Shown piece after piece: positions 1 to 37,623 of a DNA stretch of 37,623 nucleotides. Under the pieces are notes generated by a model. That model was not told the origin of the DNA and did no database searches. It saw only the letters and a program-made list of their open reading frames with translations. This DNA comes from Flavobacteriales bacterium (GTDB lineage Bacteria > Bacteroidota > Bacteroidia > Flavobacteriales_D > CAJJDF01), in the NCBI GenBank assembly GCA_023255335.1, contig JALRIS010000091.1, positions 1 through 37,623 on the forward strand, read 5' to 3'. The translations under genes and the position numbers were made by a program. Every line of letters begins with the position of its first letter. Position 1 is the stretch's first letter.

Positions 1-1015
1 AAAATTCACAACCTACAATTGCCTTTAATTCGGTTTCGGAGTTCTCGGGGTCCTCTTCTTTCCTGTTTTGTACTTCTTTATTGTGGCTGTTTACTGCTTT
101 TACAAAATGAAACGCGCCCATCATATTTCCGGTGTCTGTAAGTGCGATTCCTTTCATTTTGTTGGAAACGGCAGCTTTTACCAAAGAATTGATATCCGAA
201 GTGGATTGGAGAATACTGAACTGAGAATGATTGTGTAGGTGCGAAAAATTAAGCTGAGCAATCTCCGATTTACTAAGGGTTGAATCAGTCGATTCAATGG
301 CCTCAGTGTTGATTTTCAGAATTTCTTCGTCTTCTTCTCCGTAGGGTTTTATATTGAGCCCAATAAGTTGGATGGGACTCGGATTTTGTTCTCTAAATTT
401 TTCGAAATATCCTTTCTCTTGTTGGAGTTCAGATAGTGTCAACACTTTTTTTCGAATCAATTCTAAAAAACATCTAGCTGTAGCTTCTACGTCAGCTGAG
501 GCGTTATGTGCTTCTACAAATTCTTCTTGAAATAAAAACTGATGGAGTTCTTGAAGTTTTGGTAACTTGAATTTTCCTCCACGACCCCCAGGAATTTGGC
601 AAAGGGTGGCTGTGGCTTCAGAACAAGAATCCAACTTGTTCATCTCCATCATGTTAGAAGCAATTCCTGTTCGGTGAAATTCGGCTCCTACTATGTTTAG
701 GTCAAAGTTTACGTTGTGACCAATTACAAATTTGGCTTGGCTAAGTGCTTTGTTGAATTCGTTTAGCACGAAAGTTAACTCTTGCCCCGTTTTTAAGGCT
801 CGTTCGGTACTTATCCCGTGAATTTTAGAAGCATTGAAGGGTATGTCGAATCCTTCGGGTTTGATGATGAAGTTTTTTACTTCAACCAATTTTCCTAGTT
901 CATCATGTACTTGCCATGCAAGCTGAATACACCTTGGCCAGTTGTCGCTGTCTGTAATTGGGGCAATCCAGTTTTTGGGTAAACCGGTGGTTTCGGTATC
1001 GAAAATTAAGTACAT
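1..1015 (-). CDS. dnaE: DNA polymerase III alpha subunit, N-terminal part with fused exonuclease (partial)
   Basis: Replicative DNA polymerase catalytic subunit; the left edge cuts it, so only about 338 N-terminal residues are visible. It starts at the ATG read on the minus strand from 1015 (MYLIFDTETTG). Residues 1-180 form a DnaQ-like 3'-5' proofreading exonuclease: Exo I DTETTG (6-11), Exo II GHNVNFDL (near 100) and Exo III HNASADVEA (near 170) are all intact. After a linker, a PHP domain begins near residue 255 with HLHNHSQFS, then ALTDTGNMMG, and the visible part ends at AIVGCEF. Fusion of the exonuclease to DnaE is typical of Bacteroidota. The second PHP motif reads DTG where active PHP domains usually have DHG, so the PHP domain may have lost nuclease function. 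The frame is open to base 1. Confidence 0.93.
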   Translation of the reverse strand, partial: MYLIFDTETTGLPKNWIAPITDSDNWPRCIQLAWQVHDELGKLVEVKNFIIKPEGFDIPFNASKIHGISTERALKTGQELTFVLNEFNKALSQAKFVIGHNVNFDLNIVGAEFHRTGIASNMMEMNKLDSCSEATATLCQIPGGRGGKFKLPKLQELHQFLFQEEFVEAHNASADVEATARCFLELIRKKVLTLSELQQEKGYFEKFREQNPSPIQLIGLNIKPYGEEDEEILKINTEAIESTDSTLSKSEIAQLNFSHLHNHSQFSILQSTSDINSLVKAAVSNKMKGIALTDTGNMMGAFHFVKAVNSHNKEVQNRKEEDPENSETELKAIVGCEF

Positions 1016-1099
1016 AACTTGGGTAAAAATTGAACCTTAAAAGTAAGGATTTTTAACCAAGATTTAACTTTGAGTTATCAAGAAAAAGTTAACAGAGGA

Positions 1100-1966
1100 T
1101 TAGAGTTTGAAAACTCTGGAAATTGAGAATCCAAATCGAAATTGACCCTCCATAAAATCTGAGAAAGTGGAAGGAATATATTGTGCTTCCCCAAATCCTC
1201 TCGAATTGGAGAAATTGAGTTGGAATATATGTCCACCGGTATCAAATTCAACACCCAAGGCAAGTGGATGAAAAGTGGTGAGCTTTTCTTGAACTCCGTC
1301 TTCAAAAAATACGTAGTGGTATTCGCCAATAATACCAATAAGTTTTGTTAACTGAATTCGGGCACCAGCGCCCAGAGCAAATGTTCCGTTTTGATCATAA
1401 AATCCCACATAGTTTCTGTGCACATACGTAGGCATCACTTGAAGTGAAAAGCGTTGATTGAATTTTTTGGCAATGAGCAATTGGTAAGAACTTGAAGTTC
1501 TGCTTACAAAATCTGGAAATGAAATAGGAGATGCCGAATTGCTGCTTGCTGGCATGGTGGTCACATTAAATTTTGCCAAGGCTACAAGTGTTAAGGGTGT
1601 TTTGGTGCTTTGCGCCAAAAGTTTGTACTTGGCATATCCTTCATACAACTGTAAATAAGGGCCAGCTCCTTTATAGCGTGTAATTCCAATATTAAAATTG
1701 TTCGTGATCCCTGCTTCTAAACCTACTGCAATATCGGAGGAGTTATCAATCCCAAAGAGAGTTTTTATACCTCCATTTGTTCCCGCAATATCTCCAAATC
1801 TATGTCCGATTTTCATGTCCATCGATTTTTTTTCGAGCATTTCGGTCGAATGAGAATTAATGACGCGGGTGGAGTTAAATGTATTCCAAGTATAAGTCGT
1901 TTTCTCGTTGTTTTGGGAGAGAGCGTTGGAAGTGAGTAAAACTAAAAGGAAGAGTACGTTTTTCAT
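1100..1966 (-). CDS. DUF5777-type outer-membrane beta-barrel protein
   Basis: 288 residues with an N-terminal signal peptide (MKNVLFLLVLLTSNALSQ). The rest is rich in alternating aromatic/polar strands and ends in a phenylalanine-containing strand (SISRVFKL), as expected for an outer-membrane beta-barrel. The stretch with MKIGHRFGD, followed by TLFGIDNSSDIAVGLEAG, resembles the DUF5777 family of Bacteroidota. Biochemical function is unknown; relatives tend to sit beside c-type cytochromes and YceI proteins. It lies 36 bp downstream of the cytochrome gene at 2003-3055 and is probably the last gene of that operon. Assignment to the family is from memory of its motifs; the barrel prediction is inference. 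Confidence 0.75.
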   Translation of the reverse strand: MKNVLFLLVLLTSNALSQNNEKTTYTWNTFNSTRVINSHSTEMLEKKSMDMKIGHRFGDIAGTNGGIKTLFGIDNSSDIAVGLEAGITNNFNIGITRYKGAGPYLQLYEGYAKYKLLAQSTKTPLTLVALAKFNVTTMPASSNSASPISFPDFVSRTSSSYQLLIAKKFNQRFSLQVMPTYVHRNYVGFYDQNGTFALGAGARIQLTKLIGIIGEYHYVFFEDGVQEKLTTFHPLALGVEFDTGGHIFQLNFSNSRGFGEAQYIPSTFSDFMEGQFRFGFSISRVFKL

Positions 1967-2002
1967 AAAATCGAGTTAAAAATTTGGTGTTCCAGTCGGT
2001 TG

Positions 2003-3055
2003 TTAATTTTTCTTTTTTGTTTCTGGACGGCTTTGTGTAGCCATCGAATTGATGTAGGCCATCAAATCTTCCAATTGTTGATCGCTCATTCTCTCTTTCG
2101 TATAATTGGGCATATAAGGTTTATATCCATTTTTGGAGTACGTTCCTTTCCTGGTAATGTCATATACCGAGAACATCTTGTGGGTAGATGACCAATATTG
2201 CAGGTGTTTGAATGTGAGTTGCTCGTTGTTTAATTTATAGTTGGTTACTCCTCTCTCTTGGTGACAAGTTAAACAGCTCATTTCGTATATAAGTTTGCCG
2301 TTTTTTGGATTTCCATTTTCGCCATATTTCCTGGCTTCAATTTTTTGTGGATTTAAGAAAGTGGCGGGTGAATAATTCAAATATTTAGATTCTATAAGTT
2401 CTTTTATTTGTCCAGTGTCGTCCGAAGTTTTTATCAGATTTTTTTCTTTTTCGTTGAAATCTAATTCGCTTGTCGAGTAGCCTATTGAATTCAAAAAATG
2501 CATCATTGACTCCATTTCTTCTTCGTTGAGCGCTCTTCCTTGCGAACATACCACTGCGCACAATTGCACGGCATTGGCCAACGTATCTCTTGCTGGGACA
2601 ACTAATTCTCCATATTTTTTTAGGTAATCTTGGTTGTACCAATGAGATTTATTGACTGTCCCATACAGTGTAGTTGCTGGCAAAAATTTCATCCCTTTTT
2701 CCGAAACATAAGAGAGTCTCGTTTCGGGATTACTTTGTTTTAAGTCGGGATCTTCTCGCTGAATATTGTGACAATCTGTGCACACGAAATGCTTTGATTG
2801 CCTAGATTTGAATATTTTTTTATCCTCAGGATTTAGAAATCCAGTTGTTACTAAATTTTTACCTTGCCTGACTTTTAAGGAATCAAGATCATCCATGGAG
2901 ATGTAATGAAGAGGGGAGGAAGGAGAAAATTTTGCCAATAGATCCGATACTTTTTCCTCTTGGAAATTATTCTCTTTTTGTTGGATAAATGAAAAACTAA
3001 GAACAACTACTATTAATAAAAAACAGCAAGAGACAAAAGTGGTAGGCTTAATCAT
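2003..3055 (-). CDS. c-type cytochrome, periplasmic/membrane-anchored
   Basis: About 350 residues. An N-terminal hydrophobic segment (FLLIVVVLSFSFI) is a signal peptide or anchor. Two canonical heme c motifs are present: CTDCH in the first third and CLTCH in the C-terminal third. Between them is CAVVCSQGR, a Cys-rich motif lacking the expected His. A C-terminal helix (MSDQQLEDLMAYINSM) is typical of cytochrome c folds, and MPNY may supply the axial Met. The ATG at 3055 is preferred over the in-frame ATG at 3070: GGAGG lies 8 bases before it, and it reduces the overlap with the upstream gene to 8 bp. Bacteroidota often do not rely on Shine-Dalgarno sites, so this is supporting evidence only. 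Likely electron carrier; partners unknown. Confidence 0.82.
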   Translation of the reverse strand: MIKPTTFVSCCFLLIVVVLSFSFIQQKENNFQEEKVSDLLAKFSPSSPLHYISMDDLDSLKVRQGKNLVTTGFLNPEDKKIFKSRQSKHFVCTDCHNIQREDPDLKQSNPETRLSYVSEKGMKFLPATTLYGTVNKSHWYNQDYLKKYGELVVPARDTLANAVQLCAVVCSQGRALNEEEMESMMHFLNSIGYSTSELDFNEKEKNLIKTSDDTGQIKELIESKYLNYSPATFLNPQKIEARKYGENGNPKNGKLIYEMSCLTCHQERGVTNYKLNNEQLTFKHLQYWSSTHKMFSVYDITRKGTYSKNGYKPYMPNYTKERMSDQQLEDLMAYINSMATQSRPETKKKN

Positions 3056-3413
3056 TCTTTTTTCCTCCATTTATCCAGGCTTCAATTTTCGCAATTTTAG
3101 TCGCGGATAGTTGAGTTCCTCCTTGAGGCATATTTTTGAATCCCGGGCTATGCTTAATGCTTCCGAGAGTTTGCGAGTCTGGCACCGAACTTGCTCCGGC
3201 ATGAGTTTCGTAAATTTTGCCGTCTGCACCGCTGCTTACTCCATGACAAGAGCCACCTGTTCCACAGCTTTGTTGGAAAATAGGTTGAACGTCAGCTGCA
3301 AATTTCACTGCTTCCACCACTGGAGTTTCCTCTTCTGGATCGTCAGACTTTTCTTTTTTACACGAAAAAGTCACGAGTGACACCAAAAGAATAGAGCTTA
3401 CTATAGTTTTCAT
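3048..3413 (-). CDS. small lipoprotein with cytochrome c-like heme motif
   Basis: 121 residues. The lipoprotein signal peptide ends at VTFSC, with Cys18 the predicted lipidated residue, followed by an acidic linker (DDPEEETP). The core has VQPIFQQSC, then a Cys-x5-Cys-His arrangement (Cys50, Cys56, His57), a downstream MPQGG that could give an axial methionine, and a final helix IAKIEAWINGG. This matches the single-heme lipoproteins common in Bacteroidota, where the heme motif is often longer than CxxCH. It overlaps the following cytochrome gene, implying translational coupling. Role inferred: heme electron carrier at the membrane surface. Whether the widened motif is hemylated cannot be told from sequence. 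Confidence 0.78.
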   Translation of the reverse strand: MKTIVSSILLVSLVTFSCKKEKSDDPEEETPVVEAVKFAADVQPIFQQSCGTGGSCHGVSSGADGKIYETHAGASSVPDSQTLGSIKHSPGFKNMPQGGTQLSATKIAKIEAWINGGKKND

Positions 3414-3452
3414 AATGATTAGTTAGATTTTTCTGTACAAGATAAGAAAGTT

Positions 3453-4778
3453 TTAGAACTTTATTTTACTTAAATCTATTTTGAAAATATCAGTGCTTCC
3501 ATAACTTCCTTTGTAATTGGATGATACATAGGCTGTTTTAAGATCTTTCGTCACAGAAATTGTTTTTTCAGATCCAACCGTATTAATGGGATACCCTAAG
3601 TTTTTTGCTTTGCTCCATTTTCCATTGGTTCGCTTGGAATAGAAAATGTCATAAGATCCCATCCCGTCATGGCCTGTTGAGGTAAAGAAAAGCAAATCGC
3701 CACTGGGATGAATAAAAACAGAATTTTCGTCTCCCTCAGAGTTAATTGAGTCTCCAAGATTAATCGGCTTAGTCCATTCATTCCCTATTCTTCGTGCGGT
3801 GTAGATATCTGCTTGTCCATTTCCTCCCGGTCTGTCGCTCACAAAGTAAATAAAATTTTCGTCTTCCGTAACGGAGGCAGAGCTTTCAAAATAAGAGGAG
3901 TTAACATTGCGACCTTTATCTATTGAACTAGCGGTACCAAAGGTTCCGTCTTCTCTTTTTCGTGAAACATAAATGTCTCCACCGTTTTCACTTTTGTAGA
4001 CATAAATCGAGTTTCCATCTGGAGAGATACTCAATACCGCATCGTGAACAGGAGTGTTTATACTTCCCTCGATTGGCTCTGATTGAGACCATTCTTTCAT
4101 CGAATCATTCCAATAGGAAATATAGATGTCCTCGAAATACATATTGTCGGCTATTTCATCTACTTGACCTCCTTTTGTGTCGGCTCTTCTGGAGGTAAAA
4201 ACAAGAGTTTGACCATTTGCAGAAATAGACCCGGCATATTCCGGATTAAATGAATTTATTTTTCTCCCCATATTTTCCGCAGTGGCATCTACGGGATTTT
4301 CAAGGCAAATTTTGGCATATTCACATTGTTTTATGCGCTTATCGGTGTCATAGTCTTCGTTGGTGTTTTTGGAGGATTTTTCTTTAAAATTTTGGTAATA
4401 TTTTTTGGCTAATTCTAATTCTCCCAGTCGGTGGTAAGACTCTGCCAAAACAAAGTAAACATCGGTGTTTGTCTCTGGGTTCAAATTAATTGCTCGTAGG
4501 GCGTATTTTTTACCTAATCGAGGTTTGTCGAGATTTAAGTGGCACTCGGCAACTCTAAAGTTGGCAGTGGCGTTGGAACTATCATAAGACAATACCGTTC
4601 TAAACACATTCAAGGCCTTACGATAGTTGTTTTCGTACACCAGTATTTTTCCTTCGTTCAGCAGTTTTTTTATTTTTATTTTTTGACCAAAAGTTGTTTT
4701 TTGTTGGCTAAAAGCGCACTCAGTGCTGAGGAGCACAATACATAAAAATGTGACGAAGGGAAGTAATTTTTTTATCAT
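3453..4778 (-). CDS. TPR and PD40 beta-propeller secreted protein
   Basis: 441 residues with a signal peptide (cleavage near CAFSQ). Residues 35-150 form about three tetratricopeptide repeats (YRKALNVFRTVLSYD, ANFRVAECHLN, ELAKKYYQNFKEK). Residues 170-440 carry five WD40-like PD40 blades, recognisable as GQTLVFTSRR, DGNSIYVY, ENFIYFVSDRPGG, GDLLFFTSTGHDG and LKTAYVSSNYKG, each ending in a DIY/DIF strand. TPR-PD40 proteins of this phylum include the PorE type, but those also carry a C-terminal OmpA domain, which is absent here. It is therefore a shorter relative with a probable scaffold role in the periplasm or at the outer membrane. Ligand and function unknown. It lies 39 bp upstream of the heme lipoprotein, on the same strand. 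Confidence 0.8.
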   Translation of the reverse strand: MIKKLLPFVTFLCIVLLSTECAFSQQKTTFGQKIKIKKLLNEGKILVYENNYRKALNVFRTVLSYDSSNATANFRVAECHLNLDKPRLGKKYALRAINLNPETNTDVYFVLAESYHRLGELELAKKYYQNFKEKSSKNTNEDYDTDKRIKQCEYAKICLENPVDATAENMGRKINSFNPEYAGSISANGQTLVFTSRRADTKGGQVDEIADNMYFEDIYISYWNDSMKEWSQSEPIEGSINTPVHDAVLSISPDGNSIYVYKSENGGDIYVSRKREDGTFGTASSIDKGRNVNSSYFESSASVTEDENFIYFVSDRPGGNGQADIYTARRIGNEWTKPINLGDSINSEGDENSVFIHPSGDLLFFTSTGHDGMGSYDIFYSKRTNGKWSKAKNLGYPINTVGSEKTISVTKDLKTAYVSSNYKGSYGSTDIFKIDLSKIKF

Positions 4779-4795
4779 AAGGGTGGATACGTTGA

Positions 4796-5635
4796 TTAAT
4801 TGATTTGAGTTACGCTAGTTTCTTTTTTATTGGCAAATTTCGAAGTGTTTAGGTCTACCAATTTATGCATCGAAATTGTGGCGGCTACAATGGCTAGGAA
4901 AGGCGCAAATAACACGCCAAAATTATCTAAAAATAATTTAAGCCACGTACTATCGGTTTGAATAAGTGAAGGTACTTTGTAAAACAAGGAATAAACGCCC
5001 CCAATCGCAAAAGCGAGACCGGCATGATTTTTCATAAATGTCCAGCTTTCTTTTATAGTAAACCTTAATCTTTCATTGATGTAATCGATGTAAGCAAATC
5101 CGTAAAAATAGAACCCAATAAGCACGGCAACAAACTCATAGAGAAAGCTGTCTATTCCAACTAACCAGCAAAATGGCTTCCATACTAAATACAAAAGGCC
5201 AAATTCAGCCACCAGCATTCTTAAGGCTATTCCAATTCCTCTTTTTACATCTTTTATTAGTTGAGGTAAATTAAATTTATAGTGATTTCCTGTGAGGGCT
5301 TCCTCGGTTTTTTCGGAGATATAGGCTAACAAAGGCGACAGAAATATGATGACGACATATTTTACGGCATCCACGAATAGGAATTTGAGTAAAGCAAAAA
5401 ACTGAACTTTTATAAGGAGCCACATCCTTCCAATAAATCCTAATGAATAATCCTTTGTTTCTACCGAAGTTTCGGCCGCATGACTCCAACTTTCGAAAGT
5501 GTATCCGAAATAAAATAGAACTCCAAAAAGGATGACAGGAATAGCCAGGTATTTCAAAAAACCGTGAGTGAGGATAAACGAAACTGATTCCTTGTAACAA
5601 CGCAATCCTAAAAATAATTCTTTGAAAAACTTCAT
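4796..5635 (-). CDS. EI24/CysZ-like integral membrane protein
   Basis: 279 residues from the chosen start (MKFFKELFLGLRCY). About six hydrophobic segments are visible: IPVILFGVLFYFGYTF, FALLKFLFVDAVKYVVIIFLS, MLVAEFGLLYLVW, FVAVLIGFYFYGFAY, GLAFAIGGVYSLF and FAPFLAIVAATISM. The pattern, with the motif LSPLLAYISEKTEEALTG between segments, fits the EI24 domain family, which includes the sulfate permease CysZ. An in-frame ATG at 5761 would add 42 residues (MNTYLSYLFVNSS...) with no resemblance to the family and overlapping the upstream regulatory region; I reject it. Substrate is not predictable. It is transcribed divergently from purB. Confidence 0.75.
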   Translation of the reverse strand: MKFFKELFLGLRCYKESVSFILTHGFLKYLAIPVILFGVLFYFGYTFESWSHAAETSVETKDYSLGFIGRMWLLIKVQFFALLKFLFVDAVKYVVIIFLSPLLAYISEKTEEALTGNHYKFNLPQLIKDVKRGIGIALRMLVAEFGLLYLVWKPFCWLVGIDSFLYEFVAVLIGFYFYGFAYIDYINERLRFTIKESWTFMKNHAGLAFAIGGVYSLFYKVPSLIQTDSTWLKLFLDNFGVLFAPFLAIVAATISMHKLVDLNTSKFANKKETSVTQIN

Positions 5636-5776
5636 GCTTGGCTCGATCTGGAGATAACACCTTAAAAATAAGTAAAAAGTAGAGAGTACGAAAAGAAATG
5701 AACGGGTAGATTGGCGGAAAACCGAAGAATTAACAAATAAATAGGAGAGATAGGTATTCAATTCTTGGGATTTGTC

Positions 5777-5784
5777 TAATTTTG
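5777..5784 (+). promoter_or_regulatory. Bacteroidota -7 promoter element for purB
   Basis: TAATTTTG matches the Bacteroidota -7 consensus TAnnTTTG and ends 19 bases before the purB ATG. No exact TTTG lies at the usual -33 spacing, so this is a half-supported promoter. Confidence 0.45.
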
Positions 5785-5803
5785 TAAAAAAATTAACACC
5801 AAC

Positions 5804-7165
5804 ATGGATTTATCCTTATTAACAGCCGTATCGCCTATCGATGGTAGATATAGAAATAAAACAGAAGAATTAGGAGCTTATTTTTCAGAATTTGCTTTGA
5901 TTAAGTATCGAGTACAAGTAGAAATTGAGTATTTTATTTCTTTGTGTCAAATTCCGCTTCCACTTTTAGAAAAAAATAACAACGAAGATGTTTTTTCTCA
6001 ATTACGAAAGGTGTATACGGAGTTTTCTTTGTCGGATGCTGAAAGGATAAAGGAAATAGAATCTATTACGAATCACGATGTAAAAGCTGTTGAGTATTTT
6101 ATTAAGGAAAGGGTGGAAACAATTGAGTTGGGAAATACCAAGGAGTTTATTCATTTTGGGCTTACTTCTCAGGATATTAATAACACGGCTATTCCTATGA
6201 TGTTGAAAGACGCAGTAGAAGAAGTGTACATTCCGTCTCTTTCTGAAATTGTAGAACACTTAAAAAGTATGGCGAGTTTGTGGGGTGAAATACCCATGTT
6301 GGCAAAAACACACGGACAAGCTGCATCTCCCACTATTTTAGGAAAAGAGATGTATGTTTTTGTGGAGAGACTTCAAGTGCAACTAAAACAATTGAAACAG
6401 ATTGATTATTCAGCAAAATTTGGAGGGGCAACAGGGAATTTTAATGCACATCATATCGCTTATCCAGAAATAAACTGGATGAAATTTGCCGATACATTTG
6501 TCGAAAAAACCCTTGGTCTCACTCGTTCGCAGTACACTACACAGGTTGAGCATTACGATAATTTAGCCTCGCTTTTTGATTGTCTCAAAAGGATAAATAC
6601 GATTTTAATTGATTTTAGTAGAGATGTGTGGCAATACATCGCCATGGATTATTTCAAACAAAAAATTGTTGCCAATGAGGTAGGATCTTCCGCCATGCCC
6701 CATAAGGTGAATCCCATTGACTTTGAAAATGCAGAAGGAAATTTTGGTATCGCCAATGCTTTGTTCGAACATTTATCCATAAAACTACCAATTTCTAGGC
6801 TTCAGAGAGATTTAACTGACTCTACTGTTCTGCGAAATGTGGGAGTTCCTTTAGCTCATACGTTAATTTCGTTTAAGTCCTTGAAAAAAGGAATGGGAAA
6901 ATTGTTGCTGAATTCAGCTGCTCTAAAAGCAGATTTGGAAAACAACTGGGCAGTTGTAGCAGAGGCAATTCAAACAGTGCTAAGAAGAGAATCCTACCCA
7001 AATCCTTATGAAAAATTGAAAGAGTTGACGAGAAATAATGAAAGAATGACTCACGAATCTATTCAAGAGTTTATCCAGAATCTGGATGTTTCGGACGAGA
7101 TTAAGGAAGAATTGATGTTGATATCTCCTCATACTTACACAGGTATCGACATGATGATATTTTGA
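5804..7165 (+). CDS. purB: adenylosuccinate lyase
   Basis: 453 residues, close to the 456 of the E. coli-type enzyme. It catalyses fumarate release from adenylosuccinate and from SAICAR in purine biosynthesis, in the cytoplasm as a homotetramer. The fumarase/lyase superfamily signature with the catalytic loop GSSAMPHKVNPIDFENAEGN is intact. The N-terminal LTAVSPIDGRYRNKTEEL, the LTSQDINNTA and KTHGQAASPTILGKE motifs and the C-terminal TYTGIDMM also match. It opens a plus-strand pair with panD, 62 bp downstream. Nothing is missing or unusual. Confidence 0.97.
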   Translation: MDLSLLTAVSPIDGRYRNKTEELGAYFSEFALIKYRVQVEIEYFISLCQIPLPLLEKNNNEDVFSQLRKVYTEFSLSDAERIKEIESITNHDVKAVEYFIKERVETIELGNTKEFIHFGLTSQDINNTAIPMMLKDAVEEVYIPSLSEIVEHLKSMASLWGEIPMLAKTHGQAASPTILGKEMYVFVERLQVQLKQLKQIDYSAKFGGATGNFNAHHIAYPEINWMKFADTFVEKTLGLTRSQYTTQVEHYDNLASLFDCLKRINTILIDFSRDVWQYIAMDYFKQKIVANEVGSSAMPHKVNPIDFENAEGNFGIANALFEHLSIKLPISRLQRDLTDSTVLRNVGVPLAHTLISFKSLKKGMGKLLLNSAALKADLENNWAVVAEAIQTVLRRESYPNPYEKLKELTRNNERMTHESIQEFIQNLDVSDEIKEELMLISPHTYTGIDMMIF

Positions 7166-7227
7166 TAAAATATTCCTACATTCGTTAACGAAATCAAAAA
7201 AAACACACTAAAAAGCTTCGAACTAGT

Positions 7228-7575
7228 ATGATGATAAAAGCAGTAAAATCAAAAATTCATAGAGTAACAATTACTCAAGCCGAACTTAATTATATAGGAA
7301 GCATCACGATTGATGAAGCTTTGATGGAAGCATCAAATATCATCGAGGGTGAGAGAGTGCAGATTGTGAACTTGAATAATGCTGCCAGATTAGAAACTTA
7401 CGTAATAAAAGGGGAAAGAGGTTCAGGAGTGATTTGTTTGAATGGACCCTCGGCCCGTTTGGTAGCCGTTGGCGACCAAGTGATTATTATCGGATATGGT
7501 TATATGGATTTTGAAGAAGCCAAATCTTACAAACCTTCGATGGTGTTTCCTGGTGAAGGAAATCAGTTAGTTTAA
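7228..7575 (+). CDS. panD: aspartate 1-decarboxylase
   Basis: 115 residues. This pyruvoyl enzyme makes beta-alanine from aspartate for pantothenate and CoA. The self-cleavage site Gly24-Ser25 (YIGS) is present, with [13 protein letters not shown] before it and [20 protein letters not shown] after it, plus the conserved LNGPSARL. Two consecutive ATG codons begin the frame; either could be used. The stop overlaps the convergent gene at 7572-8147 by 4 bp. Its pathway partner panC lies 18 kb away on the other strand, whereas in many Bacteroidota the two are adjacent. Confidence 0.96.
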
Positions 7576-8147
7576 AGATTAAACAGAAATCCGACTCTTA
7601 AATAGAGTCTGGAGTCTGGTCCAAAGGTTCCGAGGTAGGGATTGTTTGGGTCGTCTACCAAATCATACAGTGCCAGTACTTGAAAACCATTGGCAGTATA
7701 TCCTCCGCCTACAAGTCCTATCGGAACCCATACTCTTCGTGTAGAAGGTATCGTGTTGAAATCATTGGTGTTGAGCATTTCTAGCTCTGCGTGAGCAATG
7801 AAATTTCTGAAAAACTTGTATCGAGTAAACACACTTCCTCCGTAAATACTAGAGGTAAACGCTGGATTGAATCTTCTGTCGCTAAAGTAATTATATTTAG
7901 CTCCTATCCCCACAGAGTATGAATTTGTGAGTCGATATCCCAGCATTGGGGAAATCTCTACATTGGTAAATGTGCCAAAATTTGCCCAAAAATTTCCTCC
8001 TGTGTACAATCTTTCTTTGAAAGGTAAACCACTTAAATCTTCGGAATCATCATCGCCATAGTCAGGATCGTATTGCGACAAAGAAGACAAGGAAAACAAG
8101 GAAAAAACAAGAAGTAGGGCAGATGTAGTGAAAAATTTAAAGGTCAT
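7572..8147 (-). CDS. predicted outer-membrane beta-barrel protein, unknown function
   Basis: 191 residues with a signal peptide ([16 protein letters not shown]) and an acidic patch ([12 protein letters not shown]). Amphipathic strands follow: [53 protein letters not shown] and FQVLALYDL, with a terminal strand [12 protein letters not shown]. It resembles small porin-like proteins of Bacteroidota but I recognise no named family. Its end overlaps the convergent panD stop by 4 bp, and there is no terminator between them. Confidence 0.72.
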
Positions 8148-8182
8148 AAAAAAAAGTTTAGACGAGGACTAATTGTTACTTA

Positions 8183-8878
8183 TTACAAGACAAAAATACA
8201 ATAATCTTTGTGGTAATCAGGAGACTCTTTTTTCCATTCATTTATTGTCTTGTTACAAATCTTTTCGTTTGATAGAGTAATATTCGCTGCAATGCACAAC
8301 TTCATTGAGTTATCGCAATGCGTTAAGATGTCTTCTATCATATGATTGTTGCGAAAGGGCGTTTCCATAAAAATTTGGGTATTGCCAGAACGAGATAACC
8401 TCTCGAGGTTTTTTAAGGTTTTTATTCGATCGCTGCGATCTTTTGGTAGATAACCATTAAACGTAAAATTTTGACCATTTTTTCCAGAAGCAATAAGAGC
8501 TAGCAGAATGGAAGAGGGACCAACCAGAGGTTTTACCGCTAGTTTTAGCTCATGGGCTATTTCTACTACATCGGCTCCCGGATCCGCTATTCCGGGGCAC
8601 CCAGCCTCGCTCATTACTCCTATGGTTTTGTCTTTGTGCTGATGAATAAATTGACTCAACTCTTTTCTAGAGGTTCTTTTGTCAATGTTAAAAAACTCTT
8701 TGTCATCAATGGGATAAGTCGAATTTACTTTTCTTAAATATCTTCGGGTAGTTTTTAGGTTTTCAACAACAAAGATATCCACACTGTCCATTAATTCTTG
8801 AACTCCCCGCGGAATTGTATTTTCCATGTTGTATTCGCCCATCGTTATGGGAAGCAAGTATAAGGTTCCTTTGCTCAT
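8183..8878 (-). CDS. SAM-dependent methyltransferase, RsmI-like tetrapyrrole-methylase fold
   Basis: 231 residues from MSKGTLYLLP; an upstream ATG (8905) would overlap the previous gene by 17 bp and adds MSILSNNKT, which looks non-native. The glycine-rich core GVMSEAGCPGIADPGADVVEIAH matches the SAM-binding SEAGTPGISDPG of RsmI (16S rRNA C1402 2'-O-methyltransferase). VGPSSILLALIASG, FTFNGYLPKDRSDR and FMETPFRNNHMIEDI correspond to later RsmI motifs. The N-terminus (TLYLLPITMGEYNMENTIP) diverges from the RsmI VATPIGNL pattern, and it is shorter than true RsmI (about 280). It is probably the second RsmI-like paralog found in this phylum. Substrate uncertain. It sits 10 bp after the phosphatase gene. 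Confidence 0.85.
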   Translation of the reverse strand: MSKGTLYLLPITMGEYNMENTIPRGVQELMDSVDIFVVENLKTTRRYLRKVNSTYPIDDKEFFNIDKRTSRKELSQFIHQHKDKTIGVMSEAGCPGIADPGADVVEIAHELKLAVKPLVGPSSILLALIASGKNGQNFTFNGYLPKDRSDRIKTLKNLERLSRSGNTQIFMETPFRNNHMIEDILTHCDNSMKLCIAANITLSNEKICNKTINEWKKESPDYHKDYCIFVL

Positions 8879-8888
8879 AGTTTTGTTG

Positions 8889-9377
8889 TTACTGAGAATT
8901 GACAATTAATTGACATTTGTGTTCTTCAAATTTATTGATAATCTTACTACAAGCCATATCCAATTGTTGGTATACATTCTCAAAGCCTTCTTTTCCTCCA
9001 TAATATGGGTCTGGCACAGAAGAATTACTGGTTGGTTCTATTTCATTTAGAATTAACTTGACTTTTTCTTCGTCAGATTTTGATGTAGCCAATTTCAAAA
9101 TGTTGTTGTAATTTTCTGTGTCCATCGCGTAAATTATATCGAAGTTGTTAAAATCAGACTTTTTAAATTGTCTTGCTCGTTGATTAGTTAGATCGATTCC
9201 ATATTTTTTTGCTACTTCTATCGAGCGTTCATCGGGTAAGTTTCCTACATGATAGGCGGCTGTACCAGCCGAATCTACTTCCATGTTTAGGTTGGTTTTA
9301 TCTGCCTTGTGTTGCAATATTCCTTCGGCTAAAGGTGATCGACAAATATTCCCTAAGCAAACCATTAGTATTTTCAT
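8889..9377 (-). CDS. low-molecular-weight protein-tyrosine phosphatase
   Basis: 162 residues from MKILMVCLGNICRSP. The P-loop Cys7-x5-Arg13-Ser and the general-acid loop VPDPYYGG are intact, so catalysis is expected. It may act on phosphotyrosine or phosphoarginine; sequence does not decide. An in-frame ATG at 9413 would add MGRTLTTKNFLK, which is outside the family; the start at 9377 has an A/T-rich leader as usual here. It is probably cotranscribed with the downstream methyltransferase. Confidence 0.93.
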   Translation of the reverse strand: MKILMVCLGNICRSPLAEGILQHKADKTNLNMEVDSAGTAAYHVGNLPDERSIEVAKKYGIDLTNQRARQFKKSDFNNFDIIYAMDTENYNNILKLATSKSDEEKVKLILNEIEPTSNSSVPDPYYGGKEGFENVYQQLDMACSKIINKFEEHKCQLIVNSQ

Positions 9378-9474
9378 TTTTAAAAAGTTTTTAGTAGTGA
9401 GTGTTCGGCCCATAGTTTATATGGAATAAAGATGCTGAAATATATTGAGCATCCCAATTATCAGTACAAAAAAA

Positions 9475-9500
9475 AATCCTCTCGAAAACTCGAGAGGATT
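9475..9500 (-). terminator. intrinsic terminator of the peroxiredoxin gene
   Basis: Perfect 11-bp inverted repeat AATCCTCTCGA / TCGAGAGGATT with loop AAAC, followed on the minus strand by a long T run (the A run at about 9467-9476 on plus). It lies 42 bp after the peroxiredoxin stop codon. Confidence 0.9.
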
Positions 9501-9504
9501 TAAG

Positions 9505-9541
9505 TTTACTATCTAGAATCTAAGTTCTAGCATCCAGAAAC
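9505..9541. repeat. degenerate 7-bp tandem array downstream of peroxiredoxin
   Basis: Consecutive heptamers in strict register: TCTAGAA at 9512, TCTAAGT at 9519, TCTAGCA at 9526, TCCAGAA at 9533. The block lies exactly between the peroxiredoxin stop codon (9542-9544) and its terminator. Its outer ends AAGTTT (9502) and AAACTT (9537) and inner CTAGAA/TTCTAG are complementary, so the block can fold into an imperfect hairpin. Same design as the longer array at 35551-35634. Confidence 0.6.
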
Positions 9542-10171
9542 TTAGTTTTTAGCTAAATAATCAGCTACACCGTCAAAAGACGCTTTCATTCCTTCTTTTC
9601 CTTCAGTCCAGTTTGCTGGGCAAACTTCACCGTGCTCTTCTGTAAATTGCAACGCATCTACCATACGAATCGCTTCATCTACGTTTCTTCCAAGTGGTAA
9701 ATCATTTACCAATGAGTGTCTTACAACTCCTGCTTTGTCAATCAAGAACAGACCTCTGTAAGCAATCATTGGTCCGGTAGCTACTAAAGCTCCATTCTCA
9801 TCGTAATCATATTCCCCAACTAATACACCAAATGCATCAGAAATAGTTTTGTTGGTATCTGCTACGATTGGGTACTTTATTCCCTTGATTCCTCCATGTG
9901 CTTTTTCTACCTGAGCCCATCCCCAGTGAGATTCCTCAGTATCTGTTGAGCAAGCCACTACTTTTACTCCTCTTTTGTCAAATTCAGCCATTTTTTCTTG
10001 AAAGGCATGAAGTTCTGAGGGGCAAACAAAGGTGAAATCTTTCGGGTAAAAGAAAAAGATTACTTCGTTTTTTCCAATAAATTGGTCTAAGGAGTAATCT
10101 TGTGCAATGTCGTTTCCATTTATCAATGCTGGTGCGCTAAATGAAGGCGCTTTTTTTCCTACTAATGTCAT
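9542..10171 (-). CDS. 2-Cys peroxiredoxin (AhpC/TSA family)
   Basis: 209 residues. Reduces peroxides using a peroxidatic Cys50 in FTFVCPSE and a resolving Cys184 in GEVCPANW, the typical 2-Cys (Prx1/AhpC) arrangement. The supporting motifs FFFYPKDFTF, STDTEESHWGW and RGLFLIDKAGVVRH are all present, as is the GMKAS C-terminal helix. No signal peptide, so cytoplasmic. It appears monocistronic: its own promoter-like element lies upstream at 10209-10216 and a perfect terminator at 9475-9500 closes it. No OxyR gene or ahpF is nearby. Confidence 0.96.
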   Translation of the reverse strand: MTLVGKKAPSFSAPALINGNDIAQDYSLDQFIGKNEVIFFFYPKDFTFVCPSELHAFQEKMAEFDKRGVKVVACSTDTEESHWGWAQVEKAHGGIKGIKYPIVADTNKTISDAFGVLVGEYDYDENGALVATGPMIAYRGLFLIDKAGVVRHSLVNDLPLGRNVDEAIRMVDALQFTEEHGEVCPANWTEGKEGMKASFDGVADYLAKN

Positions 10172-10208
10172 TGTATTATATGTTTTTTGAATGTTATTTG
10201 TAATGAGT

Positions 10209-10216
10209 CAAAATTA
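10209..10216 (-). promoter_or_regulatory. -7 promoter element for peroxiredoxin
   Basis: On the minus strand TAATTTTG, an exact TAnnTTTG match, lies 37 bases before the peroxiredoxin ATG. No clear TTTG is seen at -33. Confidence 0.45.
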
Positions 10217-10389
10217 CAAAATATTATTTTTTATTGGTAGGATTTTTAGGTTTAAAATTTTTGGAATATGGGAGGTGGATAAACAAGATAAGCCGAACGT
10301 GACTTAGCGGCTCTTGGCTAAAATAAAATTAAACTTAAATTGATTTTAAAATAAATTCGAATGTCTTTTCGATTGGCACCTTCTCCGTT

Positions 10390-10527
10390 CTATATCGTCC
10401 CCATTCTCGTTTTCTGTCCTTTGCTTCCATCGCATTTTCGAGCCGACTTGGAGGCGGTGCAGCTCGCTCCAATCACAAAAAGTGCCAATAAGCCCAGAGC
10501 AATGAGGTTTCTTTTGTTAGTTTTCAT
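10390..10527 (-). CDS. 45-residue lipoprotein
   Basis: MKTNKRNLIALGLLALFVIGASC is a complete lipoprotein signal peptide (lipobox IGASC, Cys23), leaving a mature part of only about 23 residues, with a second Cys and the tail KCDGSKGQKTRMGTI. The upstream ATG at 10572 would prepend MISKHYLSLQVRIKG, which would spoil the n-region; I prefer 10527. Very small lipoproteins with a similar CDGS-x-G tail are familiar from Flavobacteria, but no function is known to me. It is divergent from the DUF4442 gene. Confidence 0.65.
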   Translation of the reverse strand: MKTNKRNLIALGLLALFVIGASCTASKSARKCDGSKGQKTRMGTI

Positions 10528-10587
10528 ACCTTTAATACGTACTTGGAGGGATAAATAGTGTTTAGAAATCAACTCATTTTTTTAATT

Positions 10588-11091
10588 ATGAATTTTAATA
10601 AAATTGTAGAAAGTGCCAAATCTTCGTCTTTTGGTCTGTGGAAATTGAATGTAGGTTTGTTTCGGTTCATTCCGTTTAACAAACCTCACGGAATAAAGAT
10701 TGTGGAAATAACGGATAATTCGTTTAAGACTATTATCCCCAAAAGAAAAGTGAATCACAACCACATAAAAGGAATTCATGCTTGCGGAATGGCAACCTGT
10801 GCCGAGTTTTGTACTGGGCTGGTGTTACTCTACAAATTGGGGATAAAAAACTACCGATTGATCATGGAATCGCTCGAGATACGATTTCATTACCAAGCAA
10901 AAACCGACATTACCGCTCATTATGAGCTCAACTCGGAAGACATTGCCGAAATAAAATCACTCTTATCTAAAGAAGGAGTAGTCTACAAAAAATGTGAAGT
11001 AAAACTCCATGATACAGCCGGAAATCTCGTAGCTACTTGCTACACCAATTGGCAAATTAAGGATTGGAAGAAAGTGAAGACTAAAATTTAA
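10588..11091 (+). CDS. DUF4442 hotdog-fold (thioesterase-like) protein
   Basis: 167 residues from the ATG at 10588; the track start at 10558 would be a non-ATG codon adding 10 unrelated residues. The pattern with FIPFNKPHGIKIVEI, HNHIKGIHACGMATCAEFCTG and the C-terminal VATCYTNWQIKDWKKV fits DUF4442, related to PaaI/YbgC hotdog acyl-CoA thioesterases. The NHIKGIHACGMATCAE helix corresponds to the active-site helix in such folds. Substrate unknown. It runs convergently into the M23 peptidase gene with a 41-bp gap. Confidence 0.8.
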   Translation: MNFNKIVESAKSSSFGLWKLNVGLFRFIPFNKPHGIKIVEITDNSFKTIIPKRKVNHNHIKGIHACGMATCAEFCTGLVLLYKLGIKNYRLIMESLEIRFHYQAKTDITAHYELNSEDIAEIKSLLSKEGVVYKKCEVKLHDTAGNLVATCYTNWQIKDWKKVKTKI

Positions 11092-11132
11092 AGTGAACAA
11101 AGAAATTCAAGTTCAAAATGACTTTGTTTGAG

Positions 11133-12869
11133 TTACATAACAAAGATGAGCATTTCATGTTTATTTCTGTTTCCTCTTTCATCCATAATTTCTAATTCCA
11201 ATTTGTGAGTTCCTTTTACTAAGTTTTCTTTTTCTGAAAGTGAAATACGCCAAAGACCTTTTTTTCTCTCATATCTTGTAAGAATCCATTCTCCGTTCAG
11301 AGTTGCAGAATAACTTTTAATCCCGGATAAATCGTCACTAATTTTAAAAACTATGGTAGCATTTGGTTTAAGTGCATTTACATTCTGCCTGTCTTCAAGT
11401 CTGACGAATGGTTTCGTTGTGTCCACAGAAATCGCAAATTTCCCAAATTCTTTCACGCGCGCAGTTACAGTTCCTTCTTGATAGTTTCCTCCTTTGGATC
11501 GAACTCTTCCTTTGGGGCCAATAGAAACGATAAGAACCTTTTCTTGTAAAGCAGAATCAATCGGTGTGTTAGGTTTGAGAATTATTTTATATGTTTTTTG
11601 AATTCCGGCTAATCGAGATCCAACACTTTGGATATCAGATAAATACTTGTTCGATTTTGTGATTTTGTATCCCACGCATTGATTCTCGTACAAGGTATTT
11701 GGTGTGAACAGGGCAGTAAAACCATTTTTTCTCAAAACATTCGGTTTATCGAATCTAAAATAAGTGTCGCAGGGCGTTTTTTTATTCGTTGTTCCGGATA
11801 CTCCTGAGGAGTCACCTTGTATTGTAAAAGCAAGCTGAGATGAGTTGCCAGAATAGTCCTTCGCTTGGTAGGTAAATCGATACGAAGAGTCATGCATTAC
11901 ATTCGTAATGCCATTGTTTTTGTGGGTGTAAATGGTAAGCTTGTTATTCCCCGCCAAAAAGGATTTGTGAAACGAATTGTTGTACAGTTTGTGTCTCGGA
12001 TAGTCTACGTGATGATTCACATAGCGGCTAGTCGCAAAATCAAGTTTATTCATCGTATGGCTGAACAGAGTATCTTTATTTACTATGAAATCTAGGGAAT
12101 ATAGTCCACAAATGTTTCTGGCGTTCAATCTATCTGAAGAGTGAAGTGCGCAACCGATAGGACCGTATGCTGTAAGTTTTTGGTTCAAGTAATAGGTTCC
12201 GTTTTTATTCTTTTTAACAGGTATTATGAGAGATTTTGATTTGCCGTTTACTAGAGAGGAATCAGTCAAAGGATAAATTTTGAGGTTATTAATCACGGGT
12301 TTTTTGTTGTCAGTTATTTTGTAGCCAAACAACAAAGGATTCATAGGATGCTCCGATTCGGTTTCTCTAATCTCAAAGTGCAAGTGAGGAGCATTAGAGC
12401 CGCCCGAATTTCCGCTTAAGCCAATAATTTCTCCCTTTTTTACTTTCAATTGGTTTGAGTCTAAATAAACAGTAAAAGTTTCTTGCTGGATAGAGTATTG
12501 ATGCGTTCTTACAAAATCAGAAATAGAGGAGTTGAATTTTGATAAATGCGCATACACGCTGGTGTACCCGTTAGGATGATCGATGTACAAGACTTTTCCG
12601 TATCCATAATGAGAGTATCCAATTCTCGAGATATATCCGTCCTGTACAGCGTATATTTTTTTTCCTTCCACTCCTTGGGTTTTAAAATCCATTCCTGTGT
12701 GAAAATGATTGGTTCTTACCTCTCCAAAATTTCCCGCAACAACGAGAGGGATATCCATTGGAGAACGAAAATTAGTGGAATCTGGATGGAGTTGTGAAGA
12801 TACATTTTGCGAACTACAAAGAAGAAATAAAAGGCAAAAGAGCAGGAGGTTGGGATTAAAATGTCTCAT
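11133..12869 (-). CDS. secreted M23 (LytM-type) metallopeptidase
   Basis: 578 residues from MRHFNPNLLLFCLL, which gives a clean signal peptide (cleavage near VSSQ). The LytM domain occupies about residues 35-185: zinc ligands in HTGMD and HLHFEIR, with the GYGKVLYIDHPNGYTSVYAHL core and GLSGNSGGSNAPHLHFE. All catalytic positions are present, so it should cut cell-wall peptide crosslinks in the periplasm. The remaining 390 residues are beta-rich, Ig-like, with a final ISDDLSGIKSYSATLNGEW and a KHEMLIFVM end, as in the large Bacteroidota M23 proteins. An ATG at 12926 would add MNNFLGNSASTFLILYFCI and a second hydrophobic run; less likely. Confidence 0.9.
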   Translation of the reverse strand: MRHFNPNLLLFCLLFLLCSSQNVSSQLHPDSTNFRSPMDIPLVVAGNFGEVRTNHFHTGMDFKTQGVEGKKIYAVQDGYISRIGYSHYGYGKVLYIDHPNGYTSVYAHLSKFNSSISDFVRTHQYSIQQETFTVYLDSNQLKVKKGEIIGLSGNSGGSNAPHLHFEIRETESEHPMNPLLFGYKITDNKKPVINNLKIYPLTDSSLVNGKSKSLIIPVKKNKNGTYYLNQKLTAYGPIGCALHSSDRLNARNICGLYSLDFIVNKDTLFSHTMNKLDFATSRYVNHHVDYPRHKLYNNSFHKSFLAGNNKLTIYTHKNNGITNVMHDSSYRFTYQAKDYSGNSSQLAFTIQGDSSGVSGTTNKKTPCDTYFRFDKPNVLRKNGFTALFTPNTLYENQCVGYKITKSNKYLSDIQSVGSRLAGIQKTYKIILKPNTPIDSALQEKVLIVSIGPKGRVRSKGGNYQEGTVTARVKEFGKFAISVDTTKPFVRLEDRQNVNALKPNATIVFKISDDLSGIKSYSATLNGEWILTRYERKKGLWRISLSEKENLVKGTHKLELEIMDERGNRNKHEMLIFVM

Positions 12870-12949
12870 AATGCAAAAATAAAGAATTAGAAAAGTACTC
12901 GCAGAATTACCCAAAAAGTTATTCACTTTGATTGGGGTATAATTGTAAA

Positions 12950-12988
12950 AATTAAATTAGCTGAATTAAATTAGTATTAGTAAATTCG
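12950..12988 (+). promoter_or_regulatory. putative promoter with a 14-bp direct repeat upstream of the zap-rny operon
   Basis: AATTAAATTAG occurs at 12950 and again at 12964, exactly 14 bp apart, followed by the -7-like TAAATTCG at 12981-12988 and GTGG. The ATG of the first operon gene is at 13014. The repeat could bind a regulator or be an UP-like AT element. Confidence 0.4.
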
Positions 12989-13013
12989 TGGAATATCTAC
13001 ATCAATCGTGGAC

Positions 13014-13301
13014 ATGAGTATTGAAGATCAAAAAATAGAACAAATATCGCTAAAAATCAATGAGCTAATAGCCTTAAAGAATCGATTCAAAGCTGATTCG
13101 GAACGTTTGCTAGAAGAAAATAAATCATTGAAATTAGAGGTTGAGAAGAAGGAGAAGCAATGTTCTGAACTCGAGAGGGAAGTAGAAGAATTAAAAACAA
13201 TTGAAAGAGTTGTGTCGCCAACGAAAAATAAGCTGGACGAGGCAAAAATCAATGGAATGATTAGAGAAATTGAGGAGTGTATGACGCTGCTTAAGAGTTA
13301 A
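13014..13301 (+). CDS. coiled-coil protein, ZapB-like position
   Basis: 95 residues from the ATG at 13014; a GTG at 13008 is possible. Nearly the whole protein is a charged heptad coiled coil (ISLKINELIALKNRF, LLEENKSLKLEVEKKEKQ, ELEREVEELKTIE), ending in MIREIEECMTLLKS. Its place directly before zapA suggests a ZapB-like partner that organises FtsZ filaments at midcell, but sequence similarity to ZapB is just that of any short coiled coil. It is separated from zapA by 13 bp. Confidence 0.75.
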   Translation: MSIEDQKIEQISLKINELIALKNRFKADSERLLEENKSLKLEVEKKEKQCSELEREVEELKTIERVVSPTKNKLDEAKINGMIREIEECMTLLKS

Positions 13302-13314
13302 TATATTGTTTTGA

Positions 13315-13605
13315 ATGAGCAAGAAGAACGTTAAAATAAAAATTGGAGACAGAGTTTATCCACTTACCGTAAGCGAAAGTGAGGAAAAGAGTGTGGAGGT
13401 TTCGGCAGAAAAAATTGCTGAGAACATCAAAAAACTTAAGAACCAATATAAAATAAACGATTCTCAAGATTTGCTAGCAATGACTTGTTTAGAATTTGCA
13501 ACCAAATTACAAACGGCTCAAGATAAACCTACACAGTCAGAAATAAAGGAGTTTTCACCTAAACTCGATGAATTGCTTCTGAAACTGAACCAAGAACTTT
13601 CTTAA
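13315..13605 (+). CDS. zapA: cell division protein ZapA
   Basis: 96 residues, usual length. ZapA binds and bundles FtsZ. The N-terminal beta motif VKIKIGDRVYPLTVSESEE and the following helix VSAEKIAENIKKLKNQY match the family; SQDLLAMTCLEFATKLQ is the second helix. It lies between the coiled-coil gene and rny, an order repeated across Bacteroidota. Confidence 0.9.
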   Translation: MSKKNVKIKIGDRVYPLTVSESEEKSVEVSAEKIAENIKKLKNQYKINDSQDLLAMTCLEFATKLQTAQDKPTQSEIKEFSPKLDELLLKLNQELS

Positions 13606-13664
13606 ACTCAATCCGAGATATCTTTTCTTTTGTTTTATTGTTAAACGATTAAAATAAATAAGAA

Positions 13665-15206
13665 ATGGAACCAACTAGTATTGTGATTGGAGTCGTAATA
13701 GGACTCATAATCGGTGGGGTGGCAGTTTTTCTGTTCTCCAAAGGCCTTTTGAAAAAGGAAAAGGAAGGAATGCTCGAAGAAATAAAGAGCAGACAAGAAT
13801 CAATCAAACAAGAGAAAATTTTACAAGCCAAGGAAAAGTTCTTGGCGCTGAAAGAAAAGCATGAAAATGCTGTAAATGAAAAAAATAGAAAAATCCAATC
13901 GGCAGAAGATCGAATCAAGAGCAAAGAGAAACAAATTTCTCAAAAGTTAGAGGAAACTTCTAAAAAAGAAAAAGCGCTTGACAGGTTGAAAAAAGACCTT
14001 GAAACTCAACTTGAGGTTGTGAATACAAAGCGAGATGATTTATCTAAAAAACAAGAAAAACAAGTTGCAGAATTAGAAAAACTGTCGGGTTACAGCAAGG
14101 ATGAAGCAAAAGCCCAGCTTGTAGAAGCGTTAAAAGATGAAGCCAAAACTGATGCTATGGCTTACATTAAGAATATTGCAGATGAAGCAAAACTGTCTGC
14201 CAATCAAGAGGCCAAAAAAATTGTCATACAATCTATCCAGAGAGTTGCTACTGAAAAGGCTGTAGAGAATTCTGTTTCTATTTTTAATATTCCTAGTGAT
14301 GAAGTAAAAGGTAGAATTATTGGAAGAGAAGGACGAAATATTAGAGCTCTGGAGGCTGCAACCGGAGTAGAAATTATTGTGGATGATACACCAGAAGCCA
14401 TTATACTTTCTTGTTTTGATCCAATACGAAGAGAAATTGCTCGACTTTCCCTTCACCAACTTGTCTCCGATGGTAGAATTCATCCCGCCCGAATTGAGGA
14501 AGTAGTGAAGAAAACCAGAAAAGCATTGGATGAAGAAATCGTAGAGACAGGTAAGAAAACTTGCATCGATCTAGGAATTCATGGATTGCATCCGGAATTA
14601 ATCAAATTGGTTGGTAGAATGAAATACCGATCGTCTTATGGACAAAACCTACTGCAACACTCCAGAGAAGTAGCAAACTTATGTGCTACCATGGCAAGTG
14701 AACTCGGTCTGAACCCAAAAACTGCCAAGAGAGCAGGATTGCTTCACGATATAGGAAAAGTGCCAGAAGATGAACCAGAATTGCCACACGCAATTCTCGG
14801 TGCCAAATGGGCTGAGAAATATGGAGAAAAACCTGATGTGGTAAACGCAATTGGTGCTCACCACGATGAAATGGAAATGACTACATTGTATTCGCCAATC
14901 ATTCAAGTGTGTGATGCTATCTCAGGAGCAAGACCAGGAGCCAGAAGAGAAGTGGTAGAGTCATATATTCAGCGAATAAAAGATTTAGAAACAACTGCGC
15001 TGAGCTATGATGGTGTAAGCAAAGCATTTGCAATACAAGCTGGAAGAGAATTAAGGGTTATGGTTGAGAGCGGAAAAGTCTCTGATAAGAGAGCAGATGA
15101 ATTGGCTTTTGAGATTTCGCAAAAAATACAAACTGATATGACTTACCCGGGACAAGTTAGGGTAACCGTTATAAGAGAAAAAAGAGCGATAGGAATTGCC
15201 AAATAA
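13665..15206 (+). CDS. rny: ribonuclease Y
   Basis: 513 residues, typical. Membrane-anchored endoribonuclease that starts mRNA decay. Residues 5-27 ([20 protein letters not shown]) are the anchor, 30-190 a long charged coiled coil, about 205-270 a KH RNA-binding domain ([21 protein letters not shown]), and about 325-430 the HD hydrolase domain ([28 protein letters not shown]). All HD metal ligands appear present. It is the third gene of the zap operon and is closed by the terminator at 15224-15254. Confidence 0.97.
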
Positions 15207-15223
15207 CAACTACCAATGTAATT

Positions 15224-15254
15224 AGGCTTCACTTTGAGTGGAGCCTTTTTTTTT
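15224..15254 (+). terminator. intrinsic terminator of the zap-rny operon
   Basis: AGGCTTCACT / AGTGGAGCCT pairs over 10 bp with one G-U, loop TTG, then a T run to 15254. It lies 17 bp after the rny stop codon. Confidence 0.88.
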
Positions 15255-15265
15255 GTTCAAGTATT

Positions 15266-17623
15266 TTATCGAATTAGGTTTATGTGACCACGTTTCTCTG
15301 TGGTTTTAGTTCCATCCGATTTGAAAGTCAATTTCCAAACATAAACTCCCGAAGGGCATAGTTCACTGTTATTAGTTCCGTCCCATTCTTCTGATGGATC
15401 AGTCGATTCAAATACTCGTTCTCCCCATCGGTTATAAATTATTAGTTCAAAGTTTTCACTATCCTCGAGACCAATAATTTTCCAAAGATCATTTTTGCCA
15501 TCCATACCAGGAGAAAAACTGTTGGGGACAAAATAGTTGTCGCTTTTTATCTCTATCCAAAAAGTAAGCGTGTCGTTACAATTATTAGAGCTTAAGGCTA
15601 GCAAGGTGATGGCATAATTTCCTTCTTCCTTGTAATTATGAGTTGGGTTCGATAGTGAAGAAGAGTCTCCATCTCCAAAGTACCATTTGTAGGCAATGGC
15701 ATTCGAAGAATTATTGACAAATGTAATGATGTCTGTAGGTGCACCAAAACTAGGTGTAAAAGTAAAGTTAGCCTCTGCCAAATCAAACGCATTGATATAA
15801 TCAAATAGGACGGTGTCGTCTTCGCATCCGATGTCTGAGGTTACAGTGAGAGTAACAGTGTGCTTTCCTGGAATTGGATAATTAGTAGTTGGGTTTTGGC
15901 TGTTGGAAGTATCACCATTTCCAAAGTTCCAATGCCAGTGAGTAATAAAGCCAGCACCTACCGTTGATAAATCACTGAAATTTGATAAAACTGGTATACA
16001 TCCAGCAGTATCCAGTCCAAAAAATGATGCTTCGAGCGCTTGATTGAAGACTTGTATAGTATCGTACTCACTACAACCATTGGAAGTGACTATGACGGAA
16101 TAAATACCTGGGAAAGTGGGAGCAATGATCTGAGAAGTTTGCCCAGTGTTCCATAAGTAAGATGAGCCAAGGTTCCCAGCGTCCAATTGTATGCTGTCTT
16201 CTTCGCATTTCAAAGTGTCCTGTCTCAAGTTCTTTGAAAAAGTAACTGAGGCAAGCGTTAGGTACCTCGTACTATTATTTGGGATATGAAGTGCTGAGAT
16301 TCCAGAAACAGATATGGTCGTACCACTTATGCTAAAAGTGAGTCCGCTAGATGAGTTATAGACTGAAGCGTTATTAAAGTTTCCATCGTCATCTACCAGT
16401 AAAGCCAAACAAGTGGTATCGAAATCAACACCCATCGCACATGAGCTAATCGTAAAATCACAGCTAAAGTTTTGTGTAAAATTGCTTTTTGTCACTTTCC
16501 ATTCTCTCTCTATTCTCGAATTTAAATAGGGGGAAGAGGGCAATTCATTTATTGTAGCAAGTGTGTTGCAAGTAAGTCCTCCGTCATGACCCATCAGCAC
16601 ATACGATGAATCGGACTGAAATACACCTATATTGGCTGCATTGGTTGCTGCGAGATTGTTCAAGTATATTCTTGTAATGTCGTCAAAACTGTGTGATTGT
16701 TTTTGCAGTAATCCCTGGTTGTCTTCTCTTCCTAGGCCGATTACATCATTGTGGTAGTTGGGCGAAATAGATGCATCCCACACAATGGTTCCGTTGGTGG
16801 AGATATAGTCTCCTTGGTTACCGCCTCCCACATTATCCAGCGTTATCCCATATTTAATTGCAAGATAGGAATGAATTTTATTCATTTCTAAGTTGGTTAA
16901 GTCTCTGTTGTAAAAGATAAATTCATGTAAATACCCATTGTAAGGCGAGTTGGCATTACCCGGCATCAACCCAAAATGAAGCCCAATTTGACCGGAAGAT
17001 TGAGAGGCACCACCACCGGTAAAAGTGGCAGAATTCTCCTTAGTTATGAGAGTAGAAGCACCACTTCTGTTTCCTTTATAAGATATGATTGTAGGAAGGT
17101 GGCTTTCGGTCCAATCTCGAGAAGCATTTGTACTTATTCCAATACCTCTACCAGTTGCAAATCTTCCAACAGTTCCTAGGTTTCTGAATTGTATTGCATC
17201 TCCGCTCAATTCATTGTAGAGCATCATGTGGTTGTTGTTTCTCACAACTGTAGGGAAGTAATACACACCAAAAAATGTTCCTTGACTCGTGCTATTTCTA
17301 TTGTCTAATAAATTTAGAGAAGTTGTGTTTTGAAGGGCTTTGATCGCAGTGTTTGAATTGGAAGTGAATTCAATAGTAGTGTTGTAGTTAGACGAATTTC
17401 CGGGAGGAGTTTTGGTCGCCACGGGGTAAGGTGCGGTATTATCGGACACGGAAATTGATCCTGCTCCATTAGGAATAGTAGTTGTCCAATTGGTTACAGT
17501 GCCTAAGGTCAAATTATCTGGTTTGAACCAAGCTGTTAAATTTGTGGTGCCTACATTTCCTGGGTTTTGGGCAAATTGAATAGTTCCAACAAGTAGTAAA
17601 AAAATCGCTAGGCTTATTCTCAT
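15266..17623 (-). CDS. T9SS type B cargo protein with LamG-like and PKD domains
   Basis: 785 residues from MRISLAIFLLLVGTIQFAQ (signal peptide). After NLTAWFKPDNLTLGTVTNW a concanavalin A/LamG-like region runs to about 270 (GYLHEFIFYNRDLTNLEMNKI). Then comes a segment YHNDVIGLGREDNQGLLQKQS (DUF8202-like), two PKD repeats (HWHWNFGNGDTSNSQNP and YKWYFGDGDSSSLSNPTHNY), and the C-terminal sorting domain with FVPNSFSPGMDGKND, IYNRWGERVFES and EEWDGTNN. This CHU_C/gliding-associated domain directs secretion through the type IX system and cell-surface attachment. Probably a surface adhesin; ligand unknown. Its own 3' neighbour is the convergent rny. Confidence 0.9.
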   Translation of the reverse strand: MRISLAIFLLLVGTIQFAQNPGNVGTTNLTAWFKPDNLTLGTVTNWTTTIPNGAGSISVSDNTAPYPVATKTPPGNSSNYNTTIEFTSNSNTAIKALQNTTSLNLLDNRNSTSQGTFFGVYYFPTVVRNNNHMMLYNELSGDAIQFRNLGTVGRFATGRGIGISTNASRDWTESHLPTIISYKGNRSGASTLITKENSATFTGGGASQSSGQIGLHFGLMPGNANSPYNGYLHEFIFYNRDLTNLEMNKIHSYLAIKYGITLDNVGGGNQGDYISTNGTIVWDASISPNYHNDVIGLGREDNQGLLQKQSHSFDDITRIYLNNLAATNAANIGVFQSDSSYVLMGHDGGLTCNTLATINELPSSPYLNSRIEREWKVTKSNFTQNFSCDFTISSCAMGVDFDTTCLALLVDDDGNFNNASVYNSSSGLTFSISGTTISVSGISALHIPNNSTRYLTLASVTFSKNLRQDTLKCEEDSIQLDAGNLGSSYLWNTGQTSQIIAPTFPGIYSVIVTSNGCSEYDTIQVFNQALEASFFGLDTAGCIPVLSNFSDLSTVGAGFITHWHWNFGNGDTSNSQNPTTNYPIPGKHTVTLTVTSDIGCEDDTVLFDYINAFDLAEANFTFTPSFGAPTDIITFVNNSSNAIAYKWYFGDGDSSSLSNPTHNYKEEGNYAITLLALSSNNCNDTLTFWIEIKSDNYFVPNSFSPGMDGKNDLWKIIGLEDSENFELIIYNRWGERVFESTDPSEEWDGTNNSELCPSGVYVWKLTFKSDGTKTTEKRGHINLIR

Positions 17624-17732
17624 GGCGTTTAGGGATTTGGAATGGTTCAAATATACCACATAAAGTTCGAAACTCGATTAGCCAGGATTGGAGATCATTT
17701 TTTTTTTGAAAAAACGGACAAGGTCGAGAAAA

Positions 17733-18824
17733 CTACTTGGGCGTTTTCCAGTAAAGGTAGAGGGCAAACGACAGTAGGATGAGATTGGGTATCCATACAG
17801 CCAAAAAGGTATTGAGACCTGCATTTGTAGCATATACGGTGGAAAATCGATTGAAAACAAAATACAAAGCAACCGAACCAATTCCCAGAAGAATTGTCAT
17901 TCCCACTTTGCTTCTTGCAGGCGAAATGCTAATACAAACTCCCAAAAGCGCCAGAATGAATAAGGAAAGAGGATTTGAAGTTCGGGAGTAAATTTCAATG
18001 TCGATGTACGGTACAACTGCAGATCCTTTTAGTTTTTCCTTTTTGCGATAAGCGAGTAACTCATCGTAATACATGGTAGAAATTACTTCGTTTCGCTGCC
18101 CCAAGTCTTTCAGTCCAAAAGAAAGAGTTGTATCAATCGTTACAGATTCTGAGATACTATCGCCCGAAGGCAGCAGGTATCTTTCGGTTACGTTTTTCAA
18201 TTGGAAGTTATTGGTTGTGCTATCTCCGTAGGCATAATTTGCATTTAATGTAGATACAAGCTTCCACGCGCCTTCCTCGTTTTTTTCGTAATTGTCTATC
18301 CAAAGTTCCGAAACAAATTTCATTTCTTTGAAATTGTAGGATTTGTAGGAGACAATAGTTCCTGGAACTACTTCAAAATGAACACCAGACAAAATAGAAG
18401 CGTAATTGGTATGGATATTTTCAAAAGCCAGTCGCTTTTGGTTCGCTTTGGGGAGTAAAACAAAATTCACAAAAAACGAAAAACACACGATGATCGCTAC
18501 AGCTATAAAAAACGGCCGGAGTAATCGTAAAAAACTAATTCCAGAACTTAAAATAGCAGTGATTTCACTTCTTTGATTCAGTTTTAAAGTTACCATCACG
18601 ATGGTAATTAACATGAATAGCGGAAAGAACATATTACCGATATAGATTATAAATCCGGCATAATACTGGGTAATTAGTTCTGGTACACTAAGATTTGATT
18701 TAAGAAAGTCATCTATTTTTTCGGAAATATCAAAAACCACTATAATACATAAAACACCAAGAATGGAGAAAACGAAGGTTTTCAGAACTTTTTTGATGAT
18801 GTATTTGTCTAAGGTTTTTAACAT
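17733..18824 (-). CDS. LptF/LptG family LPS-export permease
   Basis: 363 residues. Membrane subunit of the LptB2FG transporter that extracts lipopolysaccharide from the inner membrane. Three N-terminal membrane segments (FVFSILGVLCIIVVF, FFPLFMLITIVMVTL, FFIAVAIIVCFSFFVNFVLLP) precede a periplasmic jellyroll (about 130-265). Three C-terminal segments follow (LFILALLGVCISI, MTILLGIGSVALYFVF, FLAVWIPNLILLSFALYLYW). DKYIIKKVLKTF is the family start and LNQRSEITAILSSGISFLRL the coupling-helix region. It sits 3 bp after tgt, a common order in this phylum. F versus G cannot be decided firmly; G is my preference. Confidence 0.92.
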   Translation of the reverse strand: MLKTLDKYIIKKVLKTFVFSILGVLCIIVVFDISEKIDDFLKSNLSVPELITQYYAGFIIYIGNMFFPLFMLITIVMVTLKLNQRSEITAILSSGISFLRLLRPFFIAVAIIVCFSFFVNFVLLPKANQKRLAFENIHTNYASILSGVHFEVVPGTIVSYKSYNFKEMKFVSELWIDNYEKNEEGAWKLVSTLNANYAYGDSTTNNFQLKNVTERYLLPSGDSISESVTIDTTLSFGLKDLGQRNEVISTMYYDELLAYRKKEKLKGSAVVPYIDIEIYSRTSNPLSLFILALLGVCISISPARSKVGMTILLGIGSVALYFVFNRFSTVYATNAGLNTFLAVWIPNLILLSFALYLYWKTPK

Positions 18825-18827
18825 GAG

Positions 18828-19958
18828 TTATAATCTGGTTGCCATTTTTCTTACCATTTCGGTTTTCCAGCTATGAAAATCTCCCGCAATGATGTGCTTT
18901 CTTGCTTCCTTCACTAACCAAATATAAAACGATAAATTGTGTATGCTGGCAATTTGTGCACCCAAAATTTCTTTTGAAATAATTAAATGTCTGAGGTAGG
19001 CTTTGCTGTAAAACGTATCCACATAAGAACTTCCGTTGGGATCGATAGGAGAAAAGTCATTTTGCCATTTTTTGTTTTTGATATTGATAAAACCTTCGCT
19101 TGTAAAGAGCATCCCGTTTCTGGCATTTCTTGTAGGCATCACGCAATCAAACATGTCAATGCCAAGTGCAATGGTCTCTAGGATGTTGATAGGAGTTCCA
19201 ACCCCCATCAGGTACCTTGGTTTATCTTCGGGTAGTATGCGAGTAACAATATCGGTGTGTTTATACATATCTTCGGCAGGCTCACCCACAGAAAGACCAC
19301 CAATCGCATTTCCTTCTCGATTCATTCCGGCAATAAATTCTGCTGATTTTTCTCTTAAATCGTCATACACGCTTCCTTGAACAATAGGGAATAAAGTTTG
19401 ACTGTACCCGTACTTTGGTTCTGTTTCGTCAAAGCGTGTGCAACATCGTTTTAGCCATCTATGAGTCATTTCCATAGACCTTTTGGCGTATTTGTAATCA
19501 CAAGGATAAGGAGTGCATTCATCAAAGGCCATAATAATATCCGCTCCGATAGTTCGCTGAATATCCATGGCATATTCTGGTGTGAAAAAATGCTTAGATC
19601 CATCAATATGAGATTTGAATTCTACTCCTTTTTCAATAATTTTTCTTCTCCCAGATAAAGAATATACTTGATATCCTCCCGAATCTGTCAAGATGGGTTT
19701 GTTCCAGCCATTGAATTTGTGCAGACCACCGGCTTTTTCAAGAGTATCTAAACCAGGTCTTAGGTATAAGTGGTATGTGTTTCCTAATATTATTTGGGCT
19801 TGAATATCTTCGTCTAGTTCTCGTTGATGAACTCCTTTTACAGTGGCCGCAGTCCCAACAGGCATAAAAATGGGAGTTTCTATCTGACCATGATCGGTTT
19901 GAATGATTCCTGCTCTTGCTCTTGTGTCTTTGTCTGTGGTAAGTAATTTAAAATCCAT
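18828..19958 (-). CDS. tgt: tRNA-guanine transglycosylase
   Basis: 376 residues. Replaces G34 of GUN-anticodon tRNAs with preQ1 in queuosine synthesis. The substrate loop DSGGYQVYSL, the GGLSVGEPAEDMY motif, LMGVGTPINILETIALGIDMFDCVMPTRNARNG (catalytic Asp in MFDCVMPTR) and the C-terminal HNLSFYIWLVKEARKHI are all present. The zinc site, however, is altered. Where the standard enzyme has CxCxxC after the DP of FSPIDP, this one has NGSSYVD, with no cysteines; only the His of SIHNL remains. First gene of a tgt-lptG pair with a promoter at 19995-20002. Confidence 0.95.
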   Translation of the reverse strand: MDFKLLTTDKDTRARAGIIQTDHGQIETPIFMPVGTAATVKGVHQRELDEDIQAQIILGNTYHLYLRPGLDTLEKAGGLHKFNGWNKPILTDSGGYQVYSLSGRRKIIEKGVEFKSHIDGSKHFFTPEYAMDIQRTIGADIIMAFDECTPYPCDYKYAKRSMEMTHRWLKRCCTRFDETEPKYGYSQTLFPIVQGSVYDDLREKSAEFIAGMNREGNAIGGLSVGEPAEDMYKHTDIVTRILPEDKPRYLMGVGTPINILETIALGIDMFDCVMPTRNARNGMLFTSEGFINIKNKKWQNDFSPIDPNGSSYVDTFYSKAYLRHLIISKEILGAQIASIHNLSFYIWLVKEARKHIIAGDFHSWKTEMVRKMATRL

Positions 19959-19994
19959 CTATCTGTACAGGGTTATGTGTTATTGACTTTGTGG

Positions 19995-20002
19995 CAAAAC
20001 TA
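19995..20002 (-). promoter_or_regulatory. -7 promoter element for tgt-lptG
   Basis: Minus-strand TAGTTTTG (TAnnTTTG) followed by CC lies 36 bases before the tgt ATG, with TTG triplets 17 and 22 bases further upstream that could serve as -33. Confidence 0.5.
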
Positions 20003-20133
20003 ACACTTTTGATTCGTTTCAATTCAATTTGTGGCGAAATAATAACATCCTCTTGTTTGTAATCATTAACTATATTTTAACGTTTTGGTTGGATTTTTCA
20101 CTAATTTTAAAAAACCGAAATTATCTAAACACC

Positions 20134-20733
20134 TTGATTGGAGAAAATTTTTCAGCAAAAGCTAAAGGAGACTATGAGCTTATACAGCGAGCTATCAAAA
20201 AAAAAGATGACTCAGCCTACACAGAACTAATGTCTCGTTACAAAGATTCTATTTATTACATGTTGCTCAAAATGGTGAGGAACAAAGACGATGCAGAAGA
20301 TTTGACTCTCGAAGCATTTGGCAAAGCATTTATGAATCTAGAACAATATTCGCCCAAGTATGCCTTTAGTACTTGGCTCTTTAGGATTGCAACAAACAAT
20401 TGTATCGATTTTTTGAGAAAGAAAAAAATGGACACAACCTCTATCGACCAGCAATTTGATAACGAAGATGCCCCTTACATTTTCTTACCCTCCAAAGGAC
20501 GAAATCCAGAAGAAGAAGCTATTAGAAATCAAAAATTTAAACTCATGAGGGAATTGGTGGATGAACTCAAGCCACAATACAAAACCCTTATCGAACTTCG
20601 ATACTTTAAAGGTTTGTCGTATGAGGAAATTTCTAAAGAATTAGACTTAACTTTGGGGACAGTAAAGGCTCAACTCTTTAGAGCTCGAAAAATACTGGAA
20701 GAGATTATTAAACCCAAAATGGATTATATTTAA
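20134..20733 (+). CDS. ECF-type RNA polymerase sigma factor
   Basis: About 199 residues from a TTG at 20134. Region 2 is YTELMSRYKDSIYYMLLKMVRNKDDAEDLTLEAFGKAF with STWLFRIATNNCIDFLRKKK; region 4 is LIELRYFKGLSYEEISKELDLTLGTVKAQLFRARKILEE. The frame has no ATG before the conserved FSAKAKGDYELIQRA. A TTG at 20029 would add a hydrophobic 35-residue leader unlike the family, so TTG 20134, preceded by an A-rich leader, is preferred, though the start is uncertain. No anti-sigma gene adjoins it; rsmG follows with no gap and in the same frame. Confidence 0.85.
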   Translation: MIGENFSAKAKGDYELIQRAIKKKDDSAYTELMSRYKDSIYYMLLKMVRNKDDAEDLTLEAFGKAFMNLEQYSPKYAFSTWLFRIATNNCIDFLRKKKMDTTSIDQQFDNEDAPYIFLPSKGRNPEEEAIRNQKFKLMRELVDELKPQYKTLIELRYFKGLSYEEISKELDLTLGTVKAQLFRARKILEEIIKPKMDYI

Positions 20734-21360
20734 TTGGAATTTCAACGAATACTTCATTATTTCCCTGAGCTCACGGAGCTTCAGATAGAACAACTCAGCC
20801 GTATCAGACCTCTTTATGAGGAGTGGAATGCACAGATCAATGTCATTAGCAGAAAAGACATGGATAATTTTTATGAAAGGCATGTTTTGCATTCTTTGGC
20901 GATTGCGAAAGTGATTAAGTTTAAACAAAATACGCAACTACTTGATGTAGGAACTGGAGGAGGATTCCCGGGGATTCCATTAGCCATTCTTTTTCCTAAG
21001 TGTAAGTTTCATTTGGTAGACTCGATAGGAAAGAAGATAAAAGTGGTGCAAGGCGTGGCAGATTCTTTGGGATTGAAAAATGTAAAGGCATCTCACGAGA
21101 ATGCGAAGAATATTACAGAGAAGTATGATTTTATTGTGAGTAGAGCGGTAACGCGTCTTCATCCTTTTGTGGGATGGATAAAAATGAACGTAAAAAAGAA
21201 TAGCTACAATGATCTTCCTAACGGTATCTTGTATCTTAAAGGTGGAGATTTGACAGAAGAGTTAGGTGAGATTTCCAAAAAGTATCATTGTTATTCTTTA
21301 CCTTCGTATTTCGAGGAAGAATTTTTCGAAACCAAAAAAGTAATTCACGTGGAATTGTAA
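20734..21360 (+). CDS. rsmG: 16S rRNA (guanine-527-N7)-methyltransferase
   Basis: 208 residues from a TTG that follows immediately after the sigma-factor TAA stop. RsmG (GidB) methylates G527 of 16S rRNA. ILHYFPELTELQ aligns with the usual N-terminus, then WNAQINVISRKDMDNFYERHVLHSLAIA, the SAM-binding LLDVGTGGGFPGIPLA and IVSRAVTRL. There is no in-frame ATG near this position. Expression is probably by translational coupling with the sigma gene. Confidence 0.93.
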   Translation: MEFQRILHYFPELTELQIEQLSRIRPLYEEWNAQINVISRKDMDNFYERHVLHSLAIAKVIKFKQNTQLLDVGTGGGFPGIPLAILFPKCKFHLVDSIGKKIKVVQGVADSLGLKNVKASHENAKNITEKYDFIVSRAVTRLHPFVGWIKMNVKKNSYNDLPNGILYLKGGDLTEELGEISKKYHCYSLPSYFEEEFFETKKVIHVEL

Positions 21361-21378
21361 AACAAAACCACTTCTTAT

Positions 21379-22767
21379 ATGAATGATTTTCAGGAAAATA
21401 ATGATGAGTTCAAGGCTCTTATTCAGTCAATTGAACAAAAAATCAATAACAAAGATTCTTTTTACTTGGATGTAGAGGAAATAAGTCGTGTTTCTAGTTA
21501 CTACCTCGAAAAAGGAATGACGAGCAAAGCCATGGCTATCTTGAAAATTGGTCACGGTTTGCACCCAATTTCGGGAGATATAAAACTCCACATTGCTCAG
21601 GTATACACCGCCCAAGGAGAGTATAAAAATGCGCTGGATTTTGCAGATCAAACACTAGAACTTGAACCCAATAACGAGGATGTAATTGTGCTCAAAGCAG
21701 AAATCTATAGTTACTTGGGGGAGCACCAAAAATCGATAGAATATTACTTACAGTTCTTGGAAAAAGGGACGACCGAAGGATTGGACTTGGTGTACAATGA
21801 CATAGCTTGGGAGTATGAGTCACTTATGGATTACGAAAATGCTTTGAAATACTTAAAGCTAGCTTTGGAAAAAAATCCGGAAGAAGATACTCTGCTTTTT
21901 GAGATAGCCTACTTTTATGAGGAGCTAAATAAGCAAGAAGAGTGTATCGAATTCTACAACAAATTTTTGGATGAGAATCCTTATTCCTTCAATGGATGGT
22001 ATAATTTGGGGATTGTATACAATGACATAAAAGATTTTAGAAAGGCAATATTTGCTTTTGATTATGCCACTATTATAAAAGATGATTTTGTTTCGGCCTA
22101 TTTCAACAAAGGAAATGCTCACTTCAATCTTCAACAATACGGAGAGGCACTGGAATGTTATTACCGAACTTTTGAATTTGAGGATAATCAGGCGATTACT
22201 TTTTGTTACATTGGCGAATGTTACGAGAAGCTTTTCAATTTCAAGGAGGCAGAGAAGAGCTACGAAATTGCTTTGTCTTTGAATGATGACTTGCAAGAAG
22301 CATTGATAGGGATGGCCATAGTGAACGACAAGCAAGGACGTACCACAGATTCTTTGCCGTTCATAGAAAAAGCGATACGGCTGTTTCCAAAAAACTCATC
22401 CTGTTGGTACATAGCGGGAGAGGTGTACAACAAGTTGGCTCGCTACGATGAGGCTTATTTTGCCTATGCCAAAGCGGATGAATACGATACAGAAGAAAAT
22501 GTTCAGATTCAGCTAGATTTCTCGAATTTTATAGCAGAAAACCTTTCTTTGCAAGAAGCAATTGATTATTTGCAAGACAAGGAAAATATAGCTTGCCAAT
22601 ATAGGTTGGTTGCTTATTTCTTGATGCTTAATCAACACAAGAAAGCCCTTCATCAATTTGAGCAATGTTTAGCCATTGATTTTGAAGGACACAAGGCGCT
22701 GTTTGCCTACCACGAAGAACTCAATGAGCAGCCAGAATTTATTAGCTTGCTCACTAATTTTGAGTAA
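21379..22767 (+). CDS. tetratricopeptide-repeat protein
   Basis: 462 residues, no signal peptide, so presumably cytoplasmic. About ten TPR units, for example YLEKGMTSKAMAILKIGHGL, YTAQGEYKNALDFADQTLEL, YLGEHQKSIEYYLQFLEKG, YLKLALEKNPEEDTLLFE, FYNKFLDENPYSFNGWYN and CYYRTFEFEDNQAITFCYI. Such solenoids mediate protein-protein contacts; no enzyme domain is visible. It is 18 bp after rsmG and likely in the same operon. The stop codon abuts the stop of the convergent symporter gene. Confidence 0.88.
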   Translation: MNDFQENNDEFKALIQSIEQKINNKDSFYLDVEEISRVSSYYLEKGMTSKAMAILKIGHGLHPISGDIKLHIAQVYTAQGEYKNALDFADQTLELEPNNEDVIVLKAEIYSYLGEHQKSIEYYLQFLEKGTTEGLDLVYNDIAWEYESLMDYENALKYLKLALEKNPEEDTLLFEIAYFYEELNKQEECIEFYNKFLDENPYSFNGWYNLGIVYNDIKDFRKAIFAFDYATIIKDDFVSAYFNKGNAHFNLQQYGEALECYYRTFEFEDNQAITFCYIGECYEKLFNFKEAEKSYEIALSLNDDLQEALIGMAIVNDKQGRTTDSLPFIEKAIRLFPKNSSCWYIAGEVYNKLARYDEAYFAYAKADEYDTEENVQIQLDFSNFIAENLSLQEAIDYLQDKENIACQYRLVAYFLMLNQHKKALHQFEQCLAIDFEGHKALFAYHEELNEQPEFISLLTNFE

Positions 22768-24216
22768 CTAATCTTTCACCTTCTTGGAAATAATGAAGAG
22801 AAGTAGAAAAGTGAGGAGGGAATTTACGATAATTAAGGAACCTCCTAATTCAAATCCGATTTGACCAAGCCAATTATTGATGAAGTAGGTGAAAACGGGA
22901 GGTAAGACACAAGCCACAACCACCCACTTGGCTCTCAAGACAAGCTTCGTTAAAATCCCAAAAAAGAACAAACCAATAAGTGGGCCGTAGGTAAACCCTG
23001 CTAGCCAAATCAATTGCCAAATGGCACTTTCGTCCAAAGTTTTGTTCAGTATTATTACGGTAATGAGCAATACAACAGACATGATTACATGAATGAGTTG
23101 CCTTCGTTTTTTTGAGGTTTTCTTTTCTTCTGTATCAACAAAATCTACACAAACTGACGTAGTAAGTGAGGTAAGAGCAGAATCTGCAGAAGAATAAGCC
23201 GCAGCGATTAATCCGAGTAGAAATAAGATGCCAATTCCAATTCCAATGTCGCTTTTCAAGGCAATTTGTGGAAATAATAAATCTGACTTTTCTGGTACGG
23301 CTATGCCTTGTTGACTTGCATAGATGTATAGTAAGGCTCCTAATACAAGAAATACAAAATTGATAAACACCAGAACAATGCTAAATGAAATCATGTTGGT
23401 TTGGGCCGATTTAATGTTTTTACAACTCAGGTTCTTTTGCATCATGTCTTGGTCTAGACCCGTCATCCCGATGGCGATAAACATTCCACCAAAAAACATC
23501 TTGACAAAGTGATATTTACCGTTCCAGTCCTCCCAAAAAAATAGTTGAGAATATTCGCTCTCTGCGAGGGTACGAATGAATCCATTGGAGGCAGAGAAGT
23601 CTATTTCGGAAGTGAGGAACCAAAAAGTAAACCCCAACGACAGGAGCATAAAAAGGGTTTGAAGGGTGTCGGTCCAGATGATGGTCTTGATTCCTCCTTT
23701 AAACGTATACACCCAGATAAGGGAAATGGAAATAAAGACAGTAACTTCAAAAGGAATATTGAATTCATCAAAAACAAAAGCTTGTAGCACATTTGCTACC
23801 AACAACAGGCGAATAGAGGCTCCGGTAATTCGCGAAAGCAAAAAATAAATTGCTCCTATTTTGTGGGCTTCTGTTCCAAATCGTTTTTGTAGATAGGTGT
23901 ATATTGAGGTGACGTTCATTCTGTAATACAACGGCATCAGCACATAGGCGATAACCAAATAGCCTACAAAATATCCAAGAACCATTTGCATGTACCCAAA
24001 TTGTTTGGAGGCATCACCCACCCATCCAGGAATTGAAATAAACGTAATTCCCGAAAGGGAAGCTCCAATCATTCCAAAGGCTACCAAATACCATGGAGAT
24101 TGCTTGTTTCCTAAATAAAACGTATCGTTGTTCGCACCTTTACTTGTAAGAAAAGAAATTCCTACAAGTACGAGAAAATAGGTCATCAATATACCAAATA
24201 TAAAAGCTGGAGACAT
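22768..24216 (-). CDS. sodium:solute symporter (SSS family)
   Basis: 482 residues with about 13 hydrophobic segments. The N-terminal FLTSKGANNDTFYLGNKQSPWYLVAFGMIGASLSGITFISIPG, MPLYYRMNVTSIYTYLQKRFG and IGMTGLDQDMMQKNLSCKN are SSS landmarks, as is the later AAAYSSADSALTSLTTSVCVDFV. Substrate in this subfamily (sugars, sialic acid or other) cannot be read from the sequence. Standalone gene; convergent with the TPR gene and divergent from the TraB-like gene. Confidence 0.92.
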   Translation of the reverse strand: MSPAFIFGILMTYFLVLVGISFLTSKGANNDTFYLGNKQSPWYLVAFGMIGASLSGITFISIPGWVGDASKQFGYMQMVLGYFVGYLVIAYVLMPLYYRMNVTSIYTYLQKRFGTEAHKIGAIYFLLSRITGASIRLLLVANVLQAFVFDEFNIPFEVTVFISISLIWVYTFKGGIKTIIWTDTLQTLFMLLSLGFTFWFLTSEIDFSASNGFIRTLAESEYSQLFFWEDWNGKYHFVKMFFGGMFIAIGMTGLDQDMMQKNLSCKNIKSAQTNMISFSIVLVFINFVFLVLGALLYIYASQQGIAVPEKSDLLFPQIALKSDIGIGIGILFLLGLIAAAYSSADSALTSLTTSVCVDFVDTEEKKTSKKRRQLIHVIMSVVLLITVIILNKTLDESAIWQLIWLAGFTYGPLIGLFFFGILTKLVLRAKWVVVACVLPPVFTYFINNWLGQIGFELGGSLIIVNSLLTFLLLFIISKKVKD

Positions 24217-24302
24217 AGGGGATTTGTATTACTAAAAATGGATTAATTTTTAAATATAGAGATATTGAATTACTTTTAAGTCGCAGACAATAAAAATCAA
24301 TC

Positions 24303-25199
24303 ATGAATGTAAGAGAAATTATACTTGCCCTCTTTTTTTTGGGAATAATCACTTTGATGTTCTCTTCTTGTAAGGTGGAGCCCAAAATAGAACCTCGGAA
24401 TATGCCACTTTGGGAAATTGTGAACGACCAAGGGCAGTCATCCTACCTATTGGGTACCAGTGAATATTTGCGAAAGGACTCTGCACGAATTCTCTTTAAC
24501 GAACAAATTATTGCTGCTTTTGATTCTGCTGAGGTATTTATTACTCAAATAGATGTTCCCAACTCTGATTTTGGAAACACAAAAATGGCTCTTGAGATAC
24601 AGGATGAAAAAATTATGATAGAGTACCTTTCCGAAGCTCAATTTGCTAAACTTTCTCAATTGCGAAAAAACTGGAAGTATTCAGAATCTAACTCTGTTCC
24701 TTCGGCTGACAGCATAAGACTCAAGCTCTTGTTTTATTTGCACGATATGATTTATTTCAACAATCATGAGAATTTTTATTTTGACAAATTTTGGATGGAA
24801 CGAGCCATGCCAATGGCAAAACAAATAGGCGGGTTAGAAACTTATGACTCGTATTATGAAAGCTTTTCGGTCGTAACCGATTCCCAAGTGGTTGACTTCA
24901 TGTATTCCATTGAATCCATAGACGAATTTGTAGATTCTTTGAGAAATACCAGTCAGGAATTATACATGAATGGTCGATTCGAGGAACTTCACTCCCTTTA
25001 TCTTTCTCTTTTTCCTTATTTACAAAGTCATTTTCATGAATTGGTGGGGAATAAACATAAAGATTGGGCAAGGGAAATTGGTCTTTCTGTGGACTCAGCT
25101 CAAACTTTTGTTACCGTAGATGCCTTTCATATGTTTGGCAATAACAACCTGATAGACGAATTGTTATCAAAAGGTTATGAGGCAAAAAGGATTCAATAA
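24303..25199 (+). CDS. TraB/GumN-like lipoprotein
   Basis: 298 residues. Lipoprotein signal peptide ending FSSC (Cys23). LWEIVNDQGQSSYLLGTSEYL followed by a mostly helical body and the end FVTVDAFHMFGNNNLIDELLSKGYEAKRIQ is the TraB/GumN layout, in which two motifs carry putative metal ligands. The first, usually GTxH, is GTSE here, so its His is missing; the second keeps His in AFHMFG. The protein may therefore have lost, or altered, any hydrolase activity. A small secreted protein gene follows 30 bp downstream. Confidence 0.75.
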   Translation: MNVREIILALFFLGIITLMFSSCKVEPKIEPRNMPLWEIVNDQGQSSYLLGTSEYLRKDSARILFNEQIIAAFDSAEVFITQIDVPNSDFGNTKMALEIQDEKIMIEYLSEAQFAKLSQLRKNWKYSESNSVPSADSIRLKLLFYLHDMIYFNNHENFYFDKFWMERAMPMAKQIGGLETYDSYYESFSVVTDSQVVDFMYSIESIDEFVDSLRNTSQELYMNGRFEELHSLYLSLFPYLQSHFHELVGNKHKDWAREIGLSVDSAQTFVTVDAFHMFGNNNLIDELLSKGYEAKRIQ

Positions 25200-25229
25200 T
25201 TCCAATTAATTTTAAGCAAAATTTAACGA

Positions 25230-25667
25230 ATGAGATTTATTTTGATTTTCAGTTTTTTGGTTGCTGTTCAAGGCATTTCGCAAGACACAATTGTACAAGT
25301 AGATACGGCCAAAAAAATAGTGGTTATTAACCCATTGCCTGTTGAGAATTACAATGTGCTAAAAAATCAAGGGACAGGATTAGAAGTAACCATGTATGAG
25401 TCTGGAACTACTTTTATTTTGCCCAATTTGTCTGGCACAAATTATTTTTTAACCTTCATTCAAGGTCAAGCTCCTTCCGTGTTTAATTCAAAAAATTCGG
25501 GGTACATATTGTTATTGGTCAACAACGATTTCTATATGGAGGCTGAGCTATCTTTTGCTGAAGAAAACTCCTACATTATTTTCAAATATCAAGGGAGCAA
25601 GTATTACAATATACTCACTCCCGCTGGAATTAGTTTTTTCAGAAGATTTCATAAAACCGCAGAATAG
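25230..25667 (+). CDS. small secreted protein, unknown function
   Basis: 145 residues with a signal peptide (FILIFSFLVAVQGISQ). The mature part contains three to four hydrophobic/aromatic strands (GTTFILPNLSGTNYFLTFIQG, GYILLLVNNDFYMEAELSF, SYIIFKYQGSKYYNIL) but no recognisable motif and no cysteines. It is probably cotranscribed with the TraB-like lipoprotein. I do not recognise a family. Confidence 0.6.
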   Translation: MRFILIFSFLVAVQGISQDTIVQVDTAKKIVVINPLPVENYNVLKNQGTGLEVTMYESGTTFILPNLSGTNYFLTFIQGQAPSVFNSKNSGYILLLVNNDFYMEAELSFAEENSYIIFKYQGSKYYNILTPAGISFFRRFHKTAE

Positions 25668-25968
25668 TGAGCAGTTTTTAATAGTAAAAAGGTGGGAATC
25701 TTTCGCTATGGGAACAAATGAAAGGGAAATAACTAGGGTTGGTTTCATCAGGAAAGCTTGATAGCCGAGTTTTTTTTAAGAGAATTTCGAAGGTTAAACC
25801 ATCGATATAATTCATTTCAAAATTTTCATTCTGTTCGTATCTCCTACTCGTATTTTGTTTCGTCAAGAGTCAAGTGGACTTGCGATTTTTTTTCGATTGG
25901 TGAATCACCAAAATTTGCTTAATTACGCAATTCATCCATTTATTTAATACAAGTCAAGAAAGGTTTGT
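25668..25968. other. 301-bp convergent intergenic region without a credible gene
   Basis: Short frames here have no start context, no family features and overlap neighbours in other frames, so I call none. Contents noted: a weak 7-bp repeat trace (GTCAAGA, GTCAAGT, GGACTTG at 25862-25882) whose CAAGT/ACTTG parts are self-complementary, and a 7-1-7 dyad TTGGTGA/TCACCAA at 25897-25911. No T-run terminator is evident for either flanking gene. Confidence 0.6.
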
Positions 25969-26805
25969 CTAGAAACAAATGTTGTCGATGAGTCTAACTC
26001 CTTCTATAGTGCCTGCAAATGATACAAACACTCCGTTCTCGTTGTTCCAGTCGGTAATTTTTCCCAAAGTTTCGGCATCTCTTATTTCTAAGTATTCTAC
26101 TTCTAAGATTCCTTGAATCATTTGTGTTGCCTTTTTTTGAATTTCATCAATAGTAAAATAAGAGTGGAATAAGTGGATGTAGGAAAGGCTGAAATGAATA
26201 ACAGCCGCGGCTTCTCTTGCTTGTTGTGAAAGTCTCTCGTTCCTTGAGCTTCGGGCAAGGCCATTTGACTCACGCACAATGGGGCATCCCACAATTTTTG
26301 TGTCAAGGTTGATTAATTTGGTCAGCTTTTCTACTATTTTGAATTGTTGATAATCCTTTAGGCCAAAGTAAGCTTTATCTGACTGTACGAGATTAAGCAG
26401 GATAGAAACAACATTGGCCATCCCTTGAAAATGTCCCGGTCTGAATTTTCCTTCCAACTCGTTTTCTATTCCTCCAAAATCAAATTCTTTGAGAATCATG
26501 TTTGCTCCATAAATTTCCTCAACCGAATGTGGAACGAACAAAAAGTCGACCAGTGATTCTATTAGAATGGAGTCTGCCTCCAGAGTTCTGGGATAGTTGT
26601 CTAAATCGTTTTTCTCATTGAATTGTGTGGGGTTTACAAATATGCTACACACCACAATATCGCACTCTTTGCGAGCTCTTTCAATGAGAGAAACATGACC
26701 CGAGTGCAAGGCTCCCATCGTTGGGACAAAACCAATTGTTTTGTTCTCTTCTTTTTTTTGTTTCAATAAGGATTTTAATTCCTTACTTTTCTGAATCAAT
26801 TCCAT
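25969..26805 (-). CDS. panC: pantoate--beta-alanine ligase
   Basis: 278 residues from MELIQKSKEL, the normal length. It joins pantoate and beta-alanine with ATP in pantothenate synthesis. TIGFVPTMGALHSGHVSLIERA contains the ATP-binding HxGH, followed by VNPTQFNEKNDLDNYPRT, KFRPGHFQGMANVV, FGLKDYQQ and SNGLARSSRNERLS. An upstream ATG at 26862 adds MSELSIFSVSLAHSTALIH, outside the family and overlapping the divergent promoter; rejected. It is divergent from the glycogen-synthase-like gene, as in many Bacteroidota. Confidence 0.96.
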   Translation of the reverse strand: MELIQKSKELKSLLKQKKEENKTIGFVPTMGALHSGHVSLIERARKECDIVVCSIFVNPTQFNEKNDLDNYPRTLEADSILIESLVDFLFVPHSVEEIYGANMILKEFDFGGIENELEGKFRPGHFQGMANVVSILLNLVQSDKAYFGLKDYQQFKIVEKLTKLINLDTKIVGCPIVRESNGLARSSRNERLSQQAREAAAVIHFSLSYIHLFHSYFTIDEIQKKATQMIQGILEVEYLEIRDAETLGKITDWNNENGVFVSFAGTIEGVRLIDNICF

Positions 26806-26846
26806 GTGTATAAGTGCTGTAGAATGAGCTAAACTAACTGAAAATA

Positions 26847-26877
26847 TTGATAATTCCGACAATTTTTCGTACTTTTG
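26847..26877 (+). promoter_or_regulatory. Bacteroidota promoter for the glgA-like/DUF4270/glmS operon
   Basis: TTG at 26847-26849, 20-bp spacer, then TACTTTTG at 26870-26877 (TAnnTTTG). The spacing is ideal for the sigma factor of this phylum. It is the best-formed promoter in the window; the ATG is 43 bases after it. Confidence 0.75.
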
Positions 26878-26920
26878 TGAAGTTTAACTTTAAACACTCC
26901 TAAAATCATACTGAACAAAT

Positions 26921-27754
26921 ATGAGTAGTAAAAAAAGAATTTTATACATTTCTCAGGAAGTCACTCCCTTCTTAAAGTCTTCTGAGATTTCTAAAAACGT
27001 GAAAACGTTAGCCCAAAAAACACAAGAAAGCGGAAAAGAGATTAGAGTTTTTATGCCAAGATATGGCTTAGTAAACGAAAGAAGAAACCAACTACATGAA
27101 GTAATTCGTTTGTCCGGTATGAATATGATTATTAATGATGTAGATCACCCATTGATTATTAAGGTAGCCTCAATTCCTTCGGCTAAGATGCAAGTTTATT
27201 TCATAGATAACGAGGAATATTTTAAAAGAAAAGCCATCGTAAAAGACGAAAAAGGGAAGTTGTTTGAAGACAACGTTCAGCGATCTGTTTTCTTTATTAG
27301 AGGAACGTTAGAAACGGTAAAAAAACTAGGATGGATTCCGGATGTAATTCATTGCCATGGTTGGATGACCGCTTTGTTACCTCTGTATCTAAAAACCTAT
27401 TTCAAAGACGATCCTCATTACGCCAATACCAAAGTGGTAAGTTCTTTATACGAAGATTCTTTTGAAGGAGAACTAAACGACAATATTGAAGACATACTCA
27501 AATTTGATGGAGTGAAGGAAAGTTTTATGAATCACATAAAAAATGGTTCAGATTATTTGAACTTGACTAAAACAGCTATCGATCATTCAGATGGGATAGT
27601 GCTATTCTCTGACAACATCGATTCAGAAATTATAGACTACGTGAATAAAGCTGATGCGGACTCGTTAAAGTTTGTTAATTCAGAACAGCACCACGAAGAT
27701 TGTTCTAATTTTTATGACGAAATACTGGAAAAAGAACCTAAATTAGCTGAATAA
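26921..27754 (+). CDS. glycogen synthase-like protein, N-terminal GT5 domain only
   Basis: 277 residues, about half of a true glycogen synthase. RILYISQEVTPFLKSSEISKNVKTLAQ, FMPRYGLVNERRNQLHEV, VYFIDNEEYFKRK and DVIHCHGWMTALLPLYLKTYF follow the N-terminal domain of the starch/glycogen synthase family. The ADP-glucose motif KxGG is KSSE here, HxDWHTAL is HGWMTAL, and the whole C-terminal GT-B domain is missing. It is therefore probably non-catalytic, although the same short form is widespread in the phylum next to panC. Its role is unknown. First gene of the operon leading to glmS. Confidence 0.82.
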   Translation: MSSKKRILYISQEVTPFLKSSEISKNVKTLAQKTQESGKEIRVFMPRYGLVNERRNQLHEVIRLSGMNMIINDVDHPLIIKVASIPSAKMQVYFIDNEEYFKRKAIVKDEKGKLFEDNVQRSVFFIRGTLETVKKLGWIPDVIHCHGWMTALLPLYLKTYFKDDPHYANTKVVSSLYEDSFEGELNDNIEDILKFDGVKESFMNHIKNGSDYLNLTKTAIDHSDGIVLFSDNIDSEIIDYVNKADADSLKFVNSEQHHEDCSNFYDEILEKEPKLAE

Positions 27755-27773
27755 ATTTAATGCAAACACAAGA

Positions 27774-29114
27774 ATGAATTTCATTTTTTCAATCAATATC
27801 CTACGGAAAGCATCATTGCTTTCCGTAGTTGTTTTAAGCCTAACCAACTGCAAAAAGGAAGATAATTTTATTGGTTCTGAGTTGCAGAAAGAAGATTTAG
27901 GAGTGAATAAACTCTCTAACTTTTCTATTGTTACTTACACTAAGGAAGCGGATTCATTGAGAGCGGATGAGCTATCTACGGCAACTTTAGGAAGTATGAA
28001 TGATCCCGATGTGGGTAAAACAGAATCCAGTTTTTACACCCAACTAAGACTTCCCGTAGATAATGTAGATTTTGCAGGAAGTGGAAGCCTTACGGATATA
28101 GTGTTAGACTCGGTTGTTCTTTCTTTGGAGTACAAAGATTACTACGGCTCGTTGGATCCGCAAAACTTTGAGGTAATGGAAGTTACGGAAGATTTTTACC
28201 TAGACTCTGCTTATTACAATGGAAAGAGTTTCGCGACCAATTCAACCAATTTAGTGGTGCCCGGCTCAAGAACTCAAATTCCTGATCCCACTTCTTCTGT
28301 ATTTACTGCAACAGACTCTTTTCCGGCACAATTAAGGCTGAAACTCGATAACTCTTTTGGGCAAAAAATAATCGATGAAAGTGGAAATTCAACCCTTTCA
28401 GATAATCAGAATTTTCTTCAGTTCTTGAAAGGAATTGAAGTAAAAGTGAATAACCCCGGTCAAGGGCCAAATCAAGGTGCGATTTTACTGTTAGATTTAA
28501 TCTCTCTGAACTCATCGGTGACGCTATACTATAGAGATACAGCTTCCAAAGATACATTGACTTTTAATTTGCTCATGAATACAAATTGTGCAAGGGTGAA
28601 CAAAAACATGCATGATTATTCAGGAACCTTGATTCCAAGCCAATTGGCCGATAGTACTTTAGGGTCATCCGTTGTGTTTGTTCAAGGATTAGATGGGTTG
28701 AAAACTGAGATTGAATTCACTGATGTAATGAAACTCAAAGATTCCAACATAATCATTAATAAAGCTGTGTTGAAGATGCCGGTAGACAACACGGCTGGAA
28801 ACGACTTCGATCCCATTGAGCAATTGCTAATCATTCGAAATGAAAATAACTTGAAATATTTGTTACTCGACCAAACTATGTTTGCAGGTCAAGCAGGGCT
28901 GGATAATGTTGGCGGACAATGGAACGAAGACGACAGTCAATACGAATTTGTTATTACGCGCTATTTAAATAATTTATTAAATGGGAATTTTCCCAACAAT
29001 AGATTAACTTTAGAAACAATCTCAGCCATGGTGACTCCAAACAGGTCTGTCTTTTATGGACACAACTCTGCGGTAAGAAAACCAGAGCTCACAATTACTT
29101 ATACCAAATACTAA
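27774..29114 (+). CDS. DUF4270 lipoprotein
   Basis: 446 residues. Lipoprotein signal peptide ending SLTNC (Cys26), then NKLSNFSIVTYTKEADSLRADELSTATLGSMNDPDVGKTESSFYTQLRLP, the signature of DUF4270 of Bacteroidota. It ends in SVFYGHNSAVRKPELTITYTKY, with a middle of beta strands. Surface or periplasmic face of the outer membrane is likely; function unknown. It lies 20 bp after the glgA-like gene and 13 bp before glmS. The signal-peptide codons contain the strong hairpin at 27801-27828. Confidence 0.85.
   Translation: MNFIFSINILRKASLLSVVVLSLTNCKKEDNFIGSELQKEDLGVNKLSNFSIVTYTKEADSLRADELSTATLGSMNDPDVGKTESSFYTQLRLPVDNVDFAGSGSLTDIVLDSVVLSLEYKDYYGSLDPQNFEVMEVTEDFYLDSAYYNGKSFATNSTNLVVPGSRTQIPDPTSSVFTATDSFPAQLRLKLDNSFGQKIIDESGNSTLSDNQNFLQFLKGIEVKVNNPGQGPNQGAILLLDLISLNSSVTLYYRDTASKDTLTFNLLMNTNCARVNKNMHDYSGTLIPSQLADSTLGSSVVFVQGLDGLKTEIEFTDVMKLKDSNIIINKAVLKMPVDNTAGNDFDPIEQLLIIRNENNLKYLLLDQTMFAGQAGLDNVGGQWNEDDSQYEFVITRYLNNLLNGNFPNNRLTLETISAMVTPNRSVFYGHNSAVRKPELTITYTKY
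27801..27828 (+). other. perfect 12-bp hairpin inside the DUF4270 signal-peptide codons
   Basis: CTACGGAAAGCA (27801-27812), loop TCAT, TGCTTTCCGTAG (27817-27828), followed by TTGTTTTAAG. It covers codons 10-19 of the gene. Shape is that of a terminator with a weak T run; it could attenuate, process or slow the operon mRNA. Confidence 0.65.
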
Positions 29115-29126
29115 ATACATAAAACT

Positions 29127-30971
29127 ATGTGTGGAATTGTAGGTTACGTAGGCGAAAAACAAGCTTACGATATACTAATAAAAGGACTCAAAAGATTAGA
29201 ATACAGAGGCTATGATAGCTCGGGTATTGCGATTTCTGGAGAAAGTCAAGATCTTAAATTTTTTAAAAGAAAAGGCAAAGTAGCCAAACTCGAAGAGTTT
29301 ATTGGCGAACAAAGCACCGAAGGTACCATTGGGATAGGTCATACAAGATGGGCAACTCACGGTCCTGCAAATGATGTAAATGCACATCCACATGCCTCGG
29401 GAGACGGAAATTTGGTGTTAATCCACAACGGAATAATCGAAAACTATGCCGTGTTAAAAAAAGAACTCCAAACAAGGGGTCATAAGTTCTCTAGTGATAC
29501 CGATACAGAAGTTCTCATTCACCTAATAGAAGAGGTGAAAAACAAAGAAAATTTATCTTTATTTGAGGCGGTGAGAGTTTCATTAACCAAAGTAGTTGGA
29601 GCTTATGCCATTGTGGTGATGGATAAAAATAACTCAGATGAATTGGTCTTGGCTAAGAAAAGTAGTCCCTTGGTAATTGGAATAGGAGACAATGATTTTT
29701 ATGTTGGTTCGGATGCAACTCCCATTATCGAATACACCAAGAATGTAGTGTATTTGGAGGATGAAGAAATAGCTACGATCAGTATAAAAAATGGACTAAA
29801 AATTAAAAAACTGAATAATCAAGATATTTCACCAGCTATTCAGGAGTTATCTATGCAATTGGATGTGCTCGAAAAAGGTGGCTATCCTCACTTTATGTTG
29901 AAGGAAATATTTGAGCAGCCCAAAACAATTTTGGATTGCATGAGAGGGAGAATAAATGCCCAAAAAGGTTTCGTGTCACTAGGTGGGATTGTGGAGTATG
30001 AAAACAAAATATTGAATGCAGACCGAATTATTATCATCGCCTGTGGTACTTCTTGGCACGCTGGATTGGTAGGGGAATACTTGATCGAAGATCTTGCACG
30101 AATTCCTGTTGAGGTAGAGTATGCGTCAGAGTTTAGGTACCGAAATCCTATCATTGGTGAAAATGATGTGGTTCTGGCAATTTCACAATCAGGTGAAACG
30201 GCAGATACCTTGGCGGCAATCAAACTTGCCAAATCCAAGGGAGCCACCATATTAGGAATTTGCAACGTTGTTGGTTCTACCATTTCCAGAGAATCTCACG
30301 CAGGGTCCTACACTCATGCAGGTCCCGAAATAGGAGTTGCTTCTACCAAAGCATTTACTGCCCAGGTTACAGTGCTCTCCCTGCTCGCAATGCAATTGGC
30401 CCAGAAAAAAGGTACAATCGAAAAATCCAAATTAAACAGGCTTTTATTTGAGCTCGAGTCTATTCCAGAAAAGGTAGCAGAGGTATTGAAATCTGATGCT
30501 TTGTGCGAAGAAATATCAAAGATTTACAAGGATGTAAACAACGCTTTGTATTTGGGAAGAGGATACAGTTTTCCTGTAGCTCTAGAAGGTGCATTGAAGC
30601 TCAAAGAAATTTCTTACATCCATGCAGAGGGATATCCAGCCGCAGAAATGAAACACGGACCAATTGCGCTTATAGACGAAGAAATGCCAGTATTTGTGGT
30701 AGCCACCAAAGGGCCCTCGTATGAGAAAGTAGTGAGCAATATTCAAGAAGTGAAAGCCAGAAAAGGTAAAATAATTGCCGTGGTCACTCAAGGTGATGAG
30801 GACGTGAAAGAAACGGCTGATCACGTCATAGAAATCCCTCATACCGAAGAGCAATTTATACCTATTTTGGCAACAATTCCATTCCAGTTACTGTCCTACC
30901 ACATTGCTCTAATGAGAGGATGTAATGTTGATCAACCAAGAAATTTAGCCAAATCGGTTACAGTAGAATAA
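29127..30971 (+). CDS. glmS: glutamine--fructose-6-phosphate aminotransferase (isomerizing)
   Basis: 614 residues, normal. Makes glucosamine-6-phosphate for peptidoglycan and LPS. N-terminal glutaminase with Cys2 nucleophile (MCGIVGYVG), GHTRWATHG and HNGIIENY. Two SIS isomerase domains follow: CGTSWHAGLVGEYL with SQSGETADTLAA, then LGRGYSFPVALEGALKLKEISY with EGYPAAEMKHGPIALID. It ends in the conserved PRNLAKSVTVE. No glmS ribozyme is visible; the gap to the upstream gene is only 12 bp, so it depends on the operon promoter. Confidence 0.97.
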   Translation: MCGIVGYVGEKQAYDILIKGLKRLEYRGYDSSGIAISGESQDLKFFKRKGKVAKLEEFIGEQSTEGTIGIGHTRWATHGPANDVNAHPHASGDGNLVLIHNGIIENYAVLKKELQTRGHKFSSDTDTEVLIHLIEEVKNKENLSLFEAVRVSLTKVVGAYAIVVMDKNNSDELVLAKKSSPLVIGIGDNDFYVGSDATPIIEYTKNVVYLEDEEIATISIKNGLKIKKLNNQDISPAIQELSMQLDVLEKGGYPHFMLKEIFEQPKTILDCMRGRINAQKGFVSLGGIVEYENKILNADRIIIIACGTSWHAGLVGEYLIEDLARIPVEVEYASEFRYRNPIIGENDVVLAISQSGETADTLAAIKLAKSKGATILGICNVVGSTISRESHAGSYTHAGPEIGVASTKAFTAQVTVLSLLAMQLAQKKGTIEKSKLNRLLFELESIPEKVAEVLKSDALCEEISKIYKDVNNALYLGRGYSFPVALEGALKLKEISYIHAEGYPAAEMKHGPIALIDEEMPVFVVATKGPSYEKVVSNIQEVKARKGKIIAVVTQGDEDVKETADHVIEIPHTEEQFIPILATIPFQLLSYHIALMRGCNVDQPRNLAKSVTVE

Positions 30972-30985
30972 TAAATCGGATAATC

Positions 30986-31540
30986 ATGGAATTAAATTCG
31001 GATATTTTATTAGCCATAATTTTAGTGCTTTTGATTGCGCTAGGGGGTGTATACTTTTATTTGAAGGGCAAACTCAAGGAAGTTCAAGAAATTGCTGCTC
31101 AGGCAGCAAAGTCTTCCGCTCCAGTAATGAGGAAAACTCCAGATGACAAACAAAAACACCTATTTCCATTAAAAGTGCAGGCCTACGAAAGGATTGTGTT
31201 GTTTATGGAACGAATTGAACCTAGTAGTCTGGTAATGCGTGTAAAAACGAACACCATGAAAGCTAACGAGCTACACGGAGCGTTACTTCACAACATAAGA
31301 GAAGAATACGAGCACAACGTAGCGCAGCAGATTTACATCAGCGACAATGCCTGGAACCTTGTGAAACAGGCCAAAGAGGAAACAATAAGAATTGTGAATA
31401 TGGCTGCAAATTCGATGGAATCATCAGCTACCGCCAACGAACTTACTCGAGATATATTTGAGAAAATGATGGTGCTTCCTCAGTCTCCATCGCAAATAGC
31501 ACTCGATTACCTAAAACAAGAAATAAAAGAAATTCTTTAA
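30986..31540 (+). CDS. conserved membrane-anchored protein, unknown function
   Basis: 184 residues. An N-terminal anchor (ILLAIILVLLIALGGVYFYLKG), a coil, then a conserved helical body containing PLKVQAYERIVLFMERIEPSSLVMRV, LLHNIREEYEHNVAQQIYISDNAWNLVKQAKEETIRIVN and a C-terminal LDYLKQEIKEIL. I have seen this type beside glmS in Bacteroidota but know no function. No enzyme motif. It is 14 bp after glmS and 14 bp before the S4 protein. Confidence 0.75.
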   Translation: MELNSDILLAIILVLLIALGGVYFYLKGKLKEVQEIAAQAAKSSAPVMRKTPDDKQKHLFPLKVQAYERIVLFMERIEPSSLVMRVKTNTMKANELHGALLHNIREEYEHNVAQQIYISDNAWNLVKQAKEETIRIVNMAANSMESSATANELTRDIFEKMMVLPQSPSQIALDYLKQEIKEIL

Positions 31541-31554
31541 CTAACCCTTTTCCT

Positions 31555-31767
31555 TTGCAAGTACACGAATTTACCCTCACAGACGAATATATACACCTGA
31601 TTCAATTACTCAAAACACTCTCGCTTGTGGGAAGTGGAGGTGAGGCCAAAGAAGTGGTAAGAGAAGAATTGGTCTACTGCAATGGGGATATTGAAACCCG
31701 CATGCGGTACAAAGTAAGAAAGGGTGATGAAATTGAGTTTGAAGGGAATCTGATTAAAGTAGTGTAA
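31555..31767 (+). CDS. S4-domain RNA-binding protein
   Basis: 70 residues from a TTG. The small S4 fold (LIQLLKTLSLVGSGGEAKEVVREELVYCNGD, ETRMRYKVRKGDEIEF) matches the YbcJ-type RNA-binding proteins, whose usual start MQxFxIEGEYIxLxQLLK aligns with MQVHEFTLTDEYIHLIQLLK here; there is no ATG in this frame upstream. A ribosome or RNA role is likely. It closes the glgA-like to S4 operon and ends 8 bp before the stop of the convergent gene. Confidence 0.85.
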   Translation: MQVHEFTLTDEYIHLIQLLKTLSLVGSGGEAKEVVREELVYCNGDIETRMRYKVRKGDEIEFEGNLIKVV

Positions 31768-31775
31768 TCCAATCC

Positions 31776-33782
31776 TTATCTGAACACTGAAATATTGCCT
31801 CTGTAGGCGTTTGTGCCTATCTCAATTACATAAAAATACACTCCTTCTGACACTTCCTTGTTCATGTAAGTTCCATCCCAATTTTCGTTGGGGTCATTGG
31901 AGGTAAAAATCACATTTCCCCATCTGTTGTAGATTCTTATTGAATACGGGTAAACTCCTAAGTAACGCACTTTAAAAGAGTCGTTTACTCCATCCTTATT
32001 TGGAGAAAATACATTAGGGATAAATAGAGTTTCGCAGCTTTCCACTTTATAATAAAAACGTTTGCTACATCCATTTAGGGAAATATCAACAAAATAATTC
32101 CCTGGTCTTGTAGCCACCCAACTCGAATTCGTTGAGTTATCGTGCCACTTGTACGTTGCCAGAGGAATTTCCGCCTCTATCAAGAGAGAGCTGTTTTCAC
32201 ACAAAACGGTATCTCGATACAAATTCCATGGAGAAGGAAAATCAATTGTGTCAATCTGTATGGTATCACTCACCGAAATTCCGTGACAAATGTTGGTTGC
32301 AGTTAATACATAACTACCGGGATGATTCACGGTTAAAGTTGGAGTGGTAGCTCCAGTTGACCACAAAAACTGTTGAAAAAGAGAAGATGATTGGTTGGAA
32401 AGTGTTATCTCAGAATTGGGGCATAAGGCTGTGTCTTTTCCCAAGTCTAGCGAAAAGATGTTGGTTTGGCATAAGGTCTCGAGGGTGTTTGTCAAAGATT
32501 GCTGTGAATAAGACGAATCTATGATTTGTGGCAAAGGTTGATTTGTGGCATTCACTGTAGGAAAAGATTGGGTGACAGTTTCTGTAAACATGGAATCTTG
32601 GATAGAGGTATCACAGCCTAATTTATAGTCGTTGTCCAAAACTCCAAAGTATGGCTTATGCGTAAAAGAGGAATCTATTACACCGGTGACTATTGGATTG
32701 CCATTTTTGAGAAAGGCTACACCTGAACCGGTAAGTCTTTGAACTGAACTGCTAAGTGTCAGTGTGTTTTTCTTTTTGATTGAGAGGTCTTTGTCAAATT
32801 CTACGAGGGTGGGCAGATTTCTGCTAAGACTCCCATTCAAAATACAGGTAAATGTGGAATCATTTTTTTTCGCGATACTTCGATTAATGCTGTTGTAATT
32901 GATGGTTTTTTTGTGAATCGTGGCTAAGTTTCCTGATTTATCTATTTTAAAAAAGCTCAAACTTAGTGAGGAACCGCTATTTGTACCGTTAAATACATAC
33001 CCGTCTGCTAATTCGATAGGTGCCGAAAAGAAGTAGTTCCCAAGATCTGAAATGTTGGTAGCCCACTGCACGGTTCCAGTGAAATTTAACTTGATAAACC
33101 TCAGTCCGGTTCTCAACAAAAATCCATTATCCGAGGTAGAAATTCCACCGCCCCAAATTCCTCCCAGGTTGTATGATTTCATCCATTGCAAGTGACCATT
33201 TCTGTTGAGTTTATACAAAAAAGTAGAAACACTGCCAGCCCCAATAGGATTGAGGCTTCCATAAACAAAAAGTTCTCCTTGCTTGTTTTCAATAAGGGAG
33301 TAAGAGATCAGAGAATATCCAGTCATGTGAAATGAGCGGCTCCATGAAATATTTCCGTTGGAATCTATGAGGGTAACTCTTGAATCTGAATGAGTTGAGT
33401 GAGTTTCTGTGGTGACAAAACCAAATTCCTTTTTGGACAAGGGAGCGAAACTTGAGACTAAGAGAATTCTGTTTAATCGAGTAAAATTGTACTGGTTTTG
33501 CCATTGTATCGTACCACACTCATCAAATTTTATCAAGCGCAAACTGTCATATTCCCACACTACTGGGTTGTTTTCACTGGCATACACCATGATGTCTCTA
33601 TTCTGCTTTACAGAAGAAACTTTTTGCAGCAGTGTACTTTGAGAGTAACTAATAGAAAAAAATACCGTCCCAATCACCCCAAGCATCACTGCGATTAGTT
33701 TAGAAAAGATATGTTGTGTGTTGCTTTCCAATGCTTCTAACTTACCAAAATATCGTGAGATCTTGTGCCTGTCAATTCTCAA
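31776..33782 (-). CDS. T9SS type B sorting-domain surface protein
   Basis: Up to 668 residues. The body has repeated DIMVYASENNP, GFVTTETHS, GTVQWATNISDL and GNLATIHK segments suggestive of a beta-propeller of the kind in SBBP/WD repeats. A later Ig-like region (STGATTPTLTVNHPGSYVLTATN) leads to the C-terminal sorting domain LFIPNVFSPNKDGVNDSF, IYNRWGNVIFTS, ENWDGTYM. The start is uncertain. A TTG at 33782 overlaps the upstream gene stop by 4 bp; an ATG at 33686 gives a short signal peptide (MLGVIGTVFFSISYSQ) without a charged n-region. Secreted by the type IX system; ligand unknown. Confidence 0.85.
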   Translation of the reverse strand: MRIDRHKISRYFGKLEALESNTQHIFSKLIAVMLGVIGTVFFSISYSQSTLLQKVSSVKQNRDIMVYASENNPVVWEYDSLRLIKFDECGTIQWQNQYNFTRLNRILLVSSFAPLSKKEFGFVTTETHSTHSDSRVTLIDSNGNISWSRSFHMTGYSLISYSLIENKQGELFVYGSLNPIGAGSVSTFLYKLNRNGHLQWMKSYNLGGIWGGGISTSDNGFLLRTGLRFIKLNFTGTVQWATNISDLGNYFFSAPIELADGYVFNGTNSGSSLSLSFFKIDKSGNLATIHKKTINYNSINRSIAKKNDSTFTCILNGSLSRNLPTLVEFDKDLSIKKKNTLTLSSSVQRLTGSGVAFLKNGNPIVTGVIDSSFTHKPYFGVLDNDYKLGCDTSIQDSMFTETVTQSFPTVNATNQPLPQIIDSSYSQQSLTNTLETLCQTNIFSLDLGKDTALCPNSEITLSNQSSSLFQQFLWSTGATTPTLTVNHPGSYVLTATNICHGISVSDTIQIDTIDFPSPWNLYRDTVLCENSSLLIEAEIPLATYKWHDNSTNSSWVATRPGNYFVDISLNGCSKRFYYKVESCETLFIPNVFSPNKDGVNDSFKVRYLGVYPYSIRIYNRWGNVIFTSNDPNENWDGTYMNKEVSEGVYFYVIEIGTNAYRGNISVFR

Positions 33783-34165
33783 CGTATTTTTTTTCGTTGG
33801 ATATAAAGATATTCGACAAGAAAAAAAATAAATAATAAGGCCGTATATATGGTTGCGCCATTCACATTGAAAGGTCTACCCGAACCCCAAAACACCCCAT
33901 AAAGAATAGTAATGAAATGATAAGCGCCAAACAGTAGAAAGAACAGAACAGGATAATCTTTCATTTTGAAAAACAAGACAGCTATGAGTGAGTGAGAGAA
34001 CAATCCTGCATAGCTAGTAAGTAGGAACAATCCAGCCAGAGGCCAATGTTGGATTTTGAAAATAACACCGATCACAAGAAGTCCTGTCCAGATATAAAAA
34101 AGCGAATACTTGAATGTGTCTTTGGGCTTTTTGGTAAAATAATCGTCAAGAATGTCGTTCTCCAT
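33779..34165 (-). CDS. small integral membrane protein with FKIQHWP motif
   Basis: 128 residues with four hydrophobic segments: SLFYIWTGLLVIGVIF, GLFLLTSYAGLFSHSLIAVLFF, VLFFLLFGAYHFITILYGVFW and ALLFIFFLVEYLYI. GVIFKIQHWPLAG resembles the FKI(M/Q)HWP element of GldL and many Bacteroidota membrane proteins; I would not call it GldL, which has a long cytoplasmic C-terminus. It is coupled to the downstream surface protein by a 4-bp overlap. Confidence 0.7.
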   Translation of the reverse strand: MENDILDDYFTKKPKDTFKYSLFYIWTGLLVIGVIFKIQHWPLAGLFLLTSYAGLFSHSLIAVLFFKMKDYPVLFFLLFGAYHFITILYGVFWGSGRPFNVNGATIYTALLFIFFLVEYLYIQRKKIR

Positions 34166-34225
34166 AGAAAATTAAAGATACTATTTTTTCGTTGAACTAA
34201 GGGTAGAAAACTCTATAACGAAGAA

Positions 34226-34255
34226 AACCCTTACAATCAAATGATTATAAGGGTT
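34226..34255 (-). terminator. terminator of the tRNA-Ser gene
   Basis: AACCCTTATAATCA pairs with TGATTGTAAGGGTT on the minus strand (14 positions, one G-U) across TT, with TTCTT following. It starts 4 bp after the tRNA 3' end. Confidence 0.75.
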
Positions 34256-34259
34256 CTTG

Positions 34260-34343
34260 CGGAGAGACAGGGACTCGAACCCTGGCGACCAGTTAAGGTC
34301 GACAGATTAGCAATCTGCTGCATTACCACTCTGCCACCTCTCC
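34260..34343 (-). tRNA. tRNA-Ser (anticodon GCU)
   Basis: On the minus strand the 84-nt gene starts GGAGAGG and ends TCTCTCC plus discriminator G, giving a 7-bp acceptor stem with one G-U. The T arm is CAGGGTTCGAGTCCCTG, the anticodon loop TTGCTAA lies in stem CAGA/TCTG, and a long variable arm (GTCGACC ... GGTCGCC) marks a class II serine tRNA. CCA is not encoded. Confidence 0.95.
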
Positions 34344-34354
34344 GTTAAGGTGTG

Positions 34355-34382
34355 CAAATATATAAAAGTTTCGTTTACTCAA
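34355..34382 (-). promoter_or_regulatory. promoter of the tRNA-Ser gene
   Basis: Minus strand TTG (34382-34380), 17-bp spacer, TATATTTG (34362-34355), ending 11 bases before the tRNA 5' end. TAnnTTTG matches exactly. Confidence 0.65.
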
Positions 34383-34395
34383 AAAATAAAAGTGA

Positions 34396-35550
34396 TTAAA
34401 AAAACGAAGCATTTTCTTTTGCCATTTTTCTGAGTAAGCTACTTGGTCTGTAGCGGTCTTCTCCGTAAGTTTGATACAGGTTTTCTAACAAAGAAAGTGG
34501 TTTATTGGCACCAATTTCGTCACACCAAGCCAAAAGCCCTTTGGGGTAATTGGTACCAAATCTCATAGCTAAGTCAATATCTTCTGCACTGGCAACTTGC
34601 CAAAATACGGCATCTGCCGCCTCGTTGATAAGCATTGCAAGAATCCTATCAAAAATATGACGTTTCAACTCTTCGTCTTCACTTGGTTTGGGGCGAGAGG
34701 CGTTTTCTGAATACTCATAAAATCCCTTTCCTGTTTTTCTTCCAAGCAATCCTGCTTCGGAAAAACGTTTCTGTGTAAACGAGGGTTTGTACCGCGGATC
34801 AAAGTAAAATGAGGTAAACACTGTTTCGGTCACCGTATAGTTCACATCATTCCCGATATAGTCCATCAATTCAAATGGGCCCATTCTAAATCCACCAATT
34901 TCTTTCATTGCAGCATCAATGGTGGCAAAATCAGCAATTCCCTCTTCGTATATCCTCAGTGCCTCTCCATAAAACGGACGAGCGACACGATTCACGATAA
35001 ATCCTGGAGTGTCTTTTACCAGAGCGGTTACTTTTTTCCAACTGTCAATCGTTTGCTTGGATAATTGTGTAACGGAGTGGGAGGTAGTAATGCTTGGAAT
35101 TATTTCAACAAGTTTCATGAGTGGAGCAGGATTAAAAAAGTGAATCCCGATGACTCTCTCTGGGTGTTTGCAGGCAGAGGAGATAGAGGCAATTGAAAGC
35201 GAGGAGGTATTGGATGCCAATATACACTTGTCGGACACGATGGTTTCGAGTTTAGAAAAAACGGTTTGTTTGATTTCTAAATTTTCGATGATTGCCTCGA
35301 TCACCAAGTCTGAGTTTTCCAATAACTCCATCGAATCAACAAAACTGATTCTTCCTAAAATATCGTCAGCTTCTTGTTGAGTGTATTTCTGCTTTTCTAC
35401 CAGTCTGGTAAATACTTTGTTCAAGCTTGCTCCGGCTTTTTCAATCGCGGTAGCATTTGTATCAAATACCATTACTTCTTCCCCGGCAGTTGCCGCTACT
35501 TGAGCAATTCCAGACCCCATAGATCCAGCTCCTATAATTCCTATGTTCAT
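34396..35550 (-). CDS. paaH: 3-hydroxyacyl-CoA dehydrogenase, PaaH type
   Basis: 384 residues. NAD-dependent oxidation of 3-hydroxyacyl-CoA esters, in the phenylacetate pathway 3-hydroxyadipyl-CoA. Rossmann motif GIIGAGSMGSGIAQVAA, catalytic-region IGIHFFNPAPLMKLVEII, DTPGFIVNRVARPFYGEA and GPFELMDYIGNDVN, with the second C-terminal HCDH domain (AMRFGTNYPKGLLAWCDEIG). The symbol rests on the neighbouring PaaG-type gene; other 3-hydroxyacyl-CoA substrates are possible. The gap to upstream paaG is filled by the 7-bp array. Confidence 0.88.
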   Translation of the reverse strand: MNIGIIGAGSMGSGIAQVAATAGEEVMVFDTNATAIEKAGASLNKVFTRLVEKQKYTQQEADDILGRISFVDSMELLENSDLVIEAIIENLEIKQTVFSKLETIVSDKCILASNTSSLSIASISSACKHPERVIGIHFFNPAPLMKLVEIIPSITTSHSVTQLSKQTIDSWKKVTALVKDTPGFIVNRVARPFYGEALRIYEEGIADFATIDAAMKEIGGFRMGPFELMDYIGNDVNYTVTETVFTSFYFDPRYKPSFTQKRFSEAGLLGRKTGKGFYEYSENASRPKPSEDEELKRHIFDRILAMLINEAADAVFWQVASAEDIDLAMRFGTNYPKGLLAWCDEIGANKPLSLLENLYQTYGEDRYRPSSLLRKMAKENASFF

Positions 35551-35634
35551 TTATTAAGTCGTTAGTCGTTAAGTATTGAGTCATTAGTTACAATTCCTTA
35601 GTCTAGAGACTGAGGACTGAATACTGCCGACTGT
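35551..35634. repeat. twelve-unit degenerate 7-bp tandem array, inverting midway
   Basis: The gap between the paaG stop and paaH start is twelve heptamers in one register from 35551 on. Units in the left half carry AGTC or GTCG (for example GTCGTTA at 35558 and 35565, AGTCATT at 35579, AGTCTAG at 35600). Those in the right half carry the reverse complement GACT (AGACTGA at 35607, GGACTGA at 35614, CGACTGT at 35628). The two halves can pair to an imperfect stem. Confidence 0.8.
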
Positions 35635-36410
35635 TAGTTTCCTTTAAATTCTGGTTTTCTTTTTTCCAAAAATGCTGCAATTCCTTCTTTGTTATCGTAG
35701 GTGTTAGCTGCTTCTATTTGCAATTCTTTTTCCACACCCAATTGTGTTGCCAAGTCATTGGTTAAAGCCAGGTTCAATGCTCTTTTGGTGAGGCCAATCC
35801 CCTTGGTAGGCCGTTGTGCCAGGTTCTTCGCGAACTCGAGACAAGTTGTAAATAGTTCTTCGTGTTCCACTACTTCGTAAATCATTCCAATCTCTTTGGC
35901 TTTTTCGGCCGAAAATTTATCAGCCAAAAACATGTGAGCCGCAGCTCGCTGCATCCCAATTAATCGAGGAAGAAAAAATGTACCACCACTATCTGGAACT
36001 AACCCAATACTGCTAAACGATTGTATAAAACTTGCTTTTGTACTAGCAAATGTAATGTCGCAAGCCAATGCTATGTTTGCGCCAGCTCCTGCCGCCACTC
36101 CATTTATTGCTCCAATAATTGGTTTTTCTATAGTTCTTAATTTATGAATAATAGGATTGTAAGTGGTTTCCACAATTTCTCCAATGGAGGGTCCTCCTTT
36201 GGCGGTTGCTTCTTTTAGGTCTTGTCCTGCACAAAATCCTTTTCCTTCGGCTGTCAAGATTATAGCCCGGATGGTTTCGTCTTGTTCGAATTTATCCAAG
36301 GCAGCTTGAACTTCTTTTGCCATAGGGATATGAAAACTGTTGTAAACCTCCGGACGATTGAGCGTAATTATTCCCACTCCGTCTGTGGTTTCTTTTTTGA
36401 TAAATTCCAT
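35634..36410 (-). CDS. paaG: enoyl-CoA hydratase/isomerase, PaaG type
   Basis: 258 residues. In phenylacetate degradation PaaG isomerises the ring 1,2-epoxyphenylacetyl-CoA to the oxepin. TLNRPEVYNSF, GKGFCAGQDLKE (oxyanion hole) and NGVAAGAGANIALACD are crotonase motifs. The SIGLVPDSGGTFFLPRLIG segment has Asp in PDSGG, as in PaaG, where hydratases have Glu. Upstream of paaH in the same direction. The rest of the paa cluster is not in the window. Confidence 0.88.
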   Translation of the reverse strand: MEFIKKETTDGVGIITLNRPEVYNSFHIPMAKEVQAALDKFEQDETIRAIILTAEGKGFCAGQDLKEATAKGGPSIGEIVETTYNPIIHKLRTIEKPIIGAINGVAAGAGANIALACDITFASTKASFIQSFSSIGLVPDSGGTFFLPRLIGMQRAAAHMFLADKFSAEKAKEIGMIYEVVEHEELFTTCLEFAKNLAQRPTKGIGLTKRALNLALTNDLATQLGVEKELQIEAANTYDNKEGIAAFLEKRKPEFKGN

Positions 36411-36464
36411 GGTTTTTTTTGTTTCCTTAAAATTAAAGATTCTCTCTTCAAAAAGAAAGAATTG

Positions 36465-37067
36465 TCATGACTTAAATTCCAACTTTTGTTCTTTAAAGTA
36501 TTCCTCGCAACGCGCTACAAGCTCTGGAAAAAAAATCAAGAAGTCCTTTTCCAATTCTTCTTCAAGTTCTTGTAAATCCGTCAAAGCATTTTGAATCGTA
36601 TTGGAATAGTTAGCTCTTCTTCCGATACTTTGAAGTGCTTTGTTTATACCCCAATACGTTTTGTAATTAGAAAACCAATCATTTTCTCGCATGTGAGGAA
36701 GGAATTCAACTACTTTTTTTGGAAAATAGGTCTTAAGCTCCCAAAAATCGTCATACACCGATTTGGCAAACTCTTCAAGTGGAATATGGGAGTACAACGT
36801 CCAGTTTTTTGCCAGGAAATAATCGTAATATACGTCCAACAAGACTGAAGAATATTTGCCTTGTCTGGGATGTAGAAGTTTTTTACTTCTTGCTACAAGA
36901 GGGTGAGTGTCCGTGAATTCATCAATTATTCGATGAAGGGTGATCCCGACTTGTATAGGTCTTGGAAAATCTGTCAACTCTTTCCCTTTCATGAAATCAC
37001 CTAAAAAATTACCGATTCGTATTTCTTTGTTGCATCCAGAAAGGTATTGGTGAGCAAGATAATTCAT
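36465..37067 (-). CDS. acpH: acyl carrier protein phosphodiesterase
   Basis: 200 residues. AcpH removes the phosphopantetheine arm from acyl carrier protein. MNYLAHQYLSG, IGNFLGDFMKGK, GITLHRIIDEFTDTHPLVARSKKLL and YSSVLLDVYYDYFLAKNW are the family motifs, with the metal-coordinating His/Asp of HRIIDEFTDTHP intact; a C-terminal FFPELVARCEEYF helix ends it. It has its own leader with the inverted repeat at 37100-37130. It is 54 bp upstream of paaG on the same strand. Confidence 0.92.
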   Translation of the reverse strand: MNYLAHQYLSGCNKEIRIGNFLGDFMKGKELTDFPRPIQVGITLHRIIDEFTDTHPLVARSKKLLHPRQGKYSSVLLDVYYDYFLAKNWTLYSHIPLEEFAKSVYDDFWELKTYFPKKVVEFLPHMRENDWFSNYKTYWGINKALQSIGRRANYSNTIQNALTDLQELEEELEKDFLIFFPELVARCEEYFKEQKLEFKS

Positions 37068-37099
37068 TTCTCTTTATTTGGTGAGGTAAAAGTACGATT

Positions 37100-37130
37100 A
37101 ATCTGACCAATGATTCTACTCGATCAGATT
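37100..37130. promoter_or_regulatory. inverted repeat upstream of acpH
   Basis: AATCTGA at 37100-37106 and TCAGATT at 37124-37130, perfect 7-bp arms 17 bp apart, upstream of the acpH start. A possible operator; no regulator gene is nearby. Confidence 0.35.
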
Positions 37131-37138
37131 CTTCTTGT

Positions 37139-37175
37139 AAAAAAAAAAGGAAAGCGGTTGGGCTTTCCTTTTTTT
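37139..37175. terminator. bidirectional-looking intrinsic terminator
   Basis: GGAAAGC (37149-37155), loop GGTTGG, GCTTTCC (37162-37168), flanked by an A run (37139-37148) and a T run (37169-37175), so it can act in either direction. Here it closes the minus-strand surface-protein gene. Confidence 0.88.
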
Positions 37176-37191
37176 GTTGTTAAGAGTTAAG

Positions 37192-37623
37192 TTATTGAAC
37201 TATTACGCGATATTGCTCAATGTTCGTTTCGTCTTGTATCAGAATGATGTAAATTCCTTTAGAAACTTTGTTTAACATGTATTTTTTTGATTCGTTTGAT
37301 TGGAAATACGTGTTTTCTGAAAATACAATTCTTCCTTTGGTATCCATTAAAGTAACTTGAAAGACTCCTGACTTGTCTTTGTTCCTCAATTGGAATTCTC
37401 CTTGGTTGGGGTTTGGATACACCAAAAATCTTTCTGTATGACTAAGTTCATTTAGTCCAATTGTAGAAGGAGTAGTATCTCGTACTACAAAGTTGTCTAG
37501 ATGGAACCTATTATTGTTGTTGGCAGTTGTAGAACGTCCATAGAATCCAAATTTCACTTTGCCAGTTTTGTTTTTAATCACTTTCACAAATCTGTTTGTT
37601 CCTGGGCTTACAGGTGTGCTAGC
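37192..37623 (-). CDS. T9SS type A sorting-domain protein, C-terminal part (partial)
   Basis: Reading continues open to the right edge (frame ASTPVSPGTNRFVKVIKNK... upstream of the visible GTG at 37587), so the start is outside. The last 143 residues show the end of a beta-sandwich module (GKVKFGFYGRSTTA, FHLDNFVVRDTT) and the type A sorting domain: FLVYPNPNQGEFQLRN, VTLMDTKGRIVF, KGIYIILIQDETNIEQYRVIVQ. This marks a protein secreted by the type IX system. Its enzymatic or adhesive part lies beyond the window. Confidence 0.88.
   Translation of the reverse strand, partial: ASTPVSPGTNRFVKVIKNKTGKVKFGFYGRSTTANNNNRFHLDNFVVRDTTPSTIGLNELSHTERFLVYPNPNQGEFQLRNKDKSGVFQVTLMDTKGRIVFSENTYFQSNESKKYMLNKVSKGIYIILIQDETNIEQYRVIVQ

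Follow-up and report, generated by a model that had tools for sequence, protein, structure and literature searches.

An inverted heptamer array between paaG and paaH in a Flavobacteriales genome: a possible solo copy of an intervening-sequence-like element

What kind of element can take up every nucleotide between the stop codon of one operon gene and the start codon of the next? The question is raised by the paaG-paaH junction of the window, i.e. the whole stretch of 37,623 nucleotides analysed here, which corresponds to contig C158 in a draft genome of 2.23 Mb (labelled G000). On the minus strand, a paaG-like enoyl-CoA hydratase/isomerase gene (35634..36410; PF00378) lies upstream of a paaH-like 3-hydroxyacyl-CoA dehydrogenase gene (34396..35550; PF02737, PF00725), and the 83 bp from the paaG stop to the paaH start are occupied throughout by an inverted heptad array (35551..35633, minus strand, with 35551 on the side of the paaH start codon and 35633 on that of the paaG stop codon).

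Build of the paaG-paaH array

Read in the mRNA sense, the 5' arm lies directly after the paaG stop (35607..35633, minus strand; CAGTCGG CAGTATT CAGTCCT CAGTCT), a position shared with the AGT arms of other arrays, while the 3' arm runs up to the paaH ATG (35551..35606, minus strand; ACTAAGGAATTGTA ACTAATG ACTCAAT ACTTAAC GACTAAC GACTTAA), a position likewise shared with the ACT arms of other arrays. On the plus strand, AGT cores are located at 35557, 35564, 35572, 35579, 35586 and 35600, and ACT cores follow on their right at 35609, 35616, 35623 and 35630, which bears out the halfway inversion of polarity reported in a preliminary description of this DNA. The same description had heptamers filling the whole gap in one strict register; the period is real, but the register is broken by an 8-nt step from 35564 to 35572 and by a unit at 35593 devoid of a core.

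Over the 84 bp at this junction, self-identity amounts to 0.558 at period 7 and 0.457 at period 14. Shuffling upholds the period first described, as none of 20,000 dinucleotide shuffles reached 0.558, even when the best of periods 4 to 12 was taken. The junction is also the top 84-bp stretch for period-7 identity in the 37.6-kb window (runner-up, 0.494), and scoring of intergenic regions of the same genome, as initially suggested, places the gap as an outlier with a z of 6.8 in a sample of 69 gaps. Tandem Repeats Finder reports merely 2.1 copies in the array (35557-35571), i.e. the near-identical head-to-tail copies of a simple tandem repeat (LSSR) were not found there with this program.

Regarding RNA structure, the imperfect stem-loop put forward at the outset does exist as a predicted fold, but taken alone it is weak, with -17.5 kcal/mol vs. 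-14.1 +/- 2.5 for shuffles (z -1.37, not significant), and in a swap test the two arms rank 4 of 13 as each other's partner rather than best. Searches of the array for an intrinsic terminator (G+C-rich stem-loop plus T run), for a promoter match and for Rfam covariance-model matches up to E 1 returned none. No open reading frame (ORF) fits between the two arms, where a remnant of an intervening-sequence protein (IVP) gene is also absent. The word TAACTGA is absent from both strands of the array, TAACTAA being present. Of note, the GUUAGU contained in the array resembles an RRM/Musashi-type binding word. Elsewhere in the window, another gap carries a weaker AGT heptad run with four cores (9386-9416).

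Orthologous junctions and the wider array class

The paaG-paaH junction is reduced to 1 bp in the congener G001; in G003, the closest relative, it measures ~70 bp devoid of a clear array, and in G002 it extends over 101 bp, with ACT heptads confined to the stretch ahead of the start. In sister-genus genomes, a 76-bp array with AGTTT/AAACT cores (G005) and a 112-bp array of period 8 (G004, L047) are found at this place, and the spacers are mostly short in other families; an IVP gene lying exactly between paaG and paaH was seen in none of the relatives examined. This junction gains and rebuilds such arrays and conserves none, and the array is not a paa-specific element. The proposal that it regulates the paaG:paaH ratio is not supported by this comparison of orthologous junctions, the outcome of which largely speaks against a paa-specific function. 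Members of the array class lie between the stop codon of one operon gene and the start codon of the next, and turn over fast.

Arrays in this genome were counted by pattern and in retrieved stretches. With at most one mismatch, a four-heptad ACT pattern gave 66 matches and its reversed control 21; for exact matches the figures were 23 and 0, respectively, in a draft genome where arrays may break contigs. The ACT matches group into ~15 intergenic clusters, and the ACT arrays mostly lack an adjoining IVP gene. The sole non-intergenic exception seen in this genome is an ACT heptad run inside a 961-aa reading frame (L182:2478-2529, i.e. G000:C223:7477-7528). Among 105 heptads, 58 distinct words are encountered; A occupies position 5 in 80% of them, a preference that the search did not fix, as opposed to the ACT core, which was set by the pattern, and position 6 is near random. 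As the heptads vary at set positions, they are unlike the product of plain slippage and decay, and as they share only ACT and mostly A5, not a full-length sequence, they do not form a dispersed repeat of the REP/MITE type.

The order of the arms was counted in 27 gaps separating co-directional genes in G000-G005, the ORFs being called by a simple script so that gap borders carry errors. All 14 two-arm arrays show AGT then ACT and never the reverse; eight arrays have ACT alone, in most cases 6-15 nt ahead of a start, and five have AGT alone, always 4-13 nt downstream of a stop. Because an inverted array reads alike on both strands, this rule describes the build and not a direction; the candidate reading of AGT after the stop and ACT before the start as a transcription-relative signal was rejected on this very ground. 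In G039 (L254-L256), arrays are made from few words (GAGCACT, AGTCACT, GTTCACT, AGGCACT); here ACT runs precede AGT runs in at least two places, opposite to the order in G000-G005.

When the arms of 13 two-arm ACT arrays from this family, nearly all without IVP, were permuted, own-arm duplexes proved the more stable (-17.3 vs. -14.9 kcal/mol, p 0.015), and swapping the halves of solo arrays yielded a weak signal in the same direction (17.3 vs. 13.3). The RNA structure suggested in the preliminary description thus receives some support at the level of the class, to which the IVP elements described below add, but not from the lone paaG-paaH fold.

Intervening-sequence protein genes and their arms

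Heptads of the same kind as those of the paaG-paaH array flank an IVP gene of this genome located between fadB and a thiolase gene (C155:15546-15818), in the arrangement AGT arm, IVP, ACT arm (element L209/L181, G000:C155:15475-15899). The encoded protein belongs to the 23S_rRNA_IVP four-helix-bundle family (PF05635, E 7e-31), some relatives of which have solved structures (2gsc, 2rld), and this copy matches the profile only from position 16. It also scores weakly to bAvd (PF22296, E 2.8e-6, below the bAvd cut-off), the accessory variability determinant of diversity-generating retroelements.

The IVP family is present in 31 of 40 genomes searched, and the flanks of many of these IVP genes turned out to be arrays of period 7 or 8, matched on the opposite side by the reverse-complement type. 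For the collection scan, an alignment of five closer IVP sequences was used, a 15-sequence version being too diverse. Around 98 IVP genes, period-7 windows (>=0.6) occur in 33% of the upstream and 38% of the downstream gaps vs. 0.8% of 240 control gaps, and period 8 in 13% and 16%, respectively, vs. 0.4% of controls, with periods 6 and 9 at most at 3%. One or both flanks carry an array in the case of 62 of 95 IVP genes, as opposed to 2 of 51 small control genes (p 4e-14). At the level of gaps, the difference shrinks in 80 named loci (30% and 47% vs. 22%), where the controls are gaps in the same 2-kb neighbourhoods, because the neighbourhood is itself array-rich. Some elements are built from 8-mers instead of 7-mers, namely the array between paaG and paaH in G004 as well as L194, L224 and L225.

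The two arms of an element match each other. In 65 elements, aligning the upstream gap to the reverse-complemented downstream gap gave 32.5 for own arms vs. 15.0 for swapped ones (33.4 vs. 15.5 in the named set). With swaps restricted to the same genome, the values were 33.8 vs. 15.8, the own partner was the best one in 38 of 45 IVP elements, and 0 of 5000 permutations was as good as own-arm pairing. The arrays that flank IVP genes are polar, G outnumbering C in 41 of the 55 upstream arms and C outnumbering G in 47 of the 58 downstream arms, the latter trend being partly common to control gaps before start codons. Besides, both neighbours are co-directional for 142 of 167 IVP genes vs. 217 of 379 background triples.

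The gap between fadB and the thiolase gene measures 40 bp in G001 and G002, the full IVP element being present in G000, and an IVP with other arm words is found there in G004, G005, G007, G008 and G020, so that the IVP occurs at this place in at least six genomes from several families (see also L192, L194, L199, L232 and L237). Filled in at least six genomes yet empty in two congeners, it is either a recurrent site or the seat of a repeatedly lost element. Broken but recognisable IVP copies exist as well, one with six stops (G003:C38:272-559) and two partial (G003:C19:11536-11703 and G005:C137:5068-5356); to judge from these copies, the ORF of the element appears to decay in place.

A solo element and its rival explanations

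The remark that no named element has this form was fair, the nearest named thing being the rRNA intervening sequence (IVS), and some rRNA IVSs are devoid of an ORF. Degenerate heptanucleotide repeats on both arms of a hairpin are also found in the P6b stem of the Nostoc tRNA-Leu(UAA) intron, a likeness to the arrays considered here, with the difference that the Nostoc repeats reside inside a group I intron; we know of no IVP at that intron. With the 23S rRNA IVSs of Leptospira and Coxiella (PF05635), the Bacteroidota elements have in common the inverted terminal arms, the sense IVP ORF in the full form and the decay of this ORF in some copies. In Coxiella, passages of one report describe two to three GACAGAT heptamers, variable among strains, directly before the ORF of S23p, terminal inverted repeats that pair into a stem of 28 bp, which RNase III cuts, and a protein without known function (PMC4990558). 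In contrast, the Bacteroidota elements lie between protein genes of operons and their arms are arrays of degenerate 7- or 8-mers. At the paaG-paaH copy, insertion in a 23S rRNA helix does not apply since the array lies between paaG and paaH, cutting by RNase III would be by analogy, and an encoded S23p/IVP, which is optional in short IVSs, is missing, whereas the C155:15546-15818 element encodes one.

TAACTGA heptamers are described, in passages of another paper, from Beggiatoaceae, cyanobacteria and five Bacteroidetes, with a remark on their placement before start codons and the proposal of a post-transcriptional regulator (MacGregor 2015, PMC4679880). The heptamer period, the intergenic location near start codons, the mixed heptamer words and the occurrence in Bacteroidetes are all shared with the present arrays, but those repeats are presented there as direct repeats of one perfect word, a word that the paaG-paaH array lacks. 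An association with IVP does not appear in the main text of that paper; more generally, none of the open-licence papers found states the IVP-heptamer link, and the passages at hand of PMC4990558 and PMC4679880 do not join the two.

The paaG-paaH array is best explained as a solo, i.e. ORF-less, copy of a Bacteroidota IVS-like element, a reading to which a probability of about 0.5 is given. It draws on an array class with its own build, its association with IVP, its matching arms and its recent gain or loss at orthologous sites. The full element consists of a left arm, made of degenerate 7- or 8-mers and placed behind the stop codon of a gene, of an IVP/S23p gene (PF05635, four-helix bundle) in the middle and in sense with the operon, and of a right arm of the reverse-complement type before the start codon of the next gene. 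The paaG-paaH copy has the two arms and is missing the IVP gene, and may either descend from an IVP-bearing copy or stem from the same machinery; the broken IVP copies (G003:C38, G003:C19, G005:C137) make loss of the ORF plausible. Within a lineage, arms would be gained, lengthened and shortened by heptamer steps, and the maintained match of own arms suggests that they may pair in the read-through transcript. By analogy with rRNA IVSs, the stem may then be processed by an RNase III-like enzyme, and such a cut would separate the two reading frames harmlessly; alternatively, the stem may simply be tolerated because it sits between two reading frames.

An explanation without any protein is possible, if rather unlikely: generic intergenic slippage would duplicate a 7-mer, template switching would invert the copy and point mutation would blur it, IVP genes merely tolerating or attracting such spacers. 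Heptamers are indeed a favoured unit of long simple repeats in bacteria (Mrazek, as cited in part of PMC4679880), copy number differs among Coxiella strains according to the passages cited above (PMC4990558), perfect heptamer arrays are found in the relatives G023 and G008, and some genomes harbour arrays without IVP. The relic of repeated slippage evoked in the preliminary description may thus be part of the story, but units that vary at positions 4, 6 and 7 yet keep mostly A at position 5 exceed it, since slippage followed by uniform decay yields no position-specific degeneracy (A5 at 80%, position 6 near random) and leaves unexplained the association with IVP (65% vs. 4%), the sense bias and the fixed AGT-then-ACT order.

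Two further explanations assign a regulatory role to the array. As proposed for the Beggiatoaceae TAACTGA repeats, it could be an array bound by a post-transcriptional regulator that acts ahead of start codons, in line with the ACT arms mostly 6-15 nt ahead of starts and with the similar remark of MacGregor in the passages cited (PMC4679880); this is improbable, as the position before the start is not an independent signal when inverted arms abut both genes, the AGT arm after the stop is left unexplained and the arm words differ between sister genera at the same site. More improbable still is a cis-regulatory RNA setting the relative expression of paaG and paaH or the stability of their mRNA: the location exactly between stop and start within the operon and the somewhat better pairing of own arms in 13 arrays (p 0.015) would suit it, but the junction is not conserved even among congeners (a single bp in G001, G003 without a clear array), the array class recurs at many unrelated junctions, and the array has no terminator, promoter or Rfam match and a fold z of -1.4. 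Heptamer arrays before start codons in Bacteroidota should not be taken as gene-specific regulators.

Beyond the solo-copy reading of this one array, it is proposed only tentatively that IVP proteins and inverted 7/8-mer arms constitute one family in most of Bacteroidota and in other phyla, settling in sense between operon genes, and that an IVP-dependent mechanism, on RNA or single-stranded DNA, makes the arms or keeps them matched, solo arrays being made in trans. If so, the rRNA IVS would be one special landing site. The link between IVP and arrays provides the protein with a candidate substrate and the repeats with a candidate maker or binder, at a time when no cause has been assigned to the heptamers lying between genes in Bacteroidota, cyanobacteria and Beggiatoaceae.

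Across 297 Bacteroidota genomes, a five-heptad ACT array is found in 176 of the 220 with a confident IVP vs. 16 of the 77 without (OR 15, p 2e-20), figures that count related and thus non-independent genomes and, like most array counts here, sample by ACT patterns and under-count other vocabularies. Because the reversed-pattern control of this phylum search is not clean, TCA-phase heptads being arrays themselves, presence/absence and family-stratified tests were used; upon stratification the OR falls to 4.5 (p 2e-4), and part of the raw effect is therefore shared ancestry. Exceptions occur on both sides, with heptads but no detected IVP in the 16 of 77 genomes and an IVP without heptads in 44 of 220. 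Outside Bacteroidota, with the proviso that MAG labels may be wrong, periodic arms are also seen on individual MAG contigs assigned to Gastranaerophilales, Methylobacillus and Ignavibacteriales. In an Anaerolineae (Chloroflexota) MAG, AGTC heptads and GACT heptads surround an IVP (L360), with words near those of the paaG-paaH array.
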